Shown: piece after piece, positions 1 to 64,000 of the stretch
Numbering within the stretch: position 1 is the first letter of the stretch
Layout: each line of letters opens with the position of its first letter
From: Neospora caninum Liverpool
Taxonomy: Eukaryota; Apicomplexa; Conoidasida; Eucoccidiorida; Sarcocystidae
NCBI RefSeq assembly: GCF_000208865.1
Contig: NC_018390.1
Span: 200,798 to 264,797, forward strand
Direction: 5' to 3'
DNA: 64,000 bases
Notes under the pieces: generated by a model
The model's database searches: none
The model's input: only the letters and a program-made list of their open reading frames with translations
Told to the model about the DNA's origin: nothing
Program-made: the position numbers and the translations under genes

Positions 1-2
1 CC

Positions 3-173
3 GCGGCAGGAAACGAACCGTATCGACTTGGTTTCGATACCATTAGGGTCGACCTCAATGGCATCACGCCCAGCCCTCAGCTGTACAATTTTACTAAATT
101 TTTAAATGAAAATTTTAATGTACTAGGTAAAATACAACTAAAAGAGACACCCCGCTTAGAAGTATCTCCCTAA
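3..173 (+). CDS. C-terminal end of an AT-rich reading frame, function unknown (left edge)
   Basis: From the left edge a frame runs open for 56 codons to TAA at 171-173. The translation looks protein-like: it contains [20 protein letters not shown] and ends with [11 protein letters not shown]. The second half uses A/T-ending codons almost only (AAT, TTT, AAA, TTA, ATA), quite unlike the GC-rich exons elsewhere in the window. I do not recognise the family. It could be the last exon of a gene to the left, an inserted foreign or organellar fragment, or chance. Its last bases overlap the stop of the putative minus-strand exon that follows, so at least one of the two is probably wrong. Confidence 0.3.
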
Positions 174-385
174 ACGCGCCAGCTTCAGCTTCGCCCTGTG
201 CACTCTATCGGCGCCCACAGTCGCAAACCGTACAAACCTACATTCCTCTGCGTTCCCTCTTTCCCGTGCGCAAAATGTGCTTTTCTCTGACTCACCTTTC
301 AAGCACTCGTCGTAGATGCGCTCCAGCGCCTGCTGATCCGGCATGGGCGACGGCTTCGGGCACGCTTTGAAACTGGACGGCTCTG
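157..385 (-). CDS. possible last two exons of an unknown minus-strand gene
   Basis: On the minus strand an exon at about 385-294 follows a good acceptor (tttctttcag) and ends at a gtgagt donor. A second exon runs from about 247 to a TAA near 157. Phases match, giving a short C-terminus with [11 protein letters not shown] joined to [21 protein letters not shown] find no family match. No upstream exons are visible, because the next 500 bases are (TA)n repeat and then a plus-strand gene. Treat as a weak prediction. Confidence 0.22.
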
Positions 386-619
386 AAAGAAACCACACCG
401 GCAGACCACGAGCATTCGAGGCAATCTGAAATATGCATATATATACATATATATGCATATATCGTGATATACATAGAGGCAAACAGAAGAACATACACAC
501 ATGCCGATCTACCGGTAAAAATGTACATATGTATATATATGGAGAGAGAAAGATGCATTTGCCGATATCCAAATCGATACAAACTCCACGGAGACAGAAA
601 TGCCTCAAAGCACCTAAAT

Positions 620-869
<250 letters not shown>

Positions 870-903
870 CTGTGCGTCGATTTGTTGGGCGATTGTTCTT
901 CAG

Positions 904-1820
904 CTACGACAATCTTGAGGCACAGCTGCAGAGAGTCCTGCACGAAAAGAGCACTTACGTCCACATGCTCGACGCCTCGCGGAGGAAGGTCGAGCAAACC
1001 AGCACGGAGGCGCACCAGCTACGGCACGACAAGCGAGAGTTGAATGTTCATCTGCAAGGTAACGGCGCTTCGCTTCATTAAAGCAACAGCGATATCTTTG
1101 CGTACATTCATAAATATATAGGTATATACATGTACATTTATGTGCATAAACAGTGGTCTACATGTAGATGCATTTTGCCTACGTCTATTTGCGTCGTTCT
1201 GCATTCTTGAACATTTGGAGCTGCTGCGAGTTTAAGCGGAAAACAACAAGGTAAACAAGACTCACATAGGAACAGACACAGATTGATAAAGAGCGGTAGG
1301 GCCATGCATGTACACACATACGCACACACATACATACAAGTACATACTTGTATTTATTTGCATTGTTGATGCGAAAGGTATGAGGGGGTTGGTGGCTAGA
1401 GCGTTTCCGTTTCGATAAACGTTTCCCTGCTTTCCCTCTTATCGGTCTGATAACGACTCCACGTGCATCTTGTGCTGTCTTAGATTTAACGAGGCGGTTG
1501 GAGGCGCTCAAGAAAATTTCGATTTCTGCGTCTTCGGGCGGAGATGCAGAGCAGGTGAGGTAGAATCTCGTGGCTCTGCGCGTCTCGGTTTTTGCCTTTT
1601 TTGAGCATTTCCACACTTACACACGCCGCGCCCGTCACCCAGCTGTTGGACGATTTGCACACAGGTGTTTCCGCGTTCCAAAATTCCCCCCACGTCGCGC
1701 TTCCTCGCGTTTCTATGGGAATCCCAAGCGATGCAGGCATCTCTCTCCTCTCGATGCATGTGAAGAGTAAATGTGTGTAGTGGTAGTTATATATATATAT
1801 ATATATATATATATGTAAGT

Positions 1821-1855
<35 letters not shown>

Positions 1856-1875
1856 GGCACACATATATATGTATG

Positions 1876-1913
<38 letters not shown>

Positions 1914-2270
1914 TATAGTTATTTGCAGATGTGAGGTTCTTCGCTTCGTCATTGCTAATCTTTTTCCGTGTTTGCCTTTTGCAGATTCAAATTCTGAGAA
2001 ACATCATTCGGAAACAGGAGATGGAGCTCATGGATGTTCGCCTTGCCAGTGCGTGCAAGCAAGTTGCCAAACAAGAACAGGACAGTAAGAACCTCAGAGA
2101 AAACCGACTGCTCGTTGTCTTTGCAGATCAAGCCATCTCTGAACATTCCTATGTCTGTGTATCTCGTTCGTATCAGGAGCCTTGTATATAGACCTAACTC
2201 TTTCTCTAGACACCAGTCTGCCTTCAAGCATCGAGTTCGCTGCGTCTCTCTACCTCTTTGCCTTGCTATT

Positions 2271-2311
<41 letters not shown>

Positions 2312-3148
2312 TCCTAAGTGTATGTATGTATGTATGCATGTATGTATGTATGTATGTATGTATGCATACATATATGCACATATCTCTATCCACGTCTGGC
2401 TCTCGCTCTATATATGTGTATGCCTCTGTTTTCGTTTTGTGTGTTTTCGTTTAGTTAGCGCATGCTCTTTGTTTTCGCTTGCCTCTTCGTCCATACTGCC
2501 CATTGCCTCCCCTCTCTTGTCTCTGCTTCCTTTTCCGCAGTTTTGGACACGTTGCGCGACTTGGGGCGATCAGAGCTCGGGCCGCTGTCTTCAGGGCTCT
2601 CTCGCGTTTCTTCGCTCGCTCAGGAGTTGCGTCGCGACTTCGAGTCTCTCTCCTCAGCCCCAGGCATCTCCTCGCAGGCTTCCAAGTTCAGCATTATGCG
2701 TCCAAGTTCCCTCCAGCAAAAAGTCCTCAACAACGAAACGCTCCAAATGCAAATCGAAGAGGCCGAAGCAGACGCACTCGACATCGGACCCGAAGCTGGC
2801 GTTCAACTGCTCGACGAATACAGGTCATATACATACGTGTTTATATACTCTTGACATGTGCTTACGTATATACTCGTTTGTATACATTTGCATCGGCATG
2901 TGTATCTGCCTCTCTCTATACAGATATATACTTCGGAATATCCTGAATCTGTATATATGCAAATCTAGCTCTTTCTATGCATATTGCCTAAGAGACAGGG
3001 TTTTGCATGCGCATCGTAGGACTGCTTCTGTAGAAAGAATGTTGTGGAGCACAGAACACCTCTGCGGCTTTGGAGATAACCGCGAATATAAAGTTTTGTT
3101 TCCTTTGTTAGATGTATATATATATATATATATATTTATGTTTATATA

Positions 3149-3186
<38 letters not shown>

Positions 3187-3783
3187 GATGGATGAGTCGA
3201 GATGTGAACGTTGTGTTGTTTAGGCGTTTGCAAACGGCGGTATTGTTGCATGCATTTCAAGTTCCGATTTGGAATCCGAGCGCGCCTCCCGAAGAAAATC
3301 GCACAAAGCTGAGGCGCTACCGCAACGAACACGACGCTCTCCAGCTCCAAATGATGTCACTCACGAAGCGGATAGATCGCCTCTTCTCGCGACTGTACGT
3401 CTCCTATTTTGAAAGCGTCTCTGTACGCGTTTTCTAGTGAATACGTCTCTTCCGACCTTCATGCCAAACTCCGTTTCAGTCGTTCTGCCGATGGATGTGG
3501 AGAGCGGAGTGCCCGTCGAAACAGGAAGAATGCGTTTTGTACGCATGCGTCGCTCTTTTGAGACGGCGTTCTACGTCAGCACCTGGACACGGAGAGCGAA
3601 CGATCGATGAATCAGACAATCGACAGTCTACATCTCTCCCTTCGTCTGTCTCGCTATCTCTATGTCTCTTCATACATATATATATACGCGTACACTGACT
3701 GACATTGGATACTGATGCCTCTCTCTCTCTGTATATATATATATATATATACGCGTATACTGACTGACATTGGATACTGATGC

Positions 3784-3828
<45 letters not shown>

Positions 3829-3860
3829 CGCGTATACTGACTGACATTGGATACTGATGC

Positions 3861-3899
<39 letters not shown>

Positions 3900-3931
3900 C
3901 GCGTATACTGACTGACATTGTTTACTGACGC

Positions 3932-3976
<45 letters not shown>

Positions 3977-5021
3977 CGTAGAGGGATTGGGTGTGCGGCT
4001 TCAAATCGCGATTGTGTTTCCTGTGTTCCCAGAGGAGGCGGAATCAGCGGCGGGTTCGGCGAGCATGCAAACCTAAGCTCTTCGCGCTACATTCGGCAGT
4101 TCACGGCTCTAGCAAACGCCGTCTCGCCTGCATCGTGTGTTGCTCCAGAGATGTTCTCCGAACTCAAGTCTTCTCTACCCTCACCGGTGAGTGTTCACTG
4201 CGCAGTCTGGTGTATATACGTGGTTTTGTTCAAGTCACAAAAAAGCGCAGAGACAAGCCTGCCGCCGTCTCGCGTTTTTTCCGCTTTCTTGTGCTTTTCC
4301 CCGACTCCTCAAAATCCCAGCAATTTCCACTCGTTTCGTCTCTCTCGCTGTCCATTTTTCTACTTTTGATCTACAGCTATCTACATCTTTATCTGTCTCT
4401 CTCTATATAAATATAATATATATATATATATATATATATTTATCAAAATCTCTGTATATCTCTATCTGTGTCAATCTGCCTATCTGTCTGGATCTGTCCC
4501 GCTGTCTCTGTGCTTGTCTCTGTGTGTGTGGTCAGGCTCGCCTCGAGAACGCTTCACACGCCACTGGAGCCTCTTTGGCGAAGACGCCCGAGAAAGGGAG
4601 AACAGCGGGGAAGAAAGGGAAGACGACAGGAGAGAAAGGAGGAAAGGCAGGAGAGGAAGGAGCGGAGACGGAGGGAGACGAGAAAGGCGCGGAAAACGAG
4701 GTCGAGGCGAACGCCGGCGAGAGACCTCTTCAAGTGGTTCGCGCAGTCGCTTCCCTGGCGCTCGCAAAGACGCCCGTTATGCGCCTGACTGTGCCCGGAG
4801 GGCCTTTTTGGCGCAGTGCATGCGCGTCTCCGGCGTCTAGCGCGCTTGCAAGTCTGCCTCCCAGTGCAGAATCCAAGGGGCCAACGGGAACAGCCAAGAA
4901 CGGAGTCGACGGAGAAACGCGGGGCAGTGCGAAGAGCGCGTACCGGCCGAACGTTGTGCAGAAACTGGTTGTCACTGAGGAGCAACTCGCGACTCTCTAC
5001 AAGAAGATCGCTGGTTTATAA
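904..5021 (+). CDS. coiled-coil protein, C-terminal seven exons (5' part not resolved)
   Basis: Seven exons join in phase: 904-1058, 1484-1554, 1985-2084, 2541-2823, 3224-3394, 4033-4186 and 4536-5021 (TAA). The first visible exon begins in phase 2 after a cag acceptor, so the 5' end is missing; it may lie beyond the TA array or the left edge. The translation is strongly helical: heptad-like stretches such as [32 protein letters not shown] and [20 protein letters not shown], then a Gly/Ser linker, a Lys/Glu/Gly-rich low-complexity stretch (coded at 4560-4740) and a short helical end, [16 protein letters not shown]. The layout (coiled coil with a LxxFQVPxWN-like segment) is loosely like structural or nucleoporin coiled-coil subunits, but I cannot assign a family. 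Introns hold TA, TGTA and CT repeats. Confidence 0.7.
2315..2368. repeat. (TGTA)n microsatellite in an intron
   Basis: Tetranucleotide TGTA/ATGT array directly after a (TA)n run at 2275-2308, inside the intron between the exons ending at 2084 and starting at 2541. Confidence 0.9.
3670..3976. repeat. minisatellite: 4-5 copies of a 60-75 bp compound unit
   Basis: Each unit is a (TA)n run, then ACGCGTATACTGACTGACAT, then TGGATACTGATGC, then a (CT)n run. The core recurs at about 3687, 3751, 3828 and 3900; the last copy has diverged (TTTACTGACGC). Copies differ mainly in TA and CT run length. It is intronic in the coiled-coil gene, between exons 3224-3394 and 4033-4186. Confidence 0.9.
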
Positions 5022-5336
5022 CACGAAAAACAGGAGAGGAAAAAAAGGGAAAGAGAAACCGACACAGTAGATTGGGGAGAGAGACAGCGAGGTGCGGGAG
5101 GCTAAGAGGAAAAGGACGACGTGAGTTCAGGTTTTTCATCTTTGTCCGCCGTCTGGAAAGGCTTTCCTCGACTCCTCTCTTCGACACAGCGCCCTCGTAG
5201 ACCCTCTGTGTATGTAGGTGAAAAGGGAGAGAAACACACACACACGCTTTTCCTTAAGGTGTGAATGCATGCACTTTTCGTTCTCTGTCAGTGACCTCGT
5301 TGAAATCGACGTACACAGATACACATACTTATACAC

Positions 5337-5373
<37 letters not shown>

Positions 5374-6393
5374 ATGAACGTATATATATATATATATATA
5401 GGATGATTATATATATACATTATTACAAGCCCTGAGAGATTTGATATACATATATATAAATATATGTTCCTATACGTATGTGGACATGTGTTAGTTTAGG
5501 AAGTACGGTTTTTTGTGCTTGGGAGGACTCCTGTTGATTTGAGTTTGGGCGAGTCTCGCATGAACTGCATGCACTGAATTCCGAAACTTTTTTGTCAAAA
5601 ACTGAAAAAACGCTACAGGTTTCCGCCTCTGGAGACGAAATTTTGTGTCGGAGCTTCGCGTTCGGCCGAGTCTTCTTCCTTCCCCTACCTCGGGCACTTT
5701 CCCCTATCTCTTCGCCCCACGCGTTTTTCCCTTCCCACAAGTGTCCTCGCTCCCACTCTGGAGGCAACACCGTGTCTCTCTCTGCAAGCCTGAAAAAAGT
5801 TCACTCACGCTCTGTGCATGCGCAAAGCAGCTTATTCGCACTCCTCTATTCAAATTGGACAAAAAAGAAGAGAGCGATCCACGCACGAATGTATATGCAG
5901 ATCATATCCATGCATGCAATTTCCGAGAGACACATGTGCAAGGAGTACTCGTCGACTGACGCGACATGTACAGGCAGAGAGAGCGAGGAAGAAGACGTCG
6001 TTACGTAGAATGCCGTAAAAATATAAACGCACATTTCTACATGTTACGGGACACCGGAAAACACGTCGTGCTCGTCGCTGCCGATCCCTCTTTTCTCCAT
6101 GAGAGGATTGCTTTCTTGCAACCGAGAACAGGCTCAGTTTTCGCCCTTCGCAGGCTCCGCATCCGGATATCTCTTATTCTTCCCCAAGCCCACGTTTCCT
6201 TCTGTCTTCCTTTCTCTTCTGTGCCACGAGGGACGGATGGCCCGCACGGAGAGAGAAAAGGGAAAGCATTCAAGAGAATCACGACGCGCTCAAGAGACGA
6301 CGCAGCGAATGGACCTGAGCAGGAAAAAACAAAAAAAGCTGTTTCTCTCAATTGCGTAGGGCCAAGACGTCCATCTCACCTCACGCCCACAAA

Positions 6394-6436
<43 letters not shown>

Positions 6437-6802
6437 CAAGACAGATCTGGAGATAGAGGATAGACAGGGGGGAAAGAAACGGTCACGAAACTCCGAAACG
6501 TATCTATTGAGAGCAGTAGCAACCAAGTGCTTGATATACATATATATATATATATTGAACGGAATTATACTCGTATATGGTTGTGTCTGTATTTGTCTTT
6601 CGGTGGCGGTGCTTTCAAAACGTTTGTCCGTCAAGAGGCCTGTGTGTCTTCTCGAAATCCCTGGGCGTTCTTCTTTCTGCAAAAAATTTCTCCTGTCTCC
6701 GTCTTTCTGCGGGTCCCAGCTATGCTCTCTTTTTTCTCTTTTTCCGCGTTTTCTGTCTTGTTCTGCTCCTTTTGCATGTCGTCCTCTCCCCCCCCCTCTG
6801 CT
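5022..6802. other. intergenic region between convergent genes
   Basis: About 1.8 kb between the stop of the plus-strand coiled-coil gene and the stop of the minus-strand gene ending at 6803; both 3' UTRs must lie here. It has TA arrays at about 5338-5370, 5382-5400, 6396-6434 and 6537-6555. No splice-supported exon was seen. Short open frames on both strands look like chance in GC-mixed sequence. Confidence 0.7.
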
Positions 6803-9800
6803 TCATGTTCTACGCAGTGTTTCGTGGCACGTCCCGAGGTTTTCGCGTACGGCGTTCTCCGGGAGGATTCGCGCGCGAAGCACGTTCTTGAGGAAGGCCT
6901 CCCCCGCCCGGATGAAGACGTTTTCGTTCTCGCTCTTTTCTTCGAGGCCGTTCTCGGCGAAGAGCGCCACGCCACACGGAGACGCACATAGAAGTTCCGC
7001 CTGCTGCGCCGTCGGGTTCCGCGTGTAGGTTGCGCAAAAGACTAGCATTTCCATCACAGCCCGTGCGGCAGCGAGGACGAGGCGTTCCTCCGCTTTGTCT
7101 TGGACGGGGGGAAAAACGCCAGGCGACGTGGGTCGCGGGACACACGAGGCAGCGAAACTCTGAGCGTTCGGGCTGTCTTTGCGCGCGCTGGTGGAGGCCG
7201 GATTTCTGCGGCAGAACGCGCCTCCCGAATCGTCCGGGCAAGAAGCGTCGAGCGGCGCCTGGGGGCGAAGCGCGTTGCGCACAAGTTCGAGGAGGACCGC
7301 GAAAACGACGGGAAGCGGAACTGCGGCGGTTCTGTCGCCGACGCAGTGGCGCAAGAGCGCCGGGAAGGTTCCGGTATACAGACATCCGAGGAGGAGCGCA
7401 CGCAGGAACGCGGGCCAGGTCTCGTGCCCTGCCTTTTGCCTCTGCGTTGTGTGTGCGCTTTGTCCCGCGGTTTGCTCCTTCGCTCCCTCGACCGCCACAG
7501 ACAAGGCGTTTCCGGAAAAGACGGGGCTGCCCCACAACGAAGAGAGACATGAGAGGACGGTCCTCGCCGTCGCCATCGCGGGGACACGGAGCGCCAGGAG
7601 GAGCGAGAGGGTTGCAGCCTGCCGCAGGTTTGCGTCGCGCACCGCCTCGGCTGCGCTCGTGGAGAGACGCGCCCCAGAGAACGCCGCAAAGGGCGACGGC
7701 AGAAGGGAGTCTCCTGCGACGCTGGCGGCGGAGACGGGCGAGAGGAAGAAGAGAGAAGAGACGGCGGGGAGGTGAGGGACAGCGACGAGGGGGAAGAAGC
7801 TCGGCGCAGCCGACAGAGACAACAGAGACTGCTCGGAGTCGAGGACAGAGAGGAGAGACAGAAGAATTCCCTTGAGGTGCGACAGCGCGCGAACGCGACA
7901 CACACGCACCAGTTCGGTAAAAGAGACAGGCCTCTCGGAGACATGCTTGTGGGTAGCGACAAGAGAAGAGCGACAAGGCGCTTCGTCGGCGGGGGCGTGC
8001 GGCGTCGGAGAGAACGAAACGAACAGGGCGCCCTGTAGGTCAAAGAAAACGGGAATCGGAAAACACTTCGAAACGGCGAGAGACAGGGAATGCCTTACAG
8101 GAGCGCGACGTCGGGACAAACTGCGAGGAAAGAGAAGAAGGTCTTTCAAGGCAAACTCGCAAAGACTCCCTCGACAGGGAACTCCCGAGACCGACGGGGG
8201 GAACTCGCAACACAGAAACACAGCGGCCACGGGAAGCCTATTGCTTAGAACACTCTGAAGGCTTCAGACACGAGACAAAGAGGTGAGATGATGCGGTGGC
8301 GGCGAGACACAGAAGGAGTGCGCAAAAAAGAGCGCAGGAAAAAGCGAGAGAAGCGAGAAGCTCTCGGAGAGGAGACAGGCCGCTGTTTCGGAGAGGAGAC
8401 AGGCCGCTGTTTCGGAGAGGAGACAGGCCGCTGTTTCGGAGAGGAGAAGGCCGCTGTTTCGGAGAGGAGAAGCGGAGACAAAAAAGAAACCGTGAATTCT
8501 CTTACGAGCTGGGCGAGGGCAGAAAGGGTGTTGGGGAAGGCGCCAAGGGACTTTGTTCGCCGAGACGCTCCGCTTCCTTCGGGGTAGACAGATCGCGCGA
8601 AACGGCCGCTTGCACGTTCACACATCTCTGCTTCCGTTTCGTTCTCAAGGCGCGAGAGAAGAACGTGAAGCCTGACAACATCTCTGCCGTGCAGTAAGGA
8701 CCTCGCGTCCTCCTCTTCCTTGTCTGCGCGTTCTTCTCGCCTTTTTCCAGCGTCTTTTGTGTCCTTTTGCGCCTCTTCCGCGTCGCGGTGTCGGGGCTTG
8801 AACTCCGCCCGCAGGTGGTGAGACGCGGGGAGGCGCTGAGAGGCCGACGAGAGTGAGAAGACAGGCGTTCTGCGCTGCGTGGGCTCCTTGGGCAGGAGAA
8901 ACGGTGACGCCGCCAGCAAGTCGGCGAGGACGCTGCATCGGACAGCCCGCCGGAGTCTAGCGAAGAAAGAGCAGGGGGGAAGGATACCACGCGGAGACAA
9001 AAGGTGAACAAAAGGGGGGAAATGGAGAGACGGGGGTGAAGAGAAAAAGGAGACACAAGATGAAGCAAACGGGGAAAAGACGCGGAAGGCGAGAAACGGA
9101 GTGCGACGGGAGGTCACCGGCGAAGACAGAAAAGACTCAGAGAAGCGGAGGCAGACGCGCACAGCCTTTGAGGAGGAATGAAAACAAAAAGAGAGGGAGA
9201 CGCGAAAGAAAAGGATGGCGAGAGGAGACCATTCGCGAAAGGGAAGAAGGCCAACTGAAAGGCACAGGTGAAAACCACAGAGCGTCATATCACGGCCAGA
9301 CGGCAACCCCGCTTTTGAGGAGCGCGTCAGCGAGAACGTCTTGCTCAAATCGGTTTCTTCCGATTTGACCGGAGCCGACCGTCTTCGCCCTCTTTCCGCT
9401 TTCCCCCTGCGCCAAGGCAGGGGAGACTCCTGGACTGACGCGTTTCCAAAATCCCGGAGAGAACGAGACAGAGAGCGACAGACACGCGATGGCTAACTCT
9501 CGATCCGTAGGCCCGGACGCGAGAGGGACAGGAAGGGGAAGGTCGTCTTCGCCTCTGTGCATTTCCACAGAAACGAAATCTTGTTGTCATGGCGCCGTGC
9601 CGGGCGGATCGCACACTTACTGCGCATTGGCGAGCAGGCTCTCCACGGTTCTCTCGTTCTTTTCCCACAAACTTCTTCCCGTCTTCTCGGCCGCAACGCC
9701 CGCCTTTTTCACAGCCAGCGTGCGAAGGCCTTGAAGTCGTCGCACAGAGGCACACGAACGAACAGAAGAGGAAAGAGAAGAGGAAAGCGAGGAGGGCGAA

Positions 9801-9925
9801 GACACAGGCGATGCGGAAGCAGAGGGAGAGGACGGAGAAGAAGCGGACGGTCGCGAAGGAGAAGAAAGAGGGCGAAGCGGGGACGGGTCCGAAGACAGGG
9901 GAGAGGAGAGACGAGACAAAGACAT
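6803..9925 (-). CDS. unknown protein, about 822 aa, four exons, helical C-terminal half
   Basis: Minus-strand exons 9925-9621, 9554-9294, 8956-8506 and 8254-6803 join in phase and total exactly 823 codons including TGA at 6803-6805. The ATG at 9925 sits in GGCCATGT; a farther upstream start cannot be excluded. The N-terminus is Ser/Pro-rich low complexity, followed by a basic segment (VRRLQGLRTLAVKKAG) and a charged segment in exon 3. The large last exon is Leu/Ala-rich with repeated amphipathic helices (for example ELVRVCRVRALSHLKGILLS, FAVLLELVRNAL), suggesting a HEAT/ARM-like solenoid; this is inference only. No signal peptide or catalytic motif was recognised. It lies head-to-tail with two other large minus-strand genes; a single longer gene model linking it to its neighbour cannot be ruled out. 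Confidence 0.6.
8365..8475. repeat. 24-bp tandem repeat, about 4 copies, intronic
   Basis: The unit GGAGAGGAGACAGGCCGCTG plus TTTC repeats three times perfectly and then degenerates (copies shortened to GGAGAGGAGAAGGCCGC). It falls in the intron between the exons 8956-8506 and 8254-6803 of the minus-strand gene. Read on the minus strand it would encode SPKQRPVS repeats, but the gtaaga donor at 8505 removes it from the message. Confidence 0.9.
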
Positions 9926-10235
9926 GGCCGAGAGCGGAATGTGTGACGTGGCCAGAGCAACCCTCGACGCCTCGCTGGAGAGAAGAAGGAGGTAGGAGAG
10001 GATAACGTTAACGAGAGGGGGGGAAGAAGAAGGAAACGCGGACGCGGAAGAAACCGAACAACGAGTCGCTCGCCTGCAGACCCAGGAATAAAGATTGATA
10101 GCCTGAGAAAAAAGAGAACAGGCACCCGCGGGCCAACGCGCACGTCATCTTTGCACACACGCAGACGCACTCGCTCTCCACAAACACAGATTCCGACACC
10201 GACGTGCACATACCTGTAAATATGTGTGTGTGCAT

Positions 10236-10293
<58 letters not shown>

Positions 10294-10591
10294 ATATACA
10301 TATATACATATATATATACATATATACAGGTACACGGAACAGCCTTCGATTCTTCCTTTCTGTGTCCAAGGGGCGTGAACACCGACCAGCTCCTACATAT
10401 GCACACGCACCGTTAAGGACGTGCACAATCACACATCCATGTGTGTACTTGTAATTAGACACCTAGAGACATATAAACAGATAGACGCCTACATTTGTAA
10501 GGTGGTCCATGGAGTGCGTATATAAACACATGTAGAGGACACGAAAGGCTCAGGGAACGGAAGCCACGGGTTTGGTTACGCTTCGGAGTGT
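9926..10591. other. intergenic interval with TA/CATA repeats
   Basis: Lies between the start of the 822-aa gene and the stop of the 591-aa gene on the same strand, so it should hold a 3' UTR and a promoter. A (TA/CATA)n array occupies about 10236-10328. No coding exon was recognised. Confidence 0.6.
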
Positions 10592-12484
10592 TAGAGAAAA
10601 TGCAGAAAGCGCGACTGAAAGATGAGACGACCCTGGACGTTCGTTTTCTTGCCTCTCTTCCTTGAGGGAAGAGAGGCACACGTCAGGCGACACCAGCAGC
10701 GTCGGTAGATTTTTCCATCTGGAGGCGCGAAAATGCGCTTGAGTGGAACGACGAATCTAGCCCGTCCCTCGCCCGTTCGTGCTTGGCGCTCCCCTCGCAT
10801 TTCGCTCGCTGTTTCCCTCCTTTCCCCGAGGCTGCTGCACTTCTCGAAGCCCTACCTGCTGGAAGTAGAGGAGCGAATTACAGAGAAGAGCAAGAATCTC
10901 AAAGACGCCTGCCCCCTCTCTCTCTTCTTCCTCTTCTTCTTTCTCTTCCTTCTCTTCTTTCTCTGCTCTCGCTTCCTTCTCTTCCTTCTCTTCTTCTTCC
11001 TCTTCTTCCTCTTCTCTCGGTTGTGTTGGCGTCGCCCCACACGTTCCTAGCTGTCTCCGCCCCAGAAGGCCCCGCCGCGGTAGCGCCCCGAGCAGATGCA
11101 ACGTCGCAGGGAAGAAGAGTCTCTGCGCGTCCCGCAGGAGAGAGACGCGGTCGTCGCTCGCCGCATCGTCTCCGCGGTCTTCCCCGTCGGCGTCGGTCCC
11201 AAACACCACCTCTTTCAGGAGGTCGACGAACTGCAGTCGCGTGCATGCATCCAGAGTCAGATCGCAAGGAGAAACAGGCAACGCGGCGAGAGCGTGCGAC
11301 TCCCGAGAATCCGCACCTTCGCAGGAACGGTCCTCCGAGGGTTCTCTCGACACGTGAACCCGGCCCCGCGCCAGTGCTCGCGGTTCTCGCTTCAAAACAC
11401 TGCAAGCGGCAAGAAGAGGACTGTCCCCCAAGGCCGATGCCTTGCTGCACGCCAGAGACGCAAAGAGATAGCGGAAAACACCCTCGCGACACCCTCGAAG
11501 ATCTTCTTCTGACGGCCGTGCCTCGCCGGCAGTTTCTCGGGGAGTCGGGTCGCCCAAGTGTTTCTTGTGCGCGTCGCGTGGCGGGCTTTCGCGCTTGCGA
11601 GTCGATCGGTTCGTCTTTCGCATCTCGAAAGGCCACGCCAGAAGCCAGAGCGGCTGCAGAAAAGACGGAACTGAACGCAACGCTTCAGCCTCGCCTTCCT
11701 CGTGCGACTCCCGGTCGCCGCTGACGAGGGCGAGAAAGCGCGAGAGGCCGAGCAGGTGGTGCACGGCTGAGGCGAGATCTGCATCGAGGCGCGCGCTTCT
11801 GTCTCGCCTCTCGACGCAGATCTCGCCCCACGGCCGCTTCCCTTTCTCGGCCTGCTCTGCCTCGCCAGTCCGGCTGGAGCTTGCGTGTGCGGCGCCTCGG
11901 GAGTCTCGCCAGCCCGTCCCTCGACCTGTCTCCTTCCGGCTGCTCGACTTCCCCGCGGGGCGACGCGGAGACGCGCGCGAGGCAACTGTCCAGGTGTCTG
12001 AATCTGCCTCGCCCGCGACCAGGCCTTCGGGGCAGGGACTCCGGCTAGCCCACCAGAAGACTGCATGCAGCAGAGCGAGGGCGGAGACCGTGCGTCGAAA
12101 GAAGGCACTCAGTGCAGGCAGAGGAACAACGCCTTCCAGGGCTGCGTCGTCTGCAGCGTTCCTGCGCTGCGTGTCTCCAACAGGCCTCTCGCCTTGAGAT
12201 TCGCCAGCGCCTTGCGCGCACGAGGAAGGAAGCGCCGACGAATCGAGCACAGACCCAGCCGCAGCCTTCGAAGAACCCGGAACAGACGAGGAAGAACGTG
12301 TGGCATGGGAAGAACAAGCGAAAGAGGAAGAGGGAGACCATACAGGCGAAGGGAGAGGGGTCGCAAAGGTAGAAGTCGAGGGAGATGTGGCGGTAGACGA
12401 GTCGGCGAAACTCGGTTGTCGAGGCCAAGAGAGACACGGCGCAGTCGACGAAAGAAGAAGAGGCGCAGAGGAAGCGGAGACCAT
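10592..12484 (-). CDS. unknown protein, about 591 aa, acidic repeat near C-terminus
   Basis: The main exon runs from ATG 12484 (context GACATGG) to a gtaggg donor after 10856; a last exon 10738-10592 follows in phase and ends in TAA. Early residues are Ser/Thr/Pro-rich, then come helical segments (PALSAFFRRTVSALALLHAV, HHLLGLSRFLALVSGD) and, near the end, a run of about 40 Glu/Lys codons followed by FEILALLCNSLLYFQQ. The frame stays open upstream of the ATG to a convincing acceptor (ctgtacag) at about 12553, so the true start may be in an unseen exon. Function unknown; the helix-rich pattern resembles the gene downstream, and the two could be parts of one larger gene. Confidence 0.5.
10651..10677. 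other. perfect 11-bp hairpin with 5-nt loop
   Basis: GCCTCTCTTCC and GGAAGAGAGGC are exact reverse complements separated by TTGAG. It falls in the proposed last exon of the 591-aa minus-strand gene, so it may simply be a structured stretch of mRNA. Confidence 0.85.
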
Positions 12485-12716
12485 GTCAGTGAGGCGAATC
12501 AAACACGCACTCAGAACGGCCTCCAAGCCCCGGAGCAAACAGAGCTGCCTGTACAGACACCCCACAAACACACAAACAGATATATATATATATATATATA
12601 AATATAAATATGTAAACAAAGGAAAAGGGAACCTTTTTCAAGTGTCATCAGACCGTATATCACCGAGAGACGAGTGAGACACGCGTAAACAGATACCCAG
12701 GCGACGCGGAGGAGAT

Positions 12717-15700
12717 CTATTGATAGGGCTCTGTCAGCCGTCCCCAGCGAAGCAGATTCTTGTCCTTTTTCCGCACAGACTTGCGAGTCGGCGACAGGCC
12801 GCCGCGGGAGGGCAACCCGTACTTCGGATTCATGAGCCGCCACCACGCCCAGGCCTTGGTGTCTCTCTCGGTTGCCTTGCGAGTGGCGCATGCAGCCTCT
12901 TTTTGAGACGTGGAGGCGCGGACTGCGCCGCTCGCATGAGAAGCCAAGTGAGCTGCGACACGCGCCGAGAAACGCTTCGCAGTCTCCAAACGTGCTGCCC
13001 CAGAGGCCTCTCGACGCGCCTCCGCAAGGTCGACAGTCCTCAGCGCCGCTTCGAGCAAGTCGGGGAGAACAGGAAACGACGACGAGGGCGAGGAAGAGAC
13101 CGTGACACCAAGCGGGACTGCGTCAAGCAGGAGAAGCGCGTCGAGCTCCGAAAGCGCCCAAGATGCAACGAGGAGAACAAAGGCGTCACTGAAGGCCCAC
13201 GCCTCCGCCCGGGGGCCCGCGGACTCTGAGACACTCGAGCGACGCGGCGCCTGAAATACGAAAAGCACCACACAGGAACATTCTATGGAAGGGGCGAAAA
13301 AACCAAACGCGGGGAACATCAAATCACCACGCTTTCTACACACATATATGCAGACACATTCACGTTCAAATGCAGATATCTATGCATGTATACACATGCA
13401 TATACTGTGTATATACAGTGAGGGACGGAGTCGTGTGGGGGCACGCCTGCGCATTGGTGTGTACGCATGGAGACACGCAAGACACCGTGTATCTTTCTGG
13501 GTTTGTGGATGTGTGCCTTCGTTTTCGTGTCCGCTTTGCTCGTTGCCGAAGGTCCCCGCCACGACGCACCGTTTTGCCGAGGCGTCTCTTGCCCGCTGCA
13601 GCTGGAGCCAGGAGGACACGCTGGAGAGCAGCCGCCTCTCCCCGGTGTACGTACACCTGAAGCAGAGCGTGGAGGAGTCTCTGGTCTGTGGGGTGGATGT
13701 ACACTTGAATGCGGTCGCTCTGGCCAGCAGCCGAGGCCGAACCAGTCGACAGAGGGGCGGGACAAGGCGACTTGCAGCACGCGGTGGCGCGTGTCTCCGG
13801 CTGGCTTCCGAACGCGTCAGCGGGCCGCACTGTCTCCGGTTCTTGAACGCCAAACTCGAACACCTGATATGCATTTTCGCCGTCAAAAGCGTGCGTCGAA
13901 AAGGGACCTCCGCGTTCGCGAGGAAGCAGCGTGACCGCGCCCTTGGTGGCCAGCACATCAAAAGCCACCAGGGGATGGCTCGGTCGTATGTGCACCGGAA
14001 GGAGGCCGAGACACTGAAGGGGACGACAGTAGACGGCCGGAGTTGTGAAGATGTCGAGAGCACGTCTTTCGAGGCCTTGACGCACTGCCAGTTCTTCCGC
14101 CTCTGCATGCAGAACGAGGGCGACAAGAAGGCTTTCCCCTGCTTTTCCGACTCCTTCCGTGCCGCCGTCGTCCTCCCCCATCACGGCCGTCCGGTGTCTG
14201 TGCGCCTTCTCGCACCCTCGAGTGTACGTACCCCACAGCGTGGCTCTGCTGCGCGGGCTCTGCCGTCCGCTCTCTTCGTTGTTCGTCTCGGAGTCCCCTT
14301 CCCACGAATCTGAAGAGACGCTGACAAGGCTCGGGGAGGCGCAAAAAGGCCTTCCCGTACTGTCTCCAGACTCGGTCTCTATGTCGATCGCGGGATTCGC
14401 AGCGTCGCGCAGGCAGAACTCTTCGCTTTCTCGCGCACGCCCTCCATGCTGCCTCTCAAGGTGTACCGATGGCGCGCCCCGGCCATGCTCATCGGGGGCC
14501 GCCGACGCTCTGCTGTCTGCGTCGCTCTCGCATTCGTGGCCAATGACTGACCGCGGTGTATGTACTCCGCAGGTGTCTTGGAAGGGCCAAGAACGGGCTG
14601 AAGAAGAGGAAGACGCGGACGCAGGAGAAAGCGGCAAAGAAAGATCAGACGGCGGGGGCGCGGGGGTTCGAGCATGGTCCCCACACACGCCCAGGAGGGC
14701 GAACGTAAACGAGAAGCACCGAAGCCATCCGGGGTTGTCGGGCAGAGCGAAGAGGCGAGGTGAGACGGCAGAAAACGAATCGTCTGCTTTCGAGGCTCGG
14801 GCGGCCGCCCTCGTTACTCCTTCGTGCGGGCTCTCGCCGTCGTCGCGAACAGGAGACTGAAACGTCTCCTTTCCGGCGCCGTTTTGTTCCGGAGGTTGAG
14901 GAACCGGAAGCAGCGCCGTCGCCGCACTCGGCGGGGTGTACGTAAAGCTGAGGAATCGCAGCGATGCTGGCACTGGAGACGCAGCAGAGGCGAGAGACGG
15001 CAAGAAGCTCGGTGGCGAGACGGACGCAGCGCTTTGTGCGATCGCGCGCAGCGCCTGTCCCCCCACTTGACTCTTCATGCGAAGTTCGCCAGGAGTGAGA
15101 GGCTGAAGGAGACCCCACAGAATGGCTTCTATTTCTTTGGATTCGCCTGCTTCGCCTCTCGCAAGAGACAAGTCCCTGCGGGGATCCGGCTCCTCTCCTT
15201 CGCTCTCCTCATCTGCCTCGCCCGCGACCTTCCCTCTGTCGCGTTCATCTGTCGCCACTTCTCGCCTCGCTGCACGCTTCCTGTCCTTCTTCTCGGCGCC
15301 TGTTTTCTCCTCTACGGCAACCGCTGGGAAGCACAGAGGCGACTGCCGAGTCAGAAGCGCCGACAGATCGACGCCCGCGACAATTCCTGGCGAACCTGCC
15401 GCAGCAGCTTTCCCACGGATCCACCTCGCGTGTCTCGCAGAGTCGGCTTCGATGCGTTTCTCTTCCTCTGCGCCGTCCTCTGCCCCCGTCGCCGCGGCTG
15501 CACTGGCGTCTTCTCGCTGAAGCGTCGAGAACTTTCCTCGCGCACCTCGACTCTCGCTTCGCAAGCAGGCAAGCGGGACGGGGAAGAGCGCCATATGGAA
15601 CGAGGGTTGAAGGCGCCGCGACGCGCCCCGGCCCTCCAGCGGCTCTCCGAAAACATTGTCCTGGAGACACAGGAGGGTCCGCATGCACTCGGGCCGAGGC

Positions 15701-18700
15701 AGCCACACGAGTGCGAGTGCATGCGTTTCGGCACAGACATGCGCGGAGACCATCGAGGCTCCCGGCTCGCCGACGCGCTGCCAGGCTGGCGGCTGCAGCC
15801 CCGACACGTAGACCACTTCTGCCGCGCGGCAGCCGTCGCACACGAAGCTGCCCAGACTGCTGACGAGCTGGACCTCGGGGTGTAAGTACACCCCGGAAGC
15901 AGCCGAGGTCCGGCGGCAAAACCCGCAGCTCCAGTGCGGCGCGCGCTTCTTTTTCCGCTCCTGGTCCGCAGCGGGCGAGGCGGCGAGGCTCCCAAGACGC
16001 CTTTGTCGAACCGAGACAGAGATGTTCCGCACGACAAACGCATGCAACACAGCCAGCCGACCATCCGCGCAGCGCCCAACTAGCCACAGGCCGTACTCCA
16101 GGCACCGTTGAGGGGCCAGCTCAACGCTCGCCTGCCGCTCCGCGAGAGCGGCCAACACCCGCGCGTCTGCTGAGCGCAGAGCCGACGCCTGCGCCGCTGG
16201 AGAACTAGACGGCGAGCCGTGCGCGGCGAACGGAATGTACGGAATGGCGGCGAGGATGTGACTCACCGCGAGACCACGCCCAGCCGCTCCCGCGAGCGTG
16301 CCGAGCGCCTCGTGAAGCTCCGTGGCGCATGCAGGGACAGCCATCGGAAGGCCTGAGTCGGCGGTCTCCTCGCGACTCTTGCCGGGAATCTCGCGGCTCG
16401 ACGGAGTGCCGGGCGTCCTGGCTGTTGGGGCCCAGAGCGGGGCGACGACGAACTGTCTCGTCTCTTCGCGCTCGGTTTTCCTCTCTCCCTCTGTCGGCGC
16501 GTCTGCGCTTCTTTCGTGTTCCGGCGTGCCAAGAGTGGAGGCCAAACCCGTACGGGGCGAAGAACCGGCGACGCGCCAGGCCGCAGGGTGGATGTACAGC
16601 ACAAGAGGTTTCCAGGCGGCGCAGAACGCGTTTCGGCACGTGAGGGCAGTCGACAGGAAGAACGAACCCACGGATTTCCCCTGCGAAACCGAAGCGTCGC
16701 GGGTCTCCGCGCCGAGATTTCTTCCCAGCAGCGAGAGACGCGCCCGTTCAGCCGCATTCGAGCACGCCGACACAGAAGAGACCCGAACGCAGCTGCTCGG
16801 CACTGGAAGGTAGCGAAGGGAGCAACCACCAACAGGCGTCCAGAGAGAAATCGTAGAATCCGAAGCTGCGAGGGTGGAAGATGAGCACGCCGGGGGCGTT
16901 TTCCGTGGAGTAGACGCCGTCGAAGCCAACATGCTTTGCTTTCGCTCCGGCCAGGAGGCTCGCGCACACGCCTGCTCAAGTTCTTTCCACACAAAACGCC
17001 CCCGCGACCTTGAAGCCCCGCCTACACACAGAAAGGCAAGAACACGCCCCACGCAAAGCACACTACACCAAGCTGAGCTGTCCCACAAAGTGTCAACGCG
17101 TGTGCCTACCTCGACCTTTGCAAAAGCGTTTACAGAGTACAATTTAGTTAATAGACGATAAGGTAAACAAAGAGTTCAGATAATGTGTATACACTTGAAC
17201 AGAAGAAAAGCTAGGAAGGGCAAAGCGAAGAATCGTGTGACCTGGCTCGAGATGAACGTACACGCCCCCGCAGAGAAAACGTATCGCTTCTCTCACCTCG
17301 GGGAATGCTCGCCAGAAGAAGATACCGGGGGGTGTCCTCCGAGGCAGCCAGTGGATCTCCTTCGGCGCTCGACGTCGAATCCACGCTCCCTTTCTTTCCT
17401 TCCGGGGCGAGTGCTGCGCATGCATGCGGTCGAGGCAGCAAACACAGAACCGGAGAAAAGCACAAACACGGGGAGGGCGCGCCCGAGGTCGAGGAAGAAG
17501 CAGGACGGCTGGAGAAGACGAAGACGCCGGCTCGGCACGTGGCGATCGTCAAAAGAATCTGCGACAGGAAAGAGAGACAGCAGGATCGGGGGCGAAGCGG
17601 AAAACTTGGGAGGAGTTGGAGAGGCGAACTCGAAACGACAGATCAACGAAGAACGGGAAAGAGAATCAACATGCACGTACGTGCACGTGTGAGTCGGCTC
17701 GTACACACAGGTCGGCACATAAAACCCCCGCCTCTTCTTGCGAGTGCTGAGACCCGAGAGGGAGGAAATCGAGAAGGGGGACAGGGATCTCGAGGAAAGA
17801 GAGCGAAGACTGACTTCATGGGTCTCTTCATCGAAGACAGCAGCGGCGCCTGCCAGTTTATGCTGTTCGTCCCGGTCGTCGCCGTCTAGCTGTGCGAGGT
17901 ATTCCGTGTACGTCTCTTCCCAGCACGTTCTGTCTCCTTTCTTCCCCGCCGCGCGGCACGGGCTCCACACTGGGTCACGCGCGGCCCAGTCTCTGGAGGG
18001 CGGCGAAGAGGAAGGCGGTGAAGAGGAAGGCGGCGAAGAGGAAGGCGGCGAAGCGGTGGCGGGGAGTGGGAAAGACAGCACGACAGCGCAGGTGGGAAGG
18101 ACCACGAGGTGGAGAGAGGCCGCGCCTGATCCGCTGATGGAGAGAAGGACAAGCAGCTGGGGAAGGCCCACAGGCAGGCCTTCCACAGGGAGAGCGTCGC
18201 GAACAACAGGCTGGGAGTCGCGGGGGCGTGTGGAAGATTGAACCTGCGAACACAGCAAATGGTGGTGGCGCGGCGTGCGGGATCGAGTGCAGAACGCAGC
18301 CTCCAAAAAAGTCCGAATGTGCACAAGACGAGCGCAAGGGTGCTCGTCTCGTTGACAGCAGCGGTGGGAACTCAAAAAGCTAGCGCGCTCTTTCGCCCCT
18401 TCTTCGTCTTGATCCTTCGGCACTCGCCTCCAGCTGCTTACCTGCCCTCGCCGCCCTGCTGCGACGGCGGGTTCGACACCTTCCTCCTGGCTGTCCTCGT
18501 CCAGGAAGAGAGACGCGTTGATCTCGCGGACGGAGCTCTGCTGTTCGCTGCGCCCAAGTCCGCTGTGCAGATCCAGAAGGCGAAGGTGAATGCTTTTTTC
18601 TGGAGTCGCCCTCGAGGGCCGTCTTCCTTTCTGCGCCTCTTCACGCGCCGTGGAGTTCCTACCTGACTCCCAGCGAGTTGTCACAACGTACGCGCACCTG

Positions 18701-19479
18701 CCGTCAGCAGTCAGGCCTCTGAGTTGCAGTTCGCGCTGCTGCGAAGAAGACGGCTCCGAGAGTCTCGCGGGTCTTCCGCGGCATCCAGTCGAGGCAGAGG
18801 CGGAGGCCTGCACAGAGGCACGGGACGATGGAGACCGCGGGCTTTTTTCGGAGCTCGCGCGCCGCCTAGAGCCACACCACCGCGGAGCATGGCACGCCAG
18901 AGACGCCCAAGAAGCGAGAAGGTTCCGGAACGATTCGCGCGAGTTCACCCTCTCTGGGAAAGCAGCGGAGGTGGGCGCAACGCCCTGGATCCCGTCGTGT
19001 CCTCTGTCAGGAGAAAGAGCGTCTGCCTCTCTCACGTTTTCTGCATCCGTGAGGTCTGAGAGCCTCCAACTGCGTGTCTCGGTCTCAGCCGGTTCGGTGT
19101 CTCTTCGCGCGGCTGTTGTGCCTGATTCGTTCCCCGAGTGCAGCGTGAACTTGCGTCTAAAAAGAAGGCGAAGAAGCGAACTTCCTTCCCCGGTGTCGGC
19201 CATAGCAGGCGGTCTCTGCGGTCTCGAAACCACACAGAGTCGCTGCCGCTTGGCCGAGCCTTCGCTTTGCTTTTCGACGGCGGTCGCCTCGGTCGCGCAG
19301 GCGTCGGTTTCGCGGGTGCGTTTCTCTCCTTTTCCTGCCGGTCCGTCCCCCGTGAGTTCTCGCCTCGAGCCCGAGAGACGAGCCTTTCCCTGCGCAGAAA
19401 AGGAGTCGTGGCACGCCTCTTCTCGCGACACGCCACCGTCGGGCAGCGAAGTCGCGAGCTCGAAGCGAACAGACAGCAT
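12717..19479 (-). CDS. large unknown protein, about 1,950 aa, beta-propeller-like segments
   Basis: A five-exon model closes exactly in phase: 19479-18442, 18243-17677, 17558-17297, 17021-13570 and 13250-12717 (TAG). The ATG at 19479 lies in CGCCATGC. The N-terminus is charged and low complexity. From exon 1 on there are beta-rich, WD-like pieces (TADGRCAYVVTTRWES, GRCADGRLAVLHAFVVRN), a Cys-pair region coded near 15,830-15,925 (CGFCRR ... FVCDGC, a possible zinc-binding loop), a Ser-Pro tandem (SSPPS repeats, 18001-18052) and acidic linkers. Near 16,750-16,970 a second frame encodes an attractive stretch (STENAPGVLIFHPRSFGFYD), so an extra intron there is possible. The protein is probably a scaffold or regulatory subunit; no family could be assigned. 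Several copies of the GTGTACGTACACC motif sit inside exon 4. Confidence 0.6.
13644..13657. repeat. GGTGTACGTACACC palindrome, copy inside coding exon
   Basis: Perfect 14-bp self-complementary sequence. In this minus-strand exon it encodes the Val-Tyr-Val-His part of LLQVYVHRGE. Related copies in the same exon: 13692-13708, 14219-14232, 14554-14567, 14933-14946, 15877-15894 and about 16588-16601. Confidence 0.9.
15877..15894. repeat. GGGGTGTA-ag-TACACCCC inverted repeat in coding exon
   Basis: Eight-base arms with a 2-base spacer; a variant of the dispersed GGTGTACGTACACC motif. On the minus strand it encodes GVYLHP between the two Cys pairs of the large unknown protein. Confidence 0.85.
18001..18052 (-). 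repeat. 15-bp tandem repeat encoding SSPPS units
   Basis: Plus-strand GCGGCGAAGAGGAAG repeated about 3.5 times with one variant base; on the minus strand it encodes a Ser-Pro low-complexity segment of the large unknown protein. Confidence 0.85.
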
Positions 19480-19853
19480 GGCGACAGACTTTCCCGGGAA
19501 AAAGACGAACGCTGAACTTCTCTTGAGACTCAGCGAAGCGAGGTCCAGGAAGGAAAGCAGAGACCAACGCGAAAGCTGACCCGTTCACCGTGTGCGTGTG
19601 TGCTGGGCGGGAACCCGCCAAGACGTCGTGGGGAGGAACTCTCTCTTGTGTTTGCGAAAACGCGGAGAGCGCGACGTTCAAATCCAAACTCGCACTGAAA
19701 AAAAGACACGAGGGAGGCCGGCCGTGTGTAAACTATGGTGGCGAAGGCAATACGTTCCGTTCGTCGCCGGCAGCATGCATTGCCTGCGAAGCATGCACGC
19801 TTTCTTCCATGCACGCGACTTAGACATCTCAGACCTCGTCGCTGTCTCTGCAG
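19480..19853. promoter_or_regulatory. upstream region of the large minus-strand gene, two TGCATGC-type motifs
   Basis: Lies upstream of the ATG at 19479. GCATGCA occurs at about 19773-19779 and 19791-19797. TGCATGC is an over-represented apicomplexan promoter motif (known for coccidia and for Plasmodium ApiAP2 sites). Promoter activity is inferred from position only. Confidence 0.35.
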
Positions 19854-20093
19854 CGAGTGCGCCATCCCCGGGACGCGACGCTGGGTCAACTCGCCAGCAT
19901 GTTAGAAAAAGTTAAATCTGCGAACGGCGCTTTTGCAGTGGCCCAGAATCGCGCCGCCCGCGTCCCTACGGGGCACGGTCCCGTGTCGCTGGCGTCTGCG
20001 GTGCCCAGAGGAAAAGACGGGGCCGTGAGTCAAGAGGCGTCAGGTGGAATCGAAGCATCGGGGACAAAGAGGCCGTCCGTGGTGAGCAGCTGA
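19854..20093 (+). CDS. isolated exon, weakly SAP18-like
   Basis: After a strong acceptor (cgctgtctctgcag) a frame encodes RHPRDATLGQLASMLEKVKS and stays open to TGA at 20091-20093; a gtgagc donor sits just before the stop. The DATLxQLxxML pattern resembles the centre of SAP18 (Sin3-associated polypeptide, ubiquitin-like fold), where a similar DATLxEL segment occurs. I found neither the N-terminal strand region upstream (only 370 bp separate it from the divergent gene) nor the usual GDYLDVAI-like ending downstream. It may be a small gene, a gene fragment or a pseudogene. Confidence 0.3.
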   Translation, partial: RVRHPRDATLGQLASMLEKVKSANGAFAVAQNRAARVPTGHGPVSLASAVPRGKDGAVSQEASGGIEASGTKRPSVVSS

Positions 20094-20411
20094 CGAATGC
20101 ACGATTGCAAAGCTCGTTGATGTTAACAAAGTCTGACAATGAAAAATTACGAGATACCGGCAGAAAGCAACCCCTACACAGTTCACACGGTCCTCGCTTC
20201 TGCGTAGCTCCCTGAGGAAAAAACGGCTTCATGTACGAACCCGCCGATACACGTGATATGCCTCTGCCGAGACAGAAAGGAACAATCGTGTTGAGGAGCC
20301 TCGACTCCCGAGGCAGTGGCTGTAGTCAGTGGAAGACAGCAGAAACTTGGTGTTCCGCGAAGTTCTGGTGTCCGCAGGTGGGTGGAGGGGCCCGCACTTT
20401 CAGAGTTTCGA

Positions 20412-23400
20412 TCAGTGAACTTTGTGTTTTCGAAGTTTTTCAAGTTGCTCCGCTGCTTCAGCGGCAAAACGGAGAGCTCCTGCAACAGTGTGCTCCCTGG
20501 TTGCAAAACATCTAGTAAATTTCACTGTCCCTTGAGAACGAACGCAGAAGCGACCACCCTCGCTGCGTTTTTCGTAGCGAATCGACGGGTGGCGTGACCG
20601 TGCTAGCTTCTGTAGTTCAGGTGTCCCCAAATTTCCATTATTTGCCGTTGTGAGCCGTGACAACGGAAAGCCCTGTGGCAAAATCCCTGCAATGTTCCCG
20701 GGCGAGCAGGGATGCCTGGTTGGTGTAATGCTTGGAATCCGACAGTGCCGAGAGGTTTTCTTGGATGGGGGAACGAGCGCAGGGAGTGGCGCTTTGGGTA
20801 ACTTGGCAGTGTCACCCTCCACTGGGCTCGCACTCGTACGAGGTTTCAGCAGCTGCTCTGGCGTGTTTATCAGTTCCACAACATTCCGACACCTGGTTCT
20901 CAAGTCCCTGTGTCCTGCGGCAGCATAGAAGAGCACTGATTTCCAATCTTACCACGAAACTACATCTGGCTCAGGGCTTCTGTCGGACTCCAAGAGTACC
21001 CCTCGCTTTTGGCAGATGCCGAGAAACGCATCCAGTTCTCGAGCAGGATCAAGCAGAATGTCTAATAAGGAAGCGCTTGCCGTTCCGCAGATTAGAGTCA
21101 ACTAAAAGCTGACGTACCGTCTTCTCCACGAAGTTTCACGTCTACGCATTCCTGATACAGAACGGCTTTCGTTTCTTGATACTTTTGTCGCTTGACACAA
21201 AACCCTCGACACACCTGAAGGAAGCACGCCGCCAGAAACTCGAGCTGCTCTTCCTGGGGATCCACGAGACGGCGTAGGTTCCTGTCACAGAGGACCCGTC
21301 CGAATGAAGCGTTACCTTGTTCGGCATGCCAGAACGGACCATTTTCCTTTCCCTGCACGAGCTGCAGTGGGGGCTGGACCACATCTTCTCGATAAAGAGC
21401 TGTTTCAAAATTTTGGAGACCTCCAGCTGGACTGTAGAGGTGTTTAGATGACCCACCTCAGAAATCTCTTCGGAAGTGTATACGCTTTCCAGTTTCCTTT
21501 CCAATCCGGTGAGCGCGCGCGAAAACCTGACGACAGCGATGACCTTCAGAAAAACAGTAAATGCGTGTGTTCTCTCAGAAAGCCGACTGACCACCGGAGA
21601 AGTTTGTCGCCACACTCCCACGGTTGAGAACTCTCTTCGGTAACAGGAAGCTGCGGGATGCTGAGCGTTTGGAGAATGCCGTTTGCGTCACTGGCCAATT
21701 GAACAGCAATCGTGAAGAACTGCGCTGGACCACCGGAAAATAATGGAAAACGAAGGCGCCCCTGAACAGCCTATGGAGACTGACCGCTCGTTCGCTGCCT
21801 TGATGTTCGGTAGAAAACTAGCGCCGCTTCCAGGATGCGGCGAATGATCAGTGCATTCTGTGTACATGTCGAAATCAAACTAGTTAGCCGCACCGTAGCA
21901 AAAACGCTCAGTAAGCCTACCCTCCTGCAGTCATCAGCGAGTGGCCCAGAGAGTTGTTTGTGCAAGCGCATTCTTGCTGCGTCCACCCAGCGCACTGCGT
22001 TCATGAGGCACTGCGTCAGGCTGTGGTAGCAGACGCAAGGGACGGAGCATGACCGGGCTGTTGCGGCGGCGGCTTCCATTGTCGGAGAAACACGAACAGC
22101 CTCTCTTGTTGGAGTAAACGACGAAGTCCGCTCTAGGATGCCGGAAGGTATGCAGAAATGGTTCCACAACTTTTGCCTGACAGAGTCCTCCAGCAGGTAG
22201 TGGCATCAACAACTTCGCGCTTGGCTGTGTTCAATGCATCCGGTGACGCAACACAGAGTCGATCCTGTTGGACTCCAGACACACAGCACACAACCATGCA
22301 GACTGACAAACGACGCGAAGGTCTGGTGTTCGTCTGAATGTAGAAGAGAAAGGATCTACAGGAAATCAGGGGAAAATTCTTTCTTTTCTAAACGTGTGAA
22401 CGGGTGCGTAAATGCTAAACCATCGCACCGTCGCCCGAGTGTCTATACACCCCTTCATTCGGCGTGCCTTTTATATAAGGCATTGTAGAAACAAGGATGT
22501 GCTGTGGTTGACTAGGGACAAATACTTTGCAAAGGCAAGAGTGCTTGGGTTCGAGAGAGGCGTTGCCGACTGAACAGACGTCGGAGGAGATTGTCGTCTT
22601 CGCGCTGGTGGTGCGTACCGCACCCGGATACGTTCGTTTATCCTGACAATGTCATACATGCACAAGAGATGATTTTGCTGTTCACACGTATTTGCAAGTC
22701 TTTAGTCTAGCATCAAAGGTGACCTCGTCTCCCTCTGCAGGTGACGGTGGCTCTGATTGTGCGTGTGCACCTCACGACTGAGAAGCTGACCACCGTACTA
22801 GAGTACTGTTCAACTACATCCTTGAAGGCGGATGCTTTTCTTTATTTAGCAATGTCCTCTGAAAACGTAGTACTGGGTAAACAACCACATTTTGAACCAC
22901 CGGGCGGTGGACTGCCTGCTCCGTAAAAATTTAGCGGACGAACGGGTGCGTCCAGGGTAGAACCTGACAGCCTTCCGTGATTTTCTTCAGGCAAGCATGC
23001 GGTGTGCTGTGGCCGTGTAGAGCAGGGTCAGTAAGTTTTCGGATATTTCCTCCTCGAAAATGCTAAGTTCATGTGGACGCAGTTATCGCTCTTCTGTACC
23101 TGTGTGGCAACGCTTCGCGCCCGCGTCGAGTGGAACAGGTTCGACGGACGCGACTACTGGTGCTTTAAGAGCAAAAACCAAGGCAAGAATGACACCCGTG
23201 ATGCTTTGTAGCAGAATAGAATTCTCCTCTATCGGTTCTTGAACGTGGCTCAGTAGCTGTCTATTTAGAAACGACAGTGGCGAGGCGAAGAACCAAGGCC
23301 GAGTTCGAGCTCTGTTGACGCCTGCTTGTGTCATTGCCCGAGCACCTCCCTTTCGTCTATGAAGCTGGGGATAAGAAAGCATCGACCAAAATAAATCGAG

Positions 23401-24286
23401 AGCTGCTTGAAGCGGAGTCGCAATTGAGCGGGCGAAACCGTCACGTTGCCGGCCCGCAGACAGGCCTCGAAGGTGTGCCGGCAGAGCTCGTCAGTTTCAC
23501 GAGTCACCGCCAGCGTTTTTTCACCACAGGAACGGGAGTCCAGACGATTAGAGAATGACCGTCTTTTGCTCTCTTTTTCAATACCTCATGTGCCTCACCC
23601 CGGCAACGAAGGACTCGCTGCCGCAACTGCGTCAAGCGTGCTGCCCTCCGTTGTGTCTTGTTCGCCACATTCCGCTCGGGCAAGACAGACTTTTTTCTCG
23701 GTTCTCTGGCCGCTGGCTTGGTTAACCGTTAGAGGTGACAGAGGGTACTGCGGTCAACTTTTTTGCATCCGTTCCAAAACGGCCGAGTCTTTTTCGTTCC
23801 CTTTTCTTCTTCACTGGTGTTTGCTTCACACAGAAATGGGTCCTCTGACAAGCTCCGACGGATCGTTTTTGGCCGAGTCACACACTTGACGCAGTTGCTT
23901 GACGGGAGAGGGGCGGGTTCCCTCCTCTAGCGAGTGACCGCACGCGTCCGCTATAGAGTCTCAGGAGAACACATACCGGCGCGCATATCTGCACGCTTAC
24001 TCCGTGTCTTGTGTTCCTTTTTTCCTTGCTTTGCCAAGTCGCCCTTCTTTTTCCTCTTTTCTTCTGTGTCCTCTTTTTCGCCTCGAACTTCCATTTCGAG
24101 TCCTTTTCTCGAGGGCTCTTCCGGTTCCCTCCTGCGTCTGCCAGGAGATGCCAAGTCACCCAGTTTGACGGCCGCCAGCGGACATCCCGTCACCAAGCCA
24201 CTGGCTAGAGACTTCCCCCGCGCCGACTGCCTTTCTTTTTTCCTCGACATTCCTCCCGCACATCTTTCCGGAGTTTCGCTTCGCAT
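20412..24286 (-). CDS. many-exon gene of unknown function
   Basis: The 3' half is well supported: about 22033-21920, 21857-21785 (NALIIRRILEAALVFYRTSR), 21724-21595 (TIAVQLASDANGILQTLSIP), 21543-21457, 21431-21118 (GLQNFETALYREDVVQPPLQ ... QEEQLEFLAACFLQVCRGFC) and 20914-20412; phases match from exon to exon. One intron (21594-21544) would be only 51 nt, so that junction is doubtful. Upstream coding pieces are seen near 23545-23385 (ETDELCRHTFEACLRAGNVT) and 23268-23200 (LLSHVQEPIEENSILLQSIT), and a possible first exon 24286-23976 starts with ATG, is Lys/Arg/Glu-rich and ends at a gtatgt donor. I did not connect all exons. The protein is helical with no motif I can name. Introns here lack microsatellites, unlike the rest of the window. 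Confidence 0.55.
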
Positions 24287-24479
24287 CTCGTCGCCCTCTG
24301 CGCTTTTGAGTCCACAACCGCGCTGGACGACTCACCGCGGTCTTCTAAGATACCCGAACCGGTGTATCTTCTCCAGTCTCCTCTCAGGCTGCCTATTCTG
24401 GCGGCGGCGTCGTCGCAGAATCTCAGTTTTCACTGCAATTCCGTCGGTCTGAGCAGTTTCGGTTTCTCCCCCCTACACA

Positions 24480-27400
24480 ATGGCCGGCTTCTTCCCCCCC
24501 ATTTCCTTCGGTGAGTTCGATGCGGGGTGGGTGCTGCTCCGGTGCTCTGAAAAAAGGTTTCCCTTGATCTCTGCAGCCCGACGTTCTCCTCCCTTTCTCT
24601 TCCAGCCTTCTGTTTCTCGGGACTCCTGTACCTGCCTTGCGCCGCCTTGGTCGTGACGGCAGCCATCTTCTAGACACGCTGCTGCACATACTGGTTTGAC
24701 GTAGCGATCCCTGAGAGACGGTTTTTTCACTTTGCTTCACGATCTTGCGCTTCCTTTCTGCGTCTTCCATCGCTGCGCCTATCGGTGCTCTCCGTCACAC
24801 AGTCTTGTGCATCTCGCCCCTTGCCTCCGCCTCTCCCCTCGAGATGCCTACGTCTTCTTTTGGGCGCCGGCCTCGCGGCAACGCCTCTGAGACCACGAAG
24901 CGCAGGTTCCTTCCTTCTCAGCTGTCTCTGCACACATTGCCTCTCTTAATGAACCTTGCGCAAACAAAATTCTTCTCGACATCCTTTTCCGGCTCTCCGC
25001 CATCCGCATTTCCCGAGTTTCCCTCTTTCTGCATTTCCTCCTCTCCAGCTACACTCTCCTGTCCTCTCATGAATGGCCCCATCGTGTTTTTTCATCGGCG
25101 ATCCAGAAGGGAACTTGTGGCAGCTCCATTTCTCTGCATGCGTTCCGTCTTTCGGCTCTGTTCATCTGGTACGTCGCAACTCCTGTCCCCAATTTTTCCC
25201 CCTCCCTCTGCAGACCCGTCGGACACGGTCGAAGAGGCCTTCATCGCGCCTCCCCCCAATGTCATGGAGAACAAGGAAATCCTCGAAGAGGCAGAGAAGT
25301 CTGTCGCACCTGTCGTTCCGCACTCTCCAAACACGTGGTGCACTCTTTTTCCCGTCTCGTCCGCGTGTTCCCTCCATAGCCTCCGACTCTGAACTCGTCT
25401 CTGCTTCGATCTGCGTCTTTCTCTCCATCTCTGCACTTCCCTGTGCCTGGCGGTGTCTACCTCGCGATGCGTGTCGAAAGGCGTCTCGGTCGACAGTCGT
25501 CCACGCGCACACCCAGACATATGGAAACAGGCATCTTCCTTGATCAACCCGAGTCGGAAGTCCTGTTGCGCTGTTTCTGTGTAACTTGACTTCTGTGGCC
25601 GATGCATTTGGTCTTCGCATTTCATTGCACGCGAGTGTGTCGTGTTTGCAACGGGTCGAAGCGAACAAAACTCGCTTTCCCTTTCGCAGCCTTGTCTCTC
25701 GCAGCTGGGGAGTAGCCCCACAGGTCGCCGCGCGCCGCCGCTCACCGTGTCTCCTTGTCCCTGCACACTGAAGACGCGAGCGCGCTCTGCCGCCTCTCGG
25801 TTTCTCGTGGAGAGTTCTCCAGATTCTGCATGCATCCTGTGTCTCCTGCTCTCTCGCCAGGCGCGCTCTTTACGAGGATTTCGCGAGCGTGGGCATCATG
25901 CCGGACACGTACCTCTCTCTCGACGAGCTCCTCAGCCGACTGCGGGTAGGTGAATGCGGCTGCTGTGTTCCTGACTCGCCCTGCGGGCTTGCCGAGAGAT
26001 CTCGGGCTCTCGTTGTGGAGCAAGATCCAAGAAAATCTTTGTGGCGCCTTTTGCTATGCCGGTGACCTTTCCCTGCGTGAGAGCTGCGCTCGAGTCGGGA
26101 ACGTGAAACGCTGTTTCCCGAGAGGCACTGTTGCCTCGAGCCCGAGGGCGGCTTTCTAGTCTTCAGTCAGTCGCGACAAAGAGTGTACGTACACTTGAAT
26201 ATCTCGGGGAACTCCGCTCCAGAGGGTTTCCCCGCTCGCGGACTCGGGCTTCTGCCTTTGCGCACACGACGGGAACGAGCGCGTCTTCCGTGGCCACACA
26301 CCGTTTGCCTGCTTTTTCCGCCGTCTCCCCTTCTTTTTTCCGCGCCCCACGAGCACAAAGCGCCTCTTCCGTCTTGCAGCTGTAGTTCCCTCCTGAAAGC
26401 CCAGGCCTCACCGCCAATTGAATCTCCATGACCGAAATACGCCGCACCCTCGCAAGTTTGGAAACCCTTTGAGCTGCCTGGCTGCAGTTTGCCTCTCTTC
26501 GCTTTCCATGCTCGCCCCGGGCAACTGGAGAGCGCCGCTTTTGCACTGTGTCTGGCGTCCGTGTGTGTGTGTGCCTCATCTTCGGTTTCTCTCCTTCCTC
26601 GTTCACCTCGTCTTGCTGTGTGCTGGTTCGCACCCTGTGTCTCGCGTTTCTTTGCTGCCGGCAGCGCTCCCGACAGAGCTACGATGAAGAGATGATTCGG
26701 CGCATCTTCTGCGCGCTCTCGCCCTACTCCGTGACTGGGACAAACTACATCTCTGGGCGGACCTTCATCGAGTCCTACATGAAACGCGTAAGCAAACGAG
26801 GGGCGATGCGCAGGAGGAGGCGAAGACCGAAACGTCTCCGACGCCTCAGCCAGCGAGACACAGCGGGAGCGACCCTGGGATTTATCTCTGGCGCATGTGC
26901 GCTGTTTCCAAAAAATTCTGGACCCTAACTCTGCACACATCTCTCTAGAGATATATGCATGCCTAAGAACTTTGCGTTCTCGCCAGCATATCTCTTCGCC
27001 ACTCAAACCCATATGCACAATATATATATATATATATATATATGCATGTGTATGAAGGGATGTGGAAGGTGTGAGTGGTTAACACTCTCTGTATGCGGAG
27101 ATGACGCCAACCGGCTTTGCCTTCGCGGAGCGACACTTTTCTGGCGAAGCGATGTGTCGCTCACGGGTCTTCCCGTTTTCCGTGTCTCTCGCCTGTGTCT
27201 CGGCTGCTGTCTCGCCGTATCCTCCCCCGGTCTCGCCGATTTCATCTCTCCATAGTTCCGCACTGCTTCGCTTGGCCCTTTTCTCCCGCCTCTGCTGTCT
27301 GATCCCTCCGTTCTTTGTTCCCTGCTCTCTGTCCTAGCGCCGCGAATTGGCTGCAGTTCTCGAGACGGCGCGCGCCGAGCTGGAGAGCGCCGAGCGCATG

Positions 27401-28854
27401 CTCGAGCAGGCCCGGACGAACCTGCAACACATTGAAAGGAACCCCGCGGCAGCCATCGTAAGACGCGAAACGCCAGGCAGTGTCTCGCGCGTTTCGCAAA
27501 CACGAAAAAACCAACACAGATCCTACACGCGGCCCTAACCCTACGCCTCTCTGCTTTACACGGAGAGACGCACCTTTGCGGAAACGTGCACCTACACACG
27601 TGCGCACGCATGCCCATGTATATACATTTGCACAGGCAACATAGGCTTTACAGACGCCTGTATGGATATATATATATATATGTGAGCCTATAAACGTGCG
27701 TGGGAGTGTAAGGTATGTATATATATATATTATCTATATGGAGACACAGCAACAGGCGCCACCGAGCCTCTGCTAGGGCGTGCCGCATTTTTTTCCAAAC
27801 TCGCGGAAAATGTGGTGTTTTCGTCTCGGTGTGTCTCTGCCGTCAGAGGCAGGGTTTCTTTTCCTTGTGCCCGTTATTTTTTTGGCAAAAACCTGCAAAA
27901 CTGTAGACGTCGTCGCGACGAGCAGCTGTAGCCGCTGTCCGTTTTTTGTCTTCCAGTTTCGTTCGAGCGCGTCTTTCTTGACTTCCAACTTGCAGGGAGA
28001 AGAAAGCAAATTGACCGTCCAGGTGGTGTCGGTGCAAAACCTCGAAGACACGTCCGTTGTGTCTCCCCCGGAGGGTGAGAGCTCTACAGGCTTTTGGAGA
28101 CTTTTCACTTTCTCTGTCGTTGCTTCCTCTCTCCTTTCCTATTTCCTCTCTTCGTCTGTCGCCCACCTTCTCTTCCGCTCCTTTCTCGCGCAGCTTCCTG
28201 CACGTTCGAGTCTGCCTTGGTTTTCTCAGGAATCCTGTACAAAGTGCATCTGGAGTGCCAGCAACAAGTCATTGAGACGCAACCCGCGCCGATGCGCCAA
28301 GGCAGTTGCTACTTGAACGAAATTTTCTCTTTTGAAATCAACAAACGCGAAGGCAGCCTGCGTCTCTGCCTCGTGCGCGTTGACCCTTACGGGGGCCCAG
28401 ACGAGCTCGTCGGAGACTGTGCCGTTTTGCTCGACCAGCTTGCAGGTGGGAAGGAAATCGTCGCAAGCTCTTTCCGATGCTACATATGCTACATCTCTCC
28501 ACCTATAGGAAAGGAAAGCCCCGTTTCTATACACACACATAGACGTATATATCTGTGGAAACATACACATGGACTGATACACATATTTTGATCAACATCT
28601 AGATGTACATATGTGTATATCGGTTAGGGCGCAGCTGTATCGTTTGGAGCATGTGGATGTGTCTCTAGCGACGTATTGACGCATGCGCGTTTTAACAGGA
28701 CGAGAACGCCGGCAATTTCGTGCCGGACGGTTTGTTTAAACGCAAGTATCTTCACCCTTTACTGGTATCTCTATATTTACATGAGTATATATGTTTATGT
28801 GTGCACGCATATGAGTAAATGCCTTCATGCATCTACATGAATGCGTCCACGTAT

Positions 28855-28890
<36 letters not shown>

Positions 28891-31800
28891 GTATCGATAG
28901 GTGAATATAAATAGATACATGTGGATGAATAGCGATAGATGCATCGACGAAAAGCCTGCCTTTTTGTTCGCTGGTGTACGGATGGCCACCAGCGCGCTGA
29001 GGGTCACGGTTTTTGCGGAAGAAGATTTTTGTCGTTACAGATCAGAAGAAGCACGAGATGACCAAGGAGATCTGGGGCCACAAGGGCGAGATTCTCCTGT
29101 CCTGTCAATGGATTTACTCGAAAGTACGTCTAACGGGAAGAGCAGTGGTGCAGTTCCTGTACCCCTGCTGGCGTCTCTGTCTTTTTCTCGGCCTCATCCC
29201 TCCGCACCTTCCGCGGGCACCCTCTTCCCTCCTTCTCTCTTTCTCATACTGCTGCGGGCGCAGATGTCAGTCCCTTAATGCCAGACGGGATGCGTCGCGT
29301 CCGCCGCTTTCTTTCTGCAGAACCTTCCCAGAGTGTGCCTTGTAACTCTGCCTTTTTGTCCCCCTTCATCTTTTCTCCTTCACCACACAGTTCCACCGCA
29401 TTCAGACGCATATCTGGAGACATGATATACAGGCGGTTCCACTATCTCCCTAGCGCTGCGTGCATAAAGACAAACCTACATACAATAATATAATGTATGC
29501 ATAGAAGTGTGTGTGTGTGGAGAATATGGTTTTCTGTGCTGCTGCAGAAGCTGCTGTATAATACGTATTTGGGGGAGTTTTCGGTGCGCCGCGACGTCAA
29601 ACTTCGGGAGATTTCGGATTACCAGATCGAAGCAGACAAGTTGAACAAACCGTTCGGGACACCCGAGAAGGCGACTCGGGGTCTGTGCGGAGCTTTCGCG
29701 TCTGGGCCGGAATACCTCTCCAAGCTCCTCGACCAGCTGCGCGTGTATCTCAAGCTGAGCAGTTGGATGGTGAGTACAACGTGCGGCGCAGAAAGAAACT
29801 GCGACGGAGAACGAGGGAGAGAAGGGGAGAAAGATATGGAGAAGGAGGGGGAGAAGGGAAGAAAGAAAGAGACACAGATAGAGAGAGAAAGAAGAAAGGA
29901 CGGAGAGGAGACGAAGCGCCGAAGAAAGGAAAGTGAAGGCGAAGGAAAAATAGTCGCGGCAAACACTCTGGACGTGCGACGGGCTTTCGTGGTGTTGTGT
30001 CGTTCTGCTGATGTGCCGTGCCGGAATCGCGGTGAGTCCGCTTGGTCTTTTTTTCACTTTTGCTTCCCGGCTGTCCCTGGTGATGCGCTTTCTCCTCTTT
30101 TCAGGCGACGAGCCAGCACATGGCCGCGCTCACGCTCTGCCTCTCGTGCATTGCGGGGTTTACTCGCCCAGTTTTCCTCGATCAAATGGTCTCAGCCTTC
30201 GCATTCTGGAACAACATCGGTGAGAAGCTGGGCATCCACTTTTCGTCCTATCTCCGTCCTCATTTCGTCTCTGGGTTTCCCTCCCGGTGTCCCTTTCTCT
30301 CCAATATACACATGCAAATAGATCAAAAGCCACACGTGTACACAGTATATACATAGATATTTATAAGTAAGCGTATGTTGGAGTCACGTTTGCGGTGTCG
30401 GCCTGTTTGGTTTCTTGTCTGTGTGCAGTCTCTGTTTTCGCTTGTCTTCTAATGTTTTTTCTCTTGTCGGAATCTGCTGTCTGGGCCCCGTTTCGCAGAT
30501 CCTCGCCGCTGGACGGTTCATCGATACTCCTTCCTCATGCTTTGCTGCGCAGTGTAAGTCCCCTTTTTCTTTTCGTCTTTTTTCTCCTTTCTTCTTGCTC
30601 CCGCGTTCTCTCTCGTCTTTCTCGTCCTCCCTTCTGTGGATGCACATCTGTCCGTGACTCTCCGTGGCTCTTCTTCGCGATACTTCTGCGTGGGTGCATG
30701 CAGCGGTTCAGGCACGTTTCGTCCTTCTCTGTGTCGACTGTTTTTCTCGTCATTTCTTCTTTGTCCCTGCGCTCACACTTCGCTTTTTTCTCTTTAGCCT
30801 GTGTTTTCCACTTGTTTTACTTTTCTCTTTTTTCTTTTCAGCGGAGTCTTTTACGACCTTTGGTGGATGCGAATCTATTTCAACGCCTGGAACCTCCGTA
30901 CGCGTCGCGTCCTCTAGATGACGCTCGCCCGTCGCTTTCTGTTTTCCTTTCGCTCGAAGCCGGAGCACCCGCTGGCATTCTCGAGTGTCCCTTTCCTCAA
31001 CAGCGCTCTATCTTGATCTTTTTTTCGTGCGGCTTTTTCAATCTCTCAAATTCACAGTCTCCCCCTCTCGTTCTCTATCTCTCCCGTTTTCTGCCTCTCA
31101 GCCCCATCTCTCCGTCACTTTTCTCTCTCGCTGTGTTGGCCTATCTGTGTCGTTCGTGGATTCTCGTCTTCGGCCCGAGTTTGCTTTCCCGTGCGTTCCT
31201 GGCAGGATCTGTCGAGGCGGACATCCACAACATCACCAAAGTGTTTTCGATCTTTCTCTGCATCTGGAAAGTGGGTTTTTCTCTCTAAAATCGGGGGAAA
31301 ACGCGGAGAGAGAAGGAAAGGAAGAGCGAGAGAGAAGGAAAGGAAGAGAGAGAGGGGAAGGGCCTTTTTCTTTAAAAGGACCGGGACACAAAAGAGATGG
31401 AGAAACATGCGAAAAAGAAGCGAAGACGAAAGGAGCGTGGGGGAAATCAGCAGCCGCAGAATTTCGAGATCAGGATGTCGAGATTTCTGACACAGATGAG
31501 GTTTGAAAGCAGACCGAGGCAAGAGAGAAGAGCCCTATGCGAGACAGAAAAGCGATGCAAGAGCAGGTGCTCGACGGTCGTCCAGGCGAGAGAGAAGCGA
31601 GCGACAGAAAACCGAATGTGTCAAAAACAGGGGCAGACTGACTGTTGAAACAACTTCCGTTTCTCCAAAAGTGACTTGTGGCCGTTTCTGCAGTTCGCCC
31701 TGTACATGCTCTTTTGGAAAAGCCGGCACGACCTACAGAAAAGGGTGAGGCTCATCGCGCTGGGTGCGTCCTGGCCCCGCGGTGAAACGGAAAACGTGAC

Positions 31801-32417
31801 ACGAAATCCGAAAATGTGATTTCCACCTGGTTCTATACGACGCATCTCATGTTTTGTCAGCCCACATATATATTCATATATATATATATTTTATGTGTAC
31901 ACGGTGCATATGAGAGATAGGGCGGTATAGAGAACGAAGGCGAGGCGTCTTTCTCACACGGTTTTTGTTCCGCAGTTGGTTGTTTTTTCTGTTTTCCGGT
32001 TGACGTCCGTTTTCTTGTCGAAAACTTTGCTCTCAGATCGTGCACGGCAACGAGCTCTCGACAGCCACGGGGGCGTACATCCCCTTAAAGGTTGAGGATT
32101 CGACAGTGTTGGGTCTCAGCTCTTCAGTGCCCCGCAGCGCTGGCGCCTCGGTCTACTTGGTGAGAAGAAAACGTTTCCGTTTCGTGCACGCGTGGACTCT
32201 GGCGGACGCCTTTTCTTTCTCTCTTCCCCTCCGCAGCTTTTCCTGTTTTCGCAGCCCCGCAGTCTATCCTTGTTTCGCTTTTCCCCGTGCCAGCCTTGCG
32301 CCTATTTGGGATCCGCAGAGAGACAAAAAACGATACGCGAGGCAGAGAAAGGACCGAGAGAGATGCTTCTCTGTGCGATGCTTTTTCCTCCTTCAGGCGA
32401 AAGGCAGCGACTGTTGA
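24480..32417 (+). CDS. EF-hand-like / coiled-coil / C2-domain multi-pass membrane protein, 522 aa
   Basis: Sixteen exons join without a phase break: 24480-24510, 25214-25337, 25861-25945, 26665-26787, 27338-27457, 27996-28074, 28230-28445, 29041-29123, 29548-29769, 30105-30219, 30499-30553, 30842-30897, 31206-31270, 31694-31744, 32037-32159 and 32397-32417 (TGA). The ATG context is CACAATGG. Residues about 50-120 form two helix pairs like a degenerate EF-hand/regulatory region; 121-161 is coiled coil (LETARAELESAERMLEQART); 162-260 is a C2-like beta sandwich (KLTVQVVSVQNLEDTS ... ILYKVHLECQQQVIE ... GSLRLCLVRVDPYG ... ELVGDCAV); 360-467 holds three or four hydrophobic segments (ALTLCLSCIAGF, YSFLMLCCAV, VFSIFLCIWKFALYMLFW). 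A role in Ca2+/lipid-linked membrane contact or traffic is inferred. The splice from exon 1 to exon 2 is the least certain. Confidence 0.75.
26182..26195. repeat. AGTGTACGTACACT palindrome in an intron
   Basis: Perfect 14-bp palindrome followed by TGAAT, in the intron between exons 25945 and 26665 of the C2-domain gene; an intronic copy of the dispersed motif. Confidence 0.9.
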
Positions 32418-34422
32418 CCCTCAAGCGTCGTTTTTTCTCTCGGCATCTCTCTTCTTTCTCTCGTTCTCTCTGTCTTTTCCCATTGTTTTTCTTTCTGGTT
32501 TCCTCGTGCAACCGGCGAGCGAACCAGTCTGCATTTTTGGCGAATTAGCTCATGCACTACGAGGGGTTTTGTGCCACCGTGTCTCGCCCCGTTTTAAGTT
32601 TTCAGAAGGTTTTCGAGAAGAGACAAAAAGGGGGCGAGATGAGACAGGCGCGCGCGGGCCTGTCTCATCTCGCCCTTCTCGCGCGTTTTCTCCCACCGCA
32701 CTGCGCAGCCGCAGCGCTGACGGAGAGAGAGAAGGGAGCGAGCAGAGAAAAGGAGAGCGGAACAGGAGACCAGGAAGATACGTGAGAGGGGGGAGAAAAA
32801 TCGGGACACTCTCTGGAGAGAGAACGCGGCGAAAGGAGAGAAGAAAAAAAGTGAGAGGGAAGGTGGGGTGCCCTCGGAGATCGCAAAGGCGGGAAACGTG
32901 GTCACGAACCAGGAGAGAAAAAGGCACTTTAGAAGTATTTTAAAATGTGTTAAAGTTCGACTCGCACAAGAGTTAGAGAGGGTTTGGGTGCTCTCTTCTC
33001 TTCGTGGGGCGACGAGGCATTGGTGTCTCCCTTCTGCGTTCCTCTCGCCGACTCTTGGTGTCGCTGAGGAGACGCAGGTCTCCCCGATGGAGCGAACATG
33101 CAGAGGCGCGCAGGGATGTTCCCGAGGCAGAAGAAAGAAAAGGGGGGAGAAGCGAGGAGAGAAGGAAGCGAACGCGCAAGGAGAGAAAAAACAAGAGAGC
33201 CCTCGTAATCAGCCGGTGTCTCCTCTTTTTCTTCCTCTCCTCTTTTGCGCTGCGCGTTTCCTCCTCTCCCTTCGCCCCTCGGCGTCTTTCCTTGTGCTCC
33301 GCCCCGGAGCGAACCTTTCTCGTGGAAAGGAAAGACCGTTTTCCCTCTCTGAAAAACGACGCATGGAAGATTTTGGAAGCGCGCCTCGCTTCTTCCCGGC
33401 TCGTGCGTGTGTGCTTCTCGGTTTCCCAGACGGGAAACGTTTCATGGACGAAATCGGTGCATGCGTTTTTTGAGCCCCCGAGTTTCTTCTGTTTCTGTCG
33501 GTTCCTCTCGTCTTCTTGCCCCTTTCCTCTTCTCGAAACTCACGCATAGCAACTTTTGCGCTTTGCCGCCCACCCCCGATTGGACAGCAGAAATGTGCAT
33601 CTTGTCAAAACTTCTAAATCCCGTGTGACACGTCCATGCCCATAAATATATGCACATATATACATTTATATACATTTATATATTTATGTATATTTATGTG
33701 TGTACATATATATTTATATATGGAGGTTTAGGGTTTCTAATTCCTGTTCTCGAATTGCCTCAACCGTGCTGAAAGAACGGCACAAATCTGAATAACCGAA
33801 GAAACTCTGCAAATATGCATGCACTTGTGCCCGTGTACATACAAGAGAGCCGAATGCTCATGTGAGTGGCGAGTATTGCTTGTCGGATTCTTCGGGAGAA
33901 TGTGAAAAACTTTCCTTCTCTTCTGTCGATTCTCTGCCTCCGAGCCGCTCCATACGTTTGCACGCAGCTCGCTGCAGTGATTTCCCAAAAAAGATGCCGA
34001 AATGCACATGGCGAATTTCGGCCTCTGTCTGCGGGTAGACATACCAGATCTTTTCCGGACCTCTGGAGATATTCCCATGCGAGTGCATGGACTGAAAACA
34101 TTTTCCTCCACTTGAGGGAAAAAGAGCCGGCGCGCAGTTACAGGTTCCCGTAAAGAGAAGCGCGAACTAAAGAAGAGTCAAGCAAACGGTGAAGGGACAA
34201 CGACGCAAAGCGTGACAAGGAAAGTCTGGCGTGACACCACACATCGACATTTGGTCAGGTGGCAAAACAAAAATTCTATGCAGAGGAAACGTTTCCCCTC
34301 AAAACACACAGCTCAAGTGTCTACACAACTCCATAGCATATTCTCATAAACCTTACCTATTGTATATACACATATGTATATATAAATGTAGTTTCTAGCG
34401 GAACAGACGTTTTCCATGTATA

Positions 34423-34458
<36 letters not shown>

Positions 34459-35049
34459 TGTATGGATTTGAGAGAATTCCAAGGAATTTGCTCGGCGCGG
34501 TAAGAAAAATGGGAACAGCACAAAGTGAAAACGGACGGCGCTGGCCCTTCCGAGGACTTGAAAAGGATCCGAGTGTCGGCGTTCCCTCGCCTCCCCCGCC
34601 ACATACGAGTTCGACATCCACACACTCACACGCCTGCGCAGCTTCTGATCCACGTGAAAAGCAAAACCGCCGGGCACCGAGCCAGGATATCTCCCCCGGA
34701 AACACGAAACAGAAAGTTCCCCATCGCTCTGCCTCTCTATTGATCTCGTTCTGTTTCCCCTATCTCTCCCCTCTCGGTGCCAGCATGTGCGCACGCTTTT
34801 GCTCCTCGTTTGCTCCATTGAGACTACGAACTGACGGCTTTGGGATCGTCAGTGGCTCTCCAGGGCTAGCTGAATTCTGCAGCCCTCTCTTCGTTTTGCA
34901 CCGACGCAGCAGCCCCTCGCGACTGTTTCCCCTCTCTCCTCGTTCTTCTGTTCCGCGCTTTTCTTTTTTCCGCGCCGCGCGTCGAAGCTGCATGCAGAGC
35001 ATCCGCAACTGGAGGGTCGAGCCTCTCGTGAGAGCGCCACTCGCAGTCT
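32418..35049. other. convergent intergenic region (3' UTRs)
   Basis: About 2.6 kb between two genes that end toward each other. It contains a perfect hairpin at 32632-32675, purine-rich stretches (32740-32870, 33120-33190), an AT-rich repeat tract at 33643-33722 (TATTTATGTATATTTA-like) and a TA array at 34424-34455. No exon with both splice signals and a protein-like translation was found. Open frames over 34.4-35.5 kb on the plus strand are shadows of the SR-rich tail coded on the other strand. Confidence 0.65.
32632..32675. other. perfect 18-bp hairpin with 8-nt GC loop
   Basis: GGGCGAGATGAGACAGGC (32632-32649) and GCCTGTCTCATCTCGCCC (32658-32675) are exact reverse complements around the loop GCGCGCGG. 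It begins 215 bases after the stop codon of the C2-domain gene. Stem stability would be high. Possible roles are a structured 3' UTR element, an RNA-processing or termination signal, or the remnant of an inverted duplication. Confidence 0.9.
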
Positions 35050-35929
35050 TTACTCCTGTGAGCTGTGCCGCCTCTCCTTTTTGCGGTTTCTGGAGCCTCG
35101 GTTCTTCTCGTCCTGCTCAGACTCTTCGCGCTCTTTGCCTGAGGAACCTCTTCCTGCTTCGCCTGTGTCGCCGGTATGTCCAGAGTGGTGTCGGCGTTCG
35201 TCTTTGGAGCTGGACTCGCCTTTCCTCTTCTTCCTTTCTTCTCTGTCTCCTCGCTCTTCGCTGTCCTCCCGCCTGGACTTCTCGCGCCGTCTGTGGCTTT
35301 CTTCCTTCTCCCGTTTCTTTTTCGGTTCATCTTCTCGGCCTCGGCGACTTCGCCTCTCTCCCTCTCTGTCGCGCCTTCCTCGCTCCTCGCCGTCGCTCCC
35401 CGATGCCTGCTCGTCCTCTCTCTGCCGTCGCTGCCTCTCCTCTTCTGCTTCCGCCCGCGCTCGCTCGTCTCGCTCTCTTTCTTCCGGCGGTCCTCCGCTG
35501 AAACCGGACGCAGAATTAGAGTTGCCGGAGGGGACAGCCTCGCGACCGGCAGCAACAAACAGTTCTCGCTGTGCCTCCTTCTCGCTGCGCAAACCCTCGC
35601 CGACAAATCGGCTTTCATCCGCTCCGTAGTTCTTCTCTGTGCGATCGTCGTGCAAATCCCATCGACTCCGCTTCTTCGTGTCGCCTTCCGCGGAAAGGTC
35701 CAAGTTAACGCCCTGCAACGCTCGCTGAGTCGGATGCTCAAACGTCTTGGACGTCGCGGGAACAAACGAAGACAAACACTTCTCCTCCTAACAGACGAAC
35801 AGGCACAAACGCCAACCAATCGCCACTCCCGTCTCTGGTTCCGCATGCATGTGCTTGTCCATGTCTGCCGTTTCATCTCGTCATACATCTATATATACAT
35901 AGATATATACGCTCACACATATATACACT

Positions 35930-35965
<36 letters not shown>

Positions 35966-37564
35966 GCAGCTATGTGCACCTTTCCGCATCCAAGTCCAGG
36001 TGGATCCGTCCCTTCGTATTCCTCAGCACAATGCATGCAGACGCATTTATCTTCGAGCAAACGCATGCGCGAATTCCGGCGACAGCGAGGAGCACCGAGA
36101 AGCGGGGCAGTCCACCGGGGTGCGAGCGGCTTCGGACGGTGGATTACTTTTCACACACCGCACAATACGCGGAAACGAACATTCGAAAAGGCATGTGCGA
36201 ACCACGGGATAGAAGCGAGCGACGGAGAGCCTCCAACCTCGTCCCATTTACGAAAAAACCCAGCAGAACGCGACGAACAAAACGCCCAAGACACCTCCAT
36301 CCAGAAAACGATATCCCTGTATCCACCTTATACATATAAATATACGAATACGGATATATAGAGATCTGTAGCGATGCATGCATGTATACAAGTACATATG
36401 TAAGTATGTGTACTTTTATACATGCCTAAATGTAAAGAAAGTGTCCCCAAAAGGCGGAACAGATCGGTACAGGCGACCACGAGTCGCATGCAGAGGTCGT
36501 CAAAAAATCGGGGGTTTTCAAGAAAATATCGACCTCGATGTGTGGAGGCCTTCGCAATTTTTTTACGCGCAAAGAGAGCGGGACGAGATGCAGTCATCAA
36601 GGTGACAAACGAGACAGCAAAGCGACGGAACCGAACAAAAGTCTGCTTTCAAGTTAAGAAACATACCCCCAGAAGGGCGTTTTGAACAGCCCGTTCCTCC
36701 TTCGTCAAGTTTGCATAGTTCACCTGGAAAGAAAGACAAGAGAAAAAAGTGGAATTCATCCAGAACAGACGATTGACGCGCTCGCACGAAAATCTTCTAC
36801 GCTGCATCTAACCAAAAAGAACGCGGATACATGAGCACGGACGCACGAAGATACTGTATATCTCTTCATGCAAAAGCATACAGCTTTAAACTCTGAGTTA
36901 CCGTCTAGGAGTACCTTTGTGCATCGTTGAAAAGCAGGGGAATAAGGCGGCTCAGCGCGTCCAGTGTCTTTTTCGTTCAGTACCACTTTTTTTTTCATAT
37001 CTCGCTCTTCAATCTTGGCCTTCTTGTGCCTTCGTCTCCAGTCGGCAATCTCTTTTTCTCCTCTCACATTCTCTGTTTTCTTCCTCCCTTCTCTGTTTCT
37101 TCCTCCTTTCTCTGTTTTCTTCCTCCCTTCTCTGTTTCTTCCTCCCTTCTCTGTTTCTTCCTCCTTTCTCTGTTTTCTTTCTCCTTCCTCTGCTTCCTCA
37201 CAGTGATTGGTCGGCCGCAGAGATGCCTTCCCGAGAGCTCGAGAGCCGTTCGAGCGTCTTTCTTGTCAGCAAATTCGATGAAGGCAATGCCGCGCACCGC
37301 AAAGGCGTCTGTGAAAGGAAAGAAAAACACCTCCCCGAGAACACATGCATCTACAAGGACAGAGAAACATTGCATGCAAGGTCGTCTCTTCACACCGACC
37401 CAGCAAGCTCGTGCAGGCCGTCATGGAATACTCTCTCGTTGACAAAAAACACAGAGAACAGCAACAACGTCCATATCTCATTCATAAACCAGTGCATGCG
37501 CCTGACTCGATAAAGATATAATATATATATATATATATATGTAGATATATATATATATATATAT

Positions 37565-37599
<35 letters not shown>

Positions 37600-37811
37600 T
37601 AGATATGGAGGTAGTTGTGAATATGAAGGTCTCTTGCACACATCCACGTTTCGACATCTGCACGGTCAGCAAATGCGCGCACAAAGCTACATTTCGCGTT
37701 GATCGATCTTGACAAGCCTACATGTATCCACAAAGTTATATGTATATGTACACATATATACATATATTCACATCTGCACAGATAAAAAACGGTAAAACCG
37801 AGACATACCTA

Positions 37812-37847
<36 letters not shown>

Positions 37848-40800
37848 TCGCGTTGATCGATATTGACAAGCCTACATGTATCTACAAAGTTATATGTATA
37901 CGTACACATATATACATATATTCACATCTGCACAGATAAAAAACGGTAAACCCGAGACATACCTCTCTCTCTCTCTACATATATATATATATATATGCAT
38001 GTATGTGACTATGGGCATCTCTACAGAGAGGGGGAAATCGCAGAATTGCTGTATTTTTTTCGCAACTTTGGGCATTTCCTTTTAGCACCTTCTGCGTCGT
38101 TTGAGATAGACCGGTCGATTTGCGGCAAAGAGACGTCAACGATTGGGCCGATCGGACCAAAGAGCTCGCAAATGTCGTAACGACTCGTGTTGTAGGCGAG
38201 GCCTCCGATAAACAGCTGAAACGCCGAAACCGCATGCACAGAGTCCAAAAGATCCGCTATGAAGACAGGCAAAAACGCGGGAGTCTCCCTCTCTCCTCGG
38301 CTGTTTGGAGGCCTTCCTGGGCAACGGTGTCTCGCCCGGTCTTCCAATCTCGCTTTCCGTCCAGTCGCCTTTTCTGCTCAAGTTTCCTTCCATGTGTCTC
38401 TTTTCTTCTCTGTCTTTCACTGCTTCGTTTCTGCCTGTTTCCCCGCTGTCGCGCTCCTCTTCGTCTCTTCGTAGACGTCTCTCCTGTCTCCCTTCTGCAC
38501 ATCTCGCTCTATTCCGGCTGGCGTGCCTGTCGCTCGCTCGCTCTGCCTTGTATCTTTTTTCTGGTTTTTTCTGTCTCTCCAGCTTCTCTCTGGCCTTCTC
38601 GCACTCACTCGATTCGCGCTTTTGTTCAAGGAGCTCGGATCAAAGTCGTCTTCGAGCATGGCAATTTCTTTCCTCAACTCTCGACTGCGTCGCTGCAGGT
38701 AGTCGAGGATGCCTGTGTTGTCGATCTGCCGCAGCAAAGCAGAGAAGCGCGCATGCCGAAAGCGGCCAGGCTCCCAAAAAGAAACTCTCGCGAGTAAAAC
38801 GCATGCACAGTGCGAAAGAGACTCCACGCTCAGGAAAAAAAGGGACTAGAAATCCTGGCAGTCAAGAAACCCGCTCTTCTGCAGCAATCCTTTGGCCACA
38901 AAAACTACCGCCACATTTCGTCTGCGTCTCTATCTCCTTTCGGCCTCGCTGTCTCGCCTTCTCTCGCTTCTCGTAAGGCTCCACTTCTTGTCCTTTCTCC
39001 TCTCGATCGCCTTCTTTCTCGCTTTACTCTCTCTGCGGCGCCGCGGGTCCCTCGTCTCGTCGCCAGCATCAAAACGTCTACTTTTTCTTTCTGGATTTCT
39101 ACTTTTCTTTTGTCTCTGCTTACTTCCAGGAGATACTGACGCGTGGAGGTTCCCAGACTGATGATGTCGTTCGTCTCGATCTGGACGCCCACGTGGTCAT
39201 TTTCCAGTGCAACGCCGTTTCTGAAACACAGAGAGGGAAAAGCGACGAAATTAAGGAGAAAATAAAAAGAAAAAGAGTTTCCGTTCCCGAGATCAGCGGG
39301 GCGGGCGTGTGGGGGGGGGGGGGGGGAGAGGCTCTCGCGTTTTCTTCGGACTGCAGTCGCCACGCTCAGACTGCCCTCCTTTCTTTTCCTCTTTTTGTGC
39401 GACACTCCTGAGATTTTTGGCAGCACTTGAATCAGATTCGTTGGCGAAAAACACAAAACGTGTGAAGCGAAAAGCAAAACAGAAAAGCGAGGGAAAAAAA
39501 ATCGAAGCAAACACGGCGAACGAGAGCTCAGAACCAGAAAGAAGACGGAGAAAAGGAAAGAGGTGAGAGACAGAGAAAGAAGAGAGATCTTACTTGAACG
39601 TTTTTGCTTTGCTTTTCAAGTCAATCAACAAGATACTGCCTCCCTTGAGCACAACGAGCGCCGCATGTCGTCTCGAAATCGAAGGATTGAGCGCCACGAG
39701 ATCGTTGTCAGGCAGCTTTCCTGAACAGAGAAAAACAAACCAGCGACAACTCACAACAAAGTCTCAAAGCACGCTTCGGGCACATCCAGACGGGCGAGCA
39801 CACGGATCATTGCATGCAGATGGATATCTCCACGCAAAACTATAAACGTATATATATATATATACATATATAATTAGATGTGTTTGCATGCGTGTGTGGA
39901 ATGTTGGTGTTTTCCGCACTTTAGAAACTTTTGAGGAGAGTCTCGAGCGAACTGAACTGCAGGGCCAGCGGGAAAACACATGAGATCAGCTTACGAATAT
40001 GGCATATGCATGCACACTCTCTTCAATGTACAATATATGCATTTCTTTATGTGGAGTTAAACGTATATCTATATATTCGTGCATAGATAGATGCAGTGTC
40101 GCGGTTCACGGATCGAACTGTGGACGCATGAATGCATGCGCGAGTGCTTACCGAGTCTGTAGAAGCTCTTCCCTTTGAGGACGATTTCCGTGACTTGAGT
40201 TTCCCCTTCCTTCCTCTCCAAGAGCTTCAAAATGGGAACGGAACGTTCATCAGTCTCGATGTCGTGGCAGATAACGATCCACGCTGTACATACAGCCGGG
40301 AAAAAAATCCACCGTGCGAACGCGCCCACACTCCAAACGATGTACAAATGAATATGCATACATTAACTAGGCATTTATTTGCAGATAGATCCACATCTCT
40401 TTGCTTAAATGCATGCGGAGATGGACAGAAAAGAGGTGGACGAGACAGCTCCTCCTGCGCCTCACCGGTTGCGTACATACACCCCAACACCTCAGCGCCT
40501 CTACATAAATATACACATGCATGCGCATTTGCAAATGAAAGCGCGTATGTCTAGATGCATGGCTGGATGACTTTAAGCGACGCGGAGATTTCTTACATTC
40601 GAGTTCTGTGTCTTCATTGATGTTTGTGCGGATTTCCATGAGGATTCGTCCCAAGTGGTTTTGGCCTCGATTCCCCACTTGGCCGAAGAAACTGTCTCCG
40701 TTGTTCAGCCACACCAACTCGCGGCCGCCAGTGTTCCGCAGCTTCTCGCGGAGGTCTGTGCAAAACAAAAACACCTTGCGAAGAGACAAGCATGAACGCC

Positions 40801-42075
40801 CGGAAAACGAGACCAGGAACGAAGGGAAAGAGAAGCAAAGACAAGAGAAGGAAAGGCGCATTCCACACACAGTGCAGAAGATATGAAGTGGAAGAGGGAC
40901 AGAGCCGGAGAGGAAGAGGAGAAGAGCATGAGAGAGGGATGAAGAGAGAGAAAGAGAAAGAAAGAGACAAAGAAACAAGAGAGAAAGGAAGAGAAAGAAG
41001 AAAGAGAAGGACAGAGACAAAGAAACAAGAGAGAAAGAAGAAAGAGACAAAAAAGCAAGAGAAAGAGAAGGAAAGGGAAGAAAGAGAAAGAAGAGAGAGG
41101 AAGAAGAGAAAGAGAGAGGAGGGAAGAAGAAAGAGACCAACCTGCGTGGCGGCGGAATTTGTCGCGTTGGATATGCTCTAGCCACTTGAGTCGCAAGCGC
41201 ATCCAGTCCGGATCTTCCTAAAAGCAAATCAAGTGAGAGGGTACGCAGGAGGGAAAAACACGAACATGGTCAAGGAAAGCCGCGGCTCCAAAAGACATCT
41301 CTCCAGACCACCACGACGAATCCCCACGCCGGCAAAACGAGGACAGCAAACTAGCACGCATTTCTTTCCCCCTCTGTTTTCTGCTCCTTTCCCACTTCCA
41401 TTCCTCCTGTTCCTTTAATTTTCCCCCCTTCCTTCTCTTCCTCCTTTTTCGTTTCTTGACTCCACCAGTTGACGCAGATCTCCGGGGCGCACCGAAAAAA
41501 AAACCGGCGAAAATCGTTCTCTGTGCACTGTGCGCGACCGCCTTTTCACGCCTCCTCCCTCTCCGTTCCCTTTCTCTCTCTCTCGCGTTCTTTTTTCACT
41601 CTCCATTTGTCTGCCTCTTTCCCCCTCACGTGCGCTCCCTCTTTCCCCCCTCTACTTTCCCTTTTCCCTCTTCGCCTGTTCGCCTGTGTCAAGAGCTTTC
41701 GAGATGCCTGCTTTCGGCGCGGCGCCAGGCATGTGTTTGGCCGCTTCCTGCGTCTCTCACCTCCTTCTCCTTTGCGACTTTCTTGAGGGTTTTGATGTCC
41801 TCGATGATGCTCAGCTCGTCAACCGCTTTCGGGTACCGGGCTGCTAGCAAGGCGTGTCGCGCGGACGGGAAGAACCGTCCTTGGAAGAACACCAGGCATG
41901 GATAGTCGAGCGACAGGAACTTGTACTCGCCAGTGAACGAGTCGATTCGGGTGTACATACACCGCGCGGCGGCAGCCAGCTGCGCAGGCGTTAGGAGCAC
42001 GTGCTGATCCGCGAACGAGCCCACAGCGCCTCCCAGCACGCGGCCTGTCCCCGCAGGAGTGAACGGAGTCGTCAT
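35050..42075 (-). CDS. NADAR-FHA-RRM fusion protein with SR/RE-rich tail, 683 aa
   Basis: Eleven minus-strand exons close in phase: 42075-41761, 41217-41142, 40755-40597, 40283-40152, 39720-39594, 39220-39124, 38725-38609, 38215-38089, 37308-37202, 36723-36667 and 35787-35050 (TAA). Residues about 45-180 match the NADAR/YbiA (DUF1768) fold: YKFLSLDYPCLVFFQGRFFP, HADLREKL..TGGRELV and the closing GDSFFG...GQNHLGRILMEIR. Residues about 185-300 are an FHA domain: LNPSISRRHAALVV and later NDIISLGTSTRQYLL. A helical linker (LDYLQRRSRELRKEIAMLED) leads to an RRM at about 341-425 with RNP2 LFIGGLAYN and RNP1 RGIAFIEFA. The last exon is Arg/Glu/Ser/Lys-rich (SR-like), typical of nuclear splicing-associated proteins. 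Likely a nuclear RNA-binding protein that reads phospho-Thr via FHA and perhaps ADP-ribose via NADAR; the combined role is inferred. Confidence 0.88.
37692..37985. repeat. tandem duplication of about 155 bp in an intron
   Basis: Two near-identical copies start TTCGCGTTGATCGAT (copy 1 begins within 37696-37710, copy 2 at 37846-37860) and end in CGAGACATACCT followed by (CT)n and (TA)n. They differ by scattered substitutions (GATCTTG/GATATTG, ATCC/ATCT, AAAACC/AAACCC). It lies in the intron between RRM exons 38089 and 37308 of the NADAR-FHA-RRM gene. Confidence 0.9.
40870..41135. repeat. polypurine (GA-rich) tract, intronic
   Basis: About 260 bp almost purely of A and G with AAAGAGA/GAAGAGA units on the plus strand. 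It sits in the intron between exons 41142 and 40755 of the NADAR-FHA-RRM gene, so the transcript carries a pyrimidine tract. Long purine tracts can form triplex structures and slip during replication. Confidence 0.85.
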
Positions 42076-44204
42076 GGCGAAGGCGCTTTTTGCCGGAAAA
42101 CGACGCAGAAACGAACGAAAGACTACACAGAGGAAGGGAAAGAGGGAAACGAAAGAAGAGGAAGAAAAACGAGAGAACGAGAGAAGAGAAGGAAAACAAA
42201 TGAGAGGAGAGACAACACAGAGGCGAGGACGAGAACGCCGAGGGGGAAGCGGCGTTGTTGAGAGCTTCCAAAGAGGATAACGCGGCCGCCGAGACAGGTA
42301 GAAGGACAACTGGGAGTAGAGGGACAAAGAACCCAGATGGGGGCAGAAAAAGACGAAAAGGGAGAAACTGTGGATGAGCCGTCAAGTCTTCTAAGGGCGA
42401 AAAAACAAAAAAGAAGTGCAGGAAGACCTGCTTGCAGGGATATCTCGAGAGGCGTCGCAGATGGCAGTTGCCGTATCCATCGCGCTCTCTTCGCTTTCTC
42501 CTTGCATGCTGAGTTTTTCTCCTTCCCTCAGCTTTCGTGTTTCGTGCTTCACTCCCTCGGCAAGGGAAGAAGAGAAAGCGAGTGTTCGCATTTACTGGGA
42601 CAGGCTCGGCGGTCCGCGCGGTTAGATGCAGCGGCAACGAGGGCCATCGAACGAGACATCAACAGACACACTTGGGATGTACGGACAGTGTTGAAAGCGT
42701 AAGCACCGAGTGCAAATTCCTGGGCGAAACCTTCGGGTGTCGAATCCGCCAGAGGCGAGCGCGCACCTCAAAACCTCGAAGCGAAAGATCAGTTCGATCC
42801 AGCTGTGTGACAAGGAAAAAAATCTGTAGATCAGAGGCGACAGCGCTATTACGTGTCTTTCCAGGCCGCATGCCTCTCTGTGCAAAGGTATTTTATACGC
42901 AGATGCATGCGAGTATCAACTGAGATGCACAGATGGACAAAATTAATCCTTGTACACGACAACTCCTCTGTAGCGTTTGCTTTGGCCACAGACGCGCACA
43001 GAAAAAGCGGCACTGCGGCACGACTGTGCCTCAAATGAAAAATTGATACAAAGGGAAGTCCGTTTTTGCGATGCATGCCAAGCGCACCGTCCACGAGAAT
43101 CGGGACGCGAGAAAGAAAAGAAAAGGAGAAGAAACAAGGAACAGAAGGAAAGAAAAGACCGACAGCAGAGAGCCTGGAGCGGGAGAGGGCCCAGCGAGCC
43201 TCCAGCGTTTCGCCTCGCGAGGGAGCGCGCGAGAACGAGGCAACTTCTTAAACGAAGTGAGCAAGATGAACAAGCAAGAAAAGGAAAAGGGGAAGGCTGC
43301 GAGAGAGGGAAAGAGAAACCGAGAACGTTGGAGTCGCTCTCTAGATTTCGGCGAAACAACGTGCATGCAGTGCGAGTCCTGTTTTTCCCGGCGCACTGTC
43401 GCGACTCAGGGGTACGTACACCCGACACCGGGACGAAGGTGGATCTGTCTGTGCGAGAAACGCGAGCTTTTATGGAGGAGATCGGCGCTTCTCTTTTTGC
43501 TTTCTATGAAAGTAGATAGGTTAAAAACGGGAACGAAGGAACACGACACAGTACGCGTAGAAGGATGTCCTCGCCCCTCCCACGACAGGGACTAGCGACG
43601 ACCTTTCACGTCACACTGTCTCAGACGACGGGTGTTTTCACTTTCAGTCTGTTTCTTCACCCTCGATTCACATAGCCTAGATGCTGCAGGCTCTTGAGAT
43701 CAAACGCTTTTCGCTGTCTCAAGCAGTTCAGGTCCGAACCACAAAGGCTGACTTGTCTGTGAAGCGCTGCCGATGAAGACTCGCGCCGGATGTTTCATGT
43801 CACTCTCGCGGGCGCAAACTCAGAAGGCGATTTTTATTTGCGCGTGAATCGAAAAAAAAATGCCGTCAGTCGACTTCTGTGTGGCTCTTCTCTCTCTCGA
43901 GGCCTCGAGTGTGTCAAGCGTTCAGCGTTTCACCTATGAGACACAAGCTCGGATTGCGGGTGCCGGTTGCGGGGAAGGCTGCCGAGAGAAAGACAGGAAA
44001 CGTGAAGATCGAATTCTCACCAAAATACAAAGCAAACCGACGCAGCCATGCTTTGAACGCCGTCCAGGGTTCTGCACCAACTGGTGTTTCTCGCGGGATA
44101 CTCCTCTTCTCAAGACACTACGGACACGTGCAAATCTATACCGACTTCCAGAGATTCTGCCGTGACCACACGCGCACACACCGAGGAGAGAATAATGTCC
44201 TCTC

Positions 44205-44242
<38 letters not shown>

Positions 44243-44619
44243 TTGTATGTGCGTGTATGTTTAGAAGCATATATACGCGTATGTTTAGACATTTGAATGC
44301 CTGCCGCGGTTTCGATGTTTGTTTCAATAGCAAATGCTTGTCGCTCTCCAGGTTCGCGATCATGTTTTTCGTGATCTCTCGTGATGAGCGTACAAGAACG
44401 CCCCGATGCGCCCTAATATCCAAAGAAGTGCACGTGGCTACGTGGCTGCTTTTTGAGTGCATGTACACCTAAAGCCCCAGACTCTCTGTGGGCGGCGACG
44501 CTCTATCACCCCTGTGTGCGCTCTCATTTCTAACTGAATCTCGTTCAACAACAAGGAAGTAGTGCGCTGACATGGAGGTGTTGAAACACTCCGAGGGTCA
44601 GACCTTCCAATATCATCTG
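42076..44619. promoter_or_regulatory. upstream region of the NADAR-FHA-RRM gene with TGCATGC motifs
   Basis: No confident exon was found. TGCATGC occurs at 42904-42910, 43072-43078 and 43362-43368, and a GGTACGTACACC motif at 43410-43421. An ATG at about 43859 opens 101 codons without splice support. A TA/GA array lies at 44205-44241. Promoter function is inferred from position and motif only. Confidence 0.35.
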
Positions 44620-45475
44620 ACCCGTTATTCCCGGCGTCTCAGGATCGCCCTCAGGAGAGAAGAGCCGAGTAGGTACAAAAACCGTACAAGTTGTTTAATG
44701 ATGTCCACATGTTCACTGAACTTCACACTTATCTATTTTAGACGCGAAATTCCCGGCTGAGCATCCCGTTGCTTAGAAACGACCTGATGATTTGGTGCAC
44801 GTCCTGTAGCCCCTGCTAAGTGGTTCTGGGGCAAAGAACCAGGAAAATCTGTCGCGGAAGAAAACCCAAAACGATGCCGACTTACCCAGTGCAAACATAT
44901 CCACGTAGGCGTTTGCATCTGTTTTTGTTTTTATTTCAACGAGCATGATGTGAAAGAGCTTGCCATGCTGGATCGCTTCATCTCGCTCTGATGGAACTGA
45001 AGAGCGTAAAATAAACAACTATGGAAGAACCACACACGTTGCTCCATCGTCCATAAACCTATTCGCATCTGATATGCTTTACAAAATATATGCATACATA
45101 TATGTGCTTATTTGTATGTGTACATTATATACCTACAGATGATTGCTGTAGAACTACATATATATATATATTCATACGGTACACGTAGGTATGTATGCTG
45201 TATACGTGTCTTGATATATAGATGCTGTATACGTGTAAAGATAAGCTATCAATACGTATTTATGCGAAGCTCGTGCATGGACAGATACAGCTCTTTACAT
45301 TTACAGCGGCGGTGTGTCCTGGGAAGATTTTGCGATATTTGGAGTCGCTGGTTTTTCCAGGAATGAGGAAGACAAGCGAGTGAAGAGACACAACCTCCTC
45401 CGCATGCGAATACTTTTGAAGAGAGGCCGCCGCAATCTTTGATCTTTTAGATTTCGGCTTATTTGCCAAAACAGC
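44620..45475 (-). CDS. fragments of an unresolved small gene
   Basis: A minus-strand exon from 45475 after a cag acceptor encodes KPKSKRSKIAAASLQKYSHA and GKTSDSKYRKIFPGHTAAV, ending at a gtaaag donor near 45311. A second, about 45001-44890, encodes DEAIQHGKLFHIMLVEIKTK and TDANAYVDMFAL with a gtaagt donor; a third at about 44830-44788 follows. Protein-like composition and good splice sites suggest a real gene, but the first junction does not match in phase, so an exon is missing or misread. No family was recognised. Upstream exons could lie in 45.5-46.5 kb, which is pyrimidine/purine repeat. Confidence 0.35.
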
Positions 45476-46814
45476 CTGAACCCCCGTTAGATGTGAAGGG
45501 AGGAGGAAAAGTGTTTGCGGACGAGAAGGGAGGGGAAAACGGAAATACAGAGACGGGGAGCGACACTTTCCTTCGCAAAAAAGTTTGCCGAACGCTTGGA
45601 TAGAGGTTCTTTCTCTTTGCTGCTCCAGCAGGGAGAGGGAGAGAGACGGCGCGAAAGAAACAGGCAACAGAGAGGAAGACGCGAGGAAAAAGAGAAGACA
45701 AGAGAGAGGGCGAAAGAGACATCCAGAGAAGAGGAAAGAGAAGAGGAGAAAAGGGAAAGGGGGAGAGAGAGAGAAACGAAGAGAAAACACAGAAAGAAGG
45801 GAGACGGAGAGAAATGAAGAAATGAGAGGAGAGAAAGGACGGCGAGGAGACAGCGAGAGTATCGCACATGGTTGCGCGGCGTCAGCTATCAACGCTTGCA
45901 CACTTTTTTCTCGGCGATGCTTCTTTGCTCTTGCGCTTTTCTCCTTTTCATTTCTTCCTCCTTCCTTTTCCCTCACTTCTTTTCTCCTTGCTGTCGACCG
46001 CTCTTCTTCTCTCCTTCTCTTTCTTCCGTCTTTCTCTGTCTTTCTCCCTCTTTCTCTTCGCCGTCGCTGTTCTACCGCACCGCGTGTCTCCGACTGCAGA
46101 CGAGCTATGCGCGGTTTTTTGATCTTACTTCCTCTCTCATTCCTTCCAAGTGTTTGATTCTTTTTGAGTTTCCAAACTTGAGAGAGAAAATCGCCTTTGC
46201 CGTTGCACGTGGTCGCCTCAAGGCTGCCAGGCCGCCTCTGGAGCGCACTGCAGCTTTATACAGTCGTTCCTGCAGCGTTTCCTCTCGCGCGTTTCTTCTC
46301 GTTTTCTCTAGATTTTTCTCTTATGTTCTCATTCGTCGCGTTGGGTCGGGCCCTCTCGAGCCTCGTTCGTTCGTCTGTCGAGAAGACTCGCGTTTTCCCG
46401 AGCTCCTCGCACAAAGGACAAGACACAATTCTCCCGCAGGATGGCATAGAGATCGAAAGAACGTGCGCGTCTTTTCTTCTCTTAAGACCAGGATAAAAAC
46501 CTTCGTCTCTCGCCTTCGCCTTTCACTTCTCCTTCCTTCTTTCGCCCCTGGTCTTTTCTTCTTTGAGACTGTCTTCGTTTCTCCTCTTCTCTCCACTGTG
46601 TTTTTCTCTTGTTCTTCTCTTCCTGCGCGTCCGTGCTCGCGCTCCCCCCCCCCCCCCTTCTCTTCCCTGACACCCGTGAGCGCGTCTTCGTCTTTCTTCT
46701 TTGTCTTTCCAGTTTTTCTTGCTCGACTCCACACCTTCGTGGGGGGAGACCGAGGATCTCCAGTCTTCTGGTTCGCGGCTCTCGCGTTTTTCCTCTCCTT
46801 CCTCTCCCAGCAAC
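45476..46814. other. upstream region of ribophorin II, purine/pyrimidine-rich
   Basis: 45,600-45,840 is GA-rich on the plus strand and 45,900-46,720 is CT-rich, with a C-run near 46646-46658. No convincing coding exon; long open frames here are low-complexity Ser/Phe/Leu translations. This should contain the 5' UTR and promoter of the ribophorin II gene. Confidence 0.55.
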
Positions 46815-49800
46815 ATGTCTTCCTCTCGAGGCTTCTCGAGGCGTCTTCGCCTCGTCGGCCTGTCTCTCCTCCTCCTCGTTTCCTTCGCTGCTCGGCTGCC
46901 GCAGTCGCCCTCTCCTTCCTTCTCTTCTTTCTCCTCATTCTTCACACATGTCGTTTCTCTCCCTTCGGCGTCTCTTCCGTTTGCGTTCCTTCCCCTTTCT
47001 GCTCCGTGCCTGTCCTCTGGGTTTTGGGGACTGCGAGGCACGGAGGCTTCGAAACCTCCCTTTCCTCTGGCCATCGAGGCTGGTGAGACGGGGAAGAGAT
47101 ATCAGCGTCAAATCCAGGTTGCGTCTTTCCTCACAGACGAGGATTTTCGGCGTCTCTTTCAGCTGACGCAGGCGTTCGAGGTAAGCGCGCCGGTGCGATC
47201 CGCTGCAAGCAACACAAGTGGAATCGGGTCTCTGGAAATGTGTCTCCCCCCTTTTTTTGCCTTGCCGCCTTGGTCTTCCCCTCGTCAGCCGATCGACCTT
47301 TTCCCCCAGTCTCCATCTCAGGCGTTTCTTTTGTCTTTCAAACTTCTCTGATTTTCCCTCGGCCTCCGCCTTCTCTCACCCTCGCACACGCCCAGACTTG
47401 GTTCTTTCCCGCCTCCCTCTCCCCTCTCCCCTCTCGCCTCTCCATCTGCGCCGCTTCCTCGCGTTTCTTTTTCTCTCGCAGGCTTCGACTCTCCCTAGCG
47501 AATTGTCGGCCTTCGTCGCACTTCGCTTCTTCTCTCCCTCCTTCGTTCCCCCTGCGTTCGCGTCTTCGCCGACTATGCCTCGCCCTCTCGTCAATGTTCT
47601 CTGCCAGCGAGTCCAATCGCTCCTCGTCTCTGTCGTTTCTGCGGCGTCTCCTCTTTCTCCGCTTGCCTCACCTCCTCTTGCTTCTCGTGCTTCTCCTTCT
47701 CCGCTACCTGGCGAAGCGGCTCCCTTGTTGACCGTGGCGCATTTGCTGCAGGCGCGGAGACTGATGAAATGCGATTTCAAAATTCCTCGCGTAAGAACAT
47801 CGAAGGCCGCCACGTTGAGGCGAACTCGCGGATCCTAAATCACACGGCTTTTCTCCTGTCCCCAAGAGGGAAGGGACGGCCGACTGCGTGTGTTTCGTCC
47901 CTTCTCGCGTCGCTGGTTTCGTCCCCCGACTCGAACTATCCGTGAAAAAGAGGACGGAGTTGACGCGCGAGAGAGGGACGTTCAAACGCCCACAGGGGAC
48001 ATGCCCGACAAAGAAAATCAACAGAAAGAAACAGACGCACCACCCCGTGTCCCTAGGTGTCTACCGCTTTGTCTGCTGGCCATCGCCCTTTTCAAGCGTA
48101 AAACGCGACTCTCGCAGAAACGTTTGCATGTCGCCGGGGAGGCCACGCAAACAGGAAGTCCACGCTTCAGAGCTCCCCACTTTGCGTTCGTCCGCCGTCA
48201 CCTGCGGAGCCGCCAGTGGCAACCAAAACTGCGACTTGCACGAAGACGAAAAACCGGAAAACTCCCAGGCTTTCTGCCGACTGTATACGACGAGGGACTG
48301 TTTCAGATCTTGCGTGCACCCAAGTTGACTCCCGTCGTGAGATACAAAAACAGTTTCCTTTCGTGAACGCCTCTCCACAGAAGGGAGGCCGTGTGCGCGA
48401 GGTTGTGCGCCGCGAGAAGCGCGAACACCCGCGAACTGTTGGGGAACCGCCAGACGGCGCGGCCGATTTTTATCGGAAAACCCATCTCTCTTGCGTGTTG
48501 CTCGACACAGGGAGTCTCTGCGCGCCTCGCCGACGCCCTCGTCGCGCCCGCGCCCTCAGGCAAATCGAAGGAAGAACGCGAGGCGCAGATGAGGAGTTGG
48601 GTGGCTGCTCTGCTCAGCATTGCCGAAGTCGAGGAAGCCGACGAAACGGAAGAGCATCCGGAAGCGTCTCAGGAGATACCTGTCTCTTCGTTCCTGAAGA
48701 CGAAGATGAAAAACGTGCAGTATCTGGACCTTGCGCAGGCTCTCCTGTCTTCTCTCGAGCGACTTCGCAAAGAGACGGGTAGGGACCGGGCCAGTTGGAC
48801 GCCGAGCAACCTCTTGTCTGTGTCGCCCCGGAAGAATCTCGTATTCCATGCGACTCCTTTTGCACTGCTTCTCCCGAGCTTCTCATGCGCCTCGCTTTCT
48901 TGTGACATCCGCGCGGCCTCACTGCTCCGTTTTCTCTCAAGTTTGCTCCCGCTTCGGAAAACTGCTCTCGAACTGTCGTCTCTCCCGTTCCCGCCCGCTG
49001 TCTGTCTCTATCTCGCATTAGCTCTATCTCTCGCTCAACGTCTCTCTATCCCTGTCTCTGATGAGCTTTCTCTGCCTTTGTCTTCAGCTCAGAACAAGCG
49101 CCCCTCTGTGTCGGATGCCTGGGGGAAGGAAAGTCGCGAGGAGGCTCTGCGTCACCTTCGCGCCTCAGCTGTCCTTGCGGTGTCGAGGAGTTTCTTGCCC
49201 CTGTTGCGATCGCCTGCGACGACGCGGAACTCCACGTTTCTGCAGAGTGTGAAGAGAGGCCTGGCGCTGTTGGAAAGCGAGCTGAGCGCGGTAGTGCACC
49301 TGGAGGGAGAGGAGACAGAGCGAAGCGCGAAAGAAATCGACTCAGAAGACAGGACAGCCGAGGAGCGAGACGCTCTGCGCCTCGGGCTGCTTATGCAGGC
49401 CTACTTCAAGTAAGCCCGAAGGTGGAGCGAGAAGCGAGCCTTCCACCCCGTGATGCCGCTGTGTCGATCTTCAAATGAAAACAGAGATGCAGCCAAACTG
49501 GAAGAAAGGACACAAATCAATACACTTCAACAGCTGCACGTGTGTGTACGGAGACACCCAGGAAATGTAGTGGAGGAAATGCGGCCGCGCAACGAACCAC
49601 GGAGAAGAGAAAAAGACGTGCCAGGGAGGCACTCTGTGTACAGCGCATGCATCTCAGTCATTGATGCTTCTCGCGCCCAAACACGTTCGACTCCCATAAA
49701 GTGTGGCTATCTATGCTCTCTCTTTACAAAAACGCGTATACACACAGCGTCTTACACATCCACTCTATTATATACACATACATAGGTGTGTATATGCATC

Positions 49801-52800
49801 TATGTTTGTGTCGGTATATGGCTGCAGATGTTTATATGCTTTTATGCACTTTCGCGTGGAAAGCTTTGCATTCTCTCACAGTTCTGATTCGCTTTCTCTC
49901 GAGGATTCTTTCGTGGGAGGTCCCTCGCTGGGTCGGGGCTCCGTTCTCGGTAGGTGCGGGATCCGTGTTCTGTGCGTCTCTCTCCGCTGTGAAGGCGGAG
50001 TCACACCGACCAGGATCTCTGGCGATTCAAATTCTGATTCTTATCCACGAGACCGCAGAGAATTCGACGTTCCTGGTCCAGTCCTCTGTCCTTCTGCGTC
50101 TCTGGGCGGACCTGTTCCACTCTCCAATTCCTCGCCTTCGCTCCCCTCTCGTCGCATTCGTCCCAGCTGTCGCGCGGTGTCTTCCCGCGCTCCTTTTTCT
50201 CTTTTCGCTCTCGCACGGGCTCTCACGTTTGCCTCTCCACTCTTCCTGGCTGCATGCGTGGTGTCTCTCTAGTTTCGCGGCGATTGTGGAAACGCCGGAA
50301 GTCGCCTCGACGGCAGTCGCAGGTTTCTTTCAGACTCTCGCGGGCCTCGGCGAAGCGGGCCTCGAGGCTGTCCTCCGATTCCTCAAAACTGTGCCGCTCG
50401 AAGAAGCTGAACACGCCACCGCTCTCTTACCACTCCTCAACTCAGTCGAAGTAAGTCTTTTCGGTGCGCACCAGGTGTACTCCGAGATAAACCCAAGACA
50501 TATATACATATGTACATCTATACACATATCCATATATATATATATATATATTTCACTATAGATGTACATGACGAGGCACATCCTACCACTAAACTCTGGT
50601 AGGTGTGTATGTATTCTTTCGTGTTGCTGGAAGGCGCCACATTTGCCGAGAGCCTAGAGCGAAAGAAAGCAGAAGAGGTTTTCTCTGGAGAGGCGCGACC
50701 TTTGGTCTGGAGTCTTCGTGTTTCACCTTTGTTTTCGTCGCGCACTGGCGACTCCCATTCTTGCTCAGACCGCCGCACATGCTGGGTCGTTCGGTGTCGT
50801 TCAAGAAAAACTCCGCGCCTTGCAAATCTGCGACGTCTGGGGCCGGGCAATGCCCCCAGACGCGCTGGTGCACGTCGCGCTCTCTCTGCGAGCGACGCTC
50901 GATGGCGAAGAAGATGGCGACGAAGAGGCCACGGTCAGCACTCTCCGGTGGCCCATGTGGTGGAAACCGAGTTGAGACGAAATCCCCCCAAACGGGAACA
51001 TCTTCACGCACCCCAGCTGACCGTTAACTTCTTAGAGATCTATACAGATACTCATGGCTACACAGATATACATATGAACAGGCATGAATAGGCATGGATA
51101 GATACGGGATACATATGGATAGACGTCACTATATATTCATATATGCATGTAGATGGATACAGGAAGAGGTGTTGTGAATCCCCCATCGCGCAGACCTTTT
51201 GCCTCTCCAGGTCCACCTACACGTCTCTATGTATGGGAGTGGAAATATGCATGTGCAAAGGGGTACAAATGCGTTCGAAACATATCTCTATATTTGTGTG
51301 CATGCGTCTTTCTTCGCCTATTTGCATGCATATGTCGATACGCACATCTTCTGTACATATATGTATATATTTATTCAAGTCTTTGTATTCGGAGCGAGCG
51401 AGATGCATGCACAACAAGGGAAAGAAGACAGAAGGCGTTTCCCCGCCCGGCAGACGCACAGTCTCTCTCTCGGTCGTTGTGCTTATCTCTTTCGTTCCAC
51501 GACGGCGATCTTTTTTTCTGTCTTTGCAGGCAACCTTTGCTCGTGAATCCAGTTCCCCGCTGAGCCCCAACCGTTGCATGTTTGTCACACGAGACCGCCG
51601 CCTGGACCGGGCGACTCGCGTCGTTTATTTTCTTCGGAGAGACAACCAGAATCGGAAAGAGTCGAGATTTCTTTTTCTTCGCGAGCGAGCGCGACGAGGC
51701 GAGGGAGTCGCAGATGAAGAGGTATGCCCACTCCCCAGACAAAAGGCAGAGTTCACGATATCGAAAGGAAGAGAGAAAAAGAGACAGAACGGGAGGGCGA
51801 TTGAAGGCGCGGGAAACATCGAGAGATTGGTGCATGTTTTCGTTCCCCTTCCGCGATCGTTTTTCTCCATTCTTTGCAGCCCAGCGACAGTCTCTGGCCA
51901 ATTGTCGACATCGAGGCGACGGTGGTGCCTGTTGCGCGGGATGAGACCGAAACAGAGACTGAGGCGGAGACGCTGTTTCGGACTGGAACGAAACAGGTGC
52001 ATGCAAAAGATACTCTTCTCGCAAAGACGCACGAGCTGCGCTTCACCGTCCAAGTGAGCAGAGCGTGTGGCCTTAGAAAGAAGCCGTGCTTCCCGTGCAC
52101 ACCACACGCAAGCGTCACATTCATCTAAGTAGATGGTCGTCCGTATACAAGTATATACATACCTGTATTCATTTGTACGTATACCACTGTCGATGTTGAT
52201 ATGCATGTATCTTATCCCCCATGCGCACCGCGACAGATTCCGGATTTTTGATGAGGAATTGTGGTTTTTTCTGGCGGATTCGGCTCGAACAAATGCGCAT
52301 TCCTCGTTGCACGGCGAAGAACGAAATCTGGAAGTTTCTGCGCGGGAGTCGCAGCCAGCGCGAAAGGAGGGAAAACACGGCGTTTGACGTAGAAAGAGAA
52401 ACGTTCCATTCATGTCACGTGCAGAGTGTGATGGTTCCTTTCTCTTCTCTCTCCTCTTTTCATCGCATGCTTTCTCTTCTTGGTGTTTTTCTTCATTCCT
52501 TTCTTGCGCAGCCCTCATTGTCGTTTTGTCTCTTTTTTGTTTGTTTTGTCTCTTTTTTGTTTCTTTTTTTTGTTTCTCCTTTTATCTGTAGCTCGCGACG
52601 GACTGGCAAACGACGGGTCCACGAGGGTCGAGCACGGCCGCGCGCCTTGAGCAGGTCGGTTCCACGGATTTGCGCGTTTTCTGTCTCTCTAAAGTGTGTC
52701 GTAGTTCTGCACATGCATCAATGCGCGTTTCTGCATATACGCGTGTATCTACAAGTTTGTGCATGCGTCGAAAAAAACCGCGTGCAGTTCTTTGAGGAAC

Positions 52801-53350
52801 GTCTTCGTTAGTCAAGAGACACTCGCTGCCCTACCCCCTTCCTGTTCTTTCGTCTTCGCGTCCCCATACAAGCACACATCTGCATCTTTATATATATATA
52901 TATGTATATATATTGATTCATATGTGTGTGTAAATGTTTACATATATATAAATATATCAATATATGCATGTATATGCTTTTGTGCGTGTGTGGCTTAACA
53001 CGAGTATGCTGTTTGTGCACGCACATTTTGGTTCTGTGTGCAGGTTAGCCTGTTGCTTACGCTGATCTCCGCAGACGAGAGCGCCGCAGAGAGCTCGTCG
53101 CAGGTGTATTCCCGTCTCCTCAGCCGGCAGGTTGTTCTCCCTCTCGTGAACGCAAAGAAACAAAAGTATCAACTGCAACTCTCCCTGGACCGGCAGGTAC
53201 GGAGAGAGAAACGGAAGAGCATATGCGGAAAATGGAACTGAAGGACCAGAAACTTCAAAAAAACGTTTTCTTCCACGCACCTATTTATACACATACATAT
53301 AGGCTTATATCTGGTGTGCGCGTAGTGTGTAGGTGTCCGTACGCGGACGA

Positions 53351-53381
<31 letters not shown>

Positions 53382-56236
53382 GCTATAAGTCCGCGTATCC
53401 CTGTTTTTCTCTCTGTGTATAGCTATGTATGAACATATATCTATGTGTACACACGGTTCTGTACATTTGTGTGTTTCTGTATCGATTTGCATATATGCGG
53501 TCGCTTCGCTGCTCCAGTTCCACCCGAAGCGCGCCCTTCAGGATTCGCGGTTGCGGAGGACGGGGAGGGGCGGGGCGGACGAAGGAAATGCATGGTCCGT
53601 TTAGAGTGCATTAACACTTTGGGATGGGTTGCCAGGAAATGTTTAAAGGTAAATTGTTTCAACAGGACTCTCGGCACACAACGTGAACACCCAGCGTAGA
53701 TGGCTCTTTCCCTGTTTGCCCCTCTCTCCTCTCTCTGCTTCGGGTCAACTCTCATTATGTCCTTTCGTTGCCTTCTCTCTTCCTCTTTCTTCTTCTCCCC
53801 TCTCTCTCTCTCGCTGTTTGCAGCGCCTCTTCCCGCAGGTCACTGGCGTGTATCGCTTTGAACTTTTGGTCGCAGATCAGACGATGAAAACTCCGCTGCG
53901 CCTGTAGGTTTTTGCGCTTCCTTGCTGGGTGTCGGCACAGAGCGCGTTTTTTCCTCCAGAACGTTGAAGGCGCAAGACGCTCTCGCGCTTGCGCCTGCAC
54001 GATCCAGATGCGCCGAGGCACAAACAGCGCGAGTGACACGGGGGACCACGAAGAGCGGTAACGCGCACGTGTGGGGGAACGGGAGGCGCAGAGGAGAGAT
54101 CTAGAGCGTTTTCGTTGGCCGGATCCAAGTTCTAAAAGCAAACGTTGATCACGATCGTGGGAAGAGAACCACGAGTGGACACCTGAACAGCACGATAATA
54201 GAGCAAAGACAAACGGGGCAGTCTGGATTTTTCTTGGCATAGCGCGGAGTGCAGAACTACACAAAAGAGCGAAACTCGACACACGGCGGGGCGGCCAGCG
54301 GGGGAAGTGGGAAAGGATCTGGTGACGCGCCCAAAGAGCGAGGAGGATGAAGCTCGGGGACTGCACAGAGGGCCGGAGTTCAGCGGCAGCCGCAAGATCC
54401 AGAAAGAAGAGGGAGCCAAGAAGAGTTTCCGACCAGGCGCGAGAGATGAGCGATTCGTCGACACCGTCGATGATAGGTTGAAGAGGAGAAGGCGCTTCTC
54501 CATCCGTTTCAAATGGAGATTTGGCCGCGTGTGGGCGGTTTACCTGTTCCCTTTTTCCTACGTTGTGTTTCCCGGTTTCTCCCGTTTCAAGGGGGGGCGA
54601 TCGTAAGCGCGAGCGCCATCCGGAGACGGCCTCTCTTTCCTGCGTTTTCCTCCAGGAACTTATTCGACCAGAAGCTCGTCTTCTCCCGCCCTCTGAAGCT
54701 CCTCCAGATCCCTACCGGCGACGGAGATCGGGAAACGAAAACAATCTTGCCTTTCGAGCAAGGCATCTTCCCCGCCCCGTTGCTCTCTTGGGACCACTCG
54801 CCGCCTCCGAAACAGGTTCGTTTTTTTTCGCAGCCTTCGTGCGGCCTCGTTCTCGCTCCGGTGTCGACTTCCAGACTCGGTTCCGTGCATGTGGGGCTCT
54901 CCGATCTCTCTGTCATCATCCTCTGCCATTCGTCTGACGGTTTATTTGTCGTCCTTTCTCTCGGCATATATCTTTTCTCTCTACTGGCCTTTCCGTCTGC
55001 CGTTGCGTGCGTGTGTGTGTCTTTTTCGTGGTGATTCTTTCGCTCTTCTCCACGTGCCTGTATGCACAGCACCGCCACGGTGAGGAGGTTCTGCACAATT
55101 TTGCCTTTGCATCGTTGCGGGTGTTTCCTCCTCCCAGGCGTCTTTCCAGGCCGCCCTCGTCGGGGCAATTTTGTGTTGCCTCCTTCCTTCCCTCGGTAGG
55201 CCGATACCTGCCGCACTTCCCTTACTCGCGAGAGATTCGCCTCTGTCTTGCATGGGAACTCGTCTTCGTTTCGTTCATCGCGCCTTGTCTCTTTTTTTCT
55301 TCGAAGCAGCGGGCTGCTCTGTAAAACACCATATATATGCATGTATTTATACACATATACATGGGTAGGTATGCACGGATGTGGAAACAGCTGTCCGTAT
55401 TTCTGTATGTCTTGATCGCTGCGTTTTGCGTGCACTTGTACAGATGCACATCTAGACCAGGGATTTGACAGTGCGTGTGGAGCCCCGCGCATACTTGCTC
55501 CCCATTTGCCCTCGAGATTCCCTTTCTCGTGCATGCAGCTCTGTGGGCGCTGTGGTCCTTGTCCGCCGTCGACGTGCCTCGCAAAATTGGCGAGCCGTCG
55601 ACCGTCCAGGCCCTGTTCATTGGCGCAATCGTGGTCCAAGTAAGGAGCGAGGGAAGCAGACGCCGATGCCCACCCCGTGTTGCTTTTTGACTGTGAAAGG
55701 CGCTCTTGCATGTGAACACTCTCGACCTCTTGCGGAGCTCGTTCATCCCGAGAAGTTCTCTTGCCCTCTCCGATGTCGCGAGTTTCTAGCGAAACAGACG
55801 GGGCGCATGCCACGCGGTAACTCCGGGGTACGTTGCCTGCGTACATCCATCTCCCCACCTCTCGCGTTTTGTCTAAAAACTGCCGAACGCTCTTGTCTCC
55901 AGGCTTTCGTCTGTCTGTGCGGGTCGGGCGCTGGCACCTTTTTGCGAACGGCGAAGCTGGAAAACCTAGGAAAACGTAGCGCTGTGAAGGTGTGGACGTC
56001 TTGCAAATCGAAGCCCCCAGGACGAAAGCGTGTGACTCTCGGCTCTTCTCTCCTGTTTTTTTCTGCCTCTCTAGGGCATGATCGTGGCGCTCTACTTCTT
56101 CTGTCTCGCCTTCCTTCAACTGCTGCCGATTTTGGCAGTATGGATCGCCATCACCTCCCTGATTGGATACCGAGCACTGTGTCAGGGGCGTGCGCAGCAA
56201 CTGAACGAATGCATCTCTTTAAAAAAACAGACTTGA
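46815..56236 (+). CDS. RPN2: ribophorin II (oligosaccharyltransferase subunit, OST delta/Swp1 family)
   Basis: Main exons: 46815-47180, 47482-47790, 48511-48778, 49088-49409, 49881-49949, one unresolved exon about 50000-50170, 50268-50452, 50771-50933, 51530-51720, 51880-52053, 52591-52653, 53044-53197, 53824-53903, 54656-54815, 55138-55195, 55539-55639 and 56075-56236 (TGA). The N-terminus has a signal peptide (RLRLVGLSLLLLVSFAA). The middle is the diverged lumenal region. The end is diagnostic: VTGVYRFELLVADQTMKTPL matches the ribophorin II pattern of a Tyr-x-Leu/Phe-x-Leu strand before the membrane part, followed by PPPKQ, three transmembrane segments (ALVGAILCCLLPSL; PSTVQALFIGAIVVQGMIVA; LQLLPILAVWIAITSLIGYR) and a short polar tail. 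Known role: N-glycosylation complex of the rough ER membrane. Phases fit except around 49.95-50.27 kb. Confidence 0.88.
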
Positions 56237-59200
56237 AACACGTCCGTGGTCCTAACTAAAACTTCATCCTCAAACATATAAGCGCCATGCTGGGAATCGA
56301 CTCGTGGTGTGTCCAGGGTGTATGTACAGACGGAAATAAAGTTTCCTCTCGATGAACGGCGTTAAAACGGACTCCGCGTTCCCACCCCAGAAGTGTGCAT
56401 TTATTCATATGTATTTCTTTATTTGCTTGGATTATGTTCCCTGTGAGTTTGTTTCTCTGGTCGGCACAAAAATTGCGTGACCCACGCCCTTGCTGTTTAG
56501 CGGAGATTCGTCGACTGTACCGAACGTCGCTTTGCCCGAGACAGCGCGAGGCATCTCCTCGCCAAACCTGCAGTTTGCTGGTGAAATAAATACAACACAC
56601 ACTCTCTCTCTCCACGCGAGTTTACGCGACTTGCCTCGCGAGACAGTTTCGCGGAAGTGTGATTTGCGGGAGTGCCCGGTCGTTCCATCCACGTCGGACT
56701 TCGGGAAGGCCAGGTTTTCCTGGGTACACCGGATTTGCTTTCGTGCTTCCTTGTCCCCCTTTTGCGAACACGAGGGCGGGCGACACGTTTGTCCAGTCCG
56801 TTTTTTTCAGACACGGAAAACGCAACCGGCCTATTTTCGCGTCTCTCGGGGAGACGTCCCGTTGGAACGGTCTCTTTATTCGCGCGTTTTGATGCCTGTG
56901 TTTGGCCGACGAAATTCAAACGGGGATGAACTGAAGCGTCTCCGGCTTCGTCCCCGCTTGAAACTCAGTCAAAAAAATGAACGCTCCAGGCGGGGAGACG
57001 GCATTCGCCCGAGATCCCTTTCACATTTCCTCCACATTTTGAGGCTACGTTGCTTTTGTTGCTGGAAAAACACAGGTTTTTTGTGCATCGGAAACCGCCC
57101 CCCAGCGAATGTAAGTCGGCTGACAGCACCGTTTTCCTTGGATCTCTGCAACGGTCCGTCTCGCGCGGGCTTTTGTGAGAGGTTCTCGCGCCGATTCGTA
57201 CCTGCAGTCTTTCGTCTTCTCGCAGCGAGAGACGGCTGACAGAACAGGTGTAAACGCGTTGAGCTCGGCGGTGTGAGTCACCGCACCGTTTCTTTTCGGC
57301 TGTTTTGGTGAGACAAGCGGAAGACGTGCCGGCGAAACCCTTGGAACTCAACGAACCCGACACAGTCGGGGCGCGCGCGCCCCGAAGACCAGCGCCTTCC
57401 CGGGATTTCTTGCCCGGGTGTCTGGTTCCACGTTTTTCTTGTTTCTCAGGTTGATAAGTTGCCATCGCCACACAGAAAACTCACCACGGCCACGGTGGCA
57501 AAAGGGACACAAGCCTTCCCCTTGCGACGCGTCCTGTCGCTCCTGGCACTGTGCAGCTGTTTCTCTTCCGGTCACACATGCGCTGAACGGGCACGAAAAA
57601 GTTTGGCGACACACCTGAACACACGTACTTTTTGTTCGGGGCACAAAACCCTCGTGTGCCTCCCACTGGTTGTGAGCCGCCCAGATGTCTCTGAGACTGT
57701 GCGGAGTAGCCGCCGGGCGGAGCAGCCGACCGTTGACTGTCTCAGCTCGTCCGTTTTTCGGAGGTGATCACGCCAAGTCATGCGAGGCGTTGCGCCCCAG
57801 GCCTCAACTCACTACCCCTTGCCAGCATTCTCCGGAACTGCGGGGAGGAACGCCACTCCCGGGTGTCGAGAGGCCTTCCGAAGCCCCGTGGACAAACACG
57901 CGGAGTCGGTCACCGGCGGTCATCCCACGGGTAAGACTTTCTCGTGTCGCCACGGTGTCGCGACCACCCCGCTGTTGCCTCTCCGAGGCTCTCACTGATT
58001 CGTTTGACCCAGGAACTTCCGTCATGCGTTTCCTTGAGAGCTGACAAGTCTACAAGAGTCTAACTCGTTTCTCAATCCCTGTAGACACTTTCCAGTTCAC
58101 TCGGTCGCTGATTCTTCGAGTGTTTCCTGTCTCCGGCCCCTGAGATCCCACGCGTGGACAAATCCTGGGTCCAAACATGTGGAAACCCACAGATGCTGCG
58201 GTACAGTGTTTGGGGAATGGAACGAAAGGAGTTGGAGATAGGCCGTAGGCAGGCTCGTGAGAGCAGCTAGACAGCCAGAGACCCTACAGTCCACGGTGAA
58301 CGCCGTACTGGGAAAAGAGCCCCGAGTTGGCCCCAAGTCGTGTTCGCGACAGCAAGAGCCCGGTGGATTTCACTCGCTCCTCAGTGACTCCGGCTGCTTG
58401 TTCCTCGGCATGGACATCCATGTGCCTGGTCGACGTTGCCGCCGACACACGCCGAATCTCCACATCCCTCGAGACAACGTCGGAGCAAGAACCCCGGATG
58501 CGTTCCGGGGAATTGCTGCTCCCGACAGGTGAGACGCCGGCTTCTTCAGTGTAGAGAGTCATTCGGCCTCGGTCAAGGAAGAGGGGTTTGCCCGCGGGTG
58601 CCGTCGGGGTGTATTTGCTACGTCACGAAGCACACAGGGGATCCAAACGCACGCCTCAACGAGGGGGCTAGGGCGAAAAAAGGCGTAGCGGTGTGATTTC
58701 CAGCACAACGTGTGTCAGTGTGCGGCGTCACCGTAGAGAAACTCGCCTGCGGCGAACGCGAAGACGAAAGCGACCGGTATCGATATAGACTCTATACGCC
58801 ACACGCCGTTTTTTGCGGTCGAACCCTCTCCCTCTCCTCGTTTTTGAGGTGAAGTGCTCAGAGCAGGCGCTCCGCGCGCTCTCGTGTCTCTGTTGGTAGG
58901 CGCGATTCTGGCTTTTCTGGCCTCCCGATCCGGAACGTGTGCATTTTTCCTCCGGAAATGCCGATTCGCGCCTCGAAAGCAGGGAAAATTGACGCGTCGA
59001 AACCGCATCCCGCCGGCACAAAATGCCGCTTCACTTTTTCTCTCGCTGTTTTTGCAGCTTCCGTGGCGCAATCCCTGTAGGCCGGCCCCGTCGCGATTCT
59101 GTCGCGCGCGCGCGCGACACTCTCTCTCTCCTCTCTCGCACAGAGCAGAAACGAGGACGGAGAGAAAACCAAGCCTGTCCCGGCGCGCGCGTCACAGAGT

Positions 59201-61329
59201 GGAGAAGCCTCTCTCGTGTAGCACGCGAGGTCGGGTCCGTGTTGTGTTTCCTCTCTCGCCGGTGCGTTGGCTGAACCGGTGATGAATTGCTTGTTTTTTC
59301 ATGTCTCCGTGTTCTTTTCCAGTGTTCTTTTCCTTGGAATGCGTTTTCTGCTCCGGCCCAAAATCTGGTTCGCGTTGCTTTTGGCCGGTCGCTGGTCGTC
59401 TCACACCTGGTGTCGGCGCCTTCCGTCGTGTATACCCGTTCAGTTCGTTTGGGGCTGCGTCGTTGCGGTTCAACCGTAGTAGGTGGGCGTTCTCTCCGTC
59501 CACAGTTGTTCGCTTTTGTGTCTCTTTTCTTGATTTTTGTCTCGCCGTTTTTCTCGTCTGTCCGCATTTCCTGCGCTCTCCCCAGCACTGCCCGAGCACC
59601 AGGCCGCGGGAGAGAAAGAGAGAGCGGCCACGCCCTCCCCCCAGTCTCCCGTTGCGGTTCCCCCCCCGAGGAAAGATTTGAACTGCGCTTTTCCCGCGCA
59701 ATTACATGTCCCTTCCGCCGTTAACTCCCTCGTATGTGTTTCGAAACGAGCAAACCTTCCGGTCAGTTTCCGAGCTGTCTAGACGAAGGTTCGCGTTTTC
59801 GTTTCCGTACGAAACCGGGACGTACGTGAGAGCTCCGATTCGCGTTTCGCGCACGCCGTCTCCGCCGTTCTCTTCCTTTTCTGACACCCGCAAACGTCTT
59901 TCCTTGTTCAGTCTCCAGTTTAGGTTCACTGTGGCACGTGCTCCGACGCGTTCCGGGGCTGGTTGACGTGGACCAGTCCCCTTAACAGTGCGCAGCGACA
60001 CGCCCATGGCACCGCGCGGAACCCGTCGGCGGGCGGAAGGACGAAGAAGCGTGTTTTTCAAAGTGTGTTTGGTGGTCTCCCCCCGTCAGTTCTTATAAGT
60101 TTCTGTTTTTTGGCATTCGACTGTCGATTCTGTTCCTGAGAGAATGGCACGGGCGGTTCTTGCGTCGCCCGCGTATTCTCCAGTCGACCGAACGGCATAT
60201 CCTCCGCGTTCTCCACCTGACAGTTGCCCGGCAGCGTTGTCTTGGCATCTCTCTGACCGAATCCCTGGGACGTTCTCTCGCTTTTCTCCTCTGACCACAG
60301 CTTTTGCTTCTGCAGAGCAACCCAGGAACTCCGCATGGTGGAGCTGGCACAACCGCACTGCTTTGCCGAGTTGCAAAGGGGCTGGGCAGCCTGATTCCCC
60401 CGTCGAGCGGAAAAGGCGCATTGCGACGGCGCGCGCGGCTGAGCTCGCTCCTGAGCTGCAATTTGCGGCCCTCTGACTGGGTTGTCTTGACCGTATCGGT
60501 ACGTCTTGCGGCGCGAGTTTCCACCTGTCGGTTCCGCGGTTTCGCCTCTGTCGCTTCTCTCCCCCGGTGGACCGTCCAGGCCGTCTTGCGGAGAATCGAG
60601 AGCGCTCTCGTACGAGAAGCAGCCGTGACATGCGCGAGAGTCCGTCCGCAGGGTAAAGCGAGGCGCGGTATTCGACGTAACGGGAACTTCGCTTCGACAA
60701 GAACGGAGCGGAAGTTAGATGTGAACGGACCGACGATCATGGACAAATTGCACCCTTGGTTCGGTCCGTGATTTGACCCCCGAACACGACTCCTCCACGA
60801 GGCCGAATTGTGTTTCGCGCTCCACAGGTCGCCTCTGTGCCGATCCGCACTGCGCGTCGAGTCGCGCGATATAGATATATCCCACGGAGAAAAGAGAATC
60901 TGAGGAACAACCCCCAAGGACGGTGTCCCCCTGTCGAAGCTGGTCGGCCGGGAAGCGGCTCGGAACAGCGCGCGAGGAACTCGGGATTCGAGTCCACTGC
61001 GCTGCACACGTCTCCTGCCGTCTCGCGTTGCGCGCGCAAGCGGCTGCGAGTTGCCGGAATGCCCTGTGCTGATTTCTAGAGAGCATCTCGCGACCCGAAC
61101 CGCCGCCTCACTCACCTGCAGCCGCTCTCGCTCTCGGACCTGGAAACCCACACATTTGTTCCTGTGGAGAACAGTCCCAACACGACGGAATCGTCGTGAG
61201 TCTTGTGCTCCTCGAGCGCTGTGCGGCGCCAGACAGCGCAGGCGCGACGTCTCGCACGACTCCTCCGAAGCAGAAACATCCGCGTGCAAAGGTACCCGAC
61301 TCCACCACACCCGGCGAGGCCTCGCCAAG
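56237..61329. other. gene-poor 5 kb, probably long leader/promoter of the cyclin gene
   Basis: No splice-supported, protein-like exon was found on either strand. GC content is high, so chance open frames are long (for example minus 61358-60093 and plus 56490-57239), but their translations are Arg/Ser-rich and lack motifs. A perfect 18-bp CG palindrome lies at 57367-57384 and a CG-alternating tract at 59103-59118. Long 5' UTRs and wide promoters are known in this group; that assignment is inference. Confidence 0.5.
57367..57384. other. perfect 18-bp CG-alternating palindrome
   Basis: CGGGGCGCGCGCGCCCCG is exactly self-complementary, with an internal CG alternation able in principle to adopt Z-DNA or a cruciform. 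It lies in the gene-poor region upstream of the cyclin. Confidence 0.85.
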
Positions 61330-64000
61330 ATGGACCGCGAGAGATACCAGGAAGGCACCGGTCAGGCGCCGCAGGCTGCGGCTGCTGGCGGTTCGTCGTA
61401 CTCGACGAGGGAGCAATCGTACACTTCAGTCTCCTCCTACGACCGACAAATGGGAGCCGAGGCGAGCTCCACTGACGACTCCTTCGTGCCGTCCTTGGCG
61501 ACAGTCCTCCATCACCTCGTCTCGATCTCGCCACCGGGTACGAACCGCTCCAGGCCGTTCGCAGGCGAGGGCGACCGCTCTGTTGCTCGAAGCTGGCCGT
61601 GAACTTGCATGGCACGGCTTTTTTTTTGGCGTGAATCTATGGAAGAGAACAGGAGGAGGGAGGGGGGCTGAGTGCGTCGTTCCGAGCTGGCTTCAAACTC
61701 GGCAACACCCTGCAGTTTGCAGCGTCTGCGTTCCGCGTGCGAGCACGGCTAAAAGAAAACAGGTGACTCTCGCGTCGGTCGCGGCGTGACGCTTTCCTGG
61801 TGCCGCCACGGCGCACACCACCGTTTCTCGGGCAGAACGTGTCCTCAGTGGACCTGATTCGTGTCTGCCGTGTTTTCGTGCCGGCCTCTCCGGGAGATGG
61901 GGCCGTGGCTAGAGAGGGTGAGATGGCTTTTTTCTGCGTGTGTCTCTGTGTGCTTAGGTCTGGGCGAAATAACGAGTTTCCACGCGATCAAGGAGCCTCA
62001 GATCTCGATCCACGACTACCTGGACCGCATCGCAAAGTACTTTGGCTGCAGCAACGAGTGTTTCGTTCTGTCTCTGGTGTACATTGACCGGATCATCAAG
62101 TTGCACAGGAACTTCAACGTCTCGATTCTGAACATCCACCGGCTGCTGATCACGTCCGTCATGCTCGCTGCCAAGTTCTTCGACGACGTGTACTACAGCA
62201 ACAAGCACTACGCGCGCGTCGGCGGCGTGCGAACGCGCGAGATGAATCTGCTCGAGACCCAGTTTCTGACGCTCATCAACTACCACCTCTATGTGTCGCC
62301 GCAGGAGTACGACCAGTACCGCCGGAACGTCCTCGCAGCGGTCCACTATGCGCGTCACCTCACCCCGAGCCCGCTCGCCTCGAACCGCCTGTCTTCGTCT
62401 CAGTCTTCCACGTCGACTGCCTCCTCGAGCGTCTCTCAGACTGGGAACTCGCTCGGCAACGGGATCTGCGACGCGCCGTCCCAGGCACTCACGAACGCTA
62501 CGCACGGCCCGCTCGCGGGCGCAGCGCCAGGGGAATCCGCGGAATCGGAGTCCGCCGCACACGCAGGAGGGCCCGCGTCGGGCGCAGCCGCCTCTTCGCG
62601 CGCCGGCAGGGAGGACAGGCAGGGCGAGAACTGCAGCGCGGAGTCAGGCTCGAATGCGCCGACTGAGCGGCGCGACGTCCGCGGGAGTCTCCGAACAGTG
62701 TCGAATGCCTCGCCGGGCGTGAGACAGCGCGGCCGGACGTGTCTCAGCCGACAGGGAAGGCGCGGCGGCTCCCAGGACGCTTCTGGGGCCAGCGGGGAAG
62801 AGAGGCTCGGCATGCACGGGGCAGACGCGGCCTGGAGCACGCACACGCCGGGCGCGGTGGCCGCGAGCGTGTATGCAGCGAGTGCATGCGTCGAGCCGAG
62901 CGAAGGCGAGTTGGAGAGCGACGAGTCGATGGGGAGTGTCTGCCGCCGGGACGCGGCGCGAGCCGGCGACGGCGCTGTCCCCACAGCGCAGCAGGAAGTG
63001 GAGCACGAGATGGAGGAAGACCGCGACGAGGACGCTGCGTTTGCCGAGGAGGGCGTCGCGTACGGCGATGCCACGCAGGCCTGGGAGGACGACTTGGCCG
63101 AGGAAGAGCTTTACGGCGAGGGAACAGCAGAGAGGTTTACGTCCAAGGACGACGAGTGGGACGGCGCGAACGTCGTCATCGCAGCAGAGAAGAACGCGAC
63201 GAACGAGACGCCGGCCGCGGAATGCGGCCGTCCTTCTGTAGTGTCGTATGGCAATCGGTTCCATCCTTCCTCTCAGCCGTTTCGAGGCGTCGAGGACGCC
63301 GACGCGCAGGGAAACGGAGGCAAGTACGGCTACTTCTGCGCGTCAGCGTCGTCGACCAAAGTGTCCTTCTCGACAGCCTCCGCGAAGACTCTGGCGAGTC
63401 CGGCAGGCGACGCAGGACTGGGCGCAGGGACCGGATTCCTCACCTTTGGAGCGAGGAAGGCGGGACCGAGCACTCCATCCCACGCTCGGACGGAAGCGCG
63501 AAGTGCGTCGGCAGGCCTCCCCGCGGGGCGAGAGGCGAGCTGCGACGCCACAGCTCAGGGCTCGCCAGCGGTGTTCTACTCTCCGGCCCACGCGACTGGC
63601 TGCTGTCGGTCTCAGGAGACTGGAGCGTTGCTGAATGGAGCGTCCGACGGGCAGCGAGTGAGTGACAAGTCCCGAGGCGCAGAGACGAGCGAGCCGGCGG
63701 GCGTCTCCGGTCGGAGCGAGCGCACCTGTCCGCTGAGTCGCGACGCAGAGCCGCGGGGCGCGGCGACGCCCGGCCTTTTACAACCCGGACTAGGGCAAGA
63801 CTCCGTCGGCGCGAGGTCGGTGGAGGCGGTGACCCCAGGAGCACGGTTGATGAGTGCCCAGACTCGGGGCTCGAGTGGCAGGAGCCGAGACGGCGAAGAG
63901 CGCGTCATGGAAATGCTCGAGTGCTGTTCTTCGCAGCTGCTGTCCTCGTTTTCAGCACACGCTGCGCGCGGGCCAGCTCCTGGCGCCGACCCCGCGGTGT
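61330..64000 (+). CDS. PHO80-like / P-type cyclin with very long C-terminal extension (incomplete)
   Basis: Exon 1 is 61330-61537 (ATG in CAAGATGG); exon 2 starts at 61958 after tgtgcttag, in phase, and stays open to the right edge. Residues about 70-190 are a single cyclin box of the PHO80/PCL type: ISIHDYLDRIAKYF, FVLSLVYIDRIIK, LNIHRLLITSVMLAAKFFDD, YARVGGVRTREMNLLETQFL and LYVSPQEYDQYR. The VGG..xxEMNxLE signature is diagnostic of P-type cyclins, which activate PHO85-like CDKs in yeast and are the common cyclin type in apicomplexans and trypanosomatids. After the box come more than 550 residues of low-complexity Ser/Gly/Ala/Glu-rich sequence, with an acidic stretch (coded near 62,995-63,120), and no second cyclin fold. 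No stop is reached. Confidence 0.85.

Follow-up and report, generated by a model that had tools for sequence, protein, structure and literature searches.

The FHA proteins DDL, NIPP1 and kanadaptin have roles in RNA processing, and NIPP1 is recruited to the phosphorylated splicing factors SF3B1 and CDC5L. To our knowledge none of these three, nor SNIP1 or Pml1 (of the RES complex), carries a NADAR or an RRM domain. A NADAR domain occurs in an RNA-splicing context in the nematode trans-splicing protein SNA-3, for which homologues outside nematodes are given as absent in the available part of its description (PMC9303266). According to the same partial text, SNA-3 has three NADARs, the first of which is devoid of the active-site residues, and an FHA or RRM domain is not mentioned there. 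NADARs are furthermore reported to be absent from chordates (PMC11543638, section 8), and the domain should accordingly lack a counterpart in vertebrate hosts.

The window analysed here is a stretch of 64,000 nucleotides from Neospora caninum Liverpool, a parasite of cattle. It contains a gene in which NADAR, FHA and RRM domains are fused. Like SNA-3, the encoded protein would place a NADAR in a splicing context, and it belongs to a family that has lost active-site residues from this domain; unlike SNA-3 it has a single NADAR, joined to an FHA and an RRM. It differs from E. coli YbiA, the DarT1-associated NADAR and the Phytophthora NADAR in this fusion and in the replacement of both ribose-contacting glutamates. 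By profile and fold, its FHA domain is near those of SNIP1/Pml1/DDL, NIPP1 and kanadaptin. We consider it probable that the protein is a nuclear RNA-processing scaffold, most likely associated with splicing, with a repurposed NADAR pocket. Nematode SNA-3 would then no longer be the sole case of a NADAR fold that entered RNA processing; the fusion would add a second lineage, with the hydrolase glutamates replaced throughout and an altered phosphate site in the FHA. The initial annotation knew of no description of such an architecture, and literature searches of incomplete coverage gave none either.

A single spliced chain with three domains

Splicing of the minus strand from 42075 to 35050 joined 11 exons (Table 1) into 2052 nt of open frame, coding for 683 amino acids and a stop codon, and all ten introns had GT-AG borders. 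The chain was identical (100% over 100% of its length) to P0002, the 'putative RNA recognition motif-containing protein [Neospora caninum Liverpool]', which agrees with the eleven exons and single 683-residue product proposed initially. In the alignment, the MATPF/MTTPF start in exon 1 was also present in the Besnoitia, Eimeria and Cyclospora rows, and exon 4, with the NADAR-FHA link, was co-linear in those of Cystoisospora and Eimeria.

Table 1. Exons of the fusion gene (positions in the window) and the protein segments that they encode.
Exon	Position	Strand	Content
1	41761..42075	-	Residues 1-105, from the start codon through the N-terminal region into the first half of NADAR; R73, R80
2	41142..41217	-	NADAR; W110, R114
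3	40597..40755	-	End of NADAR: W146, D151, GQNHLG motif
4	40152..40283	-	NADAR-FHA link; start of FHA
5	39594..39720	-	FHA core: GK229, SISRRH, DLKSKAKTF
6	39124..39220	-	End of FHA
7	38609..38725	-	Helix 306-329 between FHA and RRM
8	38089..38215	-	First half of RRM; RNP2 LFIGGL
9	37202..37308	-	Second half of RRM; RNP1 RGIAFIEF
10	36667..36723	-	End of RRM and NLTKEER helix
11	35050..35787	-	S444/S451 region; KKRSRWD at 477-483; charged RE/RD-rich tail; stop

All three domains scored above their Pfam cut-offs: NADAR at residues 66-176 (E 1.1e-13; 52.2 bits, cut-off 35.1), FHA at 225-293 (E 7e-13; 49.2 bits, cut-off 20.7) and RRM_1 at 342-418 (E 5e-11; 42.7 bits, cut-off 20.7). The three domains named in the initial annotation were thereby recovered, the NADAR match inside residues 45-180, where it had been placed. 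A YbiA-like fold accompanied the NADAR profile match, a beta-sandwich fold that of the FHA, and RNP1 and RNP2 that of the RRM. The structure model built from 8 sequences (mean pLDDT 61.6) was weaker than that built from 52 (mean pLDDT 74.5). Matches in a viral structure library were mainly viral NADAR, FHA and RRM proteins, together with some replicase and unnamed entries.

As the splice sites within the window are predicted only, the chain might be a gene-model chimera of two adjacent genes. This is extremely improbable. The same architecture recurred in coccidia, in a dinoflagellate, in transcriptome-derived proteins and in many unassigned metagenomic single chains. NADAR, FHA and RRM are combined in one chain in P0021, which bears the name of an MMETSP transcript, and in P0015, a EukProt entry whose name resembles a transcriptome ORF; P0018 is a chain of 617 residues with a longest contig of 2022 bases. 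Since these three are single chains, separate transcripts divided between exon 3 and exon 4 are unlikely, and a two-gene chimera was rejected.

NADAR and FHA were both found in 52/52 members scanned and the RRM in 45/52, in a family collected partly via its NADAR. The protein searches needed shared 5-residue words, and two of the three were saturated at about 8,000 candidates. No Plasmodium, Cryptosporidium or piroplasm name was present among the matches listed, most of which are nameless, so that absence from these groups is not implied. We suspect that the large unassigned part of the family tree represents ciliates.

Relatives and phosphate site of the FHA domain

In profile comparison the FHA domain was nearest to NIPP1 and kanadaptin, and by fold it grouped with SNIP1/Pml1/DDL; among the FHA matches, SNIP1 and Pml1 occur in spliceosome or splicing-factor entries. 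On account of this kinship by sequence (NIPP1, kanadaptin) and also by fold (SNIP1/Pml1) an RNA-processing role is likely. The likeness is no proof of a splicing partner, because other FHA domains rank high as well: a chlamydial FHA (5.8e-10) and the uncharacterised 2n84 (9.5e-10) preceded DDL and SNIP1 in the profile ranking, EmbR was among the first Foldseek matches, and CEP170 (Z 16.3) and EmbR (Z 15.7) were near the top of the fold comparison.

The phosphopeptide-contacting residues of the Rad53 FHA served as reference (PMC5549992). N. caninum retains G228, S243 and H246, and the Ser and His that match Rad53 Ser85 and His88 were each kept in 61/61 rows. The position of Rad53 Arg70 is occupied by K229 and that of Asn107 by A266; Arg was present in 1/61 rows, with Lys or other residues in the remaining 60/61, and Asn in 0/61. 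NIPP1, kanadaptin and two other N. caninum FHAs do have the Arg in the same alignment. Loss of the Asn is not decisive, as NIPP1 and kanadaptin are without it too. Judged from these residues, textbook phosphothreonine reading by this domain is doubtful, which weakens the initial assignment of the FHA as a phospho-threonine reader.

It could nevertheless be argued that the FHA reads phosphothreonine in the canonical way and thereby brings the protein, bound to RNA, to a splicing factor that is phosphorylated, with the NADAR as a passenger. The close relation to NIPP1 and kanadaptin and the invariant Ser and His would fit this, but the near-complete loss of the Arg, which those relatives keep along with two further FHAs of N. 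caninum, and the absence of the Asn do not, and the NADAR's presence in every scanned member speaks against a passenger, though members were found partly through it. We regard this explanation as rather unlikely.

Six FHA profile matches were obtained in the N. caninum genome, one of them being the fusion gene. Among the five other loci, L005 and L006 have the Gly-Arg pair and L010, a fragment with an STNGT motif, presumably resembles SNIP1. With these loci present, replacement of other FHA splicing proteins by the fusion protein is not supported.

The ribose-contacting sites of the NADAR domain

Part of the pocket for the ADP-ribose phosphates is kept. The K50 position is R80 in N. caninum, with R or K in 52/57 filled rows; in the NADAR alignment Trp was found at the W89 position in 57/59 and Arg at the R93 position in 51/59. 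Both ribose-contacting glutamates are replaced. E43 of the YbiA SEH motif corresponds to R73 (Glu in 0/57 filled rows) and E125 of the VEH motif to W146, where Glu was found in 0/60 filled rows and Asp was absent too, although a short insert in some rows makes the placement there less secure. In the E. coli C7 NADAR, substitution of the structural equivalent of E125 abolished efficient guanine de-ADP-ribosylation. Because Glu occurs at neither site in any filled row, hydrolysis by this domain seems unlikely; the E43 equivalent would not be decisive by itself, and the case depends mainly on that of E125. For NADAR and FHA alike the fold is present, but their usual chemistry cannot be taken for granted.

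Could the NADAR still be an active hydrolase, targeted by the RRM and FHA, that frees RNA or DNA of ADP-ribose or another N-glycosidic group? The conserved fold and phosphate contacts, other acidic residues close to the lost Glu (E143 in N. caninum; D/E in dinoflagellate rows), a PARP-type transferase in the genome (3/3 matches above the cut-off, at one place) and two KptA-type loci would be compatible with this. Against it stand the missing glutamates, the effect of the E. coli C7 substitution and the failure of the DarT profile to match in the genome. The latter, from a search whose control matched in 1/14 genomes, also led us to drop a DarT-type partner. Taken together, an active hydrolase is improbable. 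Also improbable is the idea that the pocket, with an Arg and a bulky residue instead of two Glu, is a reader and not an eraser, binding ADP-ribose or an NAD-type RNA cap uncut, with FHA and RRM setting this reading within the alveolate splicing machinery. If so, NAD or ADP-ribose status would influence alveolate RNA processing.

RRM domain, tail and proposed role

RRM domains usually have aromatic residues at three RNP positions. Here F343 is at RNP2 position 2 and F393 at RNP1 position 5, with Ile at RNP1 position 3. The tail is rich in K, R, E and D and partly of low confidence in the structure model. The N. caninum tail belongs to the RE/RD type, whereas RS repeats are present in Eimeria relatives such as P0006. 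Sarcocystidae have a KKRSRWD motif (residues 477-483 in N. caninum), which resembles a U2AF-ligand motif (ULM). In ULMs a basic stretch precedes Arg-Trp and an acidic residue follows it. When the N. caninum tail was shuffled, 0.8% of the shuffled sequences contained the strict ULM-like pattern; it was present in 7/61 homologs, with 0/9 rows of the Eimeria/Cyclospora clade having it. In Hsh155, R100 and W101 are needed (PMC6633205).

For the splicing-associated scaffold that we favour, the following can be envisaged. The RRM, judged by its profile, fold and aromatics at two of the three RNP positions, would hold RNA. The FHA, of the NIPP1/kanadaptin/SNIP1/Pml1 type, would let the protein dock onto a partner connected with splicing, in a manner that is independent of phosphate or uses a modified phosphopeptide contact with Lys at 229 and 265. 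The NADAR, retaining its fold with R80, W110, R114 and D151, would most likely act in binding rather than in hydrolysis, given the aligned loss of Glu. The tail and the Sarcocystidae KKRSRWD could add contacts with splicing factors.

The T. gondii counterpart is probably TGGT1_267600, a phosphoprotein that responds to SPARK depletion. TGME49_262780, obtained in a MOB1 pull-down, is another 'FHA domain-containing protein' entry and was provisionally set aside. Phosphosites S406 and S413 published for T. gondii, presumably of the same gene, are in the linker that follows the RRM, and phosphorylation there may regulate the protein. Their counterpart area is the S444/S451 region of N. caninum; the first site is not conserved, S444 being Ala in Cystoisospora and a gap in Eimeria P0007 and P0008. 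An RNA-processing factor, as first proposed for this gene, stands as the best guess from the FHA kin and the phospho-regulated probable ortholog, while its suggested tuning by ADP-ribosylation has lost ground with R73 and W146 in place of both glutamates. Loss of the SPARK kinase pathway promotes the chronic stage, and this pathway would be linked to an RNA-binding protein if the Toxoplasma gene is indeed TGGT1_267600.

Gene model and domains

In-frame joining of eleven exons (42075-35050, minus strand), with GT-AG borders at all ten introns, yielded a chain of 683 residues with end-to-end identity to P0002, the database protein of Neospora caninum Liverpool. The assembly concerned comprises 57.5 Mb in 14 contigs. 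Pfam detected NADAR, FHA and RRM_1 in the chain; below cut-off, Yop-YscD_cpl overlapped the FHA and RRM_7 the RRM. This bears out the initial annotation, which had placed the three domains and eleven exons in a single chain and had made a NADAR profile match to residues 45-180 a test of it. The fusion is a real architecture.

Coordinates of the gene, its domains and related loci in N. caninum (exons in window positions)
Feature	Position	Strand	Evidence
Exon 1	42075-41761	-	spliced model
Exon 2	41217-41142	-	spliced model
Exon 3	40755-40597	-	spliced model
Exon 4	40283-40152	-	spliced model
Exon 5	39720-39594	-	spliced model
Exon 6	39220-39124	-	spliced model
Exon 7	38725-38609	-	spliced model
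Exon 8	38215-38089	-	spliced model
Exon 9	37308-37202	-	spliced model
Exon 10	36723-36667	-	spliced model
Exon 11	35787-35050	-	spliced model
NADAR	residues 66-176		Pfam E 1.1e-13, above curated cut-off
FHA	residues 225-293		Pfam E 7e-13, above curated cut-off
RRM_1	residues 342-418		Pfam E 5e-11, above curated cut-off
KptA-type locus	G000:C10:2067474-2068331		genome profile search
KptA-type locus	G000:C9:4676369-4677975		genome profile search
L001, second NADAR match	G000:C11:632760-633116	+	genome profile search; C2 domain upstream in same protein

Intron 8 contains a 154-base unit present twice (37691-37996, 94% matches), and intron 9 a 19-base minisatellite (37049-37196) directly after the exon 9 donor. 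An ORF at 10760-12637 on the minus strand matched PPP4R2 weakly (E 0.0028, 17.7 bits versus a cut-off of 27.4).

Distribution of the fusion

The first protein search returned 17 proteins, from coccidia (N. caninum, Toxoplasma, Besnoitia, Cystoisospora, six named Eimeria and Cyclospora), the dinoflagellate Effrenium voratum, the EukProt entry P0015 and four others. With 33 new proteins from a second search and 11 from a third, the family counts 61 members, fragments included; 39 second-search matches (P0052-P0090) that matched through FHA or RRM alone were left out. Among 52 members scanned with Pfam, all had NADAR and FHA and 45 had RRM_1; P0021, named as an MMETSP transcript, has all three. 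In a tree of 59 members, rooted at the midpoint only, the coccidian rows clustered (support 100/99), P0015 adjoined them (100/99), and together they grouped with three dinoflagellate-type rows (100/100). Among the remaining rows, outside this group, is one EukProt transcript entry. The fusion would be older than the coccidian-dinoflagellate split if inheritance was vertical; the architecture is apparently old.

The E. voratum protein (P0016) carries an isochorismatase domain (PF00857) after its NADAR-FHA-RRM part, reflecting either an additional fusion or a chimera in the gene model. The FHA or RRM of P0004 (Besnoitia), P0012 and P0014 (Eimeria) contain odd stretches or lack parts, which look like intron/exon errors in the gene models. 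In the very divergent P0050 and P0051 (418 residues), F and D replace the W and R of the NADAR, and the first Ser of the FHA is Tyr.

In line with the initial annotation, no description of a NADAR-FHA-RRM protein was found in the titles and abstract openings of the papers listed, nor of DUF1768 together with RRM, in a search covering few subscription journals. FHA and RRM are absent from the main text of a 2022 survey of viral NAD and ADP-ribose systems (PMC9503650). The combination does appear in databases as precomputed Pfam lists, so the architecture was found to be catalogued, without discussion in the literature searched.

ADP-ribose setting and phosphate site

NADARs are described as reversing guanine ADP-ribosylation and as occurring in several eukaryotic groups, chordates excepted (PMC11543638, PMC11125620). 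The nematode protein SNA-3, which has three NADARs, the first devoid of active-site residues, is reported to be required for spliced-leader trans-splicing (PMC9303266). Profile searches of the N. caninum genome were run exon by exon, and their figures are lower bounds: PARP catalytic segments occurred in at least one place, macrodomain matches in at least three, and KptA-type (RNA 2'-phosphotransferase) loci numbered at least two, of which the first was strong and the second split into three pieces. DarT gave no match in these searches. The second NADAR (L001) lacks the Glu at the SEH position and scored 36.9 bits, just above cut-off, in one search and 33.7, just below, in another. No guanine-ADP-ribose system facing the NADAR of the fusion protein was evident in the exon-wise searches of this genome.

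The best solved relatives of the family FHA profile were NIPP1 (9.2e-15) and kanadaptin (2e-14), followed by a chlamydial FHA (5.8e-10) and the uncharacterised protein 2n84 (9.5e-10); DDL reached 3.5e-8 and spliceosomal SNIP1 1.8e-6. The upper FHA rows of the fold comparison were kanadaptin (Z 17.2), DDL (16.8), CEP170 (16.3), yeast Pml1 (16.1) and EmbR (15.7), with the spliceosome entries 8i0p chain X at 17.0 and 7dvq chain X at 16.6; the latter is SNIP1 by its entry name in the profile search, and the former presumably the same. Because rows at most one Z unit apart are tied, the splicing group is not singled out by fold alone.

Gly69, Arg70, Ser85, His88 and Asn107 of Rad53 FHA1 are described as critical for phosphothreonine binding (PMC5549992). 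The claim that the FHA reads phosphothreonine was weakened: the equivalents of Gly69 (59 of 59 filled family rows), Ser85 and His88 (both 61/61) are kept, whereas that of Arg70 is Arg in 1/61 rows (Lys in 26) and that of Asn107 is never Asn (0/61). Lys precedes the latter position in 58/61 rows, at what we take to be Rad53 Thr106. In the four FHAs aligned for comparison, those of NIPP1, kanadaptin and two further N. caninum loci, the Arg is present and the Asn absent throughout. The family FHA could thus bind phosphothreonine through the lysines, which is not to be assumed. The proposed RNA-processing factor with signalling domains is a real fusion whose function is partly as guessed. Most likely it acts as a scaffold in RNA processing, with both signalling domains diverging from textbook chemistry.

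The probable Toxoplasma counterpart

In a phosphoproteome of SPARK-depleted T. gondii, TGGT1_267600, an 'FHA domain-containing protein', is given sites S406 and S413, and 'a FHA protein' is mentioned together with PRP8, SLU7 and pseudouridine synthases (PMC11321763). Both positions are Ser in P0003, the T. gondii homolog (stretch CLSSFVPATSK), whose 728 residues contain only four serine pairs so spaced. On this basis P0003 is likely, although not proven, to be TGGT1_267600. The equivalent N. caninum residues are S444 and S451; the surrounding stretch is conserved, the sites themselves only in part. S444 is replaced by Ala in Cystoisospora and by a gap in Eimeria P0007 and P0008; at S451, Cystoisospora and P0008 have Ser and P0007 has Asp.

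P0003, a T. gondii VEG model, is probably mis-annotated at its N-terminus, since 27 unrelated residues stand ahead of GRFFPSARH versus 65 residues in N. caninum. It is this short model with which the numbering of the published S406 and S413 sites agrees.
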